Of a DNA stretch of 55,594 bases, positions 1 to 55,594 are shown in pieces. The notes under the pieces were generated by a model. The model was not told where the DNA came from. It saw nothing but the letters and a program-made list of their open reading frames with translations, and did not search any database. The stretch comes from Polyangium sp. 15x6. GTDB lineage: Bacteria > Myxococcota_A > Polyangia > Polyangiales > Polyangiaceae. The DNA lies in assembly GCF_029960785.1 (NCBI RefSeq), contig NZ_JASBQE010000079.1:1-55594 (forward strand), in the 5' to 3' direction. Positions within the stretch are counted from its first letter, which is position 1. Each line of letters starts with the position of its first letter. Made by a program: the position numbers and the translations under genes.

Positions 1-345
1 GATGGCGCCGCCGCCCGGGCCGACGAAGGCGCCGCCGCCGCCCGGGCCGACGATGGCGGCCCCACCGCGCGGGCCGACGAAGGCGCCGCCGCCGTAGGGG
101 CCGACGATGGCGCCGCCGCCGCAGCCGCCGCCCCAGCCGCAGCCGGGACCCCCCGCCGAGAGCGCGTCTTCACTCTCGGCCGTGGTCTCGTCCGCGCTCA
201 CGGCGAGCTCCGCGCTGTTGTTCGCCTCGTCCGCGAGGGCCAGCTCGGACGCGGGATCCTCGACCTCGGCCGCGCAGCCGGCGCCCACGAGCGCCACGGA
301 CGCGGACAGACCGAGCAGCGCGAAAAACTTCGAGAACTGATTCAT
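1..345 (-). CDS. Gly-rich repeat secreted protein (3' end outside window)
   Basis: The reading frame starts at the ATG on complement 343-345, preceded by a GGGAGG ribosome site (complement 352-357), and stays open to the window edge, so the C-terminus is missing. Residues 1-25 look like a signal peptide ending near VGAGC, an imperfect lipobox with Gly at -3. An acidic Ala/Glu-rich stretch follows, and then from about residue 65 a Gly-rich region of 9-residue units of the type AIVGPxGGG and AFVGPxGGG. I do not recognise a family. It could be a surface lipoprotein or secreted structural protein; the short leader and regular repeats could also suit a secreted peptide. Function unknown. Confidence 0.6.
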   Translation of the reverse strand, partial: MNQFSKFFALLGLSASVALVGAGCAAEVEDPASELALADEANNSAELAVSADETTAESEDALSAGGPGCGWGGGCGGGAIVGPYGGGAFVGPRGGAAIVGPGGGGAFVGPGGGAI

Positions 346-682
346 TGTTGGCCTCCCAAAATGTTCCGTTCGTCGATGGTCGTCTCCGCAACGGCAATCA
401 CGGCGAGCCGCGCTCACCGGAGCACATCTGACCACCGCGCTTTTTCTTTGGCCTGGGCGAGCCCTCGTCGAGCGGGGCGGCCACGCGCTCGCCGATAAAC
501 ATTGGAAGTTCTGCCAAGGACGGGCAGAAAGCGACTGGGCCGCGAACATCCGTGCCGGGCGGCGCTTCCGCTCCCGCGCGGGCGGTCTCATGGGAAGGGG
601 GCGACGAAGCGGGCGCGGGCCTGCCTTCGTCCGTCGAGACGGGCCGCGCGGGAGCCGCGCGTGCAAGAAGGAGGAATGCGCC
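346..682. promoter_or_regulatory. divergent intergenic region
   Basis: This 337-bp gap separates two divergent genes and should hold both promoters. I see no convincing -35/-10 pair. It contains GCCGATAAAC at 491-500, a motif that recurs in three other gene gaps of this window. The ribosome site for the rightward gene (AAGGAGGA, 668-675) lies at its end. No credible gene was seen in it. Confidence 0.35.
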
Positions 683-1255
683 ATGGGACGAACGATTCGA
701 ATCGTCATGCTCGCCGCGCTCGCGGCCGCGCCGCTCCTCGCGGCGTCACCTGCGGATGCGCAGCGCCGCGATCAAAACCCCGTGTTCCGGAACGTCACGG
801 TCGACATCAATCGCAAGGGCGAACTCGACGTCGATTTTCGTGAGTTTGGCCTGGCACGAAGGGAGTCCGTCGAGGTTCGCCTCCGGGCCGAGGCCCGCGC
901 CGTGTATCGCTGCGCGACCCGGGCCGGCGTCGTCACGGGGGGCCAGGGCGATAGAAGGATCGTTCGCCAGTACGTCGCCCAGCGGATCGCGCTCCGCGCG
1001 GATCGCGAGGGCCGCATCGTCGGCTCGATCGGCCTCGAGGCCCCGGATGGGGTCGCGTTTTGCGGCCGCGAGCGTTTCCCGGTGCTCGTCCGCGTCACCT
1101 ACGACGACGTCACGCTGAGGGACGCGACGAACGGCGTGGTGGTGCGGCTCGAGGGCCGCTACAGCGAGCGCATCGGCAATCGGTTCAACCCGTTCACCGT
1201 GTTCGACCGGCGCGACGACGACGGCCGCCACGGCGATCGGTTCCGCATCCAGTGA
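683..1255 (+). CDS. secreted protein of unknown function
   Basis: The ATG at 683 was chosen because AAGGAGGA lies 7 bases upstream and because residues 1-26 then form a classical Sec signal peptide with an Arg near the start, an Ala/Leu core and cleavage near ADA. The mature part is about 165 residues, rich in Arg, Val and Asp, with probable alternating beta strands and two Cys (YRCAT and AFCGR) that might form a disulfide. The C-terminus is charged (DRRDDDGRHGD). I recognise no domain. It is probably periplasmic or secreted. The gene stands alone between a divergent Gly-repeat gene and a downstream membrane-protein gene 37 bp away. Confidence 0.7.
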   Translation: MGRTIRIVMLAALAAAPLLAASPADAQRRDQNPVFRNVTVDINRKGELDVDFREFGLARRESVEVRLRAEARAVYRCATRAGVVTGGQGDRRIVRQYVAQRIALRADREGRIVGSIGLEAPDGVAFCGRERFPVLVRVTYDDVTLRDATNGVVVRLEGRYSERIGNRFNPFTVFDRRDDDGRHGDRFRIQ

Positions 1256-1292
1256 TCCGCCTTCGCGCCTGATCCCTGGTAGGCTCGCGCCC

Positions 1293-2504
1293 GTGACGTC
1301 CCTGTCTCTCGAAGAAGGCGGCGCGATCGCGGCCGAAATCCCCACGAAACCCGCGGCACATGCGCGTCTCGACGCGGTCGACGTGCTCCGGGGCCTCGTC
1401 ATGATCTTGATGGCGATCGACCACGCGCGGGACTTCGTGGGCCCGCCCGTCGACTTTCGCATCGACCTCACGAAGACCAGCGCCGCGCTCTTCTTCACGC
1501 GGTGGATCACGCACTTTTGCGCCCCCGTCTTCGTCCTGCTCGCGGGCACGAGCGCGTACTTGCAGGCCGCGCGTGGCAAGAGCCGGGGCGAGCTCTCCCG
1601 GTTTCTCCTCACGCGGGGCGCCTGGCTCGTTCTCCTGGAAATCACGGTGATCCGGCTCGGCTGGACCTTCGACCTCGGCTACCACGTCACGCCGCTCCAG
1701 GTGATCTGGGCGATCGGCTGGAGCATGATCGCGCTCGCGGGGCTCGTGCATCTGCCCGTGCGTGTCGTCGCGGCGATCGGCGTCGCCATGATCGCCGGGC
1801 ACAACCTCCTCGACGGCGTCTCCTTCGCCAGAGGCAGCGCGCTCGACGTCGTCTGGTCGATCCTCCACACGTCCAGACCTTTCGAGCCCGTGCCGGGTCA
1901 CTACGTGTTCATCGCGTACCCGCTCGTGCCGTGGATCGGCGTCATGGCCGCGGGATATGGCCTCGGCGTGCTCTTCGAGGCGACGCCGGGCGAACGCCGC
2001 GCGTGGCTCTACAAGCTCGGCGCGACGCTCACGCTTTCGTTCGTGGTCGTCCGGGGGCTCAACGTCTACGGCGATCCGTTGCCTTGGACCTCGCAGGAGA
2101 GCGCGCTCGCGACGACGCTCTCGTTCCTCAATTGCCGCAAGTACCCGCCGTCGCTCTCGTACCTGCTCATGACGCTCGGGCCCGCGCTCCTCGCGCTCGG
2201 CGCGCTCGAGGGGCGAAAGCTCCCGGGCCAGAGCATCCTGCTCGCGTTCGGCCGGGCGCCGCTCTTTTATTACATCCTCCACCTCTTCCTGATCCATGCC
2301 TCCGCCGGGATCGTGCACTACGCGATCCACGGCGACGAGGTCTTCACCTGGCAGCACATGGGTTTGCCCGCGAAGGCCCAGCATGGTTTGCCCTTCGTCT
2401 ACGGATACACGCTCGCCGTGGTGGCGGCGCTCTACCCGCTCTGCCGCAGGTTCGCGGAGCTCAAGCGCAGGCGGCGGGATCTCGCATTTCTCAGTTATCT
2501 TTGA
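1293..2504 (+). CDS. DUF1624/HGSNAT-like membrane acyltransferase
   Basis: A polytopic inner-membrane protein of 403 residues with about ten hydrophobic segments. The N-terminal motif [23 protein letters not shown] (described here by its core [14 protein letters not shown]) is the signature of the DUF1624 / heparan-alpha-glucosaminide N-acetyltransferase-like family, in which an Asp-His pair in the first helix is conserved. Members are thought to move acetyl or acyl groups across the membrane to a sugar; the substrate here is unknown. The start is a GTG at 1293. The next gene begins 21 bp downstream and encodes a PlsC-like acyltransferase, so the two may be co-transcribed. Confidence 0.78.
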
Positions 2505-2525
2505 CGTCGGAAGGGGAAACGCACG

Positions 2526-3362
2526 ATGACCGCGCTGGATGGCCTGTTCGAGGAGCTGGATCGACGGATACCCCGGGAGCTTTCGGAGATCGTGGACACG
2601 GTCTCGCCCGCCGTGAACGCGCTCGGGTACGACAAATGGGGCTTCTCCACGGCGGCGGCGAAGCGCACGCTCTACGTGGCGGCCTGGTTTTACCGGCATT
2701 ATTTCCGGGTCGAGGTCCACGGAATCGATCGCGTGCCGGAGGGGCGGGGCCTGCTCATCGGCAACCACTCGTCGCAGCTCGCCTACGACGGCATGATGGT
2801 GGCGACCGCGATGATGCTCGACGCGCGCCCGCCGCGGGCGGTGAAGGCGATGATCGAGAAGGTCTTCCAGCGCCTGCCGCTCGTGAACGTGTGGCTGACG
2901 CGGGCCGGCCAGGTCACGGGCCTGCCCGAGAACTGCGAGCGCCTGCTCGCGGACGACGAGCTCATCATGGTCTTCCCGGAAGGCGCGCGTGGCAGCGGCA
3001 AGCTCTGGAAGGACAGGTACAAGCTCGTCGACTTCGGCACGGGCTTCGTGCGCCTCGCGATGAAGACGCGCTCGCCGATCACGCCGTTCGCGTTCGTCGG
3101 CGGCGAGGAGGCGTGCCCGGCGTTCTTCGACATCAAGCCGCTCGCCCGCGCCTTCAACATCCCGTACTTCCCGATCACGCCGACGGTCCTGCCCTTGCCC
3201 TTGCCGGCGCGCTGCTCGATCTGGTTCGGCGAGCCGATGTGGTTCGAGGGCACGGGCAACGAGGAGGACGCCGAGGTGATCCCCAAGGTGGAGGCCGTGA
3301 AGGCGCGGATCGCGGAGCTGCTCGACGAAGGACGAGCGGCGCGTACGAGCCTCTACCTCTGA
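2526..3362 (+). CDS. lysophospholipid acyltransferase family protein
   Basis: A 278-residue protein with the PlsC/LPLAT fold. The motif [11 protein letters not shown] (about residues 78-88) gives a His and an Asp spaced as in the diacylglycerol-acyltransferase-like branch (H-x6-D) rather than the usual H-x4-D, and [10 protein letters not shown] (about residues 151-160) is the acyl-acceptor loop. It is expected to transfer an acyl chain from acyl-CoA or acyl-ACP to a lysophospholipid or similar acceptor at the inner membrane. An AAGGGG-type ribosome site precedes the ATG. The gene is 21 bp after the membrane acyltransferase-like gene, suggesting a two-gene lipid or cell-envelope unit. Confidence 0.82.
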
Positions 3363-3448
3363 CCTCTGACGCGGACGGACGGACGAACGGCACGTTTGCA
3401 GGTCGGGGCTTGGCATTTGTCCGCGTGATGGTGCACATTGCGCCCGCC

Positions 3449-5518
3449 ATGAAGCCTCTCCTGGTCACTAGCGCGCTTCCCTACGCCAACGGCCACATTC
3501 ACCTCGGCCACATGCTCGAGTACACGCAGACGGACATCTTCGTGCGGTACCAGCGCATGACCGGGCGCCGCGCCATCTACATCTGCGCGGACGACACGCA
3601 CGGCACGTCGATCATGATCCGCGCGCGCAAGGAGGGGCGCTCGGAGGAGGCGGTGATCGCGGACATGAGCGCCGCGCATCAGCGCGACTTCGCCGAGTTC
3701 ATGATCCAGTTCGATCACTACGGCAGCACGAACTCGGCCGCGACGCGCGAGGTCTGCAACGAGATCTGGGCCTCGCTGCAGAAGAACGGGCGGGTCGCGA
3801 AGCGCGACGTGACGCAGCTCTTCGATCCGCAGGCGGGCACGTTCCTCGCCGACCGGTTCGTCAAGGGCACGTGCCCGCGCTGCGGCGCGTCCGATCAGTA
3901 CGGCGACAACTGCGACAAGTGCGGCTCGACGTACAGCGCCACCGAGCTCGTGGACCCGAAGAGTACGCTCTCCGGCGCGCGGCCGGAGCTCAAGAGCGCC
4001 GAGCACCTGTTCGTCTCGATCGAGCCCGACCACGCGTTCTTCACCGAATGGACGGCGGCCGAGGGCCGCATGCCGAAGGAGATCGCGAACTACCTCGCGG
4101 GCCATTTCCTCGCCGAGCCCTTGCGCGACTGGGACGTCTCGCGCCCCGCGCCGTACTTCGGCTTCGAGATCCCCGAAGCGCCGGGGCAATACTGGTACGT
4201 CTGGTTCGACGCGCCGATCGGATACATCGGCTCGACGCGCGAGTGGTGCGACAAGCACGGCGAGCGCATGGACGACTGGTGGCGCTCGGACAAGACCGAC
4301 ATCGTGCACGTCATCGGCAAGGACATCGTTTATTTCCACACGCTGTTCTGGCCCTCGATGCTGAAGAGCGCGGGGTATTCGCTGCCCTCCCGGGTGCAGG
4401 TGCACGGCTTCTTGACGGTGAACGGCGAGAAGATGTCGAAGACGAAGGGCACGTTCGTCATGGCGCGGACGTACCTCGACCACCTCGATCCCTCGTACCT
4501 CCGTTATTACTACGCGAGCAAGCTCGGCGCGCGCGTCGAGGATTTCGATCTCAACGTCGACGAGTTCGTGCAGAAGGTGAACGCGGAGCTCGTGAACAAG
4601 ATCGTGAACCTCGCGAGCCGCTCGTCGCGCTTCGTGGCGAAGACGGGCCTTTCGGCGAGCTATCCGGACGACGGCGGGCTCTTCGAGGCGGCGGCGAAGG
4701 CGGGCGCGGAGATCGGCGAGGCGTACGCGGCGTTCGATTTCGCGCGGGCGATCCGGATCATCGTGGGTCTCGCGGACCGGGCGAACGAATACGTGGATCG
4801 CGTGGCCCCGTGGGCGCTCAACAAGCAGCCGGGCAAGGAGCAGGAGGTGCAGAATGCGTGCACGGTCGCGCTGAACCTGTTCCGGCAGATCGTGCTTTAC
4901 CTGGCCCCCGTCTTGCCGAAGCTCGCGGCGGAGTCGGGCGTGCTCCTGAATTGCCCGATGGATCGATTCGAGCTCGCGCAGAAGCCGCTCGTGGGCACAC
5001 CCGTCGCGCCGTACCAGCATTTGATGAAGCGAATGGAGATCGAAGCCGTGCAGAAGATGATCGAAGCGAGCCGCGCGGGCGAGCCGGGCGAGGCGCCGAA
5101 GGCCGCGGCGGCCCCGGAGACGGGCGCGGGGGAAGCGACCCCGGCGACGTGGGAGGATGCGGGCGACGCGCTCGCCAAGGAGCCGCTCGCGCCGCAGTGT
5201 ACGATCGACGATTTCACGAAGGTCGACATGCGCGTCGCGCGGATCGTCGCGGCCGAGGGCGTGCCGGGGGCGAAAAAGCTCCTCAAGCTCACGGTCTCGC
5301 TCGGCGGCGACACGACGCGGCAGGTGTTCGCGGGGATCAAGGCGTATTACGATCCGAAGGATCTCCTCGGCCGGCTGGTGATCGTGTGCGCGAACCTGGC
5401 GCCGCGGCAGATGAAGTTCGGGATGAGCGAAGGCATGGTGCTCGCGGCGGGCGACGGGGAGAGCGTGTTCGTCCTGTCGGCCGATAGCGGGGCGAAACCC
5501 GGGATGCGGGTGCATTGA
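3449..5518 (+). CDS. metG: methionine--tRNA ligase
   Basis: A 689-residue class I aminoacyl-tRNA synthetase that charges tRNA-Met. The HIGH-like motif is HIHLGH near residue 18. The zinc knuckle is present as CPRC and CDKC (about residues 142-161), and the KMSKS loop reads GEKMSKTKG (about residues 328-336). The anticodon-binding helical domain follows. An Ala/Pro-rich linker leads to a C-terminal EMAP-II/Trbp-type tRNA-binding domain (about residues 588-689), so this is the dimeric, long form. I chose the ATG at 3449 because family members begin [14 protein letters not shown]; an in-frame ATG at 3428 would add 7 residues. A terminator-like hairpin follows. Confidence 0.97.
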
Positions 5519-5529
5519 TGGGGTTCTTG

Positions 5530-5553
5530 GGGGTGGTCTCGAACGACCGCCCC
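5530..5553. terminator. hairpin between convergent genes
   Basis: GGGGTGGTC (5530-5538) pairs with GACCGCCCC (5545-5553) through one G-T wobble, with a 6-base loop and TT after the stem. It lies between the metG stop and the HIT-gene stop and could serve both. Confidence 0.55.
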
Positions 5554-5554
5554 T

Positions 5555-6073
5555 TCATTCCCTCGCCGGCCAGCTCGCCCTGAGCGCATCTCCGAGCGCC
5601 TTCGCTTCTCCCTCCTCGTACACGTGGACGCCGAGCTCCCAGGTGAGCACCTGCGCGGGTCTGTCCTGCGTGTCCGCCGCGTCGATCGGGATCACGTGCA
5701 CGTGGTGATGCGGGAACGAATTGACCCGCGCCGTCGCCGCGCCGAGCGCCGCCACGAAGGTTCGGCGCGGCGAAAGGACACGCTCCAGCGCGCGCGTCGT
5801 TTCCCACGCGAGCCGTTGCACCTCGGCGTATTCGTCCCACGACAGCGCCGCGATCGACTCCACGTGACGCCGCAGCACGACGAGCACGTGGCCTCGCCGC
5901 GCCGCGAATCGATCCAGTACGGCCACGGCGCGCGGACTCTCGGCAAGCTGCACCGCGTCCGCCGGAAAACCCCGGGCGAGCGCGCACATCGTGCACCCCT
6001 CGTACGACGCGGGTAAACGCGCCCGCTCCGCCTCCACGAGCGCGAGCGCCTCGGTTTTTCCGATCCGGGGCAT
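5555..6073 (-). CDS. HIT family protein
   Basis: A 172-residue nucleotide hydrolase/transferase of the histidine triad family. The catalytic motif HHHVHVI (residues 122-128) fits H-x-H-x-H-x-x. A CTMC pair (residues 27-30) at the N-terminus resembles the zinc-binding Cys pair of HIT proteins. Such enzymes hydrolyse adenylated or dinucleoside polyphosphate substrates in the cytoplasm; the substrate here is unknown. The ATG at 6073 lies 8 bases after the stop of the upstream gene, so the two genes are probably co-transcribed. A TTG six codons-worth upstream is possible but would overlap the upstream gene. Confidence 0.85.
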   Translation of the reverse strand: MPRIGKTEALALVEAERARLPASYEGCTMCALARGFPADAVQLAESPRAVAVLDRFAARRGHVLVVLRRHVESIAALSWDEYAEVQRLAWETTRALERVLSPRRTFVAALGAATARVNSFPHHHVHVIPIDAADTQDRPAQVLTWELGVHVYEEGEAKALGDALRASWPARE

Positions 6074-6081
6074 GGCCCGCG

Positions 6082-7227
6082 TCAATGCCTCTCGTACCAC
6101 GGGACGACCCGCGGCGGCGGCGACGGCTTCCTTTCGGACGGGGGCGGGAACTTCGCCGTTGGCGTGTGCGTGAGCGGCGAGCCTTTTTGTTGCTCCTCGT
6201 ATTCCTCGATCCGGGCGGCCACGATGTTCAGGCGATTGGATTCCGGCTCGTACACGCCGGAGGGAAATGCGAGCGACGCTTCGTACATACCGAAGAGCGT
6301 CGGCACCGGCTCGGCGAGGGGAAACGTCTCTTTCACTACCTGCACGTTCCACCGGACGCCCGTGAATCTCCGCTCCGGCGGGTGCAAGAACAAGAATCGG
6401 GCGAGCGCGCGGAGCGCCGCCGCGCCGTCGAGGAGCTCCTTCCGGATCTCGGGCGTCCGGATCGACCACGATTCGATCATCGACTCGTTGCAGAGCACGT
6501 ACTCGCGATAACCGACGCGCTCCTCCGGTCCGGCCATCGACGCGGCATACCCCGTCACGGGCGTGTCGTGCGCGAAATACACCGCCGCGATGCGCTCCGG
6601 GTGGGCGAGCGCGTCGGCGATCGGCACCGGTTTGCCCGCGAGATCCCTGACTTCGAGGTTCTTCTTCGAGGTCATGAGCACGGCAACCCACGCGTCTTGC
6701 TTCAGCGTGACCCGAAGGAGCCGATCGCCGTAGGATTCGCCGCCGAGGCCAAACGTCGTCGCCCAGGGTGCGGTCCAGGCATATCGCGCGCGGGCAAACG
6801 GCGTTGTGCGGAGCACCTCCGCGAGCGGATCCTTGGCGACGGCGCGAGCGTGGAGCATTTGATCGAAATACGACGCGCCATGCTCGGGCGATTCGGTGCG
6901 CGTGAGGAGCACGCGGTCTTTTTCGAGCGCCGCGATCTGCTCGCGCGTGGTCCACGTGTAGAGCACGCGGCGCGCGATCGAGCCGTCCGTGACCGCATAG
7001 GGCGCGAATTTCTGCAGGATCTCCTCTTCGCCCTGGTTCGGGCTGGTCCACACGGGCGCGGACGCGGATGGCGCGGGCGCGGCGGCGTGGGTGGGGGCGG
7101 AGGAAGCGGGCGCGGCGGGCGCGGGGTTGCAGGCGATCTCGGAGAGCGCGATCGAGAGCCATGCACCCTTTTCCAGCGTGGCCTTGGCCCGTCGTCGATA
7201 CCCCGCGCGGCCGTCGTCTCGTCCCAT
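6082..7227 (-). CDS. putative lipoprotein of unknown function
   Basis: A 381-residue protein that I do not recognise. The N-terminus has a basic stretch (RRRAKAT), a short hydrophobic core and SEIAC, which may be a lipobox. A low-complexity Pro/Ala/Ser region follows, typical of exported lipoproteins. The body (from about residue 60) is a mixed globular sequence without clear motifs, and the C-terminus is Pro-rich. The start codon is uncertain because no strong ribosome site precedes the ATG at 7227. It lies between an IgGFc-binding-like lipoprotein gene and the HIT gene on the same strand. Confidence 0.6.
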   Translation of the reverse strand: MGRDDGRAGYRRRAKATLEKGAWLSIALSEIACNPAPAAPASSAPTHAAAPAPSASAPVWTSPNQGEEEILQKFAPYAVTDGSIARRVLYTWTTREQIAALEKDRVLLTRTESPEHGASYFDQMLHARAVAKDPLAEVLRTTPFARARYAWTAPWATTFGLGGESYGDRLLRVTLKQDAWVAVLMTSKKNLEVRDLAGKPVPIADALAHPERIAAVYFAHDTPVTGYAASMAGPEERVGYREYVLCNESMIESWSIRTPEIRKELLDGAAALRALARFLFLHPPERRFTGVRWNVQVVKETFPLAEPVPTLFGMYEASLAFPSGVYEPESNRLNIVAARIEEYEEQQKGSPLTHTPTAKFPPPSERKPSPPPRVVPWYERH

Positions 7228-7273
7228 GGAGCGCGAGGATATCAGCTTCCTCGCGGGCGTGCTGGGATTCCTC

Positions 7274-9127
7274 TCACTTGAGCGGAGGCGGCTCGTACAC
7301 GCGCTTCACGTCCGCGCCACCCGCGAACGCATACGATCCCGCGCTCCCGTAGCCGTACCCGATGATCCCGAAAGGTTTGTCCCCGGTGAGTTTGTGCACG
7401 CCGGGCTCCAGCGGGCATTTGCGGGAATGGTACGCCTTGCCCTCGACCATGCCCGCGGGCTCGATCTGGCAGAGGTTCGTCGTGAAGCCGTCGAGCATGA
7501 CCTCCGAGCCGACTTCGGCCGCGACCACGACCCAGTTCTGCGTCCACGAGGGCGGCGTCGGAATGACGTATTCGGTGCGGAACTGCTCGATCGGCGGGAA
7601 GACGGTGAGCGAAGGGTCGCCGATCGCGGGGCCGTCGACGTACCCGTTCGAGACCTGGAGCTGCCCCACCATGACCGGCTTCGTCGCGCCGACCACGAAA
7701 TTGTCCTGCGCCCACGTGGTCTTCACCTCGCCTGCTTTGAGCACGAACGAATCGAAGGGCGCGGGCAGGTTCGTCGTGACGGTCGCGTCCTCGGCGACGC
7801 CGAGGAATCGAATGATGTCGGGCTCGCGGTAGCCCGACGTGGAGCGCACGGGGCTGCGCGTGATCACATAACGCGAGCCGACCGATTCCACGGGGAACAT
7901 CTGCTCTTCGAGGTGATCGAGGCAGCAGGTGCTGTCGCTCGTCCAGCCCCCGTACGTCGGGATCTCGAGGACGCCGCCGGGCGCGCTCGTGGTCTCGACG
8001 CCCGAGAAGACCGCGACCGGGAGCGTCGACGTGACGATCGTGGACGAGAGATCGGCCACCGTCTTCGGGTCGTCCTGGAACGTGGCGTCGTCGGTCTCCA
8101 GGTTCAAGACGTCGAAGGGATTGAGCGTGACCTTGATTTCGCCGCCGGGCAGCGTCGCGGCAATGGGCGGGTTACCCTTGATGCGCCAGCTCGGCTTGAC
8201 CGTGACGACGGTGTTCGGCTTCGTGCCGATGACGGTCACGTACGAGCGATCGATGATCTTGCCGATGCCCGGGAAATCGAGCGGGACCGGGTGCCCGGCC
8301 GGCCAGTTGATGATGCGGTAGATCTTGCCGAGGCCGGTCGTGGGCAGGAGGAGCGACGCGTCGTTCGAGTACGCATTCTCGAAGACGTTGAACTGATACA
8401 CGACGATCGGCGCGGACGAGGTGATGCGGAACGCGTTCGAGGACAAACACGTGCCGGGGGAGAGGTAATCGTTCGGCTTGACGCCGCAATCGAGCTCGCG
8501 CGTCGGGAGCTTCGCCGTGAAGAGCTCGCCGGGCTGCACGTCGACCGCGAGCACGAGCTTCGGCGTCGCGGGCATTCCGAGCGGCGCGTCGTTCTGCTCG
8601 ATCACGACCTTCGCCACGGCCTCTCCGGTATTCGAGAGGACGACGCCCCAGGGCGCGCTCGCCGGATCGTTCAAGCCGTCCTGTTGATCGAGATCGACGG
8701 CCCAGAACTCGCAACCGACGTTGGAAGGCTGATCGGCGGCGACGTCACAAGCGCCGGTGCATTTGCCATTGGAGCAGCCGAACCCCGCGGCCGCGTCGCA
8801 GACTTCGACGACCTCGCTCGCGTCCTTGCCGTCCTCGGAGCAGCGGCGAACCTCGTTCCCCACGCAGGTGAGGGAGCCGGGCTGGCATTCGACGCAGCCC
8901 ACGTTCGGCGCGCACACGCCGCTCGGACACGTGATCGGCGCGCCGGGCGTGCCGTCGGGATTGCAGGGCGTGTAGACGGCCCCGAAGCATTGGCCGCAGC
9001 CGTTGCCGTCGCTGCCGCCGCCGGTCCCGCCGGCGCCGGCGCTCGTGGCGGTGTGATCGCCGCTGGCCGAGCAAGCGAAGGGGAGCACGAAACATGGGAG
9101 GAGAAAGAGAGCTAGCAGAGTGCGCAT
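7274..9127 (-). CDS. IgGFc-binding-like N-terminal domain lipoprotein
   Basis: A 617-residue outer-surface protein. The ATG at 9127 gives a lipoprotein signal with a lipobox ending LPFAC at Cys-19. A short Gly-rich linker follows, then a Cys-rich segment (about residues 40-125) with paired Cys. The rest resembles the IgGFc_binding N-terminal domain found in myxobacterial and metazoan secreted proteins, with strings such as SNAFRITSSAPIVVYQFN, YVTVIGTKPNTVVTV and LPVAVFSG. The family is probably adhesive, though the bacterial role is not established. A longer in-frame ATG at 9253 exists but would bury the signal peptide. Confidence 0.8.
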   Translation of the reverse strand: MRTLLALFLLPCFVLPFACSASGDHTATSAGAGGTGGGSDGNGCGQCFGAVYTPCNPDGTPGAPITCPSGVCAPNVGCVECQPGSLTCVGNEVRRCSEDGKDASEVVEVCDAAAGFGCSNGKCTGACDVAADQPSNVGCEFWAVDLDQQDGLNDPASAPWGVVLSNTGEAVAKVVIEQNDAPLGMPATPKLVLAVDVQPGELFTAKLPTRELDCGVKPNDYLSPGTCLSSNAFRITSSAPIVVYQFNVFENAYSNDASLLLPTTGLGKIYRIINWPAGHPVPLDFPGIGKIIDRSYVTVIGTKPNTVVTVKPSWRIKGNPPIAATLPGGEIKVTLNPFDVLNLETDDATFQDDPKTVADLSSTIVTSTLPVAVFSGVETTSAPGGVLEIPTYGGWTSDSTCCLDHLEEQMFPVESVGSRYVITRSPVRSTSGYREPDIIRFLGVAEDATVTTNLPAPFDSFVLKAGEVKTTWAQDNFVVGATKPVMVGQLQVSNGYVDGPAIGDPSLTVFPPIEQFRTEYVIPTPPSWTQNWVVVAAEVGSEVMLDGFTTNLCQIEPAGMVEGKAYHSRKCPLEPGVHKLTGDKPFGIIGYGYGSAGSYAFAGGADVKRVYEPPPLK

Positions 9128-9188
9128 GCGCCGGAGAATGCCACGGTTTTGCGCGTTTGAGATCGCCGGATCTCGGGCCTCTCCAGAA

Positions 9189-9824
9189 TTACGGCGCCGT
9201 ACGTTCGAGCACGCGGAGCAGCGCGCTCTCCAGCCGATGACCCGAAGCGTCAATCCCCGCGGCGAGGAGCGCGCGATCGTAGCCCGCCTCGACGGCGTCC
9301 GCGGCGCGCGCGAGGAGCGCCGCGCGGGGAGGCAGCGCGTCGGTGCGGCCCTCGAAGGCGTCCCGACAATCGTCGGCCGAGCAGGAATGAAAGGCCCGGC
9401 AGCGCAGCGGCCGCGCCTCGTGCACCGAGCAGTAGCCGCGTTCGTCGAGCAGCGCGCAAGGGATCCGCGCGGCCCAGCGCTCCTCGTCGGAGAGCGGCTC
9501 GACGTCCGCCACGTGCCGCGCGAGCCGCTCCTTCAGCGCGAAGAGCGCCTCCGGGGCGAGCGAGCGGCGGAGCCACGCGGCGACGGCGAGGATCTCGGGG
9601 AGGGTCGCGTGCGCGTGCACGTGACAGCAATACGAGCAGCCGGCCGAGCAGGCCGGGGCGCGCGCGCCCGTGCCTCGAGCGCGCGTGGTCTCCCGCTCCA
9701 TCGCCGCGTGGGCCGCGAGGGCGAGCGATTCGAGGTTGCCCTCGCCGAGGCGGTCTTCGACGTCCCGCGCGACGCGCGCGCGGATGGCTTCGTCTCTTTG
9801 CTGCAGGACGCGGAGGGCACGCAC
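9189..9824 (-). CDS. YkgJ family cysteine cluster protein
   Basis: A 211-residue protein with the Cys pattern of the YkgJ/CxxCxxCC family: CSAGCSYCCHVH followed by CALLDERGYCSVHEARPLRCRAFHSC. The family is predicted to bind zinc or an iron-sulfur cluster, and its biochemical role is unknown. I chose the GTG at 9824 because the sequence becomes protein-like there (VRALRVLQQRDE); the open frame continues further upstream but with shadow-like Arg/Pro composition through a palindrome. No ribosome site is evident. Confidence 0.78.
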   Translation of the reverse strand: MRALRVLQQRDEAIRARVARDVEDRLGEGNLESLALAAHAAMERETTRARGTGARAPACSAGCSYCCHVHAHATLPEILAVAAWLRRSLAPEALFALKERLARHVADVEPLSDEERWAARIPCALLDERGYCSVHEARPLRCRAFHSCSADDCRDAFEGRTDALPPRAALLARAADAVEAGYDRALLAAGIDASGHRLESALLRVLERTAP

Positions 9825-9913
9825 GGCCCGAAAATTACGCCCTGGGCCGCGCCGGTCAACCGCAGGCTGCCGATAAACTTGCGGCTCGCCCTGGATCGTC
9901 GGTCGTCGTCCTC

Positions 9914-9931
9914 GGAATACTGGAGTATTCC
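9914..9931. repeat. 18-bp near-perfect palindrome
   Basis: GGAATACT and AGTATTCC are perfect inverted arms around a GG centre. The arms are AT-rich against a GC-rich background. It lies 26 bp from the 23-bp island-end repeat and could be an operator or part of a recombination site. No regulator was tied to it. Confidence 0.6.
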
Positions 9932-9956
9932 TGCGTCCTCCTGCCTGGCTCCAGGG

Positions 9957-9979
9957 AGCCCGTGAACACGGACCCCTCG
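9957..9979 (-). repeat. 23-bp island-end repeat, left copy
   Basis: This 23-bp sequence (read on the minus strand) is identical to 18052-18074 on the plus strand. Its core is the dyad CCGTG-TT-CACGG, two 5-bp arms around a TT dinucleotide. It lies just beyond the stop of a recombinase-derived fragment. An attachment-site or inverted terminal role is inferred. Confidence 0.75.
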
Positions 9980-9991
9980 TGCGGACCCTTG

Positions 9992-10396
9992 CTACCTCAC
10001 GAAGGCCGGCGACGACAGCACTTCGTGCAGCCAGTCCCAGACGGCCTTCTGCAACTCGTTCGCGGCGATGCTCGGGAACGAACAGATGTCGCTCCCGCCG
10101 AGGTGGCGACGTGCGCACATGTAGTACCGGCGCTCCGAGCTACCCGAAATCTTCCCCAGGATCCGATCGCCACGCTGAGGGCAGCGAAGAATACCCGTCA
10201 ACGAAAACGGTTCAGTTGGCTTTAATCGCACGAAGATCGCCGCGTCTTTACGATAGCGAAACGACGACCCATCCTCCCCCTCCGTGGTCTCCTCGATCGC
10301 GCGGGCCAGCTCCTCGCGCAACTCCCTGGAACGAGCCCTCTCCTCGACGGTCAACGCGCTGGGGACGCAGGCGATCGGCAGACTGCCCTCTTGCAT
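9992..10396 (-). pseudogene. chimeric ORF: small metal-locus protein N-terminus fused to recombinase zinc ribbon
   Basis: A 134-residue open frame with a good ribosome site (GAGGAGG) before the ATG at 10396. Residues 1 to about 57 (MQEGSLPIAC, then ALTVEERARSRELREEL and DGSSFRYR) resemble the N-terminus of small proteins commonly encoded next to metal-responsive merR genes, whose usual CCPF-type Cys motif is missing here. From about residue 58 the sequence changes to the zinc beta-ribbon of large serine recombinases (LTGILRC, RRYYMCARRH, CSFPSIAANELQKAVWDW). It then stops, without the coiled-coil tail of such recombinases. It looks like a scar from insertion or excision of an element. It may still be expressed. 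Confidence 0.65.
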
Positions 10397-10433
10397 ATGA
10401 TCGGTCCTCCTCTGCGGCCATGAGTCTAGACCC

Positions 10434-10464
10434 TTGACCTGGCTCCAGAGTCACGGCCAGAATC
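10434..10464 (+). promoter_or_regulatory. possible MerR-type promoter/operator
   Basis: TTGACC (10434-10439) and AGAATC (10459-10464) are separated by 19 bp, the long spacer typical of MerR-controlled promoters. CTGGC and GCCAG form an inverted pair within the spacer region. The site lies between the divergent chimeric ORF and merR. The predicted start would leave almost no leader before merR, so it may act mainly as operator. Confidence 0.35.
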
Positions 10465-10474
10465 CTCGCCCATC

Positions 10475-10882
10475 ATGACTGCGCTGAAGATCGGCGAGGT
10501 GGCCAGGCAAGCAGGAGTCGGTGTGGACACCGTTCGTTACTATGAGCGCCGTGGGGTGTTGCCGGCCGCGCCGCGCCGCGCTTCGGGCTACCGCGCCTTC
10601 ACTCCCGCGACGGTCGAACGGATTCGGTTTGCGAAAGAGCTGCAAGAGCTCGGCTTCACCCTCGACGAAGTGATGGAGCCCCTGCACGCGGCGGATACGG
10701 GCACGGCGAGCTGCGCAAGCGAACAACCGCGGTTCGAGGCCGTGCTCGCTCGTGTGGCCCAGAAGATCGTGGCCCTGCGCGCGGTCCGCAGACGCCAGAT
10801 GCAGACGCTCCGACGCTGCCGGGCTCACGAGTGCACCCTGCTCGACGAACCGTTGAGAGCCATCTCCGCGGTGCGTTCATGA
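10475..10882 (+). CDS. MerR family heavy-metal-responsive regulator
   Basis: A 135-residue transcription factor. The N-terminal winged helix-turn-helix begins LKIGEVARQAGVGVDTVRYYE (cited by its core IGEVARQAGVGVDTVRYYER) as in MerR, followed by the dimerisation helix. Cys-80, Cys-115 and Cys-120 sit close to the metal-binding Cys of MerR (82, 117 and 126), so the protein probably senses a thiophilic metal such as Hg, Pb, Cd, Zn or Cu; which one cannot be told. It probably acts at the spacer promoter just upstream. The stop overlaps an ATG (ATGA, 10879-10882) that begins a broken cupin gene. Confidence 0.88.
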   Translation: MTALKIGEVARQAGVGVDTVRYYERRGVLPAAPRRASGYRAFTPATVERIRFAKELQELGFTLDEVMEPLHAADTGTASCASEQPRFEAVLARVAQKIVALRAVRRRQMQTLRRCRAHECTLLDEPLRAISAVRS

Positions 10883-11272
10883 AGGCGTGGCTCGCCGTGC
10901 TCGGGCTGTTCCGCGTTGTCTGCAATCGACGTCCGAGCTGAGAACAATGCGGTCCCTGCGGTCCCTTCCAATGCACCCTCCGTGACCAATCTCTCAGCCG
11001 TGGCAAGACCGGAGACCGGCAAGGTCTCGGCCACTGACATCCACGAGAGCGACAACATGGTCGCGCGGATGATGCGCCTTGGCCCCGGCGCTTCGAGCAA
11101 GGAACATCATCATCCGTTTTTCGACGAGACCATCTTCGTGCATTCCGGCACTCCAGCAGAGCGAAGCATTTGGCGTAGCAGAAGTGACGGAGGCTCGTTC
11201 TACATGCGTTTCGAGGTGAAATGGCTCGTTGACCCACGAACGGAAATATGCCATTCGAGCGCAGGCTCATGA
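10879..11272 (+). pseudogene. frameshifted and truncated cupin lipoprotein gene
   Basis: The ATG at 10879 overlaps the merR stop and encodes MKAWLAVLG, a signal-peptide start. The cupin sequence is in the next frame. Removing one G from the GGG at 10903-10905 would join them and create a lipobox reading AVLGC. The cupin part carries motif 1 (GASSKEHHHPFFDETIFVHSG). After that the family-like sequence ends and an unrelated tail runs to a stop at 11272, so motif 2 is missing. Both a frameshift and a 3' truncation are therefore present. The frameshift alone could be a sequencing error; the truncation could not. Confidence 0.6.
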
Positions 11273-12213
11273 AAACCGTGCCCAAGGCCCAGCCGTCGTT
11301 CTACAAGCGCCCCCTGCCCGAGGGCTGCATATCGTTCTCCTCCGCGGATGGGCGCGCGATCTTTCGCGAAGCTCTCTCCGGAGGGACGATGGAGGGCTTC
11401 TTTTCGCTCATCGAGCAGTTCCACACCCAGGCCGAGCCTGCGTTTTGCGGACTTGGTACGCTCGTCATGGTGTTGAACGCGCTGGCGATCGATCCTGGCC
11501 GCGCGTGGAAGGGGCCATGGCGCTGGTACGCGGAAGAGCACCTGGACTGCTGTCGCCCCCTCGATGCGGTCGCTCGGGACGGGATTACGCTGACGCAATT
11601 CGCATGCCTCGCCCGGTGCAACGGCACCCGGACCAACGCGCACTTCGCGGAGTCCTCATCCGTCGAGGTGTTTCGCAAGGCTATTCGGGATGCCACGTCT
11701 CGCCCAGGCGAGACCCATTTCGTCGTCGCCTACGACCGCGCGACGCTGGGCCAGACCGGGAGCGGCCACTTCTCGCCGATCGGCGGTATGCACGCGGACC
11801 GGGATCTCGCGCTCCTGCTCGACGTGGCACGCTTCAAATACCCGCCGCATTGGGTCCCGATCGAGACGCTCTTTCGCGCCATGCTCCCGATCGACCAAGT
11901 CTCGGGGCGGTCCCGCGGGTTCATGACCATCGAGCGCGAGCACCCGGTGGCACCCGTGACGGCCCTCCGCGACGACGCCGACTGGACCGAAATCGAGCAT
12001 TTCCTTCGTGATCTCGACGGCACGGACGTCCTCGTCCTGGCCGGTTGTCTCCAGGCAGGCGTCTCGCCCGCGCCGCGCTTGCTCGAGATCCTGCGCGGTT
12101 CGGGCGACGTGCCCGCGAGCCTCCAGGCGCAGGTGGAGCGACTCCGCGCGCAGGTCTCCGCCCTCCAGGATGCCTCTCGCCCCCCATCGGGCGTCACTGC
12201 CAGAGACGATTGA
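11248..12213 (+). CDS. phytochelatin synthase-like cysteine peptidase
   Basis: A 321-residue protein with the phytochelatin synthase domain (glutathione gamma-glutamylcysteinyltransferase, papain-like fold) at about residues 17-230. The catalytic triad is visible: Cys-67 in EPAFCGLGTLV, His-174 in GHFSPIGG and Asp-192 in LDVARFKYPPHWV. Eukaryotic enzymes make metal-chelating phytochelatins; bacterial homologues often only cleave glutathione to gamma-Glu-Cys. This one has a C-terminal extension ending in a coiled segment (LQAQVERLRAQVSALQ) and extra Cys (CLARC, DCCRP). Its position among merR, an HMA protein and copper oxidases supports a metal-detoxification role. The start may be the ATG at 11248 or 11269. 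Confidence 0.88.
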   Translation: MPFERRLMKTVPKAQPSFYKRPLPEGCISFSSADGRAIFREALSGGTMEGFFSLIEQFHTQAEPAFCGLGTLVMVLNALAIDPGRAWKGPWRWYAEEHLDCCRPLDAVARDGITLTQFACLARCNGTRTNAHFAESSSVEVFRKAIRDATSRPGETHFVVAYDRATLGQTGSGHFSPIGGMHADRDLALLLDVARFKYPPHWVPIETLFRAMLPIDQVSGRSRGFMTIEREHPVAPVTALRDDADWTEIEHFLRDLDGTDVLVLAGCLQAGVSPAPRLLEILRGSGDVPASLQAQVERLRAQVSALQDASRPPSGVTARDD

Positions 12214-12325
12214 TCGCCGCCGGGTCGGCTCGTCCGGCGGAAGCCACGAGCAGGTGTAATGAAGCCTGGCGGCTGCGTCTTCGAGGCATGGGCGGCGAGA
12301 AGGCCGCTCCCGAAAGGAAGACGCC

Positions 12326-12544
12326 ATGAAGGAAACCCTGCTGCAGGTCGACGGGATGAGCTGCCCGTCCTGCATCCGCCACATCGACAGCGCGCTCGGC
12401 CAGCTCGCGGGGGTCGAGAAGGTCGAGGTCAAGTTGCGCGAGGGCACCGTCCTCGTGCGCCACGATGCGTCCTCCGCACCGCTCTCGGCCCTCGTCGATG
12501 CGTTGCATGACGCCGGCTACGAGTCGCGCCCCCACGCCGCCTGA
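12326..12544 (+). CDS. heavy-metal-associated (HMA) domain protein
   Basis: A 72-residue cytoplasmic metallochaperone-like protein made of a single HMA domain with the ferredoxin-like fold. The metal site is GMSCPSC (residues 10-16), the CxxC motif of CopZ and MerP types. It probably binds Cu(I) or another soft metal and hands it to a partner. No P-type ATPase is in the window, so the partner is unknown. An AAAGGAAG ribosome site precedes the ATG. It follows the phytochelatin synthase gene by 112 bp. Confidence 0.9.
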   Translation: MKETLLQVDGMSCPSCIRHIDSALGQLAGVEKVEVKLREGTVLVRHDASSAPLSALVDALHDAGYESRPHAA

Positions 12545-12761
12545 AGCGGTCCCTCGCGCCGTGAGCTCCGGTGCCCTGCTTTTTGGAGGTCGTCATGATC
12601 GTGCTCGTTCATCGAGGCGGCGGCGCCGCTCGACCAGGACGCGTTGTTGCGTGGTCCGTACGTGGCCGCGGCCTGAAACGACGAGGGAGTGTAATGGCGG
12701 ACCGCGGTCTGCGTCGGCTCGGCCGTACGATCTTGTGCACCCATTTTCCCGGTGAAAGGCC
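12545..12761. other. gap with no recognised gene
   Basis: A 217-bp gap inside the island. A 56-codon frame (12595-12765) starts with a strong GGAGG site and overlaps the methyltransferase start by ATGA, so it could be a small coupled gene, but its Arg-rich product matches nothing I know. Another short frame, ending in a stop near 12677, also looks protein-like. It may be an eroded gene. Confidence 0.3.
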
Positions 12762-13592
12762 ATGAACCAACTCGCCCCCGCCAAAGCCCTCATCGCTGCT
12801 ACATACTCCGCCGCGGCAGGACATTTCGATGATCCGCCCCTCGCGTTCTGGTCGCGTATCGGCAAAGGCACGGTCGCGCGTGTCCCTCTCCGGCCCGGCG
12901 ACCGTGTCCTCGACGTCTGTTCCGGCAGTGGCGCGTCCGCGATCCCCGCGGCTCAGGCCGTCGGGTCGCGGGGCTCCGTGCTCGCCGTGGACATCGCCGA
13001 CGCCCTGCTCGACCGAGGCCGCGCCAAAGCCCGAACGCTCGGGCTCCCGAACATCGACTTCCGCTGCGCCGACTTCGAGGTCATGGACATCCCTGCCGAG
13101 CACTTCGACGCCGTCGTCTGCGTCTTCGGGATCTTCTTCGTCGCCGATATGCCGGCCGCCGTGCGGCGGCTCTGGCGGTCGGTCAAACCGGGCGGCACCC
13201 TCGCCATCACGACCTGGGGCCCCGACGTCCTCGAACCGGGCAATACCGCATTCTGGGAGGCCATCCGCGACCATCGCCCGGACCTCTATCGGTCGTTCAG
13301 GCCCTGGGAGCGCATCAACACGTCCGATAGCCTGCGGGAGATGCTCGCGCAGTCCGGCGTGACTGCCCCTTCGGTGGACGCGGAGCATTCGTATCAGACG
13401 CTCGATTCCCCGGACGATTGGTGGATCATCGCCCTCGGCTCGGGCTACCGCGGTACGATCGACCAGCTCGCTCCTGGCACGCTCCAGGCCGTCAAACGCG
13501 ACACCCTCGGCTCGCTCCGTGCTCGCAATGCCCTCACCGCGCAGACGCATGCGCTCTATGCGGTCGCGACGAAGCCCTCGACCCAAAGGTGA
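12762..13592 (+). CDS. class I SAM-dependent methyltransferase
   Basis: A 276-residue methyltransferase of the UbiE/Methyltransf_11 type. Motif I is VLDVCSGSGASAI (about residues 49-61), the acidic residue of motif II is in VLAVDIAD, and FDAVVCVFGIFFV is motif IV. The C-terminal part is helical. The substrate is unknown; in a metal island it could be a metalloid, but the Cys set of ArsM is absent, so an organic substrate is as likely. GGTGAAAGG precedes the ATG. It is the last plus-strand gene of the island. Confidence 0.82.
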   Translation: MNQLAPAKALIAATYSAAAGHFDDPPLAFWSRIGKGTVARVPLRPGDRVLDVCSGSGASAIPAAQAVGSRGSVLAVDIADALLDRGRAKARTLGLPNIDFRCADFEVMDIPAEHFDAVVCVFGIFFVADMPAAVRRLWRSVKPGGTLAITTWGPDVLEPGNTAFWEAIRDHRPDLYRSFRPWERINTSDSLREMLAQSGVTAPSVDAEHSYQTLDSPDDWWIIALGSGYRGTIDQLAPGTLQAVKRDTLGSLRARNALTAQTHALYAVATKPSTQR

Positions 13593-13765
13593 AAGAAACC
13601 AGACGGGTCACTCCATTGTGACTTGAAGGATCACTGTCCCTTCCCGCCGCCGCAGTTCGTCACACTCCTGCCAGGCCGAGAGCTGCAAGAGCCGGTCGTA
13701 GAGCGGCAGGTTGGGCAACGGATCGACCGGAAAAAGCAACATTCACCCGCCTGGATCGAGCGCAA

Positions 13766-15214
13766 TCAATGCTTCGTGTGTCCGGGTGTCGCTCCGTTGG
13801 CGGACCCCACCTCGAGCATTGTCATCATGCCCGCCTCGGCGTGCTCCAGGATGTGGCAGTGGAGCATCCAGCTCCCTTCGTCCACAGGAACGACACCGAC
13901 ATCCACCGTCTCGCGCGGGTGAACCAGGACGGTATCGCGGAAGAACGGCTCCTCCACCGCACGACCGTTCCGGGTGAGCACACGGAAAAACATCCCGTGC
14001 AGGTGGATCGGGTGCAGTCGAGCCGAGTGGTTGGCGAACCGGAGATGATTGAATTGGCCCTGCACGAGCGGAATGCCGGTGTGGCCCGTGGCGCTCTCGT
14101 GGCCCTGGAACGCCACGCCGTTGATGGTCCATTCGATCCCGAAGGGCCCGCCTCGCCGCGCATCGAGCGCGAGCTCGGCATGCACGGGCACCTCGCTACC
14201 CGCCGTCCACGCGGGGACGGTCCTGCGCGTCGGCGGCTCGAAACGGGGGGTCTCTACGGGATCGCCAGCGACACGAATCTCGGCGAGGCGTCGCGGGCGG
14301 GACCGCAGGAACCGATCCTCGATGGATACCGCGGCGCCCGCAGAACCGGCCATCAAATCCACGTCAATCCGGTTGCCGGGCGCGAGCTCGAAGCCACTCG
14401 CGTCGAACGATGTCCGCACGTACAGGCCGTCCACGGCGACGATCTTCGCCGCGAGCCCGCCAAAATCGGGGGCGAACACGCGCCCGTTCGCCACGTTCAC
14501 GATCCGCAGACGGATCCGTTCTCCAGGCCGGAGGGCGAGCACCTCGTTCGTCCGGCCATTGACCGTGACGTGATTCCCCCAGCGCCCGTCGTGCGCGAGG
14601 TCGTGGCGCGTATTGAAGGCCGGCACGATTTGCCCATCCTGCCCGAGGAGCCAGTCGTCGACGACCCAGACGACATCGCGGCTGTAGGCGGGGGGCGCCG
14701 GGTCCTCCACGATGAGCACACCAAAAAGCCCTCGCTCGACCTGCTCGCTGCTGCGGATGTGCGGGTGGAACCAGAACGTCCCCGCGTCCTTGGGGGTGAA
14801 TTCGTAGACGAACGATTCCCCGGGTTTGATGGCGGGGCGGCTCTGCGTCGGGACGCCATCCATGTCGTTGGGCACGCGCACGCCGTGCCAGTGGATCGTC
14901 GTGGGCTGTGGCAGGCGATTCGTGAATCGGACACGCACCGTCTCGCCGAGACGGACGCGCAGCTCCGGGCCGGGCACCTGACCATTATAGGTCCACACGC
15001 GCAGGGGTTTGCCGTCGAGGAGGGGCAATTCGACCTCCGCGGCGGTGATGTCGAAGCTGCGGACGATACCGTTCGGGTTCGATGCCGTCGGATACGCCTC
15101 GGCAAACTCCGCGAGGAGCCGCTGCTCGAGCAGCGGCTCTTGCTTCGTCGCGCACGAAGGCAGGAGCGAGAGAAGCACGGCAAGGGCTGCCCGCGTGATT
15201 GCCTCGTGCTTCAT
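13766..15214 (-). CDS. multicopper oxidase (CopA/laccase-like) lipoprotein
   Basis: A 482-residue three-domain multicopper oxidase. The start at 15214 overlaps the upstream stop (ATGA). The N-terminus is an export signal with a possible lipobox ending LPSC. All four copper motifs are present: HWHG (108-111), WFHPH (148-152), HPIHLHG (from 401) and HCHILEHAEAGM (452-463). The last includes the type 1 Cys-453 and axial Met-463. The enzyme probably oxidises Cu(I) or phenolics in the periplasm with oxygen as acceptor. It is the last gene of a four-gene minus-strand operon together with a second oxidase. Confidence 0.92.
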   Translation of the reverse strand: MKHEAITRAALAVLLSLLPSCATKQEPLLEQRLLAEFAEAYPTASNPNGIVRSFDITAAEVELPLLDGKPLRVWTYNGQVPGPELRVRLGETVRVRFTNRLPQPTTIHWHGVRVPNDMDGVPTQSRPAIKPGESFVYEFTPKDAGTFWFHPHIRSSEQVERGLFGVLIVEDPAPPAYSRDVVWVVDDWLLGQDGQIVPAFNTRHDLAHDGRWGNHVTVNGRTNEVLALRPGERIRLRIVNVANGRVFAPDFGGLAAKIVAVDGLYVRTSFDASGFELAPGNRIDVDLMAGSAGAAVSIEDRFLRSRPRRLAEIRVAGDPVETPRFEPPTRRTVPAWTAGSEVPVHAELALDARRGGPFGIEWTINGVAFQGHESATGHTGIPLVQGQFNHLRFANHSARLHPIHLHGMFFRVLTRNGRAVEEPFFRDTVLVHPRETVDVGVVPVDEGSWMLHCHILEHAEAGMMTMLEVGSANGATPGHTKH

Positions 15215-15636
15215 CCGCAGGACCCTTCGCCGCAGCTCATCTGCGCGCCGTGCTTGTGCGCGGCCGTCGCGGTTGCCGTGGGGGTGGGCGCGGGCTTCTC
15301 GGCGGGCGGAGGCGGGGTCGCGGTCACCGGCGAGGGGGCGGGGGGCGCGGGGGCTTCCTTCGCGGCGGGCGGCGCCGTGGTCGCGCGAGGCGGGACTACC
15401 GCGGTGGCCTTCGGCGGAGCCTCGGGGGGCGGGGCTGCCGCGCTCGTGGCGACCGGGAGGGGTTCGCCCGTGGGCGCGGTCGGCGCAGCCTTGACCGGGC
15501 TCGGGCTCGCGGCGGGAACCTCGGCGACAGGCTTCACCTCCGATTCGCCCGTCGGCGCGGGAGACGTCGTGCAGCCTGCGATCATCATTCCCGCCCCGAG
15601 GGCGGCCAGCGTCTCGTAGATACTCTTCGCGTTCAT
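15211..15636 (-). CDS. Pro/Ala-rich lipoprotein with Cys-Gly tail
   Basis: A 141-residue exported protein. The signal ends in the lipobox MIAGC (Cys-22). The middle is almost entirely Pro, Ala, Thr and Val and should be an extended tether. The tail reads HKHGAQMSCGEGSCG, with two His, one Met and two Cys, all potential copper ligands. The CGEGxCG pattern resembles the repeats of bufferin-type copper-binding peptides (HvfA-like), in which such Cys are modified by an MNIO enzyme, but no MNIO gene is visible here. It overlaps the next oxidase gene by ATGA. A role in holding copper for the oxidase is inferred. Confidence 0.7.
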   Translation of the reverse strand: MNAKSIYETLAALGAGMMIAGCTTSPAPTGESEVKPVAEVPAASPSPVKAAPTAPTGEPLPVATSAAAPPPEAPPKATAVVPPRATTAPPAAKEAPAPPAPSPVTATPPPPAEKPAPTPTATATAAHKHGAQMSCGEGSCG

Positions 15637-15732
15637 GCAACGCTCCTTGAATCAGCCGAACTTCGCGTCCGGTGCAGGGGCTTACGCCGCCGCTCCCCCG
15701 AGGGCGGCCGCGCGGGCACGTCCGAGTCAGCC

Positions 15733-16644
15733 TCAAGGCGTGACGACATAGTCAGCGATCATCCCGCCTTCCATGTGCTCGCCAACGTGGCAATGCACGA
15801 GCCAGGTGCCGGGGTTGTCTTCCATGAATTCGAACGTCGTGTACATCCCCGGGCCGAGCTGCACGTTGTCCGTTAGCTGGCCGCTCGCATCGAGCCAGCG
15901 GTGGCCGTGGATGTGCCAGGTGTGGAACTCGTTGCCGATGCTCACGACCCGAAAGCGTTGGAGCTCGCCGACCTTGCCTTTGAAAGCCGGGATCGCGTCC
16001 TCATAGCCCTTGCCGTTGATCGTGTGCATGTACTGGTGACCGCCGTGATAGACGCCCGCGTCTGGGAATTCGCCCGTCTCGGGATCGGCGACGCCGGGAA
16101 GCGAGTCGTATTCGCTTTGATCGAAGTCGGCGAGCACGACGACGTGCTCGTTCGCTTTGGCCTCCCCCGGCGGGTGCACGATGAGGGCGCCGAAGAGACC
16201 GCGCTTCGTCCCTTCGGCCTCGTCGCCGTGATCGTGGTACGGGAAGGTCCCTGCATACACGGCGTCCCATTCGATGGTCTTCGTCTCGCCAGGCGCGACG
16301 ACCGAATTGTGCGTCCCGTCGTTGGTGTAGGTGAACTTCACGACATGGGTATGGACCGAGTGCGGTTTTGCGGCGTTGTTGGTTACGCGGAGGACGACGT
16401 GATCCCCCGCGTCGACCTCGATCGGCGGGCCCGGGATCACGCCATTGTAGGCGATCGCGTTGTAAATTGCCCCCGGCCCGACCTCCCACTGGGTCTCGTC
16501 GATCGTGAGCTCGAATTCGCGGGTGACGCCCGTCGGCGGATAAGGCGCGAGGGGGTCACGCGCGGCTGTTTTCTGGCCTTCCTCGCTGGAGCAACCGGCC
16601 ATGACGAGGAAGGCCCCGAAGAGCACGAATCGATTGTTTTTCAT
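15733..16644 (-). CDS. two-domain multicopper oxidase lipoprotein
   Basis: A 303-residue multicopper oxidase with two cupredoxin domains. The signal ends in the lipobox VMAGC (Cys-18). Copper motifs are HSVHTH (95-100), YHDHGD (136-141), HTWHIHGH (in domain 2) and HCHVGEHMEGGM (284-295), the last holding the type 1 Cys and axial Met. The layout suits small laccases or nitrite-reductase-like oxidases that work as trimers. Its start overlaps the stop of the upstream lipoprotein gene (ATGA), so translation is probably coupled. It likely oxidises Cu(I) in the periplasm. Confidence 0.9.
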   Translation of the reverse strand: MKNNRFVLFGAFLVMAGCSSEEGQKTAARDPLAPYPPTGVTREFELTIDETQWEVGPGAIYNAIAYNGVIPGPPIEVDAGDHVVLRVTNNAAKPHSVHTHVVKFTYTNDGTHNSVVAPGETKTIEWDAVYAGTFPYHDHGDEAEGTKRGLFGALIVHPPGEAKANEHVVVLADFDQSEYDSLPGVADPETGEFPDAGVYHGGHQYMHTINGKGYEDAIPAFKGKVGELQRFRVVSIGNEFHTWHIHGHRWLDASGQLTDNVQLGPGMYTTFEFMEDNPGTWLVHCHVGEHMEGGMIADYVVTP

Positions 16645-17111
16645 GGCGTACCGCACTTCTCGTTGGAGTCGGACGACGTCTCGGCGCCCTTGATGCAGCG
16701 CGCTTTGTAGCAGTACGTTCCCGGCGGGATCGCCGACGTGTCGTGTTGCGACGTCGCCGCGCCGACGAGCGTGTACGCCTTGGCATACGCGCCGCCGTCC
16801 TTGTTCCAGTCGAGCTCGATCTTCTCGCAATCCGGCGTCACGTTTTCCCACTCCACGTGCAAGGCACCCTGCATCGGGGCCACGGACTTCATGATCGGGG
16901 CCTGCGGCGGGCCCGAAGAGCCGCCGCCTGCGCCGCCCCAACCGCCTGCGCCACCTGCGCCTCCAGTCCCGCCCGCGCCGCCCGTGCCGCCTCCCGCGCC
17001 GCCGTGGCCTCCGTCGTGACCGGCGGCGCCCGAGCCGTCTCCCTCGTGGCCCCCGCAGCCGACCCAGACCAACGAAAGACCAAGCAAAAGGACAAGCGAA
17101 CGCACTGTCAT
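16641..17111 (-). CDS. lipoprotein with fibronectin III-like domain
   Basis: A 156-residue lipoprotein and first gene of the copper operon. GAGGAGG precedes the ATG at 17111. The lipobox is VWVGC. A Gly-rich linker (about residues 22-60) is followed by a domain reading APIMKSVAPMQGALHVEWENV and GTYCYKARCIKGAETS, which looks like a fibronectin type III fold, with an unusual number of Cys (CEK, CYKARC, EKC). Function unknown; since it is coupled to a multicopper oxidase gene, a role as an accessory or electron/copper-handling partner is inferred. Confidence 0.72.
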   Translation of the reverse strand: MTVRSLVLLLGLSLVWVGCGGHEGDGSGAAGHDGGHGGAGGGTGGAGGTGGAGGAGGWGGAGGGSSGPPQAPIMKSVAPMQGALHVEWENVTPDCEKIELDWNKDGGAYAKAYTLVGAATSQHDTSAIPPGTYCYKARCIKGAETSSDSNEKCGTP

Positions 17112-17225
17112 GATGGACCGACCTCCTCGAAAACGTTTCCTCAGGGACGCAGCACCGCAGCACGGTTCGTGCCAGGCGTATGCTTCTCGTTTTCCCCAGC
17201 GATCGTGCGCTCTTGGGGGAAGCAA

Positions 17226-17254
17226 GTGACCGAACCGGTCACAGGTTCGTGACC
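17226..17254. promoter_or_regulatory. three alternating GTGACC half-sites upstream of copper operon
   Basis: GTGACCG (17226-17232) and CGGTCAC (17236-17242) are perfect inverted arms around AAC. A third half-site, GTGACC, lies at 17249-17254 and forms a second inverted pair with the middle one. The array is about 115 bp upstream of the copper operon start, a plausible operator. The regulator is unknown. Confidence 0.5.
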
Positions 17255-17290
17255 CGTACGGACACGTGCCATCCCTCCGTCGATAGGGGG

Positions 17291-17530
17291 TCACCCCAGC
17301 CGGATCGGCCGCACGTGAATGGGGGCATCCACATCCCCGCGCCCGTACGGCTCGACGTAGATCAAACGTCGCAACGAAAACCCAGGACCATGCGGCTGCA
17401 TCTTCCAGTGCCCCGCGACGAGCGTCTGCACGCTCGGGTTGCGCTGTCGTCCTTCGAGATAATCACGTACCGCCGGCCGGAAGTCCTTCTCGAGCGGCTT
17501 GCCCACCCGAAAGAGCATCGTTCGCGGCAC
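17291..17530 (-). pseudogene. 3' remnant of a mobile-element-type gene
   Basis: The final 79 codons of a minus-strand frame look like real protein (VGKPLEKDFRPAVRDYLEG, then GHWKMQPHGPG and RRLIYVEPYGRGD). That pattern resembles small proteins carried by integrated phages and conjugative elements. Upstream of about 17530 the frame turns into Arg/Ser/Pro-rich shadow sequence, so the N-terminus has been lost. The rest of the gap to 18051 shows no gene I can support. Confidence 0.45.
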
Positions 17531-18051
17531 CTCACCTCCTCGCCGCGCATGTGCCTTCCTTCTCGGGCCTCGCGGGCGGATGATGCTGCTGGTGCGCGCA
17601 CGCGTGCGGGATCGCTCATCGCGTTCGGTCATCGTCATCGGGAAGATCGACACGCGAGCTTGCGCCGGCGAGCTGCGACGAGGCGCGCAAGCTGGGCGGC
17701 TACGGCGATGATGTGGAGTTTTTCGAGAAGTACCGACGCTTCGCGTACCTCGACGCGCCATCCGCGGCGTGCGAGTGCACGTGCCCGGCCTCGGAGGGGT
17801 CGTGCACCAACCTCCCCGAGGCGGGGAGCCGACGGGCGCGGCCTCGGAAGACCCCACGGACGCCGTCACGTTCTGCTGCCTCGCGCCGTTCGAGTCTCCC
17901 GAATAAAACCCGGTTACCGTTCGCCGGGTCCGGGCAAGAACGCAGGTGAGGGGGCGATGTGACACGTCGCTCTCGAATACGGTTCTTCCGATAAACGACC
18001 CGCAGCAGAGGGCGATGGGGGCCCTTCGGCCCGTAGATCATCGACCCGCGT

Positions 18052-18074
18052 CGAGGGGTCCGTGTTCACGGGCT
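18052..18074 (+). repeat. 23-bp island-end repeat, right copy
   Basis: This is identical over 23 bp to the reverse complement of 9957-9979, with the same CCGTG-TT-CACGG core. Flanking bases differ on both sides, so the match ends sharply. It lies 35 bp past the stop of the metalloprotease gene and closes the metal island on the right. Confidence 0.75.
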
Positions 18075-18109
18075 GGAGGGCGCTCGCGGCGTTTCTCGAC
18101 AGCCTGCTG

Positions 18110-20284
18110 TCACTTCAGTTCGGCGGTGTCGACCCGGAACGTCGTGATGGCCGAGCTGTCGTTCGTCGTGCGGAACTGGATCCGGACGGTCTGGCCGCCG
18201 TATCCCGCGAGCGAGAGGCTCTTCTGCACGTAGGCCCCGGCCGTCCCCTTGTTCAGGTTGCTGTAGGTCGCGAGCGTCTTCAGCAGGGTGCCAGCCGTGC
18301 TCCGGAGCTCGACGAAGAGCTGGTCGTATTGCGTCGTCGTCGTGGACTCGGCCGAGGTCACGTTGAGCTGGAACGTGAGCGTCGGCGAGGCGCCCGCGGG
18401 GATCGTGATCTGCTGGTACATCGAGCCCGAGACGCTGACGGTGTTGCCGAAATATGGATACCCGGTGCCCGAATGCGGGTAATTGCCGTTGTTCGTGTAG
18501 AGCGCGCCCGTGCCGCTCAGCACCCAGGGGCTCACGCTGCCCTCGAACGTGCCGTTCGTGAGCAGGTTCGTCCCGCTGCCGCCGCCGCCGCCCGCGGGGC
18601 ATTCGCCGACGCCGACGGCGCACCAGGCAGCTTGCGTCGAGGTGTATTGCGCGCTCGACGCGCCGAAGATCGCGCTCGCCGCGCTCAGCGTGGCCTGGCG
18701 GGCGCCCGCGAAGTTCGTGCTCGCGGTCATGTAATCGGCGAGGGCCTTGTACCAGATCTTGCCTGCGTCGTCGGCGCCGATGCCCGTGACCCTGACGCCG
18801 CTCAGGTGGTGCGTGCCGCCCTTCGCGAGCAGGTAGAACGCGTGGTTCGGGATGCCCGAGTTGATGTGGACGCCGCCGTTGTCCTCGGTGCCCGTGTACC
18901 GCTCGCTGTAATGGTCGGGATCGTCGTTCGACGTGAAACCGTTGTCGTTCGCATTGTGGGGGTTGTCCATGTAGCGGAGCGCGTCGCCCGTGGTGCCCGG
19001 GGTGTAGCAGTCCTCGCCGATCTTCCAGGTATCGGCGCTCTCGCCGTAGACGTATCGCTCGACGAGCGCGCCGAACACGTCCGACCACGACTCGTTCAGC
19101 GCGCCGGATTCGTTTTCGTACGTGAGGTTTGCCTCGTACTCGGTCACGCCGTGGGTCATTTCGTGCGCGGCGATGTCGAGCGAGACGAGCGGCGAGAACA
19201 TCGTGCCGTCGCCGTCGCCGTACGTCATCTGGCTGCCGTCCCAGAACGCGTTGTTGTAGAATGTGCTGTACCGGACGATGGAGCTGATGAGCCCCGCGCC
19301 GCCGTTCGCCGCCGCGTACGCCACGGGGCCGCCCGCGCCGTCGATGCCATTGCGGCCGTGAACGGTCTTGTAATAGTCGTACACCATCGACGCGCCGAAA
19401 TGGGCGTCGACCACGATCCGCTGATCGGTGCCGTTCCAGACGTCGTCCGTGTCCGAGATGCGATAGACGGTGCTCGTGCCATTGGCGTAGCTGAACGTGC
19501 CGACCTTGCGGGTGAGATCCTCGGGGTAATACTTGCCGCTCGAGCTGCTCGTGCCGATGGTCACCGTGCCGTTGTAGAGGGACGTGCCCTGCGCGGTCTG
19601 GAGATTGTCGTAGCGGTGGATCTCCTCGCCGCTGTGCGCGTCGATGAAGAGGACGGGCATCGCGGTGTCGTGCGTGCTGTCGATGCGGCGGAGCGCCACG
19701 CGATAGGCGAGATGATCCTCGCCCCCGTGGCGCATCACGAGCAGATTGACCGCGGGAGCCGCGGTCAGGCACGATTCGCAGACGTATCGAGCGAGTGCGG
19801 CGCGGATCGCCTGCTTTTCGGTGAGCGTGGGCGAAACCGAGAGGTCGCGGCGAATGCGTTTCACGAATCCATCCGTGACGTCGCGTAGATGGCCATTGCG
19901 ATCGAGGTGCACGATCGCCTCGCCCTCGAAGACGGGCAACCCCTTGAACTTCTGCTGAATTCGCGTGTGGGCGAGCGACAGCTCGTCGATGCGCACGCGC
20001 TTCACCTCGATGTCGTCCTCGCCATCGAGGCCGAGCGTCTCGAGGTTCACCGCGATGTGCGCGCGGCTGATCGTCTCGGCCAGCGTGCGTTGATCGGCGT
20101 CGCCGGCCGGCGTGAAGATCGGCCTCGATCCCTGCGCCGCGGCCTCCTCCATGCCCCCTTCGGGGAGGTTCTCCTCCGGCATCTCGGACGCCGCGCAACC
20201 AGCGGCCAGCACGAGCGAGAGGCCTCCCAAGGTTTTTCCAAAACGACGCGCGCCAAGCATGGAGTTCGGGTGCTTCTTCGACAT
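18110..20284 (-). CDS. M4 family (thermolysin-like) metalloprotease
   Basis: A 724-residue secreted zinc peptidase. The signal carries a lipobox, LAAGC at Cys-30. An FTP propeptide domain (about residues 75-130) and a PepSY-like propeptide (about 150-225) follow. The catalytic domain has HEMTH at 374-378 with the third zinc ligand in GALNESW (Glu-398), and the C-terminal M4 domain includes the HINSGIPNHAF active-site segment. After a Gly-rich linker near residue 590 a beta-sandwich domain (about 600-724) may bind carbohydrate or surface. GGAAGAAGG lies upstream of the ATG. It probably degrades prey or environmental protein. Confidence 0.93.
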   Translation of the reverse strand: MSKKHPNSMLGARRFGKTLGGLSLVLAAGCAASEMPEENLPEGGMEEAAAQGSRPIFTPAGDADQRTLAETISRAHIAVNLETLGLDGEDDIEVKRVRIDELSLAHTRIQQKFKGLPVFEGEAIVHLDRNGHLRDVTDGFVKRIRRDLSVSPTLTEKQAIRAALARYVCESCLTAAPAVNLLVMRHGGEDHLAYRVALRRIDSTHDTAMPVLFIDAHSGEEIHRYDNLQTAQGTSLYNGTVTIGTSSSSGKYYPEDLTRKVGTFSYANGTSTVYRISDTDDVWNGTDQRIVVDAHFGASMVYDYYKTVHGRNGIDGAGGPVAYAAANGGAGLISSIVRYSTFYNNAFWDGSQMTYGDGDGTMFSPLVSLDIAAHEMTHGVTEYEANLTYENESGALNESWSDVFGALVERYVYGESADTWKIGEDCYTPGTTGDALRYMDNPHNANDNGFTSNDDPDHYSERYTGTEDNGGVHINSGIPNHAFYLLAKGGTHHLSGVRVTGIGADDAGKIWYKALADYMTASTNFAGARQATLSAASAIFGASSAQYTSTQAAWCAVGVGECPAGGGGGSGTNLLTNGTFEGSVSPWVLSGTGALYTNNGNYPHSGTGYPYFGNTVSVSGSMYQQITIPAGASPTLTFQLNVTSAESTTTTQYDQLFVELRSTAGTLLKTLATYSNLNKGTAGAYVQKSLSLAGYGGQTVRIQFRTTNDSSAITTFRVDTAELK

Positions 20285-20555
20285 GACCTTCTTCCGCGAA
20301 CAGGTGCAGGTTGTCCGTAAGCCGAAAGTATGGAGAAGCGATGCAATGGGAATTCCAGCCACTCTCCCTGTCATGCGCCGAGCGGCTGGCGATTCCGCGC
20401 CAGGGGAGCCTCGCTTCCAGTGAACGAAGAAACTTTCAGCAGTTTGCGAACGTAGGATGCACGAAGGCGATGACGCGTGGCGGCATCAACAACGAGTGCT
20501 TTCCACGTTGTCGCGGGTCGTTGTAAGATTTTCGATCGGACATCCGGAGCGTACC

Positions 20556-21653
20556 GTGAACCAACGATCCATCACCTGTCTGCTCTTGCTTCTCACCTCT
20601 CTCGCGGCATGCGGGGGCGAACCGAATCCTTCTCCCGGCGCCGGGGGCACGGGGGGGACCGGCGGGGCCGGCGGAATGGGCGCCGCCGGGGGCACCGGCG
20701 GAATGGGCGGCGAGGGCGGAACGGGCGGTGCCGGCGCCGGCGGAATGGGCGGCGCCGGGGGCGCGGGCGGAATGGGCGGCGCCGGCGGCATGGGCGGCGG
20801 CGGGGGAATGGGCGGCGGCGGAAACGAGGCGCGCGTGGTCGTCGGCGTGATCAATGCGCCGAACGAGCTTTTCCTGCAGGCGGCCTCGATCCACGTGGTG
20901 GCGAAGGTGGACGGCGCGGTGGTCCACGACGCGCTGTGGGGCACGGGCGTTCCGGCGCCGATTCAGCTTCCCCAGGAGATCCCGATCGAGGGGCTCGCGG
21001 ACGACGCGCTCGTGGAGGTCTCGCTGGAGACCGACGTCGACGGCAAAGGAGACGTGAGGCAGCGCCTCGCCAGCACCCGCGCCCGCGCGGGCAAGGCGCC
21101 CCTGCTTCGCGTCACGTTGAGCGGCGATGGTTGCGGCGGGGGGTGTGGCCCGGGGCTCACGTGCAACTGGGGGCGCTGCCTCGATCCCTATCTCGCGCCC
21201 GAGGTGCTCGAAACGTACACGTCCGACTGGGCGAAATACAGCTGGTGCAAGCCGAAGGAGCCCGGCGCGCCGACCGTGACGCTCGGGCAGGGCGACGTGA
21301 TCTGGAGCCCGCTCTCGGATCAGGACACGCTCCAGGTCTGGGCCGGCGATCAAGGGGGGCACCACATCTTCGCGTCGCTCCGCACGCGCGGATTGAAGCA
21401 GACCGCGGTCGTGAAACTCACGGCGACGTTGCTCGACTCGGGCGAGGTCATCGGGCCGTCGCAATCGGTGCGCGTGTTTCCGGACAGGCCGGCGCAGGGG
21501 TTCTGTGAGGCGAAGGGGATCCTCTTCCGGATCGACGCGCAGCTCGACATGGGGGCGCTGGTGAACCGGCAGGTGAACCTGAAAGCCGAGATCTCCGACG
21601 CCGATGGAGCGGCCATCACGGAGCAAAGAACGGTGGTGATTGGTTCGCCCTGA
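20556..21653 (+). CDS. Gly-rich-linker lipoprotein, unknown
   Basis: A 365-residue surface lipoprotein that starts with GTG at 20556. The lipobox is SLAAC. Residues of about 25-90 form a Gly/Met-rich linker built of GGMGG- and GGAGG-type units. The remainder has beta-rich sequence with a central Cys-rich patch (CGGGCGPGLTCNWGRCLDP) that resembles an EGF-like or similar disulfide knot, followed by a sandwich-like domain (VKLTATLLDSGEVIGPSQSVRVFP). I recognise no family. The next gene, 48 bp downstream, has the same kind of linker, so the two are probably a unit. Confidence 0.72.
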   Translation: MNQRSITCLLLLLTSLAACGGEPNPSPGAGGTGGTGGAGGMGAAGGTGGMGGEGGTGGAGAGGMGGAGGAGGMGGAGGMGGGGGMGGGGNEARVVVGVINAPNELFLQAASIHVVAKVDGAVVHDALWGTGVPAPIQLPQEIPIEGLADDALVEVSLETDVDGKGDVRQRLASTRARAGKAPLLRVTLSGDGCGGGCGPGLTCNWGRCLDPYLAPEVLETYTSDWAKYSWCKPKEPGAPTVTLGQGDVIWSPLSDQDTLQVWAGDQGGHHIFASLRTRGLKQTAVVKLTATLLDSGEVIGPSQSVRVFPDRPAQGFCEAKGILFRIDAQLDMGALVNRQVNLKAEISDADGAAITEQRTVVIGSP

Positions 21654-21701
21654 CGAACGGACGGGGATGGCCATTCCAGCGGAGGATCGGAGGAACTGGG
21701 G

Positions 21702-24071
21702 ATGAAGCGTAGCAAGCTTGCGATTTGGGCGGCCGTCGGGCTCGTGCTCTCGGCGTGCGGCGATGGAGGCACGGGGACCCCGTCGGGAACGGGCGGATCC
21801 GCCGGGACGGGCGGAATGGGCGGCGCCGGAGGGACGGGCGGCGTCGGAGGGACGGGCGGCGTCGGAGGGACGGGTGGCACCGGCGGTCAAGGCGGCGGCG
21901 GAGGAATGGGCGGCGCCGGTGGAATGGGCGGCGCCGGTGGAATGGGCGGCGAAGGCGGTCAAGGCGGCGCCGGTGGAATGGGCGGCGGGGGCTCGATGGG
22001 CCTGCATTTCGTCGTCGACGGCTCGTATCCCGCGGCGGTCGGCGCGGGCAACACCGCCATTCGTACGGCCGACATGGACGGCGACGGCAAGCTCGATCTC
22101 GTCGTGACGAACACGAGCGGCGGCTTCATCGGCGTTTTGCGGGGCAACGGGGACGGGACGTTCCAGGAGATCCATCGAGCCCAGTTCGAATCGATCACCG
22201 TGAACGTCGCGATCGCCGACATGAACGGCGACGGCAAGCCGGACGTCGTCGCGACGAACGGCTACTTCGGGACCCCGGTCGGCGTCTTCGTCGCCCTGAA
22301 CCAGGGAGACGGCTCGCTCATGGCGCCGCAGCAATACGCGACGGGCAGCACCACGCCCGGCGCATTGGCTCCCACCGACATCGACGCGGACGGCGACGTC
22401 GATATCGTGGTCTCCCGCGGGTCGGGCGGCATCGACGTGCTCACGAACGCCGGCGACGGCGCGCTCACGCTCGCGGCGACGTACAACACCTCGGGCGGCA
22501 CCCACAACATCTTCGCTGTCGCCGCGGGCGACGTGGACGGTGATGGATTCGTCGACGTCGTGGCGACGAGCTCGTCGACCTCGAATGTGTCGTGGCTCTG
22601 GAAGGGGACGGGCGGCGGCGCGCTCGCGGCGGGCGTGACGCTGCCGTCGCAGCGCTCCGAGTCGATCGCGCTCGTCGACCTCACCGGCGACGGAAAGCTC
22701 GACCTCGTCGTCGGCCCGCGGCAAGCGTTCACCACCGGTTATGGCGTCCTCGTGAACAACGGCAATGGCACGTTCGCGCCGATGGTGAAATACGCGAACG
22801 AAGCGGACGCCGAGATGAAGGAGATCAAGGACGTCGACGGCGACGGCCTGCCCGACGTGCTGCTCGCGCATCGCTTCGGCGCGGCCTACGTCCTGAAAAA
22901 CACCGGCGGCGGGGCGCTCTCCGATCCGATCGCGCTCGACGCGGGGCGAAACCCGAAGGCGCTCGCCGCGGGGGACGTCGACGGCGACGGGGACACGGAC
23001 GTCGTCGCCGGCAACGACGGCCCCGGGATCTCGGTCCTCCCGGGCGACGGAATGGGCAGCTTCCTCGCGCCGCTCGGCGTGCCGTACGGCGTCGGCGCCC
23101 GTCAATCGGTGGCCGCCGATTTCGACGGCGACGGGCAAAAGGACATCGTATTCAGCCATGTCGCGGCGGTGAATACGATACTACGAGGAAAGGTCGGCGG
23201 CGGGTTCGAACCGGCGAGCTCGCACGATGTCCTCGAGGCGCCGATCGGGCTCTTCGCGTTCGCGGCAGACGCGAATTCGGGCCTGGACCTCGTCGCCGCG
23301 CTGCCGGGCGGGAACGACGAGGGCTACGTGGTACAGACATTCCCGAACACGGGCGGCCTTTCTTTCGGCCCGTCGATTCCTTCTTATCCCGGGTTCTTCG
23401 GCGCCGGGAGCACGGACGTCGGCGACACGGACGGCGACGGCGATCTCGATATCCTCGTGGTGGCCGATACGAACAACGGCGGCATCTCGCTCCTGAACAA
23501 CGGCGATGGCACGTTCTCGGACGCGGAATACCTTTTTACCGACGCCGTGGCGATCGCCGATTTCAACGAAGATGGGAAGCTCGACTTTGCTGGCGCCGGC
23601 GAATTCGTGGTCTTCTTCCAGCCCGGCAACGGGGACGGGACGTTCGCGAATGCTCCGGAATACCTGCTCGTCGACGACATCATCGCCGACATGGCGGCGG
23701 GCGACGTGAACGGCGACGGGCACGCGGACTTCGTGGCGACGCATAGACAGGGGGACGGAATCGTGCTGATGCTCGGCCTCGGCGACGGCACGTTCATCGG
23801 GACGACGTTCATGCTGGGCCTCGGGATCGCGCATAGCCCGGTGCTCGAGGATCTCGACGGGGACGGGGACGAGGATCTCGTCGTCCTCGCGGGCGGACGG
23901 GTGAACGTGCTCCTCTGGAACGGCGAGTTCTTCACGGCCGGGCCGACGCTCGGCGAGATTTCGCGCCCGACGTCCGTCTCGGTGTCGGACGTGACGGGGG
24001 ACGGCCGGGCCGACCTGCTCGTCACGTCGAATGCCACGAACTCGCTCGTGGTCCTTCGGAACACGAACTGA
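21702..24071 (+). CDS. FG-GAP/VCBS repeat lipoprotein
   Basis: A 789-residue lipoprotein with lipobox VLSAC, then a long Gly-rich linker (about residues 25-100). From about residue 105 to the end it is a chain of FG-GAP/VCBS repeats with calcium-binding loops of the form DMDGDGKLDLVV, DVDGDGFVDVV and DLDGDGDEDLVV, enough for one or two beta-propellers. Such proteins are surface-exposed and thought to bind carbohydrate or protein ligands in a Ca-dependent way. It follows another lipoprotein gene by 48 bp. GGAGGAACTGGGG lies before the ATG. Confidence 0.88.
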   Translation: MKRSKLAIWAAVGLVLSACGDGGTGTPSGTGGSAGTGGMGGAGGTGGVGGTGGVGGTGGTGGQGGGGGMGGAGGMGGAGGMGGEGGQGGAGGMGGGGSMGLHFVVDGSYPAAVGAGNTAIRTADMDGDGKLDLVVTNTSGGFIGVLRGNGDGTFQEIHRAQFESITVNVAIADMNGDGKPDVVATNGYFGTPVGVFVALNQGDGSLMAPQQYATGSTTPGALAPTDIDADGDVDIVVSRGSGGIDVLTNAGDGALTLAATYNTSGGTHNIFAVAAGDVDGDGFVDVVATSSSTSNVSWLWKGTGGGALAAGVTLPSQRSESIALVDLTGDGKLDLVVGPRQAFTTGYGVLVNNGNGTFAPMVKYANEADAEMKEIKDVDGDGLPDVLLAHRFGAAYVLKNTGGGALSDPIALDAGRNPKALAAGDVDGDGDTDVVAGNDGPGISVLPGDGMGSFLAPLGVPYGVGARQSVAADFDGDGQKDIVFSHVAAVNTILRGKVGGGFEPASSHDVLEAPIGLFAFAADANSGLDLVAALPGGNDEGYVVQTFPNTGGLSFGPSIPSYPGFFGAGSTDVGDTDGDGDLDILVVADTNNGGISLLNNGDGTFSDAEYLFTDAVAIADFNEDGKLDFAGAGEFVVFFQPGNGDGTFANAPEYLLVDDIIADMAAGDVNGDGHADFVATHRQGDGIVLMLGLGDGTFIGTTFMLGLGIAHSPVLEDLDGDGDEDLVVLAGGRVNVLLWNGEFFTAGPTLGEISRPTSVSVSDVTGDGRADLLVTSNATNSLVVLRNTN

Positions 24072-24120
24072 ATTTTCGTCCCCACCGGGCCGGGGAGCTT
24101 TGCTAGGATCGTCCCGGCCG

Positions 24121-24885
24121 ATGTCCGAGAAGTCCGAAAAGCTCCCCTTCCTCGCCTACCACACCAGCACCGGACAGCCGCCCGAGCTCGTCCCCGGGCC
24201 CATCCAGCGCGAATGGATGAACGATACACGGGACGCGTTCGCGAACCGGTGCTTGCCGCTGCTCATCGCGAACCAGGCCGGCTGGCTCGTCCTGTCGCCG
24301 CACACGGTGCGGGCCATCTGGGACGGGACAGGCTCCTTGAAGAGCGTGTGCATCGAGAACCTCGAGGGCCCGGAGCCGTACCTGGCCATGAGCCATTTCG
24401 GGCACGGCATCCTCACGTTCACCATTCCGTTCCTGTTCCGCACGCCGCCCGGGTACAACCTGCTCGTCCGGGGCCCGGCGAACATGCCGAAGGACGGCGC
24501 GTATCCGCTCGACGGGATCGTCGAGACGGACTGGACCACGGCGACGTTCACGATGAACTGGCAGCTCACGCGGCCGCAGCACCCGGTGACGTGGAAGCGG
24601 GGCGAGCCGATCGCGATGATCGTGCCGATGCGGCGCGGCGAGCTCGAATCGTTCGAGCCGGAGCTGCGCGGGCTCTACGACGATCCCGAGGTGGCGAAGG
24701 CGTACCTCGAATGGCGGAACAGTCGGTCGCAATTCATCAAGGAGCTGCCGATCGAGGGGTCGAGCGCGAACCAGGCGGCGTGGCAAAAAGACTACGTGCA
24801 CGGCCGCGCGCCGGACGGGACGGTGGCGAAGGAGCATCAGCGCAAGCTCGCGCTGAAGCAGTGGAAGAAGGGGAAGAAGCCGTGA
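24121..24885 (+). CDS. DUF6065-like protein
   Basis: A 254-residue protein that I place with the DUF6065 type from strings such as RCLPLLIANQAGWLV, FTIPFLFRTPPGYNLLVRGP, DWTTATFTMNWQLT and KRGEPIAMIVP. No catalytic motif is visible. The C-terminus is Lys-rich. The stop overlaps the start of the next small gene (GTGA), so they are translationally coupled. Homologues I recall occur in varied bacteria near natural-product or modification genes, but no role is established. Confidence 0.7.
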   Translation: MSEKSEKLPFLAYHTSTGQPPELVPGPIQREWMNDTRDAFANRCLPLLIANQAGWLVLSPHTVRAIWDGTGSLKSVCIENLEGPEPYLAMSHFGHGILTFTIPFLFRTPPGYNLLVRGPANMPKDGAYPLDGIVETDWTTATFTMNWQLTRPQHPVTWKRGEPIAMIVPMRRGELESFEPELRGLYDDPEVAKAYLEWRNSRSQFIKELPIEGSSANQAAWQKDYVHGRAPDGTVAKEHQRKLALKQWKKGKKP

Positions 24886-25157
24886 TCAAGCGGCTCGCCG
24901 ACGCGATCGTGCACGGCTTCGGGTTCAGCGCGGGCAAGGCGCTGTTCGACGAGGCCGTGGAGAAGGTCGAGGAAGCGACGCGGGAGCCGACGGCAAAGGA
25001 GCGCGAGGCGGCGGCGAAGGAGGCGCAAAAGCGCGCCGCCGCCGAGGAGAAGGCGCGTGTGGCCGCGGCGAAGCAGGCCGAGAAGGATCGGAAGAAGGCC
25101 GAGGCGGAGATCGACGCGGAGCTCGCGGCGCTGAAGAAGAAGGTCGGGAAGAAGTAG
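24882..25157 (+). CDS. small charged coiled-coil protein
   Basis: A 91-residue protein starting with a GTG that overlaps the stop of the upstream gene. The first 25 residues include a mildly hydrophobic helix (LADAIVHGFGFSAGKALFDEAV). The rest is an uninterrupted Ala/Lys/Glu-rich helix likely to form a coiled coil (AAAKEAQKRAAAEEKARVAAAKQ), ending KKKVGKK. The tight coupling suggests it works with the DUF6065-like product. No family recognised. Confidence 0.6.
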   Translation: MIKRLADAIVHGFGFSAGKALFDEAVEKVEEATREPTAKEREAAAKEAQKRAAAEEKARVAAAKQAEKDRKKAEAEIDAELAALKKKVGKK

Positions 25158-25552
25158 GGGGCGGGCAGGGGCGGGGAGCCAATGCGGCGGGCGTCCGTCG
25201 GTCGAAGGCCGGTGATGCCGTCTGCGGTCGTCGCTCGCATTGCGGTGCCGGTCGTACGGCAATGTCCAGGTGCTCCGCAAAAGGAGACCATCGAGGTGCT
25301 CGTGCCCCTGACGCCGGCCAGGGGGAGGAGTTGCGCTGACGGGCGATCGCCGCGGTGGTGTGTGAATCCGGGGGACGGCACGGAGCGATGTCGAATCACC
25401 TGGCGGAGGTTGGTGGACCTCCTGGAGGAGGTCGGTGGACCTCCTGGAGGAGGTCGGTGGACCTCGTGGACGAGGTCTCGGACCTCGTGGACGAGGTCAC
25501 GGACCTTGCGGACGACGCCGAGGCTGCCTCGCCGGCCGGCGGGACAGCGGGC
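25158..25552. other. intergenic region with tandem palindromic heptad-like repeat
   Basis: A 395-bp gap between convergent genes. Its notable content is the repeat array at 25391-25519, listed separately. One plus-strand frame from the ATG at 25388 runs through the array and beyond 25552 into the opposing gene, so a real product is doubtful. Nothing else recognised. Confidence 0.35.
25391..25519 (+). repeat. six tandem 21/22-bp units, each a hairpin
   Basis: Units begin at 25391, 25413, 25435, 25457, 25478 and 25499. The first three are 22 bp and the last three 21 bp. The central units contain GACCTCC-TGGA-GGAGGTC or GACCTCG-TGGA-CGAGGTC, so the seventh stem pair has changed on both sides while the loop stayed TGGA. 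Read in a 21-bp frame each unit spells a heptad such as VDLVDEV. It may be a coiled-coil gene relic or a structured element. Confidence 0.7.
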
Positions 25553-26563
25553 TCAGGCTGCTGGCGGAGGCGCGGAAGCGATCGACGAGGCGCGTTTTTC
25601 GAGCAGACGCCTCAGCCGCCTGCCGAACAACGGCAACGTATAGAGCATGTCCCGCACGGACCATGGCCTCGATGCTGCGAACGGCGAGGCGAACATGAGC
25701 AGGCCGACGATGAGCACGTTCTCGGGGAAAAGGATGCCCATCATCACGCTCGTTCCGATGTGAAAGCCGACGAGCCCGATGCCCCATGCCTTGTGCAGGG
25801 CCGGGCGAAATGCAGCCCAGAAAGCGAAGAGCTGCAGGTACATCATCCCCGCCATGAGCGGGAGGCCGAGGTACGAGTGATCGATGATCCACGCGCCGAT
25901 CAGCGGCGTCTTGTGCGTCAGGATGATGACCTCGGCGACGTGAATGGCCAGCGCGTCCGGCGAGAGCGCGTGGTATTCCCCGACAGCCGCCTGATAGACG
26001 AAAAAGACGGTTTTTCCGATCCCCGCCATCGTATACGTGAGGAGCGCGAGCGCCTGCGTTCCCCCGAGGACCATCAGGTACGCGTGCCGCTCTGCGCGCG
26101 GAGCGGCGCTTTTCACCGATCGCTCGACATCCGGCAGGAAGATCAGCACGAACGCGGTCATCACGGTGAGGTGCATGCCGTGATTGATCTTCCCGAACGA
26201 GTTGAGGATCGCCGCGTGTTCGAACACGCCGAGCCACGCGAGCGCTCGCGCCGCGCGGAGGTTCGGAAAAACGGCCGCGAACAACGTACCGCCGAGGTAT
26301 GCGATCAGGATGATCGTCCAGGCCGCGGGCTCGCCCACGAGCCGCGCCCATGCGACGGGCCAGAGCAGATCGAGGTTACGCCTCTCGAGCAGCGCGCCCC
26401 ATTCCGGGAGCGTCGAGAAAGCGAGGAAGAGCAGGGCCGCGTAATAGGCCCGGACGAGCGACTGCGCGGCGACGAACGTGCGCGTATGGCGCTCGAAGAC
26501 GCGAGGGCCGGGCGAGAGCTTCGGCCCTCGCAAAACCGCGACCGCCCGACGCAGCCCGATCAT
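25553..26563 (-). CDS. polytopic membrane protein, possibly HTTM-like
   Basis: A 336-residue inner-membrane protein with about eight hydrophobic helices. The ATG at 26563 overlaps the stop of the upstream gene (ATGA), so the two are coupled. Conserved-looking residues include FERHTRTFV, LNSFGKINHGMHL and FGKI/TYTMAGIGK, reminiscent of the HTTM (vitamin K-dependent carboxylase N-terminal-like) family, but I am not sure. The pairing with a small single-helix protein also fits that family, whose members occur with short membrane partners. Function unknown. Confidence 0.62.
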   Translation of the reverse strand: MIGLRRAVAVLRGPKLSPGPRVFERHTRTFVAAQSLVRAYYAALLFLAFSTLPEWGALLERRNLDLLWPVAWARLVGEPAAWTIILIAYLGGTLFAAVFPNLRAARALAWLGVFEHAAILNSFGKINHGMHLTVMTAFVLIFLPDVERSVKSAAPRAERHAYLMVLGGTQALALLTYTMAGIGKTVFFVYQAAVGEYHALSPDALAIHVAEVIILTHKTPLIGAWIIDHSYLGLPLMAGMMYLQLFAFWAAFRPALHKAWGIGLVGFHIGTSVMMGILFPENVLIVGLLMFASPFAASRPWSVRDMLYTLPLFGRRLRRLLEKRASSIASAPPPAA

Positions 26564-27012
26564 CGCGTCGTGACCTCGAACGTCGCGATTTCTTTGCGCT
26601 CGTGCGCCCGCGTCCTCCAGTACTCGAGGGGGCGATAGGAGAGCTTCACGATCGCGTATCGCTTCACCCGCGGCAGGTAGTTCGTCTCCAGCGTCTGGCG
26701 CAGGGTCGTGGCCTCGGCATCCTTCGATTCGAGGGCCTTGCCGAGCCGGTCGAGCAGCACCGCCGCGGTGGGGCTGTTCGGCGAGGGGATGATGTCCTTC
26801 CCGTCCTGATAAAGCATGGGCTCCGACAGATTCGCGCCCTCCACCTCGAGGAGCAACGCGGAGTAATGCGTTTGTCGCTGCGGGACTGCGGCAAACAGAA
26901 ACCACGACCACACCGGGAAGATCTCTCCGGTCGCTCTCGTGGCGATCCCTATCAGGAAATAACCACTGAGAAGCAGCGCCAGGAAGAAACGCGTCCTCTG
27001 CAGGGCCTTCAT
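26560..27012 (-). CDS. membrane-anchored partner protein
   Basis: A 150-residue protein with one N-terminal membrane helix (RFFLALLLSGYFLIGIA) and an extra-membrane domain of about 110 residues. No known motif is visible. I chose the ATG at 27012, giving MKALQRTRF, a good membrane-anchor start; an ATG at 27030 would add six residues. The stop overlaps the start of the polytopic protein gene, so they probably form a complex. Confidence 0.6.
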   Translation of the reverse strand: MKALQRTRFFLALLLSGYFLIGIATRATGEIFPVWSWFLFAAVPQRQTHYSALLLEVEGANLSEPMLYQDGKDIIPSPNSPTAAVLLDRLGKALESKDAEATTLRQTLETNYLPRVKRYAIVKLSYRPLEYWRTRAHERKEIATFEVTTR

Positions 27013-27178
27013 GCGGCCGCATGAGCTCATGGGTTTGCACGGAAGTCAATCAGCAACGTGGGGAAGCCCCCCGCGCTCGCCCCCCGGGACAGCGTGAAGA
27101 TAGGGATGGCGGCGGTGGACCTCGTGAACCGGTGCGGCAGGTTTACACGACATAGGTCCGAAGCTAACGTCCGCCGCC

Positions 27179-30100
27179 GTGTCGCCTCCCCGGACCTCCG
27201 TGCTTACCGCGTTCCTCGTGCTGGCGGCGTCCTGCGCGCCGACCGCGCGGCCCAAGCCCACGGCATCGTCCACGCCGCCCGAGGACACGCCGGACGTCAC
27301 GCGCGCGAAGGCCCCCGAGGAGCCGGAAGCGCGCTGGGTACGCACGGGCAGGGCGACACGCGTGATCCTCCCCTTGCCGGAAGGGACGCTGGTGCTGATG
27401 GGGGGTCGGCGCGCGCTCGTCCGTGCCGATGGCTCGATCCTCGACGAAAAGGTCCTCACGCCCGAGCCGCTCGACGGCATGCTCGCCGTACCCACGCCGC
27501 GAGGGCTTCGCCTCGTCGGGTACAATCGCCAGGCGCTTTATCGCTTCGACGATCCTTTGGGCGAGCCCCGTGTGCTCGTGGAGGGGTTCCATGTCGGGGT
27601 GGCGAATCCGATCTCGAAGGTCGGCGCCGGCCCTGGCTTCGTTGCCGTGTGGGATTCGTATGGCACCGCCCTGCTGCTCGACGTGGAGACCGGCGCGAAG
27701 AAGACCCTCGCGGGGTGGCCCGACGTGCCGCCGACCGACATGCTGTTTCGATCGATGGACGAAGGGGCCGTCGTGTTCGAATCGATTGGCCTCGCCCTCA
27801 CGCGCGACGGCGGCAAGACATTTCACGTGCCCGACGCCGACAAACCGGAGGAGCGGGTGTACGACTTCGACCTCGGGCGGCGCGGCGATCGGATCGAGGC
27901 CGTCCGCGGCGACTTCCGCGCCCCCATCGATTTCGCGGACAATCGCGTCGGCGCATTCGCGCGCCGGGTCGTCGACGTTGCTCGGATGAATCCCACGCTC
28001 GCGTGGATCGAAGCGACGGAGACCGATCCGATCGAGCTCGCCATCATCGATGGGAGCCCCGACCCGCGCGGGGGCGTCCTCGTCGCGGTGAACAACATGG
28101 CCGCCCGCGTGGATCCGAGGACGGGCGTTGCCCTGGAGGTCGCGTGGAATCCGGCGAATGTCCAGAAAGACACGCTGGAGGATCCTCGCTGGAACAACGT
28201 CGTGGCTTGCCGCGCCGCGCATTTGCCGAATCGAGGGCTCCTCTTCTGCCCCGTGGATATCGGCCGCGTCGAGACGGCCACGTTCAGCGTGAAGGGCCCG
28301 CTCCTCCTGCAGCGCGCCGAGAGGCCGAAGCTCTCCGGGCAGCACTCTCGCGACGTTGCCCAGAGGCCCCGCGGCGCCCTCGTTTTCTACGGACATTGTG
28401 CGTCCCCGCGGGCGAAGGATGCGTCCGTCGAGGGGGAGGAGCCCATCGTGCTCTGCGCGTCCGGGCCCGCGGGTGAGGTCAAGCCGGTTCGTCCTGCGCC
28501 GCACCTTTACTATCAAGGTTCCGGCGGCCTGGAGGGCGTCGGCGCGCTGGAGGATGGAACCATCGTCCACCTGAAGGGCATCACCGGCAATTACGTGGAT
28601 CTGGAATGGAATCCCGGGGCGCCGATTCCCGAGACGCGATTCGAGCTGTTTTCCCGATTGACGAAGCCAGAGGCGCTCCCGCCGCTCCCGTTTCCCGAGG
28701 GTGCCGAGGGACCGACGGAGGTGCTCGGATCCATCGAGCAGGACGAAGGCGGGGCCTTGCATGCCATGGTGTCCCTGCGTGGAGAGATCGTGCATGTCCG
28801 TCAGCCGCTCTCCGGGCCGGCGACGGTGACGCCATTGCCCGCGTACAGCGCCCGATTTCGGCGGGGTCGCGGGGTGATCCTCGGAGCCGATCTGCTCCTC
28901 TCGCCCGATGCGGGTGTGTCGTGGTTCAACGCCGGCCCGCTACCCAAAGATCCAGCGTACAAAGATGCAACGCTCGGCGCCCTGCCGAGCGAATCCGGGA
29001 TTGCCATGCTGCGCTGGCTCCGTGTGGGATGGGGACCGGCAGCCCCCTATCCATCGGATCCACCGCCGCCCGCAGGCCCACCGCTCGCCGTTCTTGCCGA
29101 ACCGAGCGAGAAGGAGCCGACGGTTCGGACGCTCTCGTGCGCGCGCCGGGGCCGCATCGGCGCGGCGCCGCCGCTCTGGGATTTCAGCGCGCGCCACGCC
29201 ATGTACGACGTCGCGAGCGGAGCGGTCCCGACCGTCGATCGCCGGTTCATCGAGGAGGTCGGGGTCACGCAAGGCGCCGACGTCATTGCCGGACGGCTGG
29301 AGGCGTTCGCGTCCTCCGACGGGAAAACGGCAGAGCGATGGACGCTCCAGGTGATCGATCCGCGCGAGACCACGGGGAACGTTCTTACGTGGACCGTGCC
29401 GGCGCCCCCCGATGTCCCGTTGCTCCCCGACCTGGATGCTGTCGTCCGCCGAGGGAACCGCACGCTCTTCGTCCTGTTTCACAACCACGGCGATCGCCTC
29501 GTGTATGACCTGGTCCTCGCGACGCCGGGGAAACCACCTCGCACGACGCGGCTCCGCAAGCACCCCGATGGGAGCTTCGTGACGGCGACCTTGGGGCCGA
29601 ACGCTGACGAGCCAGTCGTGGTAAATACCGGACAATACCTGGTCGCGTGGATGGCAGACGGCTCGCTGCGGAACGTCGCCGCGTTGCATGGACCGCGTAA
29701 CGTCGCCGAGGCGGGGATTCCCGGGAGAAAAGAGCTGCCGGTCCTCCTCGACGGCAACGGTTGGGCCGCTGCGCAGACGCTGCCGCTTGGCCCGGGAGCG
29801 AATGCGGCTCCGCCGCTTCCGTTGCACGGATGGACCCTGCATCGACCTCCGACGTCCGGTGGGTTCTGGGCGATGCCGACCTGTCGTCCGGGCGCATCGG
29901 GGATGCTGTTTCGTCTCATGGAGCGAAACAGAGGCATCGTCCTCGAAGTGGACGGCGTGAAGTCGACGGACCCGAGCATCCACGCGCTGTATTACGAGGT
30001 CCGCGTCGACAAGGGGTCGGCGTGCATCGAGAGCGTCGACGTCAGCCTGGAAGAAGAGGAGGCGCTGCCGGACCGCCCGCGTCCGTTCGGCTTCGTGACC

Positions 30101-30184
30101 GCCCACTTCGTGAAGAAAACCGCGCACGGGATGGAATGGGGCGACGGCGGCTCGTTCGTCCGGATGGCGTGCACGCTGCATTGA
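27179..30184 (+). CDS. large lipoprotein, unknown
   Basis: A 1001-residue protein starting with GTG at 27179. The signal ends with the lipobox LAASC (Cys-19) and is followed by a Pro/Thr-rich tether. The body has many short beta segments with Gly and Trp turns (GGKTFHVPD, DAGVSWFNAGPLP, WTLQVIDP), which would suit one or two beta-propellers of BNR/WD40-like blades, such as the GGKTF and DAGVSWF Asp-box-like turns. Pairs of Cys (VACRAAHL, LLFCPV; MACTLH) may form disulfides. Function unknown; it is expected at the cell surface. Confidence 0.68.
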   Translation: MSPPRTSVLTAFLVLAASCAPTARPKPTASSTPPEDTPDVTRAKAPEEPEARWVRTGRATRVILPLPEGTLVLMGGRRALVRADGSILDEKVLTPEPLDGMLAVPTPRGLRLVGYNRQALYRFDDPLGEPRVLVEGFHVGVANPISKVGAGPGFVAVWDSYGTALLLDVETGAKKTLAGWPDVPPTDMLFRSMDEGAVVFESIGLALTRDGGKTFHVPDADKPEERVYDFDLGRRGDRIEAVRGDFRAPIDFADNRVGAFARRVVDVARMNPTLAWIEATETDPIELAIIDGSPDPRGGVLVAVNNMAARVDPRTGVALEVAWNPANVQKDTLEDPRWNNVVACRAAHLPNRGLLFCPVDIGRVETATFSVKGPLLLQRAERPKLSGQHSRDVAQRPRGALVFYGHCASPRAKDASVEGEEPIVLCASGPAGEVKPVRPAPHLYYQGSGGLEGVGALEDGTIVHLKGITGNYVDLEWNPGAPIPETRFELFSRLTKPEALPPLPFPEGAEGPTEVLGSIEQDEGGALHAMVSLRGEIVHVRQPLSGPATVTPLPAYSARFRRGRGVILGADLLLSPDAGVSWFNAGPLPKDPAYKDATLGALPSESGIAMLRWLRVGWGPAAPYPSDPPPPAGPPLAVLAEPSEKEPTVRTLSCARRGRIGAAPPLWDFSARHAMYDVASGAVPTVDRRFIEEVGVTQGADVIAGRLEAFASSDGKTAERWTLQVIDPRETTGNVLTWTVPAPPDVPLLPDLDAVVRRGNRTLFVLFHNHGDRLVYDLVLATPGKPPRTTRLRKHPDGSFVTATLGPNADEPVVVNTGQYLVAWMADGSLRNVAALHGPRNVAEAGIPGRKELPVLLDGNGWAAAQTLPLGPGANAAPPLPLHGWTLHRPPTSGGFWAMPTCRPGASGMLFRLMERNRGIVLEVDGVKSTDPSIHALYYEVRVDKGSACIESVDVSLEEEEALPDRPRPFGFVTAHFVKKTAHGMEWGDGGSFVRMACTLH

Positions 30185-30255
30185 AGGCGCATGGAGGGGG
30201 CTCCCCGGCCGCCCCGCGTGACGGACCCCGCCCGCCTCGCTAAGATGTCCCCGCC

Positions 30256-31359
30256 GTGGACGTCATCACCCTATCGATCCCGGGATTCTTCCTTCTCATG
30301 GGCCTCGAATGGCTCGGGGGGCGCGTGAAGAAGCGGCGCGTCTACCGCGGCCCGGACGTGCTCGCCGATCTGCTCCTCGGCTCTGCGCAGACGCTCTTCG
30401 GCGTCGTCGCGGCGGGCGTGCTCCTCGGCGGCTACCTCTTGCTCTACGAGCGGCGCTTCTTCGACGTCTCGCCACGCTCGGCGCTCGCCTGGGTCGTTTT
30501 GTTCGTCGGCCTCGATTTTCTTTATTACTGGTTTCACCGCGCCTCGCACCGCATGAACCTCGCCTGGGCTGCGCATGCGCCGCATCACCAGAGCGAGGAT
30601 TACAACCTCGCCGTCGCGCTCCGGCAGGGGCCCGTTCAGCCGCTCGTGTCGCGCGTGTTTTACCTGCCGCTCGCGCTGCTCGGATTCCCGCCCGCCATGT
30701 TCGCGACGGCGCTCGGTATCAACACCGTCTACCAGTTCTGGATTCACACCGAGCTCGTCGGCAAGCTCGGCCCGCTCGAATGGGTGCTCAACACGCCCTC
30801 GCACCACCGCGTGCATCACGGTTGCAATGGCCGGTATCTCGATCGCAACCACGGCGGCATCCTGATCATCTGGGATCGGCTCTTCGGGACCTTCGAGCCC
30901 GAGGCCGACAAACCCGTGTACGGCACCGTGAAGCCCGTCGCCTCGTGGAACCCGCTCGTCTGCGCCTGGGCTCCGTTCCGCGACATCCTGGACACCGCCG
31001 CCCGCGCGCCGCGCTTCGTCGACAAGATTCTCGTCTGGATCATGCCGCCCGAGTGGCGGCCCCGCGGGATGACGCCCGCCGATCTCGCCGTCGCGCCGGA
31101 TCGGCCGAAGTACGACGTGCGGCCGACGCGCGGCGCGGGCATCTACGCGGCCGTGATGCTCGTCTTCACGCTCGCGGCGACGGTGTATTTCCTCTTGAAA
31201 GGCGCATCGGCGCCGATCGGGACGCAGCTCGTGTTCTCGGCCTGGTTCGTCGCGGCGCTCGGCGGGCTCGGGGGCGTGCTCGAAGGGCGCGCGTGGGCGA
31301 AACCGCTCGAAGCCGCGCGGATCGTCGCGACGCCGTTCGTGCTCGGCATGCTTCTCTGA
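30256..31359 (+). CDS. sterol desaturase family membrane protein
   Basis: A 367-residue membrane di-iron enzyme of the fatty acid hydroxylase/sterol desaturase family. The His boxes are HRASH, HAPHHQSEDYN and HHRVHHG (about residues 95-195), which bind the two irons. Several hydrophobic helices precede them and more follow at the C-terminus. It probably hydroxylates or desaturates a lipid with oxygen; the substrate is unknown. Myxobacteria make sterols and unusual lipids, so either is possible. The start is a GTG at 30256. It stands alone between a lipoprotein gene and a convergent small gene. Confidence 0.85.
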   Translation: MDVITLSIPGFFLLMGLEWLGGRVKKRRVYRGPDVLADLLLGSAQTLFGVVAAGVLLGGYLLLYERRFFDVSPRSALAWVVLFVGLDFLYYWFHRASHRMNLAWAAHAPHHQSEDYNLAVALRQGPVQPLVSRVFYLPLALLGFPPAMFATALGINTVYQFWIHTELVGKLGPLEWVLNTPSHHRVHHGCNGRYLDRNHGGILIIWDRLFGTFEPEADKPVYGTVKPVASWNPLVCAWAPFRDILDTAARAPRFVDKILVWIMPPEWRPRGMTPADLAVAPDRPKYDVRPTRGAGIYAAVMLVFTLAATVYFLLKGASAPIGTQLVFSAWFVAALGGLGGVLEGRAWAKPLEAARIVATPFVLGMLL

Positions 31360-31459
31360 GGATCACGCGGCGTGCGGCCGTTCGTCCAGGAACAACCGTA
31401 CTCGTTCGCCGAACCCGCGCTCGGCGTCGTGTTCGTGCTCGGTTCGTTCGGGGCGCAGG

Positions 31460-31840
31460 TCAGCCGACGCGGATCTTCGCGTCCCCACGCTGACGGCCGG
31501 TGAGGGAGCGGATCTCGATGCGGTAGACGCCGGGAGCCGACACCACGAACTCGATCGGAGGAGGGCTCTGCGGGGCGCCTGTGGGCGGATCCCGCACGAG
31601 TGTGTCGAGGATGTTCGCGCCCGACGGCGAAAAGACCTTGAGGGAGAAGGGCGGGACCGACGTCTCGCTGGGGACGAAGACGAGCGAGAGCCGTTCCCCC
31701 GGCTGGATCTGCTCGAAAAACGGCACGGTGCCGCGGGTCGAAGATCGGGCCGGGTGGCAGTAGATCTCGATGTCGCCTGAGCTCTCGATCGGTCCTGACA
31801 TTGTTGGCGGTGTCGCCCCCAGCGGCGTTTGTGAGGGCAT
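31460..31840 (-). CDS. small protein with PPC-like beta-sandwich
   Basis: A 126-residue protein if the ATG at 31840 is used, or 113 if the ATG at 31801 is used; neither has a good ribosome site. The body reads like a bacterial pre-peptidase C-terminal type beta-sandwich (GERLSLVFVPSETS, FSLKVFSPSGANIL, FVVSAPGVYRIEIRS). There is no signal peptide, and it is divergent from the kinase gene. Function unknown. Confidence 0.5.
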   Translation of the reverse strand: MPSQTPLGATPPTMSGPIESSGDIEIYCHPARSSTRGTVPFFEQIQPGERLSLVFVPSETSVPPFSLKVFSPSGANILDTLVRDPPTGAPQSPPPIEFVVSAPGVYRIEIRSLTGRQRGDAKIRVG

Positions 31841-32053
31841 GGGGCGACGAGAGGACGCTAGCAGCCTTGGGGCCGCGCCATCAAGCCCCGTCGACGCGGC
31901 GCGCGCTCCCCTGGTAGTATCCGCGATGATGCCGCAAGGCCTCGCCTCCGCGAGCGCACGACCGAAGGTCGGACGCACCCGCGGGAGATCGAGCGGGCGG
32001 CGCGTGGATCGTCACGCGAGCCAGCCCCGTACCCGAGGAGAACACGAAGGAAC

Positions 32054-33799
<1,746 letters not shown>

Positions 33800-34168
33800 G
33801 TGGATGACGATGGGGGCTCTGCTCGGACGAGCCGAGCTGCGCCCCCAAACCCCCTCCCGTTCGCACCTGCCGAGGGGCCGGCCTCGACCGGCCCCCACCT
33901 CCAACAAAAGAAGGATGACGGGGAAGGCGCGTTGTGGTAGTCAGCGCGCGCCTCGGCGGGGAAAACCGTCGAGGGCGAGGCTGTGCTGAAGCGTCGGCGT
34001 CAGGGCTAGCGGGTCGATTTCGACGGAGCCTGCGCCGCGGGGACGAACCCCGTCGGTGCCCGCTCATCCGCGACTCACGCAGGCGGCCAACCCCTCGGAA
34101 CCTGGGAGATCGCCACGACGGCGGGAGCCATCGTCGGCGGACTCCTCGTTTGAAGGAGGCACACCGTC
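33800..34168. other. intergenic region upstream of membrane pyrophosphatase
   Basis: A 369-bp gap. It holds one copy of the dispersed palindromic element (33808-33853), which may also end the kinase transcript. The rest must carry the promoter of the pyrophosphatase gene, whose site GAAGGAGG lies just before the ATG. I see no gene or clear promoter in it. Confidence 0.4.
33808..33853 (+). repeat. dispersed palindromic element, intergenic copy
   Basis: Outer arms GGGGGC/GCCCCC enclose the inner hairpin GCTCGG-ACGAG-CCGAGC. The same design occurs in miaB at 40381-40431 and twice in the B2 protease gene at 46430-46531. This copy starts 9 bp after the kinase stop. Confidence 0.7.
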
Positions 34169-36637
34169 ATGAACGTAGAGGGTTCTTCGCGCCCGAGCTG
34201 GGCGCGAGCGTGGCCCGCGCGCGCCTTGGCCGTCGTAGGCGCGCTGTTCGCTATTGCCCTGGCTCGTCCCGCACAGGCGGACGAGGCTTCGCTGAAGCTT
34301 CCCGATCTGGGCTCTGTTTCCTTCATGGGGAACATGGACGGACGCACCCTGCTCCTCGCGGGCATGGGCGTCTGTGCGCTCGGCTTGATCTTCGGGATGA
34401 CGATCTACATGCAGCTCAAGAAGATGGCCGTGCATCGCTCGATGCTGGAGATCTCGGAGCTCATCTACGCGACCTGCAAGACGTACCTGATCACGCAGAT
34501 CAAGTTCATCGTGCTCCTCGAGGTCCTCATCGGCCTCGTGATCGCGGTGTATTACGGTTATTTCAAGCACTTCGACGTGGGCCGTGTCGCGCTCATCCTG
34601 TTCTGCAGCCTCGTCGGCATCGCGGGCAGCACGGGCGTCGCCTGGTTCGGCATCCGCATCAACACGTTCGCGAACTCCCGCACGGCGTTCGCGTCGCTCC
34701 GCGGCAAGCCCTTCCCGACCTACGCGATCCCGCTCAAGGCAGGCATGAGCATCGGCACGGTGCTGATCAGCGTCGAGCTGCTCGTCATGCTGATCATCCT
34801 GCTCTTCGTGCCCGGCGAGTACGCGGGTCCGTGCTTCATCGGCTTCGCGATCGGCGAGTCGCTCGGCGCCTCGGCGCTCCGCATCGCGGGCGGCATCTTC
34901 ACGAAGATCGCCGACATCGGCTCCGATCTCATGAAGATCGTCTTCAACATCAAGGAAGACGACGCGCGTAACCCGGGCGTCATCGCCGACTGCACGGGCG
35001 ACAACGCGGGTGACTCGGTCGGCCCGAGCGCCGACGGCTTCGAGACGTACGGCGTCACCGGCGTCGCGCTCATCTCGTTCATCCTGCTCGCGGTCGCGGA
35101 CGTCAAGACGCAGGTCCAGCTCCTCGTCTGGATCTTCGTGATGCGCATCATGATGGTCGTGGCGAGCGTCGTCAGCTACCTCGTCAACGAGGCGATCGCG
35201 AAGGCCCGCTACGGCACCGTCGACAAGATGAACTTCGAGGCGCCGCTCACCTGGCTCGTGTGGCTCACCTCGTTCGTGTCGCTCGGCCTCACGTTCGTCG
35301 TGTCGTACTTGCTGATCCCGAACCTCGGCGACGGCACGCTCTGGTGGAAGCTCTCGCTCATCATCAGCTGCGGCACGCTGGCCGGCGCGATCATCCCCGA
35401 GGCGGTCAAGATCTTCACCTCGACCGAGAGCAGCCACGTGCGCGAGGTCGTGACCTCGTCGCGCGAGGGTGGCCCTTCGCTGAACGTCCTCTCCGGCATG
35501 GTGGCCGGTAACTTCAGCGCCTACTGGCTCGGCATGGTCATCGCGGGCCTCATGGGCGCCGCGTACCTGGTCGCGCTCCAGGGCCTCGCGACGGTCTTCA
35601 CGTCGACGATGGCCGCGCCCGTCTTCGCCTTCGGCCTCGTGGCCTTCGGCTTCCTCGGCATGGGCCCGGTGACCATCGCGGTCGACTCCTACGGCCCGGT
35701 GACCGACAACGCGCAGAGCGTCTTCGAGCTCAGCGTGATCGAGTCGATCCCCGGCATCAAGGACGAGATCAAGAAGGAACACGGCTTCGACGTCGACTTC
35801 GAGAAGGCCAAGCACTACCTCGAGGAGAACGACGGCGCGGGCAACACGTTCAAGGCGACGGCGAAGCCGGTGCTCATCGGCACCGCAGTCGTCGGCGCGA
35901 CGACCCTGATCTTCTCGATCATCCTCGAGCTGCAGGCGGAGTTCGGCGTGGTGGAGGCCATCCAGCGCCTCTCGCTCATCAACGCGCCCTTCCTCCTCGG
36001 TCTCATCGTGGGCGGCGCGGTGATCTACTGGTTCAGCGGCGCCTCCTGCCAGGCCGTCGTGACCGGCGCCTACCGCGCAGTCGAGTTCATCAAGGCGAAC
36101 ATCAAGCTCGAGGGCGCCGAGAAGGCGAGCATCGAGGACAGCAAGAAGGTCGTCGAGATCTGCACGCAGTACGCGCAGCGCGGGATGATCAACATCTTCC
36201 TCGCGGTCTTCCTCGGCACGCTCGCCTTCGCGTTCCTCGATCCGTTCTTCTTCATCGGCTACCTCATCTCGATCGCGCTCTTCGGCCTGTATCAGGCGCT
36301 CTTCATGGCGAACGCCGGCGGCGCCTGGGACAACGCGAAGAAGCTCGTCGAGGTCGAGCTGAAGGAGAAGGGCACCCCGCTCCACGCAGCGACCGTCGTC
36401 GGCGACACCGTCGGTGATCCCTTCAAGGACACCTCGTCGGTCGCCATGAACCCGATCATCAAGTTCACCACGCTCTTCGGCCTCCTCGCCGTCGAGCTCG
36501 CGATCAAGATCCCGCACCAGACGAGCATCGTGCTCGCGGGCATCTTCTTCGTCGCGTCGACGATCTTCGTGTACCGGTCGTTCTACGGCATGCGCATCAA
36601 GACGGACGTGAAGTCGGCGGCGCCCGCGGCGCACTGA
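34169..36637 (+). CDS. hppA: membrane-bound H+/Na+-translocating pyrophosphatase
   Basis: An 822-residue integral membrane enzyme with about 16 helices that hydrolyses pyrophosphate and pumps cations. Hallmarks include GDNAGDSVGPSADGFETYG, DSYGPVTDNA and a late GDTVGDPFKDTS. At the K+-dependence site the sequence is GNTFKATAKP. The Lys matches K+-independent pumps, although the residue three further on is Ala and not the usual Thr. The N-terminus is unusual: a cleavable-looking signal (ARALAVVGALFAIALARPAQA) comes before the first pump helix. GAAGGAGG precedes the ATG. Confidence 0.95.
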   Translation: MNVEGSSRPSWARAWPARALAVVGALFAIALARPAQADEASLKLPDLGSVSFMGNMDGRTLLLAGMGVCALGLIFGMTIYMQLKKMAVHRSMLEISELIYATCKTYLITQIKFIVLLEVLIGLVIAVYYGYFKHFDVGRVALILFCSLVGIAGSTGVAWFGIRINTFANSRTAFASLRGKPFPTYAIPLKAGMSIGTVLISVELLVMLIILLFVPGEYAGPCFIGFAIGESLGASALRIAGGIFTKIADIGSDLMKIVFNIKEDDARNPGVIADCTGDNAGDSVGPSADGFETYGVTGVALISFILLAVADVKTQVQLLVWIFVMRIMMVVASVVSYLVNEAIAKARYGTVDKMNFEAPLTWLVWLTSFVSLGLTFVVSYLLIPNLGDGTLWWKLSLIISCGTLAGAIIPEAVKIFTSTESSHVREVVTSSREGGPSLNVLSGMVAGNFSAYWLGMVIAGLMGAAYLVALQGLATVFTSTMAAPVFAFGLVAFGFLGMGPVTIAVDSYGPVTDNAQSVFELSVIESIPGIKDEIKKEHGFDVDFEKAKHYLEENDGAGNTFKATAKPVLIGTAVVGATTLIFSIILELQAEFGVVEAIQRLSLINAPFLLGLIVGGAVIYWFSGASCQAVVTGAYRAVEFIKANIKLEGAEKASIEDSKKVVEICTQYAQRGMINIFLAVFLGTLAFAFLDPFFFIGYLISIALFGLYQALFMANAGGAWDNAKKLVEVELKEKGTPLHAATVVGDTVGDPFKDTSSVAMNPIIKFTTLFGLLAVELAIKIPHQTSIVLAGIFFVASTIFVYRSFYGMRIKTDVKSAAPAAH

Positions 36638-36679
36638 TCATCACGTTCCGAGCGGCGGACCAAAGCGGTCCCCATCGAG

Positions 36680-36718
36680 CGCCCTCGCTCCTCCACGGAG
36701 CGGGGGCGTTCGCTTTTT
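36680..36718 (+). terminator. rho-independent terminator of the pyrophosphatase gene
   Basis: CGCCCTCGCTCC (36680-36691) pairs with GGAGCGGGGGCG (36697-36708) with one G-T wobble and a 5-base loop, followed by TTCGCTTTTT. It lies 43 bp after the stop. Confidence 0.82.
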
Positions 36719-36756
36719 CGAAGCGAGCGTTACGGCTTCGAACTATAAATCAGGCC

Positions 36757-36963
36757 ATGCGAGCTCTCTGCCCGTCGTGCGGTTTCCACCACGAGGTCGT
36801 CCGCGTGCTCGAAGACGGGCACGGCGAAAGCCGCAAGGATGTCTACCAGGTCGCGCCGCTCGCCGAGTGCGAGCGCACGTGGATCAGCGACCAGGAGCTG
36901 CTCGAAGCACGCGCGCGTTTCGGCGTCGAAGCGATCGTTCAGGACGACGAGTACGACGTTTGA
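36757..36963 (+). CDS. small CPSCG zinc-ribbon-like protein
   Basis: A 68-residue protein beginning MRALCPSCGFHHEVVRV. The CPSC motif with a following HH and a lone later Cys (AECERTW) suggests a half zinc ribbon. The C-terminus is acidic. No ribosome site is evident. It lies downstream of the pyrophosphatase terminator and before a strong hairpin. Function unknown. Confidence 0.6.
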   Translation: MRALCPSCGFHHEVVRVLEDGHGESRKDVYQVAPLAECERTWISDQELLEARARFGVEAIVQDDEYDV

Positions 36964-37046
36964 GGGCGTAGCGCCGGGGTTTCACCCGGGCCCGACCAGG
37001 GGCTGTCCGCCCCTGGACCCGGACCAGGCACGGCCTGGACCGAAGG

Positions 37047-37073
37047 TGCATCGACCGCGATGCGGTCGATGCA
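37047..37073. terminator. 12-bp perfect hairpin between convergent genes
   Basis: TGCATCGACCGC (37047-37058) and GCGGTCGATGCA (37062-37073) pair perfectly around GAT. It sits 6 bp from the stop of the AgmX-like gene, and weaker hairpins (GGGGCTGTCCGCCCC and CCAGGCACGGCCTGG) precede it. No T-run follows. Confidence 0.6.
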
Positions 37074-37079
37074 GAGGGA

Positions 37080-37868
37080 TCAGAAGACGACGGGGACGAG
37101 GACCTTTACCTGCGCGCCCTGCGGGGGCGCAGGGAAGCGGAAGGTGCCCACGACCTGCGCGACGCAGCTCGTGAGCTCGCGCGTCCAGAAGCTCGACTCG
37201 GGGACCCACACCTCGTCCACGCGGCCCGCGCCGTCGATCGTGAAGGAGAGCATCATGCGGCCTCGGACATGGCTGCCGCGCTTGGATTCGAGCAGGTAGC
37301 AGTCCTGCACGTCGTCGCGGTGATCCACGAGGATGCGCTGCACGACCTCGTCGGTGAGCGGACCCGTGATCGTGGCAGCCTCGATGCGGGCCTTCACGCG
37401 CTCGTGGGGGCGGCTCGAGCCATAGCCGAAGCCGCTGCCGTGGCCGGAGCCGGAGCCGTGCCCGATGGTGCCGAGCGAGCCGATGCCGATGCCCTCGCCC
37501 GTCCCGCCGCCGCCGATGCCGACTCCGCTCAAGCCGAGGCCGCCGTACACACCGACCGGGCCTCCGAGGACGCCTCCGACGACCCCGCCGAAGACCCCGC
37601 CTTCCACGCCGCCTTCCTCGCCGCCAGGGGGGAGGTTTTCCCCCGGGCGTTGGAGCAGCCCGATCATCCCGTACTCGGCGGCGTCCTCGGGGTCCTTGAC
37701 GAGGGTCGCGCTCCGGTCGTTCGTGGGTTTGTCCGCGGTCTTGGCCTTGACCCCGTCGCCGACCATCACGACGGGCTCGGGGCCCGTGGAGCGCGCGGCG
37801 CTGCTCGCGCAGCCGCCCACGAGCCACGCCGCCGCTGCGAGTGCCGCCACGCGAGCCTGATTGTGCAT
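37080..37868 (-). CDS. AgmX/PglI C-terminal domain lipoprotein
   Basis: A 262-residue lipoprotein with lipobox LVGGC (about Cys-20). A Gly-rich region of about 80 residues (GGVFGGVVGGVLGG, GHGSGSGHGSGFGYG) links to a C-terminal domain (about residues 165-262) that matches the AgmX/PglI type: ITGPLTDEVVQRILVDHRDDVQDCY, GRMMLSFTIDGAGRVDEVWV and a final CVAQVVGTFRFPAP. This is a TonB-C-like fold with a conserved Cys pair. AgmX and PglI belong to gliding-motility machinery of myxobacteria, but this domain is widespread, so motility is only a possibility. Confidence 0.82.
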   Translation of the reverse strand: MHNQARVAALAAAAWLVGGCASSAARSTGPEPVVMVGDGVKAKTADKPTNDRSATLVKDPEDAAEYGMIGLLQRPGENLPPGGEEGGVEGGVFGGVVGGVLGGPVGVYGGLGLSGVGIGGGGTGEGIGIGSLGTIGHGSGSGHGSGFGYGSSRPHERVKARIEAATITGPLTDEVVQRILVDHRDDVQDCYLLESKRGSHVRGRMMLSFTIDGAGRVDEVWVPESSFWTRELTSCVAQVVGTFRFPAPPQGAQVKVLVPVVF

Positions 37869-37926
37869 GAAAGCGAGGGTAGAAGGGGGGACGTGAGGCG
37901 TCAACGAGCGACGCCTGCGGGAGGTG

Positions 37927-39747
<1,821 letters not shown>

Positions 39748-39961
39748 GTCCTCTCCTTGGTCGGTCCCTGATGTCCGTCTTGTCGGGCACGTCCGCCGTG
39801 CTCGCAAGGGCTCTCGCGCGGCTCGGACGACGGAAGAGCGCCTTTTCCCCGCGACGGCCGCCATCATCGCGGCTCCTCTCGTCCACTGCAACAGCCACGG
39901 AAGCAAGAAGCGCGTCCGCGCGCTGGCCGCCCCTCCGCCGTTTTGTTACATGAGCGGCGCC

Positions 39962-41494
39962 ATGCCTCGCTACGCCATCACGACGTTCGGTTGCCAGATG
40001 AACGTCCACGACTCCGAGCGGATGCACGAGGTCCTCCGGCGCGCCGGTTATACGGAATCGGACGATCCGCGGGCCGCGGACGTGGTCGTGCTGAACACCT
40101 GCAGCGTCCGAGAGAAGGCCGAACAGAAGCTGCTCAGCGAGGTCGGCCGCCTCGCCAAGTGGAAACAGACGCATCCCGAGATGGTCCTCGTGGTGGCCGG
40201 GTGCGTGGCCCAGCAGGAGGGCGAGAAGCTGCTCACGCGCAGCAGCGGCATCGACCTCGTCCTCGGGCCCGACAACATCCCGGAGCTGCCGCGCCTGCTC
40301 GACGACATCGGCCTCGGCGCGCCGCCGCTCGTGCGGACGGTCTTCGACCTCGAAGCCCCGCGCTTCTTGACGGCGCTTTTCGACGATGGGGGCTCCGCTC
40401 CGACGAGCGGAGATGCGCCCCCGAGCCCCCCGGTGGCCGTGCGTGCGCCCACGGCATACGTGACCACGATGAAGGGCTGCAACGAGCGTTGCTCCTTCTG
40501 CATCGTCCCGTACACGCGGGGGCCCGAGCGGTACCGGCCGAGCGCGGAGATCATTGCGGAGATCGCGGGGCTCGTTTCGGCGGGGGTCCGCGAGGTGACC
40601 CTGCTCGGGCAGACGGTGAACAGCTATCGCGATCCGAGCAGCGAGCTTGCGCGCGCGCCCGGCGCCTCGCCCGACGATCCGGACGAGAGCGAGTTCGCCG
40701 CGCTCTTGCGCCGCATCGCGGCCGAGGTCCCCGGGCTCGCGCGGCTCCGGTACACGAGCCCGCACCCGCGGCACCTGACGCCCTCGCTCATCGAGGCGCA
40801 CGCGGATCTTTCGGTCCTCGCCCGCCACGTGCACATGCCCGTGCAATCGGGGAGCGATCGCGTCTTGAAGCGCATGATCCGGCGCTACACGCGGGCCGAG
40901 TACGTCGCGCGGGTGGGTTCGCTCGTCGCGCGGCTGCCCGATCTGTCGCTCTCGACCGACATCATCGTCGGCTTCCCGGGCGAGACCGAGGACGACTTCG
41001 CCGCCACGCTCTCGCTCGTGCGGGAGGTGGGATTCCGCGGACTGTTTGGGTTCAAATATTCACAGCGGCCGTACACGCCGGCCCGCAAGCTCGCGGACGA
41101 CGTGCCCGAGGCCGAGAAGAGCGAGCGGCTCGCGCGACTGTTCGAGGTGAGCGAGGAGCTGCTGGGCGCGCATCTGCAGGGGCTCGTGGGCAGCCGGCAG
41201 CGCGTGCTCGTGGAAGGCGCGGGCAAGGAGGGCACGAACGCCTGGTCGGGCCGCACCGAGCGCAACGAGATCGTGCACGTCGCCGGCGCCGAGGGGCTCG
41301 ATCTGCGCGGAACGATCGTCGAGGTCGTGATCACGCGGGCGAACAAGCACTCGCTGCAGGCCGAGCTCTCGGAGGAGGCGCGCGCGGCGGCGAAGCCGCT
41401 CCCCGTGGTGCCCGCGGTGCCCGTGGACACGCCGAAGCCCCGCGCGGCGGGGGAGCGGCGCTCGCTCCCGATCGTGGTTGCGGGGGGAGGGTAG
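39962..41494 (+). CDS. miaB: tRNA-2-methylthio-N6-dimethylallyladenosine synthase
   Basis: A 510-residue methylthiotransferase that adds a methylthio group to i6A37 of tRNA. The N-terminal UPF0004 domain has the three cluster Cys in TTFGCQMN, LNTCSVRE and VAGCVAQQ. The radical SAM motif is CNERCSFC, and a TRAM domain is at the C-terminus (about residues 400-460), followed by an Ala/Pro-rich tail. Between the two main domains is an insert, DDGGSAPTSGDAPPSPP, encoded by a copy of a palindromic element (40381-40431) in frame. Start is at 39962; an ATG four codons upstream is possible. Confidence 0.95.
   Translation: MPRYAITTFGCQMNVHDSERMHEVLRRAGYTESDDPRAADVVVLNTCSVREKAEQKLLSEVGRLAKWKQTHPEMVLVVAGCVAQQEGEKLLTRSSGIDLVLGPDNIPELPRLLDDIGLGAPPLVRTVFDLEAPRFLTALFDDGGSAPTSGDAPPSPPVAVRAPTAYVTTMKGCNERCSFCIVPYTRGPERYRPSAEIIAEIAGLVSAGVREVTLLGQTVNSYRDPSSELARAPGASPDDPDESEFAALLRRIAAEVPGLARLRYTSPHPRHLTPSLIEAHADLSVLARHVHMPVQSGSDRVLKRMIRRYTRAEYVARVGSLVARLPDLSLSTDIIVGFPGETEDDFAATLSLVREVGFRGLFGFKYSQRPYTPARKLADDVPEAEKSERLARLFEVSEELLGAHLQGLVGSRQRVLVEGAGKEGTNAWSGRTERNEIVHVAGAEGLDLRGTIVEVVITRANKHSLQAELSEEARAAAKPLPVVPAVPVDTPKPRAAGERRSLPIVVAGGG
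40381..40431 (+). repeat. dispersed palindromic element inside miaB
   Basis: This copy has GGGGGC/GCCCCC outer arms and an inner hairpin CTCCG...CGGAG. Compared with the intergenic copy, a G-C pair in the inner stem has become C-G, so pairing is kept. It preserves the miaB frame and adds about 17 residues between domains. Confidence 0.7.
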
Positions 41495-41498
41495 GCGC

Positions 41499-42053
41499 TT
41501 GGCGCTCGTACTTCCTTATGGGGAACACTCGCCGCGGCTCGGCCGGGGCGTCTTCCTCGCGCCGAACGCGACGCTCGTGGGCGATGTCGAGCTCGGCGAC
41601 GAGGCGAGCGTGTGGTTCGGCGCCGTCCTGCGCGGCGACATCGGCCCGATCCGCATCGGCCCGCGCACGAACGTGCAGGACCTCGCTTGTTTGCACCTCA
41701 CGGACGGCATCTCGAAGACGACGATCGGCGCGGACGTCACGATCGGCCACGGGGCGATCCTGCACGGGTGCACGGTCGAGGATGGCTGCCTCATCGGCAT
41801 GGGCAGCATCGTCCTCGACAACGCGGTGATCGGCGCGGGCTCGGTCATCGCGGCCGGCGCGCTCGTGCCGCCGCGCATGGTGATCCCGCCGCGATCCATG
41901 GTGAAAGGCAGCCCCGCGAAGGTCGTCCGCGAGGTGACCGACGAGGAGGCGAAGCTCGGCATCGCCGGCGCCGTCCATTACGTGGTGAATGCGCAGAGGT
42001 ACCGCGGGATCTGCGAGGAGACACAGGTCCTCGGGGGCGGAGAGCGCGAATAA
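41499..42053 (+). CDS. gamma carbonic anhydrase family protein
   Basis: A 184-residue left-handed beta-helix protein of the gamma carbonic anhydrase/YrdA type. Hexapeptide repeats run from about residue 15 to 140. Zinc-ligand His candidates are in CLHLTDG, TIGHGAILHGCTVED. Such trimers hydrate CO2 or act as related acyl-type enzymes. I chose the TTG at 41499 because GGGGGGAGGG lies 8 bases upstream. The gene begins 4 bp after the miaB stop, so the two are probably co-transcribed. Confidence 0.85.
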   Translation: MALVLPYGEHSPRLGRGVFLAPNATLVGDVELGDEASVWFGAVLRGDIGPIRIGPRTNVQDLACLHLTDGISKTTIGADVTIGHGAILHGCTVEDGCLIGMGSIVLDNAVIGAGSVIAAGALVPPRMVIPPRSMVKGSPAKVVREVTDEEAKLGIAGAVHYVVNAQRYRGICEETQVLGGGERE

Positions 42054-42143
42054 CGCGCCTCGCGGGCCCGAGCTGCCCGCGGAACGTCGCTCCCGGGCGC
42101 GGGCGTTCCTGGTCACGCCATGCGTGATCTTCCTCCATCGCTT

Positions 42144-42153
42144 GCCGATAAAC
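42144..42153 (+). promoter_or_regulatory. recurrent GCCGATAAAC motif upstream of vanW-like gene
   Basis: GCCGATAAAC lies 44 bp before the GTG of the VanW gene. The core CCGATAAAC also occurs at 9870-9878, 17988-17996 and 492-500, always on the plus strand and outside genes. It may be a promoter element or binding site. Confidence 0.35.
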
Positions 42154-42197
42154 TTCCAAAGACGGAAAGGTCTCCGCTACGATCGCGGCGATCTTCC

Positions 42198-43652
42198 GTG
42201 CGAAAGTCCTCTCTCCTCCTCGTCCTGGGCATCGGCACCTCGGTCGCCGCGGGGCTCGGGCTCGGCGCCTATCGGTACGGGCCACGTTCTCCGGTCGTCG
42301 AGGGCTTGTTCCTCGGCGAGCAACGCGTACCCGATGAAGGCTCGCCCGCCTCGTGGCTCGCCCGCCGTCAGCTCGACGCGCTCGGCTGGGAGGTGCGCTT
42401 CCATCACGACAGCGAGATCGTGGAGACCACGCTCGGCGCGGTGGGCGTCGAGATCGACGTGCAGGCCTCGCTCGATCGCGCGGGCGAGGTGGGGCATACG
42501 GGCTCGCTCGTCAGGCGCATGCGGGAGGCGCGCCTCGCGCGGCGGGGCCAGGTCTTCGTGCCGCTCTCCTTCTGGATCGACGAGGCGAAGGCGCGGCGGT
42601 TCCTCGAGTCGATCGCGTCGCGTTTCGCCGTCGCGCCCGTCGACGCGGTGCTCGACCTCGAGAACAAGCGCAGGATCGAGGACGTCCCCGGCCGCGAGCT
42701 CGACATCGACGCAACGCTTGCGGAGATGCGCGCGGCGAGCTTCGAGGACGGCGTCGTGATCCCGCTCGTCACGCGCCGCGTGCCTGCGAAGGTGACCGCG
42801 CTCGATCTCGCGCAGGTCGACGTGACGAAGGTCGTCTCCTCGTTCGAAACCTCGTTCTCGCTCTTCGGCTCGGGCGCGGGGCGCGCGGTCAACATCCGCA
42901 ACGCCGCGCGCAAGATCGACGGCATCGTCTTGCCGCCGGGCGTGGGTTTTTCCTTCAACGATCGCGTCGGAGCGCGCACGCGGGAGAACGGTTTCACCTT
43001 GGCGCCCGAGATCCAGGGCGACGAACTCACGGACGGCATCGGCGGCGGCACCTGCCAGCTCTCCTCCACGCTGCACGGCGCGGCCGTCTATGGCGGGCTC
43101 GAGGTCCTGCATCGGCAGGGGCACTCGCGCGCCTCGAGCTACACGAAGCTCGGCCTCGACGCGACGGTGAGCTTTCCCATCGTCGACCTCAAGCTCAAGA
43201 ATCCTTATCCGTTCCCCGTCATGATCCACGCGTATTTCCCGCAGCCGAACAAGGTGCGCGTGGAGGTCCTCGGCGGCGAGCCGGTCGCGAAGGTCGAGTA
43301 TGGTTATGGCGTCGGGCAGTCGTACGATTTCGTCCGTCGCATCACGGTGAAATCGCACCTGCCGCCGGGGAAGCGCATTCATCGGCAGAAGGGCGTGCGT
43401 GGGTACGACGTCACCTCGACGTTGCGCATTTCGTACGTCGACGGCCGCGTCGAGGAGCGACGCTGGTTCAGCGGGTATCGCCCTTCGCCCGAGGTCTACT
43501 GGGTCGCGCCCGGGTACGACGAGGCGAATCTGCCGCCCTTGCCCGACCACGCGAAGGGCATCGAAGGTCGGCTCTCCGAGGACGCTACGGGGACGGCGAC
43601 GGCGTCATTTCCGGTGGCGTCGCCGGCGCCGGCGCAGGCTCCGGCGCCGTGA
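42198..43652 (+). CDS. VanW family protein
   Basis: A 484-residue exported protein. Starting at the GTG at 42198, the N-terminus is a signal/anchor (KSSLLLVLGIGTSVAAGLGLGA). Residues of about 90-210 form a peptidoglycan-binding-4-like region and the VanW domain follows (GVGFSFNDRVGARTRENGF, GGGTCQLSSTLHGAAVYGGLEVLHRQGHS). Its biochemical role is unknown; a link to cell-wall peptidoglycan is assumed from vancomycin operons. The C-terminal tail is Pro/Ala-rich and overlaps the convergent next gene by 68 bp. Confidence 0.86.
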   Translation: MRKSSLLLVLGIGTSVAAGLGLGAYRYGPRSPVVEGLFLGEQRVPDEGSPASWLARRQLDALGWEVRFHHDSEIVETTLGAVGVEIDVQASLDRAGEVGHTGSLVRRMREARLARRGQVFVPLSFWIDEAKARRFLESIASRFAVAPVDAVLDLENKRRIEDVPGRELDIDATLAEMRAASFEDGVVIPLVTRRVPAKVTALDLAQVDVTKVVSSFETSFSLFGSGAGRAVNIRNAARKIDGIVLPPGVGFSFNDRVGARTRENGFTLAPEIQGDELTDGIGGGTCQLSSTLHGAAVYGGLEVLHRQGHSRASSYTKLGLDATVSFPIVDLKLKNPYPFPVMIHAYFPQPNKVRVEVLGGEPVAKVEYGYGVGQSYDFVRRITVKSHLPPGKRIHRQKGVRGYDVTSTLRISYVDGRVEERRWFSGYRPSPEVYWVAPGYDEANLPPLPDHAKGIEGRLSEDATGTATASFPVASPAPAQAPAP

Positions 43653-44403
43653 CGGGCTCCTCGGGATCCTTGCAGCAGCGGAAGCCGATCTCGTAATACC
43701 GAAACATCGGCCCGTGCGAATCGTTCGTCCCGCGGCAATGGGCCCAGGGTTTGGCCCAGAATCCCCCCTTGAGCGACGACCGATATTGCCACTCTTTGCG
43801 TGACGTCCGGACCCATTCCTCCACGTTGCCCACGAGATCCTTCACGCCGAAGCTCGACGCGCAGCGCGGGCGGGAGCCGCTCGGCTCGCCCTGGTAGAGG
43901 CGCCACGTCTCGACCTCGCGCACGCGCCGCTCGTCGGCGTTCAGCTTCCCCTCGTCGTACGGGATGAAATCCTTCGACGAGTTGCAGGCGTTCGGATCGA
44001 AGGTGTGGCCGTAGGGCCAGGGCGTGGTCTCGGGGCCCTCGCAGGCGAGCTCCCATTCGAATTCGGTGCAGAGGCGCTTGCCCACCGAGGCGCATTTCTT
44101 TTCGGCCTCGACGAACCGCATCATCACGTCCGGCCGCTTGCCCTCGCGGTTCGGCCACTCGTGCTCGTCCATGCACACGTGCACGGGCGTCGCGACCGGT
44201 TCGAGCGCCAGCATTCCCGGGAGGAACGAATAACAATGGCCCTTCTGCCGCGTCGTGCAGAGCCGCTGCACGTTCTCGTAATGGATGCCCGAAACGAGCC
44301 GCGTGCCCGAGGGACAAACGGCGGCGGGCGGCGCGGCCTGTGACGTGGCAGGCGCGGCTTGCGGCGCGGCGAAGAGCTGGGCGAGGAGCGTCGGAAGGAG
44401 CAC
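43585..44403 (-). CDS. FGE-sulfatase (SUMF1-type) domain protein
   Basis: A 272-residue exported protein starting with GTG at 44403, with a short signal peptide (LLPTLLAQLFAAPQA). The formylglycine-generating-enzyme fold is clear: VCMDEHEWPN, EAEKKCASVGKRLCTEFEWELACEGP, GVKDLVGNVEEWV and GFRCCKDP. The family includes formylglycine synthases, ergothioneine-type enzymes and non-enzymatic binding proteins. Whether this one is active cannot be told. The Pro-rich C-terminus overlaps the end of the VanW gene on the other strand. Confidence 0.85.
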   Translation of the reverse strand: MLLPTLLAQLFAAPQAAPATSQAAPPAAVCPSGTRLVSGIHYENVQRLCTTRQKGHCYSFLPGMLALEPVATPVHVCMDEHEWPNREGKRPDVMMRFVEAEKKCASVGKRLCTEFEWELACEGPETTPWPYGHTFDPNACNSSKDFIPYDEGKLNADERRVREVETWRLYQGEPSGSRPRCASSFGVKDLVGNVEEWVRTSRKEWQYRSSLKGGFWAKPWAHCRGTNDSHGPMFRYYEIGFRCCKDPEEPVTAPEPAPAPATPPEMTPSPSP

Positions 44404-44528
44404 CGATGCGGGGCATCCTAGCGCAGAAACGGGCCCTGCGTGGCAACGCTCGGACGTGACGAACCCCCGGGCGGGGCATGACCTCCGTCCACTCGCGGGG
44501 CTCGTCCGTCCGGGCTAGGATGCGCGCC

Positions 44529-45146
44529 ATGCGACGGACGATGGTTGGCTTCCTGGGGATCGTGGCGCTCGCGTTCGCCGGACTCGGGGCGTGCGGCGGC
44601 AAGGTGGTGATCGACGCCGACGGCAGCGGCGGCGCGGGCAGTAGCAGTACCGGGACGAACACGGGCGGGATGGGGGGCGGTAGCCCGCAGAGCCTTTGCG
44701 AAGCCGCGTGCGCGAAGTTGAGCACGGTCCCGGCGTGCGAGATGCAGGAGGACTGCGTCGAGGATTGCCTCTCGTCGTTCGAGCAAGCCGGCCCCTGCAA
44801 GAAGGAGTTCATCGCCGCGACCGAGTGCATCCTCGAGAACGCGGGTGCCTCCGGCGAGTGCGTCAGCTCGATCTGCGACCCGCTCGTCGGGGCGTTCGAG
44901 ACCTGCCTGAATCCGTTCGGGAGCTGTCAAAGCTCGGTTTGCTCGCAGGGCGAGGACGGGTCGTGCAACTGCGAGGGCACGTGCAACGGCGACGCCGTGG
45001 CCACGGAGTGTTTCCCGCAGCCGGGCACGACGCAGGTCTGCGTTTGCTCCATCGACGGGATTCAGGTCGGCAAGTGCGAGGCCACGCTCGGCACCTTCGC
45101 CTGCGGCGTCACCGAGGGCTGCTGCGCGCAGTTTTTCCTTCAGTAG
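44529..45146 (+). CDS. Cys-rich lipoprotein
   Basis: A 205-residue lipoprotein (ATG at 44529; an ATG three codons earlier is possible). The lipobox is GLGAC. After a Gly/Ser/Thr linker the mature domain holds about 20 Cys in regular pairs (CEAACAKLSTVPACEM, CVEDCLSSF, CNCEGTCNG, EGCCAQFF), clearly disulfide-bonded. No family name recognised; similar proteins are abundant in myxobacteria. The 3' end overlaps the convergent kinase-like gene by 7 bp. Confidence 0.75.
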   Translation: MRRTMVGFLGIVALAFAGLGACGGKVVIDADGSGGAGSSSTGTNTGGMGGGSPQSLCEAACAKLSTVPACEMQEDCVEDCLSSFEQAGPCKKEFIAATECILENAGASGECVSSICDPLVGAFETCLNPFGSCQSSVCSQGEDGSCNCEGTCNGDAVATECFPQPGTTQVCVCSIDGIQVGKCEATLGTFACGVTEGCCAQFFLQ

Positions 45147-46126
45147 TCGAGGCCGTCGATCCCGCTCGGCAGGATCGAGGGGTCGGCGAGCAGATCACGG
45201 CCCATGCGCAGATCGTAGTGGCGCGCGCCGTTCGTGATGCGGGTGAGCAGGGCGAGGTGCTCGGTCTTTCCGGGGACGTCGTCGATCACGAGTCCGCCGC
45301 TCGACGCGATCAGGTTGCCGAGGGCCTCGGCCTTCGCGAGGGGCGCGAGCATGGTCGGTCGATCAGGCTCGATGGACGGGTGAAGCACGAGGGTCGGCGC
45401 GAGGCAGGTGGGTCGGGCTTGGCCTGGGAAGGCGCGCTTCGGGTCGACGTCGCGTTTGTCGCCATGGCTCTTCGTGGGGCCTGCGAAGGGCGCGAGGCGC
45501 GGGAAGGCCGAGAGCGCGGCCGGGCCGACGTGAAAGGGGCGCGGGAAGGCGCAGAGGCGCGGCCGCCCGAGGGGGTCGTCTTCGAGGAGGAGCGCGTCGT
45601 CGCCGAGGAAGTCGTAGCCGGCGGACGCGAGCGTGAGCGTGGTGGTCGTCTTGCCCGCGCCCGCGCCGCCGACGACGAGGACGGCCTCGCCGTGCGCGCG
45701 GTGGACGAGGGCCGCGGCGTGGAGGTGAAAGAGGCCACGCGCGCGGAGGGCGAGCGAGAGCGCGATCTCGAGCGAGCCGCGGGCCGAGCCGGGGACGAGC
45801 TCTTCGTCGGAGAGGAAGGCTTCGATGCGCGAGGCTCCCTCGGGGACGAGGATGCGGCTCTTGCGATCCCAGAGCAGGAAGGCCGGAGGCGCGCCCGCGG
45901 GCTCGCGGTAAGCCTGCACGATGCCGTGGAAAAACGAGGGGCGATATCCCTCGGCGGACGGATCCGCGTCGAGCGAAGCGCCTCCGCGGCGGAGGACGAG
46001 CTCGATGCGGCCGCGGCCGTCCGCCTGGCCGATGCCTTCGTCGAGGCCGAGCTCGCGCACGAGATCGGGCGCGCCGTCCTCGGTGGTCCAGGCGAGCGTC
46101 ACGCCGTGCAGCGCCGCGGATTGCAT
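45140..46126 (-). CDS. HPr kinase-like protein of RiPP cluster
   Basis: A 328-residue P-loop protein with the HPr kinase/phosphorylase C-terminal fold. The Walker A is GGAGAGKT (153-160), preceded by FHLHAAAL as in HprK-like proteins, and followed by GDDALLLED (from 175). The N-terminal 110 residues are not typical HprK. Such kinases in lasso-type clusters (for example in paeninodin) phosphorylate the peptide, and others belong to the uncharacterised HPr-related-PqqD systems. It is the last gene of the cluster, 6 bp after the PqqD gene. It could phosphorylate Thr or Ser of the precursor core. Confidence 0.8.
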   Translation of the reverse strand: MQSAALHGVTLAWTTEDGAPDLVRELGLDEGIGQADGRGRIELVLRRGGASLDADPSAEGYRPSFFHGIVQAYREPAGAPPAFLLWDRKSRILVPEGASRIEAFLSDEELVPGSARGSLEIALSLALRARGLFHLHAAALVHRAHGEAVLVVGGAGAGKTTTTLTLASAGYDFLGDDALLLEDDPLGRPRLCAFPRPFHVGPAALSAFPRLAPFAGPTKSHGDKRDVDPKRAFPGQARPTCLAPTLVLHPSIEPDRPTMLAPLAKAEALGNLIASSGGLVIDDVPGKTEHLALLTRITNGARHYDLRMGRDLLADPSILPSGIDGLDY

Positions 46127-46132
46127 GACGCG

Positions 46133-46411
46133 TCAGGCCGGCAGCACGAGGCCGTCTTCGAGCATCTCGCGCAGCACGCTGTCGACGTCGCGCGCGGCGG
46201 TCTCGCGATCGACGCGGAAGAGCGAGGTGATCCGCTCGGCGATCACGCCCGGATCGGCGATCGATTCGGCGAGGGATTTCCACACGATCACGGCGGCCGC
46301 GTTCAGCGTGAAATAGAACTTCGTGTCGAGGTGGAGCAGGACGCCCGTGCCGTCGTCGAGCTCGGTGAAGAGCACCTGGGGGTTCGGCCTGGGAAGGCGC
46401 GGCTCGGTCAC
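46133..46411 (-). CDS. PqqD family RiPP recognition protein
   Basis: A 92-residue protein with the PqqD winged-helix fold, used as a RiPP recognition element (lasso B1 type). Typical features are FTELDDGTGVLLHLDTKFYFTLNAAAVIVWKSL (cited by its core YFTLNAAAVIVWK) and the C-terminal DVDSVLREMLEDGLV. It should bind the leader of the precursor and bring it to the protease and radical SAM enzyme. The start is a GTG that overlaps the stop of the B2 gene (GTGA). Confidence 0.88.
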   Translation of the reverse strand: MTEPRLPRPNPQVLFTELDDGTGVLLHLDTKFYFTLNAAAVIVWKSLAESIADPGVIAERITSLFRVDRETAARDVDSVLREMLEDGLVLPA

Positions 46412-46926
46412 GCGGCGGGCTCCTTGGGTGGACAGGGGTTCGGGGCGTAGCTCGGCTCGTCCGAGCGCAGCCCCGAGCGTGGACAGGGGTTCGGGGCGTA
46501 GCTCGGCTCGTCCGAGCGCAGCCCCGAGCGTGGACAGGGGTAGGCGTACGTCACGACGAGGTCAGAGGAAAGCTCTTCGCCATACGGCGCGCCGTCGAGC
46601 TCCACCCACGCGTGCCCCTCGATTTCCCCGGGCCGCGAGAGGCCCATGACGAAACGCGCGGCATGTCCGGCGCGGCGGAGCAGCGAGAAGCGCGCGAGCG
46701 AGCGGTAGAAGCAAGTGTCGGGCACGAAGCGCAAGCGATGGGTGATCGCGTCCGCGCGCGCGAGGGCCTCGTCGATGACGTCGAGCGGCGCGGGTTCGAT
46801 CGCGCCCCGCGAGAGCGCGTCGAGCAGCGCGGGCAGGCTCGACTGCGCGACCCGCAAGGGGAGCGACAGGCGCAAGCCGAGCGCGGTCGCGGAGAGGCGG
46901 AGGTGCTGCGGCAACGGCGAAGGCAT
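46408..46926 (-). CDS. lasso-type B2 transglutaminase-like leader peptidase
   Basis: A 172-residue protein with the Transglut_core3 domain of lasso peptide B2 proteases. The catalytic triad is visible as Cys-72 (DTCFYRSLARFSLLRRAG), His-105 (EGHAWVEL) and Asp-111. It should cleave the precursor leader, probably after or near the conserved Thr. GGGGGAG precedes the ATG at 46926. The C-terminus is odd: PCPRSGLRSDEPSYAPN occurs twice in tandem (about residues 130-163), encoded by two 51-bp palindromic units, before the short natural-looking end PCPPKEPAA. Confidence 0.85.
   Translation of the reverse strand: MPSPLPQHLRLSATALGLRLSLPLRVAQSSLPALLDALSRGAIEPAPLDVIDEALARADAITHRLRFVPDTCFYRSLARFSLLRRAGHAARFVMGLSRPGEIEGHAWVELDGAPYGEELSSDLVVTYAYPCPRSGLRSDEPSYAPNPCPRSGLRSDEPSYAPNPCPPKEPAA
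46430..46541 (-). repeat. two tandem palindromic elements inside B2 protease gene
   Basis: Two identical 51-bp units (46430-46480 and 46481-46531) and the first 10 bp of a third. Each carries the inner hairpin GCTCGG...CCGAGC. Each unit adds 17 residues without breaking the frame. The reading phase differs from that used in miaB. Confidence 0.85.
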
Positions 46927-46946
46927 TTCGCGCTCCCCCGAGCCGC

Positions 46947-48002
46947 CTAGCGCACGATGGGCAAGGTGACCTTCTTCGCCCACGCGCCGCGCCATCGCTC
47001 CCGCTGCGCCGGAGGACCGCCCGTGCCCGCGTTCGTCCAGTGGGGTTTGTCGAAGTGCTTCATGCACCAGTTGCAGGGGAAGTGGTCCCACGCGCCGAGC
47101 GAGCCTTCGGCCATGGCGGCGAGCTTCGCGGCCTGGGCCTCGTGGATGATGCCGAGCAGGCGGCCGTGGGCTTCGAGCAGGCTCGTCGTGGCGAGGTCGC
47201 CGGCGACGTCGCGGGGCGGGCCCGCGCTCGGGACGCCGGCGTGCTGGCAGCAGAGGTTGAGCCGGCCCTCGACGTCGACATGGAGGGCCTCGCTTTTCAT
47301 GGCCTCGCAGACGTGGAAGGCCTGCTCGCGGTAGAACCCCTCGGGCATCGTGACGGGCATGGTGAGCGCGGCGGCGAGGCGCTCGATGCGGTGCTGCGCG
47401 TCCTGCCAGGCGCGGGGCGGCAGGTACAGGGCCTCGTCGTGGTGCGTGCCGGTCGCCTGGAGCATGGAGAGCGAGGCGCGCGCCGCGCCGAGCTGCGCGG
47501 CCATGAGGCCAAACGCCTCGATCTGATGCACGTTGCGCGCGTGCAGCACCATCTGGAGCACGAACGGGATGCCGTGCGCGGTGCAGAGGGTGACGGCCTT
47601 CATGACGTCGCGGAAGCTGCCCGCGCCGCGGATCGCGTCGTGCGTCGCCTCGTCGGCGCCGTCGAGGCTGAGGTTCACGGCCGTCAGGCGCTCGCGCCGC
47701 GCAGGATCGTCGCGCACGAGCGAGAGGAGCTGCTCGAAGCGTCGGCCGTTCGTGACGATGTGCCACGTGCAGTCGTGCTCGACGATCGCGTCGAGGACAC
47801 CTTCGAATTCGGGGTGGAGCGTGGGCTCGCCGCCCGTGAGCGCGACCTGGCGCGTGTGGTAGCGCCGCCGGGCCTCGGCGAGGACCTTGCGGATCGTGGC
47901 GAGCGAGAGATCCTTCGGCTTCTGTCCGGGATCACGCAGGCAGTGCTGGCAGTCGAGCTGGCAGCGATCCGTGAGGTGCAGGGCGATCCACGTGACGGCC
48001 AT
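46947..48002 (-). CDS. radical SAM/SPASM-like enzyme of RiPP cluster
   Basis: A 351-residue radical SAM protein. The cluster motif CQLDCQHC gives Cys-14, 18 and 21. TGGEPTLHPEF is the SAM-binding GGE motif. The C-terminal third has extra Cys (FHVCEAM, LNLCCQHAG, PCNWCMKHF) in a SPASM-like pattern for one or two auxiliary clusters. Such enzymes modify peptide side chains or backbone (thioether, C-C, epimer or other). It begins 38 bp after the precursor stop and is followed by the B2 gene after 20 bp, so it is probably the main modifying enzyme. Confidence 0.9.
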   Translation of the reverse strand: MAVTWIALHLTDRCQLDCQHCLRDPGQKPKDLSLATIRKVLAEARRRYHTRQVALTGGEPTLHPEFEGVLDAIVEHDCTWHIVTNGRRFEQLLSLVRDDPARRERLTAVNLSLDGADEATHDAIRGAGSFRDVMKAVTLCTAHGIPFVLQMVLHARNVHQIEAFGLMAAQLGAARASLSMLQATGTHHDEALYLPPRAWQDAQHRIERLAAALTMPVTMPEGFYREQAFHVCEAMKSEALHVDVEGRLNLCCQHAGVPSAGPPRDVAGDLATTSLLEAHGRLLGIIHEAQAAKLAAMAEGSLGAWDHFPCNWCMKHFDKPHWTNAGTGGPPAQRERWRGAWAKKVTLPIVR

Positions 48003-48040
48003 GGCGAATGGGAGCTCCGGGAAGGCGCGCGGCGGGCCGC

Positions 48041-48220
48041 TCAGCCCATGACGACCATGCCCGTGGCCGGGCCCATGGGCGTGAAGAGCGTCGCGCGGGC
48101 CACAGAGCGCTTCTTCGTGAGGCGCGGCGGCTCGTAGGGCTTGCGGGGGTCGTCGGCCTCTTCGCCCTCTGCCTGCGGAGGGGCTTCGAGCTCGGCGCTT
48201 CTGTCTTCGATGTCGGCCAT
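48041..48220 (-). CDS. RiPP precursor peptide
   Basis: A 59-residue peptide starting at ATG 48220, 10 bases after AGAAGGAG. The first 28 residues are acidic (leader). Residues 29-44 carry Tyr-29, Pro-32, Leu-34 and Thr-44, spaced exactly as in the lasso leader motif Y-x2-P-x-L-x3-G-x5-T, with Arg-38 in place of Gly. The likely core is FTPMGPATGMVVMG (46-59) or a little longer. It lacks an acidic residue for lasso closure and Cys for a thioether. It lies directly before the radical SAM gene. No homologue was recognised. Confidence 0.82.
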   Translation of the reverse strand: MADIEDRSAELEAPPQAEGEEADDPRKPYEPPRLTKKRSVARATLFTPMGPATGMVVMG

Positions 48221-48350
48221 GCGCGTCGTTCTCCTTCTACCGCCGCCGCAGAGGCGCGCGCCTCAGATGACGCTTCGGCCAGCGTACCACCCGGGTGCGG
48301 AGGCCACAACGACGGCCACCGGACTTCGTTGCGCGCGCGCAGCGGCGCAT

Positions 48351-49214
48351 TCAGGCCACGCCCGTGAGCGGGGCGAGCAGCGCGTGCGGGTAGGGGCCTT
48401 CCTCGAAGAGGACGACCTCGTAGCCGGCTTCGAAGGCTGCGCGTGGGATCTCGTCGGGCGAGAGGTACGAGAAGAAACCGCCATCCGGGTAGAACTGATC
48501 GCCAGGCTCGCTGCGGCCGGGAGCGCCCATGGTGGTGAAGGCGCGGCGGAGCGCGTCGCGCAGGCGACCCTTGGTCTCGGTCTTTGCCTCGCTGTCGTGG
48601 CGGAGCTGGAAGCTCGTGAGCACGACGGCGCGTGGCGCGAGCGCGCGGACGGCGCGAAGGAGGCCGAGCCGCGCCGAGGCGGGCAGGACGTGCGAGAGGC
48701 TGCCCCAGCCGAGGATCACGGCGTCGAAGGAGAGCGGATCGCCGAGCGAGGCGAGCGGGCCGCCGCGGCCCTCGGAGGCGGCGACGAGGTCGTCGTAGGA
48801 GCCGAGGAGGATCTCGGCGGAGCGGCCCCGGACGAGCGCGCGGGCGCCCTCGACGAAGTCCTCGCAGGGGTCGAAGGCCATCACTTCGTAGCCGCGATCG
48901 AGCAGCGCGACGACCTCGCGCCCGGCGCCGGCCGCGCCGACGAGCACGCGGCCGCGGCGGGGGAAGCTCGGCGCGTCGAGGACACGTTTTTCCCAGGTGA
49001 AGAGGCCGCTCTCGAAGCGATGGCCGCCGGGGAGGTAGGTCTTCTGGCGCGCGTAGAGCGCGGCGGTGAGGGCGGCGCGATCGGCCTCGGGGATCCAGGC
49101 GAGGAGCAGCTCGTCGCGCAGGCCTTCGCGCGCGGTGGCGATGCGAGTCGCGAGCCTGTCCGCCGCGAGCAGGGCACGAATCCAGGGAGGGATCCTGTAC
49201 GTCACGGCGCGCAT
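48351..49214 (-). CDS. SAM-dependent methyltransferase near RiPP cluster
   Basis: A 287-residue class I methyltransferase-like protein. The ATG at 49214 begins MRAVTYRIPPWIR. Motif I is RVLVGAAGAGREVVALLDRG with the following acidic VMAFDP, and FDAVILGWGSLSHVL is motif IV. The N-terminal 85 residues are helical and may recognise substrate. It is the first gene of the same-strand run, 130 bp upstream of the precursor, and could methylate the peptide or a small molecule. Membership of the cluster is inferred. Confidence 0.75.
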   Translation of the reverse strand: MRAVTYRIPPWIRALLAADRLATRIATAREGLRDELLLAWIPEADRAALTAALYARQKTYLPGGHRFESGLFTWEKRVLDAPSFPRRGRVLVGAAGAGREVVALLDRGYEVMAFDPCEDFVEGARALVRGRSAEILLGSYDDLVAASEGRGGPLASLGDPLSFDAVILGWGSLSHVLPASARLGLLRAVRALAPRAVVLTSFQLRHDSEAKTETKGRLRDALRRAFTTMGAPGRSEPGDQFYPDGGFFSYLSPDEIPRAAFEAGYEVVLFEEGPYPHALLAPLTGVA

Positions 49215-49712
49215 CCTAGCTGGTGGATGCGGCAGCGGAAGCGGAGGCGGAAGCGGAAGCGGCAGCGGCAGCGGAAGCGGCAGCGGCAGCGGAAGCGGAA
49301 GCGGAGGCGGGGACGGGGACGTTATGCTCGACACGACGAAGCATCGGCAGCCCCCTGGGTGAGCACGCGCCCTGAGAAGAGCGCGCCAGTCGCAATCCCG
49401 GTCGCGAGCGCGAAAAGCCTGATCCGCCACCGGACCCCTACACGGCGACGCCCGATATCCCCGCCCTCGCGAAGCGCCCCGGGCCCGCCGCGACGCATGC
49501 CGCCTCCCGATCGCGAGCCCCCCGCGCTCCTCGGCCAGCGGCGCGCCTCCCCCTCGAACCGCCCCCGCCGACCTTCCTCCGCCAAGGCCGCCCCGCCGCA
49601 AGGGCCCCGCCCCCCGAGCAAAGGAGCCCGCCGACCGACCCAAGGACCCCGCGCACCGGTTTCCGGACCCCGCGCACCGGTTTCCGGAGGGCCCCCCCGA
49701 TCGCCCGGCAGC
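49215..49712. other. intergenic region with low-complexity DNA
   Basis: A 498-bp gap. It contains the hexanucleotide repeat (49229-49313), a 21-bp direct repeat in two copies near 49645-49686, and a weak 58-codon minus-strand frame (49322-49498) with one possible membrane helix (RLFALATGIATGALF). No gene I can confidently support. Confidence 0.35.
49229..49313 (+). repeat. AGCGGM hexanucleotide repeat, left copy
   Basis: About 14 units of AGCGGA or AGCGGC (with a few AGGCGG) in tandem on the plus strand. The complementary repeat lies at 53357-53487, so the two form a long inverted pair around three genes. Confidence 0.85.
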
Positions 49713-50414
49713 CTACCTACCCGTCGGAAGCGCCGCGCCCTCGGCCGCGGGCGTGACGGGCGCCGGTGGCGAGGGCGCCGCCGCGTCGTCGTCGTCGTCC
49801 TTCTGGGAGGCCCGCTCGACGCGCAACTTCTGAAAATCCTTGTCGTTTCGACCCACGGCATGCGCGAGGCTCCGGCGGAACGTCTGGAGCTCCTTGTCGA
49901 ACACGACGGCCGTGGCGCGGCTCTCCTTCAGGAGCTTCTGGTACGTCGTGTCCGCGGCTTCCGCCTCCGACCATTCCTTGTTCGCCGCTTCGAGAGAAGG
50001 GATCAGCTCTTCGAGCGCGGTGACCTTGTAGTCGAGCGGCTTGCCGCCTGCCGTGGTCGATTCCTCCAATACCTCGGCGAGCCGGCCTCCGTCCTCGATC
50101 ACGTCATCGGGCACGTCGGGCTTGTCGCCGAAGGTCGAAGCATCGAACTCCGGGACGTCGCGCACGAGCAGGGGCAACCAGCTCTGAATGCGCCGGAGCA
50201 GGGCGGCGACCGCCCCTTTGCCCTCGCTCATTTCACGTCGCCAGGTGTTTTCGTATTTCGCGGCGGCATCGTATGCAGCGATGAATGCGGTGGCCTTGCC
50301 GGGCAAGGTGGTTGCATACGCGGCAATGACGGGCGACTCGGAAGCCCTGCGCGCCTGCACGCGCTTGGCGCGGGTCGCGAGGCGGCGGAGCTTCCATGCG
50401 GGGGTGGTTGCCAT
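49713..50414 (-). CDS. helical protein of unknown function
   Basis: A 233-residue, mainly alpha-helical protein without a signal or membrane segment. GGAAAGGATC precedes the ATG at 50414. Sequence is Ala/Lys/Glu-rich (RRLATRAKRVQARRA, ALEELIPSLEAANKEWSEAEAAD), with an acidic run of five Asp near the C-terminus and a Pro-rich tail. No family recognised; coiled-coil bundles of this kind occur in many myxobacterial genomes. It lies 192 bp beyond the duplicated-domain gene. Confidence 0.62.
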   Translation of the reverse strand: MATTPAWKLRRLATRAKRVQARRASESPVIAAYATTLPGKATAFIAAYDAAAKYENTWRREMSEGKGAVAALLRRIQSWLPLLVRDVPEFDASTFGDKPDVPDDVIEDGGRLAEVLEESTTAGGKPLDYKVTALEELIPSLEAANKEWSEAEAADTTYQKLLKESRATAVVFDKELQTFRRSLAHAVGRNDKDFQKLRVERASQKDDDDDAAAPSPPAPVTPAAEGAALPTGR

Positions 50415-50606
50415 CGAGAGGATCCTTTCCAGAAAGGTGCGGCTCGAAGGAAAACCGGAGCGGGCGGGAAAGGTCAAGGGGCTTTCACGGCGGGCGCCGC
50501 TTTCGCTGCCGCTTTGCGTCGAGGTAGGTTGATCGGTGGGAGCTTGCGCCTTCATTTGGGGAGACGATTCGCCGCCAGAAAGGCGGTTGGCACCCGTTGG
50601 CCGCGG

Positions 50607-52193
50607 CTAATCGGGGATCTCGGGCGAGCCGGGCCAGGTGATGCCCACCTTCTGAAGCATGCGCTGAGCGGCGAGCAGGAGCGAAGGGTCGGGCGGGGTG
50701 GGAAGGAGCATCTCGAGCTCGTCCGGTGTCAGCTCGGTGGGGCCAGCGAGGGCGCGGGTGGTCACCGCATCCACGAGCGCCTGGATGGGTGCGGCTTTCG
50801 TGAGGCCGAGGTCCGCCACGTACCCACCTTGAAACCACCGCCGAAGCCGCCCCCCTTTGAGGGAGTGCCACGCGCGCAGCCGGCCCGCGCCCTTCATGAT
50901 GTAGGAGTCATAGAACGAGCCGCCGACCTGCTCACCGTGGAGCCAGAAGCCGACGCTCGCCAGCTTCTCTCCATGCGCTCCTACCTCGAGCAGGCCGACG
51001 GCCAGCTCGAGCGTGGGCAAAAGCTCGGCGGGGAGCTCCGCCACAGCCACGCGCACGTCGTCCGGGCCGCCCTTCACCGCGTCGATCGGGAGCTCGATGT
51101 GCTCGATCGGACCATACCCGAGCTCGTACGCGAGGCCGACGACGCCCGCCTCGCTCCATGCCATGACCTCGTAGCTCCCGCCTCCGTCGCCATTACGGAA
51201 GGCGCCCCGCCTGAGGTCGCCCGTCCAATGCGGGACGAAGGAGGCCGCGAAGGGGTGGCGATCGAGCGGGTCGAGCCGAGCGAGGATGTTTTCGACGTAG
51301 GCGCGCAGCGCGGCGCGCACGATGGTGTCTTGGTCGGCGCCGCGACGGGGGCGCACCGTCGTCGTCAAGGGCTCGGGCAAAAAGGGGTTGCGACGTCTTT
51401 GCCGCGGCAGCTCGGGGATCTCGGGCGAACCGGGCCAGGTGATGCCGACCTGCTGAAGCATGCGCTGGGCACCAACGAATTGTTTCGGGTCAGGTGGGGA
51501 GTGAAAGAGCATCTCGAACTCCTCGGCCGTGAACTCCGTGGGGCCTTTCAGCCTCCGATCGACCACCGCGTCGATGAGCGCGTGGATGGGGGCATCTTTG
51601 CGGTCGCACTCCGCCACGGCCGCCCTGGTGCTTGGATCACGAAGAAAAGAAGATGACGACCGGAGCCGACCGCCTTGGAGCAAGCCCCACCTGGCCAGCC
51701 CGCGGGCGCCCGGCGATGTCGGGTCACTGAACAGCGTGCCGCCGACGCGAGCACCGTACAGCCAGAAGCCCACGCCCGCATCCCTCTGCCCATGCTCGGG
51801 TCCCACTCCGAGCATGCCGGTGGCCATCACGAGCGCGGGCTCCAGCTCCTCAGGAAGGTCCGGCAACGCCCCGCGCACGTCGTCCGGGCCACCGGTCACC
51901 GCAGAGGCCGAAAGGCCGAGCTGCTCGATCGGACCCCACCCGAGTTCGTACGCGAGAGCGACGACGCTCGCCTCGGTCCACGCCACAACTTCGTAGTTTC
52001 CGCATCCGTCGCCGTTGTAGAAGGCGCCCCGCTCGAGGTCGCCCGTCCAACGCGGATCGGCGCAGGCCGGGAACGAAAGGCGTTTGAGCGCGCCGCTCCC
52101 GAAGATCGCCTCGAAGTAGGCGCGCAACGCGGCGCGCACGATGGCGTTTCGGTCGAAGACGAGGTTTCCGTACCGATGCTTCCGCTCGATCAT
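50607..52193 (-). CDS. protein of two fused domain copies, putative immunity protein
   Basis: A 528-residue cytoplasmic protein made of two copies of one domain of about 240 residues. Both copies include IVRAALRAY, HWTGDL/RWTGDL, FYNGDGCGNYEV/FRNGDGGGSYEV, GGPDDVR and GVGFWL/SVGFWL. They end with MLQQVGITWPGSPEIPE and MLQKVGITWPGSPEIPD. A linker (about residues 262-285) with RQRRRNPF separates them. I recognise no known domain. It lies 62 bp downstream of a lipoprotein with a nuclease-like tail, so an immunity protein with duplicated specificity is inferred. Confidence 0.6.
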   Translation of the reverse strand: MIERKHRYGNLVFDRNAIVRAALRAYFEAIFGSGALKRLSFPACADPRWTGDLERGAFYNGDGCGNYEVVAWTEASVVALAYELGWGPIEQLGLSASAVTGGPDDVRGALPDLPEELEPALVMATGMLGVGPEHGQRDAGVGFWLYGARVGGTLFSDPTSPGARGLARWGLLQGGRLRSSSSFLRDPSTRAAVAECDRKDAPIHALIDAVVDRRLKGPTEFTAEEFEMLFHSPPDPKQFVGAQRMLQQVGITWPGSPEIPELPRQRRRNPFLPEPLTTTVRPRRGADQDTIVRAALRAYVENILARLDPLDRHPFAASFVPHWTGDLRRGAFRNGDGGGSYEVMAWSEAGVVGLAYELGYGPIEHIELPIDAVKGGPDDVRVAVAELPAELLPTLELAVGLLEVGAHGEKLASVGFWLHGEQVGGSFYDSYIMKGAGRLRAWHSLKGGRLRRWFQGGYVADLGLTKAAPIQALVDAVTTRALAGPTELTPDELEMLLPTPPDPSLLLAAQRMLQKVGITWPGSPEIPD

Positions 52194-52255
52194 CTTGCCC
52201 CCTTACGCCAGGTCGGTCTCTGCGTCACGGGCTCGCAGCATGCGTGCACCAGCCA

Positions 52256-53236
52256 TCACGGCGCGTACGCCGCCGCGTTGTTGAGCCTCTTCACCTCCTC
52301 CTCCAGCGGGTCGTTGTTCGTGAAGAACCTGTTGAGCTTCGCCGAGATGACGGCCGCGTTCTGGTACGAATTCGTGCCCCAGGGGCAGCAGCGCTTGTCC
52401 TTCATGGGCACGACATGGTGCACCTGTGCGACCGTGTCCGCAAAAAAAGGCGACTTTTCTTCACTGTCTGGAGCTTCGAGGAAATCCGGCTCGGTGCATA
52501 TCGCAGGCTCGCCCTTCTTACAAGGAAACTTGAAGCCCGCGAGATCGGAGCGAATCATGCCGCCGTTCTTCTTGCGGTTGACCGCGAGGACCCATTCCCT
52601 CTGCTCAAGGAAACCGCCGTCGGCGTTGACCATGCCGCTGTTGCGGTCGAACTTGTACCCCGGTGCGACATCTGCCGGATCGCTCAAGTCCCGATACGGA
52701 CCGCTCACCTCCGTCGGCATGCCGTCGACCACGACGAGCGGCGTCTGCCGAGGCGCATCCTGGTAGTTGATGAAGATCTCGTTCGCGACATCCGAACCGA
52801 CCTGGAGCCTGTAGTTCTCGGTGCCGGCGACGAGCTCGCACGCGTGATTCTTGTCATACGGCGCCGCTCCAAAGACCTCGGCGATCCTCTTGGCATCGTC
52901 GCAGGCTTTCCCCTTCACCTCCTTCTCCTGGTAGAAGCAGTCGAACGTAGGGAGCACGGACAGGTAGCAAGGCGAGCCAAACGCGGCGATGTACTTGTCC
53001 CGCAGCACGACGTCCATATGCGGATTCCCCAGGAGAGGGATCCTGTAACGCATGCACGGATCCTCGAGGGTGTCCGGGCATTCCTCCGGCGTCTCGGTCG
53101 ATATGTCGGGTGGCTTCAGGTCCAAAGGGGGAAAGCGCCCGCTCGCCCCGTCGCACGCACCCATCATCCATACCGCACCAAAACCCAACACCAGCACACC
53201 CCGCATCGCCGAGCGGCGTGTCCCCATGGCTTGCAT
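52256..53236 (-). CDS. lipoprotein with putative HNH-like C-terminus (SitA-like toxin?)
   Basis: A 326-residue protein. The N-terminus (MRGVLVLGFGAVWMMGAC, lipobox Cys at residue 28 from the first ATG) marks a lipoprotein. The middle has Cys pairs. The last 54 residues start QVHHVVPMKDKRCCPWGTN and continue YQNAAVISAKLNRFF, a His-His...Asn pattern like an HNH or related metal nuclease. Lipoproteins with polymorphic toxin tails are the SitA effectors of Myxococcus, moved between kin by outer-membrane exchange and paired with immunity proteins. This call is by analogy. Starts at 53236, 53227 or 53206 are all possible. Confidence 0.55.
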   Translation of the reverse strand: MQAMGTRRSAMRGVLVLGFGAVWMMGACDGASGRFPPLDLKPPDISTETPEECPDTLEDPCMRYRIPLLGNPHMDVVLRDKYIAAFGSPCYLSVLPTFDCFYQEKEVKGKACDDAKRIAEVFGAAPYDKNHACELVAGTENYRLQVGSDVANEIFINYQDAPRQTPLVVVDGMPTEVSGPYRDLSDPADVAPGYKFDRNSGMVNADGGFLEQREWVLAVNRKKNGGMIRSDLAGFKFPCKKGEPAICTEPDFLEAPDSEEKSPFFADTVAQVHHVVPMKDKRCCPWGTNSYQNAAVISAKLNRFFTNNDPLEEEVKRLNNAAAYAP

Positions 53237-53688
53237 GGAGTATCGAATCGCACATTGATCGGCCGAGCAACAAGGGAAAACGAGGCAGGGAGCTCACGCT
53301 GCGCCCCGGAACCGAGCGTCCCATCACGGTGACCGGCGCGGCGGGATCCGGCGGGAGCCGCTGCCGCTTCCGCTGCCGCTGCCGCTGCCGCTTCCGCTGC
53401 TGCTGCCGCTGCTGCTGCCGCTGCCGCTGCCGCTTCCGCTGCCGCTGCCGCTTCCGCTTCCGCTTCCGCTGCCGCTGCCGCTTCCGGGGCGCGCATTCAA
53501 GGGCGCTCTCGTCCGGGGTCGGCCAGCATGCCCGCGGGCTCGGGTGGCGCAAGGCCAAGCCGTGCTCGCCGTACTCGCGCTTCGCGCTCCGTGCGGCTGC
53601 GCGCGGTGCGAGGCTTCGCCTCGCAGCCTTGCACCACCCTCCGCGCGCGGGCCCGGGGAATGGGCCCCGGTCGGGGCAGGAGGAAGCA
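53237..53688. other. intergenic region with low-complexity DNA
   Basis: A 452-bp gap dominated by the CCGCTK hexanucleotide repeat at 53357-53487. The remainder upstream of the four-helix-bundle gene has no recognisable gene. Its end holds AGGAGGA at 53678-53684, the ribosome site of that gene. Confidence 0.4.
53357..53487 (-). repeat. CCGCTK hexanucleotide repeat, right copy
   Basis: About 21 units of CCGCTG or CCGCTT, interrupted by CTG triplets, on the plus strand. It is the complement of the repeat at 49229-49313 and thus in inverted orientation to it. Confidence 0.85.
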
Positions 53689-54012
53689 ATGGCTCTCAGA
53701 ATCTACGGCGTCACGATCGAATTGCTGCGGCGGCTGCGGCCGGTCATCGAGAAGATCGGCAGGAAGGATGCGAACCTGGCGGATCAGCTACGGCGCGCCG
53801 CCACGAGCGTGCCGCTCAATCTGCACGAGGGCGCGTATTCGCAGGGGCGGAACGAAAGGGCGCGGTGGTACACGGCCATGGGATCCGCCGCCGAGGTGCG
53901 CGCGTGCTTGGATGTGGCGGAGGCGCTCGGGTACGTGGAACCGGTCGATGATGGGCTGCGCGATGCGCTCGACCATATCATCGCCACCTTGCACCGGCTG
54001 GCGCGGCGCTGA
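53689..54012 (+). CDS. four helix bundle protein (S23-like)
   Basis: A 107-residue protein of the four-helix-bundle/S23 family, known also from intervening sequences in 23S rRNA genes and as free genes near diversity-generating elements. The pattern ELLRRLRPVIEKIGRKDANLADQLRRAATSVPLNLHEGAYS (cited by QLRRAATSVPLNLHEG) is typical. AGGAGGA precedes the ATG at 53689. A perfect terminator follows. The fold is an RNA- or nucleic-acid-binding homopentamer in known cases; the role here is unknown. Confidence 0.88.
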   Translation: MALRIYGVTIELLRRLRPVIEKIGRKDANLADQLRRAATSVPLNLHEGAYSQGRNERARWYTAMGSAAEVRACLDVAEALGYVEPVDDGLRDALDHIIATLHRLARR

Positions 54013-54020
54013 TGCGTAAA

Positions 54021-54048
54021 GCGGGCCGTCCTTCGCCGGACGGCCCGC
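54021..54048. terminator. perfect 11-bp hairpin
   Basis: GCGGGCCGTCC (54021-54031) and GGACGGCCCGC (54038-54048) pair around TTCGCC. It sits 8 bp after the four-helix-bundle stop and before the convergent sigma-factor gene. CACTTTC follows, not a pure T-run. Confidence 0.75.
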
Positions 54049-54074
54049 CACTTTCACGGGAGCGGAAGCAGATG

Positions 54075-54614
54075 TCACGCGGGCGCGAGCATCTCCAAAC
54101 GCTTCCGAGCGAGACGCAGGCGACCCTCGACGGCCTTCGCCTTGATGTCGAGCGACGTTGCAATCTCGGTGATCGATTGCCCCTCCAGGAAGGGGATGAC
54201 CGCAGCGCGCAGGCGGGGGCCAATCTTCTCCAGGAATCGCTTGAGCCGGAACATGCCGTACATCGCGTGCAGATGCATCTCCGGCGAGCTCCCGTCCTCC
54301 TGCTCAGGAAGCTCTTCCGCGCAGCCAACCAGCACCTCACGCTCGCATCGCACGAGCCGGCGGTGATTGCGCGCATGGTTGAGCCCGATCAGCGCGAGCC
54401 ACGGGCGAGCCTGCTCCGGCGTGACCAGGCACGAGAGGCGACGCCATACCGTGATGAAGACCTCTTGCAGGACATCCTCCACGTCGCCGAGAGGGACGGC
54501 CTGGACAAGAAGAAGGCGGCGCAGGAAAGCGCGGTGTTCCAGGTAAAGGCGGCCGAGCAAGGCGTGCGATGCCGAGAAGTTTGCCGGCGGCGGATGGACG
54601 AGTAGCGTTGTCAT
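54075..54614 (-). CDS. ECF-like RNA polymerase sigma factor
   Basis: A 179-residue sigma-70 family protein with region 2 (HRAFLRRLLLVQAVPLGDVEDVLQEVFITVWRR, about residues 27-60) and region 4 (GQSITEIATSLDIKAKAVEGRLRLARKRLEML, about 144-175). The DVEDVLQEVFITVW core is the usual region 2.2. Region 3 is missing, as in ECF sigmas. It would direct transcription of a small regulon; no anti-sigma gene is adjacent downstream. Its start is at 54614. Confidence 0.88.
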   Translation of the reverse strand: MTTLLVHPPPANFSASHALLGRLYLEHRAFLRRLLLVQAVPLGDVEDVLQEVFITVWRRLSCLVTPEQARPWLALIGLNHARNHRRLVRCEREVLVGCAEELPEQEDGSSPEMHLHAMYGMFRLKRFLEKIGPRLRAAVIPFLEGQSITEIATSLDIKAKAVEGRLRLARKRLEMLAPA

Positions 54615-54815
54615 AGCTCATGACTCCGTAGCTCCGGGGTTGTGGGTCAGACGCCGGTCGGTGTTGGCTGCACCGGCTGGCGTCGCTTGTTTTGTCCCAC
54701 AAGGGAGGGCAAAACTCAACGGCAAAAGTGGAGATTGGTTCGTCGCAGGAGAACCCACGATCGGCCGTGAATGGCTCCAGGGACGTCGCAATGGGCGCGG
54801 CGATCCAGGCCGCGC

Positions 54816-54847
54816 AGGCGGGCCGCCCGGGGAAGGACGGCCCGCCT
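54816..54847 (-). terminator. 10-bp hairpin after the gene fragment
   Basis: AGGCGGGCCG (54816-54825) pairs with CGGCCCGCCT (54838-54847). It resembles the terminator at 54021-54048 in sequence (GGCCGTCC and GGCCCGCC parts), as if a gene end and its terminator were copied together. Confidence 0.55.
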
Positions 54848-54855
54848 TGCGGGGG

Positions 54856-54945
54856 TCACGACGCGCGGCGGTAGACGAGGCGGCCCAGGGTGGCGATGAC
54901 GTGGTCCATTCGGTCGAGCGTCCGCGCCGGCTCGGCAACGGAGCG
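54856..54945 (-). pseudogene. 3' fragment of a second four-helix-bundle gene
   Basis: The minus strand reads VAEPARTLDRMDHVIATLGRLVYRR before a stop at complement 54856-54858. This aligns with the end of the intact four-helix-bundle protein (VEPVDDGLRDALDHIIATLHRLARR). Upstream codons do not continue the family, so only the last 28 or so codons survive. It lies in opposite orientation to the intact gene. Confidence 0.6.
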
Positions 54946-55170
54946 TCTGGGTCAGGATTCCGGCCCCGACACGCGGCGAGTGCATGGACGAGACGTGCGA
55001 CCAGTAGCGACTGAAGCATGGAGGGGCCACGCCCACGGCTCGAGCAAGCCATGGGCCATAGCCCTGATCGGGCCCCATGCTGGGAACGTTCCGAGGATGC
55101 CAAGCCGGCAAGGAAGTCATCGTCCGGGGCGGTCGCGCCGCGCGCGCCTGCGACCCGCGATATGGTTGCG

Positions 55171-55594
55171 CTACATGGGCTTCTCGCACATCCCCGCGAC
55201 GCAGACGTACCCGAGGCAGGGCTGGCCGCAATCCGCATCGACCGTGCAGTTCGGCGGCAGGCCGCCGGCGGAGTGGCATTGGGTGTTGATGCAGACGCTG
55301 CCGCAGCCGCATTCCTCGTCGGTGTTGCACTGCTCCGGGATCGGGTCGAGCTGCAGACAGCAGCCGACGCCGATTCCCGCGTCGCACGGGTAGGTGTTGG
55401 CGTCGAGCCACGTGCCATTGGGGCAGGCGTTGGGCGCGACCCCGACGCAGAGGCCGCCGGCCTCCGTGCAGGCGTTGCCGCCGCCCGCGCCGCCGCTGCC
55501 GCCGAAGCCGCCTGCAGCGCCGCTGCCGCCGAAGCCGCCTGCAGCGCCGGCGCCGCCGAAGCCGCCAGCAGCGCCGCTGCCGCCGAAGCCGCCT
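55171..55594 (-). CDS. Cys-rich Gly-repeat protein (5' end outside window)
   Basis: The frame is open from the window edge to the stop at complement 55171-55173, so the N-terminus is missing. The visible part begins with four copies of the 9-residue unit GGFGGSGAA, a likely linker, and continues into a Cys-rich domain with about 17 Cys (ACTEAGGLCVGVAPNACPNGTW, GVGCCLQ, CNTDEECGCGSVCINTQC, CGQPCLGYVC), ending MCEKPM. This is the style of myxobacterial surface lipoproteins. No family name is given. It would be exported and disulfide-rich. Confidence 0.7.
   Translation of the reverse strand, partial: GGFGGSGAAGGFGGAGAAGGFGGSGAAGGFGGSGGAGGGNACTEAGGLCVGVAPNACPNGTWLDANTYPCDAGIGVGCCLQLDPIPEQCNTDEECGCGSVCINTQCHSAGGLPPNCTVDADCGQPCLGYVCVAGMCEKPM

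Follow-up and report, generated by a model that had tools for sequence, protein, structure and literature searches.

A conserved myxobacterial gene set that probably makes a modified peptide of an undescribed kind

A gene set conserved in soil myxobacteria resembles a lasso-peptide pathway with a radical enzyme instead of the ring-closing one, and its product is probably a small modified peptide unlike those described so far. We read it, with a probability of roughly 0.7, as a RiPP pathway related to the lasso pathways of myxobacteria but without an AsnB-like cyclase, in which a radical SAM enzyme of the SPASM/twitch type supplies the main modification. The set lies in the window, by which we mean the whole 55,594-nucleotide stretch of Polyangium sp. 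15x6 that was analysed, an entire contig of a 13.4 Mb genome in 275 contigs. The preliminary description of this DNA had proposed a lasso-type B1/B2 pair with a radical SAM enzyme in the place of the cyclase, and this central claim is supported, as no cyclase was found nearby and precursor and enzymes are conserved together. That the radical SAM enzyme 'takes the place' of the cyclase remains an inference from sequence, drawn by exclusion and from a shared leader layout and not from chemistry.

Results

Six open reading frames, all on the minus strand, lie at positions 45140 to 49214, in the order previously proposed: a SAM-dependent methyltransferase-like protein (287 aa, 48351..49214), a precursor peptide (59 aa, 48041..48220), the radical SAM enzyme (351 aa, 46947..48002), a B2 leader peptidase (172 aa, 46408..46926), a PqqD-like stand-alone RRE of the B1 type (92 aa, 46133..46411) and an HprK-like kinase (328 aa, 45140..46126). 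The coordinates also agree with the claim that two junctions overlap or lie within 6 bp: the PqqD and B2 frames overlap by 4 bp and the HprK and PqqD frames are 6 bp apart. The other gaps measure 20 bp (B2/radical SAM), 38 bp (radical SAM/precursor) and 130 bp (precursor/methyltransferase). No ABC transporter was found beside this cluster; the loci of some relatives have an ABC exporter.

The feature that marks lasso clusters, a B1 and B2 pair, is present. The B2 protein, a Transglut_core3 peptidase with Cys72 and His105, matches PF13471 (56.7 bits, the sole match to this family in the genome) and the NCBIfam model lasso_biosyn_B2 (48.9 bits, cut-off 33). Family scans identify the PqqD-like protein by PF05402 (49.7 bits), and its best NCBIfam model, lasso_PqqD_Strm, is matched below the cut-off (50.7 bits against 70); its closest PDB relatives are the lasso B1 proteins TbiB1 and TfuB1. 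The radical SAM enzyme was found in at least 18 of 377 Myxococcota genomes, 17 of which have a PF13471 match within 5 kb of it, and at least 69 of the 377 have any PF13471 match at E <= 1e-6. The nearest named relative of the window is Polyangium fumosum, with a radical SAM enzyme of 91% identity (contig scan by exact peptide words). The genome counts come from one phylum, with only so many candidates scored in each genome, so they are lower bounds, and absence elsewhere is not demonstrated by them or by the contig scan. Among 13 locus groups, chosen by the radical SAM enzyme, relatives of PqqD and HprK occur in all 13; BLAST clusters place B2 in 11 of them, or in 12 if the match at locus L032 is added; no B2 was found at L040 (genome G005), where the radical SAM gene lies 1.5 kb from the contig end.

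The precursor starts 10 bases 3' of a purine-rich stretch that resembles a ribosome site (AGAAGGAG). Its leader has a YxxP motif and a Thr 15 residues past the Tyr, which becomes Thr at -2 if the peptide is cut as lasso precursors are. The YxxP motif (PMC12710340) and the Thr(-2) rule (PMC10885120, PMC10368454) are both described for lasso leaders. By analogy with that rule, cleavage is predicted after Thr-Leu (...RAT-L), which would leave the core FTPMGPATGMVVMG. The peptide matched no curated family in Pfam and NCBIfam scans and nothing in the PDB at E up to 10. Given the lack of a family match, it is conceivable that the leader-core junction or the small frame itself has been mis-assigned and that the true substrate is some other peptide or protein, a suspicion that a larger protein family directly upstream of the precursor at six loci could feed. 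We consider this highly improbable, since the leader has lasso spacing and the frame is kept at all 16 named related loci. Moreover, in a block of 27 codons covering the leader and the start of the core, four Polyangium species show one to four synonymous and no amino-acid-changing differences per pair, so the frame is more than a chance one. The precursor was also found in 15 of the 18 genomes with the radical SAM enzyme, a set that overlaps with the named loci (e.g., L022 and L004); the remaining three (G222, G273 and G277) were searched only to 1.5 kb. Precursors at L016/L032 and at L036 were recovered by a profile built without them. A precursor that failed to be conserved with the enzymes would have refuted the original proposal, which passes this test.

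We compared 22 precursors from radical SAM loci, a set that omits repeats of one locus and some near-copies (e.g., L039 and L021) but keeps others (L026, L027), with 11 from lasso controls. The controls come from 21 myxobacterial loci that have AsnB next to B2, of which 10 were used. A pattern that demanded the leader layout gave 12 matches there, of which one at L047 (5063-5203), overlapping the PqqD and B2 frames, was dropped as chance; the layout was found at all 10 loci, and a shuffled locus yields 0.34 matches to the pattern. In 20 of the 22 radical SAM precursors a Thr stands at +15 from the leader Tyr, that of L040 being placed in the register of the second of its motifs, the one that fits. 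The leader layout and the kinase are common to both kinds of locus, and it is the cores that differ. Ser or Thr stands at core position 2 in 20 of 22 radical SAM cores but in none of the 11 control cores, and Asp or Glu at positions 7-9 in only 2 of 22 (the distant L032 and L038) against 11 of 11, although the rows, which include near-copies, are not independent. The window core has no Asp or Glu and starts with Phe-Thr. Such differences would be expected if no lasso ring were formed. Across the family, Lys and Arg are absent (0/22), Gly, Ala, Val, Thr and Met are abundant, Cys occurs in two cores (L032 and L033) and not in the window core, and Phe, Trp, Tyr or His in 13, the window core having a single Phe, at position 1. 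There is no common Tyr or Glu, and lengths vary. The window precursor ends in Met-Gly, not in the C-terminal Ser that lasso kinases target. Of the other precursors scanned, just two distant ones, L029 and L019, match the NCBIfam model NF033521 (lasso_leader_L3), below its cut-off, which two of four lasso controls pass; the only Pfam matches are two below cut-off, both to one lasso control.

The cyclase is missing from the neighbourhood. No PF00733 match (E <= 1e-3) lies within 10 kb of the radical SAM gene in any of 16 of the 18 genomes (G273 and G277 were omitted), as far as contigs reach, so that a lasso cyclase close by, which would have refuted the proposal, was not found. Among 52 other B2 genomes, 21 have a PF00733 match (E <= 1e-10) no more than 5 kb from B2, against 0 of 15 (Fisher p = 0.003; genomes not independent). 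A cyclase encoded elsewhere could still work in trans on what would be a lasso cluster, the radical SAM enzyme merely tailoring the product. The resemblance of B1, B2, kinase and leader layout to lasso clusters is compatible with this, as are the full-length AsnB matches found elsewhere in most of the 16 genomes, one of them (G159) only 11 kb from the radical SAM gene. However, the G159 match, at 250 bits against 50-150 bits for all 21 B2-linked matches, looks like an ordinary AsnB. The window's genome, of which about 2% is missing, holds only a single PF00733 fragment of 27 bits on another contig, degenerate and without a full-length match, and inspection by eye of its open frame revealed no SGGxDS-like loop, the motif looked for in an AsnB-like frame. 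A genus mate (G339, two contigs, 97% complete) likewise has only weak partial matches (39/30 bits). Finally, since the window core lacks Asp and Glu and begins with Phe, a lasso macrolactam would have no acceptor. We therefore regard a cyclase in trans as most improbable; for the window's genome it would have to lie in the missing part.

The radical SAM enzyme matches PF04055 (85.3 bits) and has a CX3CX2C motif; Cys232, Cys251, Cys252, Cys310 and Cys313 probably serve one auxiliary cluster. Encoded together with a conserved precursor and an RRE, it fulfils the gene-content criterion for a radical SAM-modified RiPP. Cys140 and Cys252 are conserved extra cysteines in an alignment of 21 rows, which leaves out Minicystis (a 25-row family set held it as two pieces, together with the near-copies L010/L012/L013). 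The structure model (pLDDT 89.9) has SuiB, SkfB and anSME as its nearest solved folds. Since SuiB, SkfB, anSME, CteB, ChlB, PqqE and EpeE all align with it (Z 19-26), no described chemistry is singled out. A thioether of the sactipeptide or ranthipeptide type needs a core Cys, absent from the window and found in 2 of 22 cores, and the cores lack the conserved aromatic of the ChlB/triceptide cyclophanes (ChlB is a multiple cyclophane synthase according to a title cited in PMC12636437). Because 20 of 22 members have no Cys and 9 of 22 no Phe, Trp, Tyr or His, thioether and aromatic cross-links are excluded for many of them. This leaves room for a peptide epimerase like EpeE or PoyD that would convert several core residues to D-amino acids, a reading also favoured by cores free of Lys and Arg and rich in Gly, Ala, Val, Thr and Met, by the alignment of EpeE (Z 19), and by Cys140 and Cys252, which could be hydrogen donors, presumably as a Cys is in such epimerases. 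We hold it possible but on balance unlikely: EpeE ranks under the six other enzymes (Z 22-26), although fold alone shows no function, and a broad epimerase would not lead us to expect a single invariant preference such as Ser/Thr at core position 2. We think it very unlikely that the peptide is the source of a small redox cofactor, as in the PQQ and mycofactocin clusters. The best NCBIfam match of the enzyme is the mycofactocin protein MftC (89.9 bits), PqqE comes fourth (73 bits), and PqqE is also the best PDB sequence match; but these scores are far below the cut-offs (265 and 381), the C-terminal part is left uncovered, and cofactor precursors retain an invariant modified pair, which cores of variable length without a common Tyr or Glu do not show.

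The kinase is matched weakly (HprK_rel_A, 30.5 bits, cut-off 200), yet His136, Lys159, Asp176 and Asp177 are each present in 20 of 21 rows, the exception (L034, 88 aa) being a truncated gene call; these His-Lys-Asp-Asp residues are reported as required in lasso kinases (PMC9266682). The kinase had been counted as part of the set and is indeed present, but it is not special to it, since an HprK-family match is present at each of the 10 lasso loci inspected; PqqD-family matches were found at only 7 of these 10. In the kinase tree, 23 rows from radical SAM loci are split by one branch (support 87/83) from nine rows representing 9 of the 10 lasso loci (L054 was dropped as too short). The tree has no known root and the split carries no star, so the direction from lasso to radical SAM is not established. 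The methyltransferase, likewise assigned to the set, occurs in the window but in only 4 of 13 locus groups, and is thus accessory. All its family matches are under cut-off, that to the daptide methyltransferase NF041820 (NCBIfam) reaching 34.6 of the required 175 bits. Longer proteins encoded at the Byssovorax and Minicystis loci resemble it in their C-terminal part, and the Minicystis one carries an NTP_transf_5 domain. Weak methyltransferase matches at L036-L041 (17-28 bits) were discarded as shadows cast by other reading frames.

Discussion

The closest known systems are the lasso clusters of the paeninodin and pseudomycoidin type, which have a split B1/B2 pair together with a kinase. Shared with them are the PqqD-like B1, the Transglut_core3 B2, the HprK-like kinase with H-K-D-D and a leader that combines YxxP with Thr at -2; some relatives also share an ABC transporter and an NTP_transf_5 domain. 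Unlike them, our locus has a radical SAM enzyme and no AsnB-type cyclase, and its core starts Phe-Thr without Asp or Glu. The SPASM/twitch maturases SuiB, SkfB, CteB and PqqE resemble the radical SAM enzyme in its predicted fold (Z 22-26, with 270-292 residues aligned) and in the CX3CX2C core, but are only 14-20% identical to it in the aligned parts, and it differs in being accompanied by a stand-alone lasso-type RRE and B2. The substrates of those maturases contain Cys or Lys/Trp, none of which is present in the window core. HprK-like, PqqD-like and radical SAM proteins also occur together in SynChlorMet-type cassettes (NCBIfam ScmC, ScmD, ScmE and ScmF), where ScmC is, we assume, related to HprK; the window, however, scores only 12.7, 18.7, 74 and 78 bits against cut-offs of 125, 100, 400 and 400, and we know of no B2 peptidase in such cassettes. 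A literature search found no paper on SynChlorMet.

The preliminary description knew of no product from this set and suggested a new class. We found no described class with this gene combination in the literature searched, most subscription papers being outside its coverage, but the combination itself has been counted before: RRE-Finder tallied about 300 matches to its discrete lasso RRE model that co-occur with radical SAM enzymes (PMC7470986). That study counts them among the model's false positives, and the part of that paper available describes no precursor, peptidase or class for them.

Sequence establishes the gene set and its conservation, the leader layout, the lack of a cyclase and the differences between the cores; every catalytic step and the cleavage site in what follows are inferred. 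The PqqD-like protein would bind the YxxP leader of the 59-aa precursor. The radical SAM enzyme would act on the short uncharged core, with the conserved Ser/Thr-2 or an adjacent position as the likeliest target, yielding a cross-link or an alpha-carbon functionalisation. The B2 peptidase would then cut after Thr-Leu and free a core of about 14 residues, while the kinase could phosphorylate and the methyltransferase methylate the peptide; in relatives an ABC exporter joins the set, as does a nucleotidyltransferase domain in Minicystis. The radical SAM enzyme is a better candidate than the kinase for acting at Ser/Thr-2, because this residue is conserved only in radical SAM clusters and the kinase is found in both. 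Its conservation could instead reflect a need of the B2 peptidase after the cut. Other points that weigh against our reading are the weak kinase and methyltransferase scores, the few distant cores with Asp/Glu or Cys, L040 without a B2, PqqD matches at only 7 of 10 lasso loci, the unrooted kinase split, the lack of one indicated radical SAM chemistry and the missing ABC transporter beside the window's cluster. A bolder reading, to which we give even odds, is that a new RiPP class arose in Myxococcota by enzyme replacement: a lasso pathway would have lost its ATP-dependent cyclase and taken a radical SAM enzyme, with leader, RRE, B2, kinase and exporter retained and the ring-forming G/A...D/E core turned into a mostly uncharged one beginning F/L/V/I-S/T; the product would be phosphorylated and modified by the radical SAM enzyme at Ser/Thr-2, possibly in a new type of modification.

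Our results suggest that leader, B1, B2 and kinase, the front end of lasso pathways, form a portable module able to serve a different central enzyme. They offer a matched comparison inside one phylum, where the leader is the same and the enzyme and core are different, and they raise two testable questions: what a radical SAM enzyme does to a peptide that has hardly any reactive side chains, and whether B1/B2 are able to pass substrates to enzymes other than the cyclase. The leader and core rules also enable mining for members that lasso models miss or discard.

Some further observations concern the individual genes. Six plasmid records match the radical SAM enzyme (28-36% identity over 54-73% of its length); as relatives of the cluster they were set aside, the three neighbourhoods inspected (H1, H2 and H5) listing no B2, PqqD or HprK in a gene table that is incomplete. 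The structure model of the larger protein encoded upstream of the precursor at six loci is poor (pLDDT 37). Lastly, the C-terminus of the window's B2 is lengthened by a 51-bp repeat, present in 2.2 copies (46428..46541, no strand assigned) inside the 3' end of the gene and dispersed in the genome.

Gene set and its conservation

The preliminary description had listed six same-strand genes at 45140-49214, and the ORFs bear it out: all lie on the minus strand. The first to be transcribed codes for a methyltransferase-like protein of 287 aa and the next for a 59-aa precursor peptide; a 351-aa radical SAM (rSAM) enzyme, a 172-aa B2-type peptidase, a 92-aa PqqD-like protein and, last, a 328-aa HprK-like kinase follow. 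Pfam and NCBIfam clearly support the families of the rSAM enzyme, B2 and PqqD, and weakly those of the kinase and methyltransferase; among solved chains, the PqqD-like protein best matches the lasso B1 proteins TbiB1 and TfuB1. A profile search of the genome found no PF13471 match besides the cluster's own B2.

With the rSAM enzyme as query (E <= 1e-30), matches were found in 18 of 377 Myxococcota genomes, spanning 10 genera. An overlapping set of 16 named loci, from a scan of genome contigs, covers Polyangium, Byssovorax, Minicystis and metagenome bins labelled Polyangiaceae, Myxococcales, Myxococcota, Deltaproteobacteria or Proteobacteria. PF13471 occurs in at least 69 of the 377 genomes. 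In 17 of the 18 rSAM genomes a match sits no more than 5 kb from the rSAM gene; in the sole one where this does not hold (G005) the rSAM gene is 1.5 kb from a contig end. The rSAM-B2 association is thus specific. When the window and 22 loci, every one picked via rSAM, were sorted into 13 groups, PqqD and HprK relatives were present in all, B2 in 11 by BLAST clusters (locus L032 being added through a phmmer match) and the methyltransferase in four; members of an ABC-transporter-like gene cluster lie near loci of nine groups, and Pfam verified the transporter in 4/4 loci tested (L023, L025, L028, L032). In Minicystis, the methyltransferase-like region sits inside a protein of 593 aa that carries an NTP_transf_5 domain at its N-terminus.

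The reading would have been refuted if the enzymes were kept and the precursor ORF were not, and this failed: all 16 named loci have the precursor, as do 15 of the 18 genomes with the rSAM enzyme, the remaining three having been looked at only within 1.5 kb. Its profile also recovered two peptides outside the seed, that of L016/L032 and that of L036, the latter 1.9 kb away from its rSAM gene. Four Polyangium species show only synonymous differences over 27 codons spanning the leader and core start, and no second copy was found in the window's genome at E <= 0.1. Judged from sequence, the predicted precursor is real and conserved.

In six loci (L024:6452-7804, L025:6668-7750, L026:6454-7725, L027:3618-4802, L028:6388-7758 and L035:1571-2953), the precursor is immediately preceded by a member of a protein family of 360-460 aa, with 21-29% identity to the L028 member. 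It ends 2 bp ahead of the precursor in L024 and L035, and some members have, by eye, signal-peptide-like N-termini; three members tested gave no Pfam match, and the structure model was poor. In L028, a Minicystis rosea record, a frameshift breaks the rSAM gene (8001-9064), either a sequencing error or a loss of function, which cannot be distinguished here.

Absence of a lasso cyclase

A lasso cyclase close by, the other outcome that would have overturned the reading, did not appear either: no PF00733 match (the AsnB-type family of lasso cyclases) lies within 10 kb of the rSAM gene in 16/16 rSAM genomes searched, as far as contigs reach. The nearest (G159, 250 bits) is 11 kb away. The window's genome (13.4 Mb) has a sole match of 27.2 bits over 56 profile positions (C227:64224-64397, locus L001), a degenerate frame; in its open frame we did not see, by eye, an SGGxDS-like loop. 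PF00733 lies within 5 kb of B2 in 21/52 other B2 genomes (coordinates read by the author), at 50-150 bits, against 0/15 rSAM genomes with B2 (Fisher p = 0.003). The test ignores shared ancestry, and the PF00733 E-value was stricter in the B2-genome search than in the rSAM-genome search, a caution on the comparison.

Comparison with lasso loci

Ten of these 21 loci (L046-L055) served as lasso controls. Each of them has a short ORF in which Y/F/W-x-x-P-x-[LIVM]-x9-T-x stands ahead of a C-terminal core; since the pattern required the leader Thr, only unselected features count. HprK- and B2-family matches occur in 10/10 and PqqD-family matches in 7/10, and the rSAM profile has no match in any of the ten. 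The two kinds of peptide differ in Gly at leader +9, counted from the leader's Tyr (lasso 11/11, rSAM 4/22), and in the core, numbered from a cleavage site inferred by the lasso Thr(-2) rule: D/E at positions 7-9 (11/11 versus 2/22, with D/E anywhere in 3/22 rSAM cores), the first residue (G/A in 10/11 lasso, F/L/V/I in 20/22 rSAM cores) and S/T at position 2 (0/11 versus 20/22). K/R is found in 0/22 rSAM cores. Because leader, kinase and B2 are common to both and core features diverge, the predicted clusters have the same front end, and what sets them apart is the part on which the central enzyme works. As the kinase occurs in both cluster types and the rSAM enzyme in one, S/T at core position 2 is best assigned to the latter, although a residue preference of B2 behind its cleavage site could still account for it.

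The window's methyltransferase has a relative (E 4e-49) inside an AsnB-linked lasso locus (L053:2397-3431), so this gene too is common to both kinds of cluster.

We call the set an rSAM RiPP with a lasso front end, that kind being known. The preliminary description had suggested a possible new class. No class of precursor, rSAM, B1, B2 and kinase was found described in a literature search short of most subscription papers. According to the RRE-Finder study (PMC7470986), its discrete lasso RRE model gave almost 8,000 matches, about 4,000 beside a peptidase and cyclase and about 300 co-occurring with rSAM enzymes, so that the neighbourhood type has already been counted, as false positives of the lasso model. 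With the neighbourhood counted before and no described class found, the known kind is preferred, and a new class remains a bold reading only, pending a known product.

The radical SAM enzyme and the kinase

Eight Cys are invariant in 21 rSAM sequences (C14, C18, C21, C232, C251, C252, C310 and C313) and C140 nearly so; we infer that they provide for the rSAM cluster and, probably, one auxiliary cluster. An AlphaFold2 model (pLDDT 89.9) is closest to SuiB (Z 26.1, 292 residues, 3.2 A), followed by SkfB (24.3), anSME (23.4), 5why (which we take to be CteB; 22.6), ChlB (22.4) and PqqE (22.2), with EpeE lower (19.0); non-peptide enzymes, BlsE and viperin among them, fall in the same Z range. The modelled fold fits a peptide-acting rSAM maturase, without singling out a chemistry. 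Aromatic cross-links seem unlikely as the family chemistry, because 9/22 cores have no F/W/Y/H. For the window, thioether formation is ruled out by a core without Cys.

H136, K159, D176 and D177 are each found in 20/21 aligned kinases, and those of the window match the His-Lys-Asp-Asp residues that are reported to be required in lasso kinases that target a C-terminal Ser (PMC9266682). This Ser is missing from the window precursor. By the author's reading, it ends 4/11 precursors of the control loci, all HprK-bearing, so the target there is probably not always a C-terminal Ser. In an unrooted tree of 32 kinases, a single branch (support 87/83, not starred) separates those of rSAM loci from those of lasso loci, which fits one stable lineage, the direction of change being undetermined without a root.

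Repeats in the window

The B2 gene carries at its 3' end, in frame, 2.2 exact copies of a 51-bp unit (46428-46541) encoding an added repeated CPRSGLRSDEPSYAPNP tail, which varies among Polyangium species. With 44 matching places listed in the genome, this site included, the unit looks like a dispersed repeat grown into the coding end. Hexanucleotide arrays lie directly upstream of the cluster (GGAAGC, 14 copies, 49225-49310) and at 53357-53486 (GCCGCT, 22 copies), and a 528-aa ORF at 50607-52193, with two halves of ~240 aa each that are similar by eye, seems to be an internal duplication.
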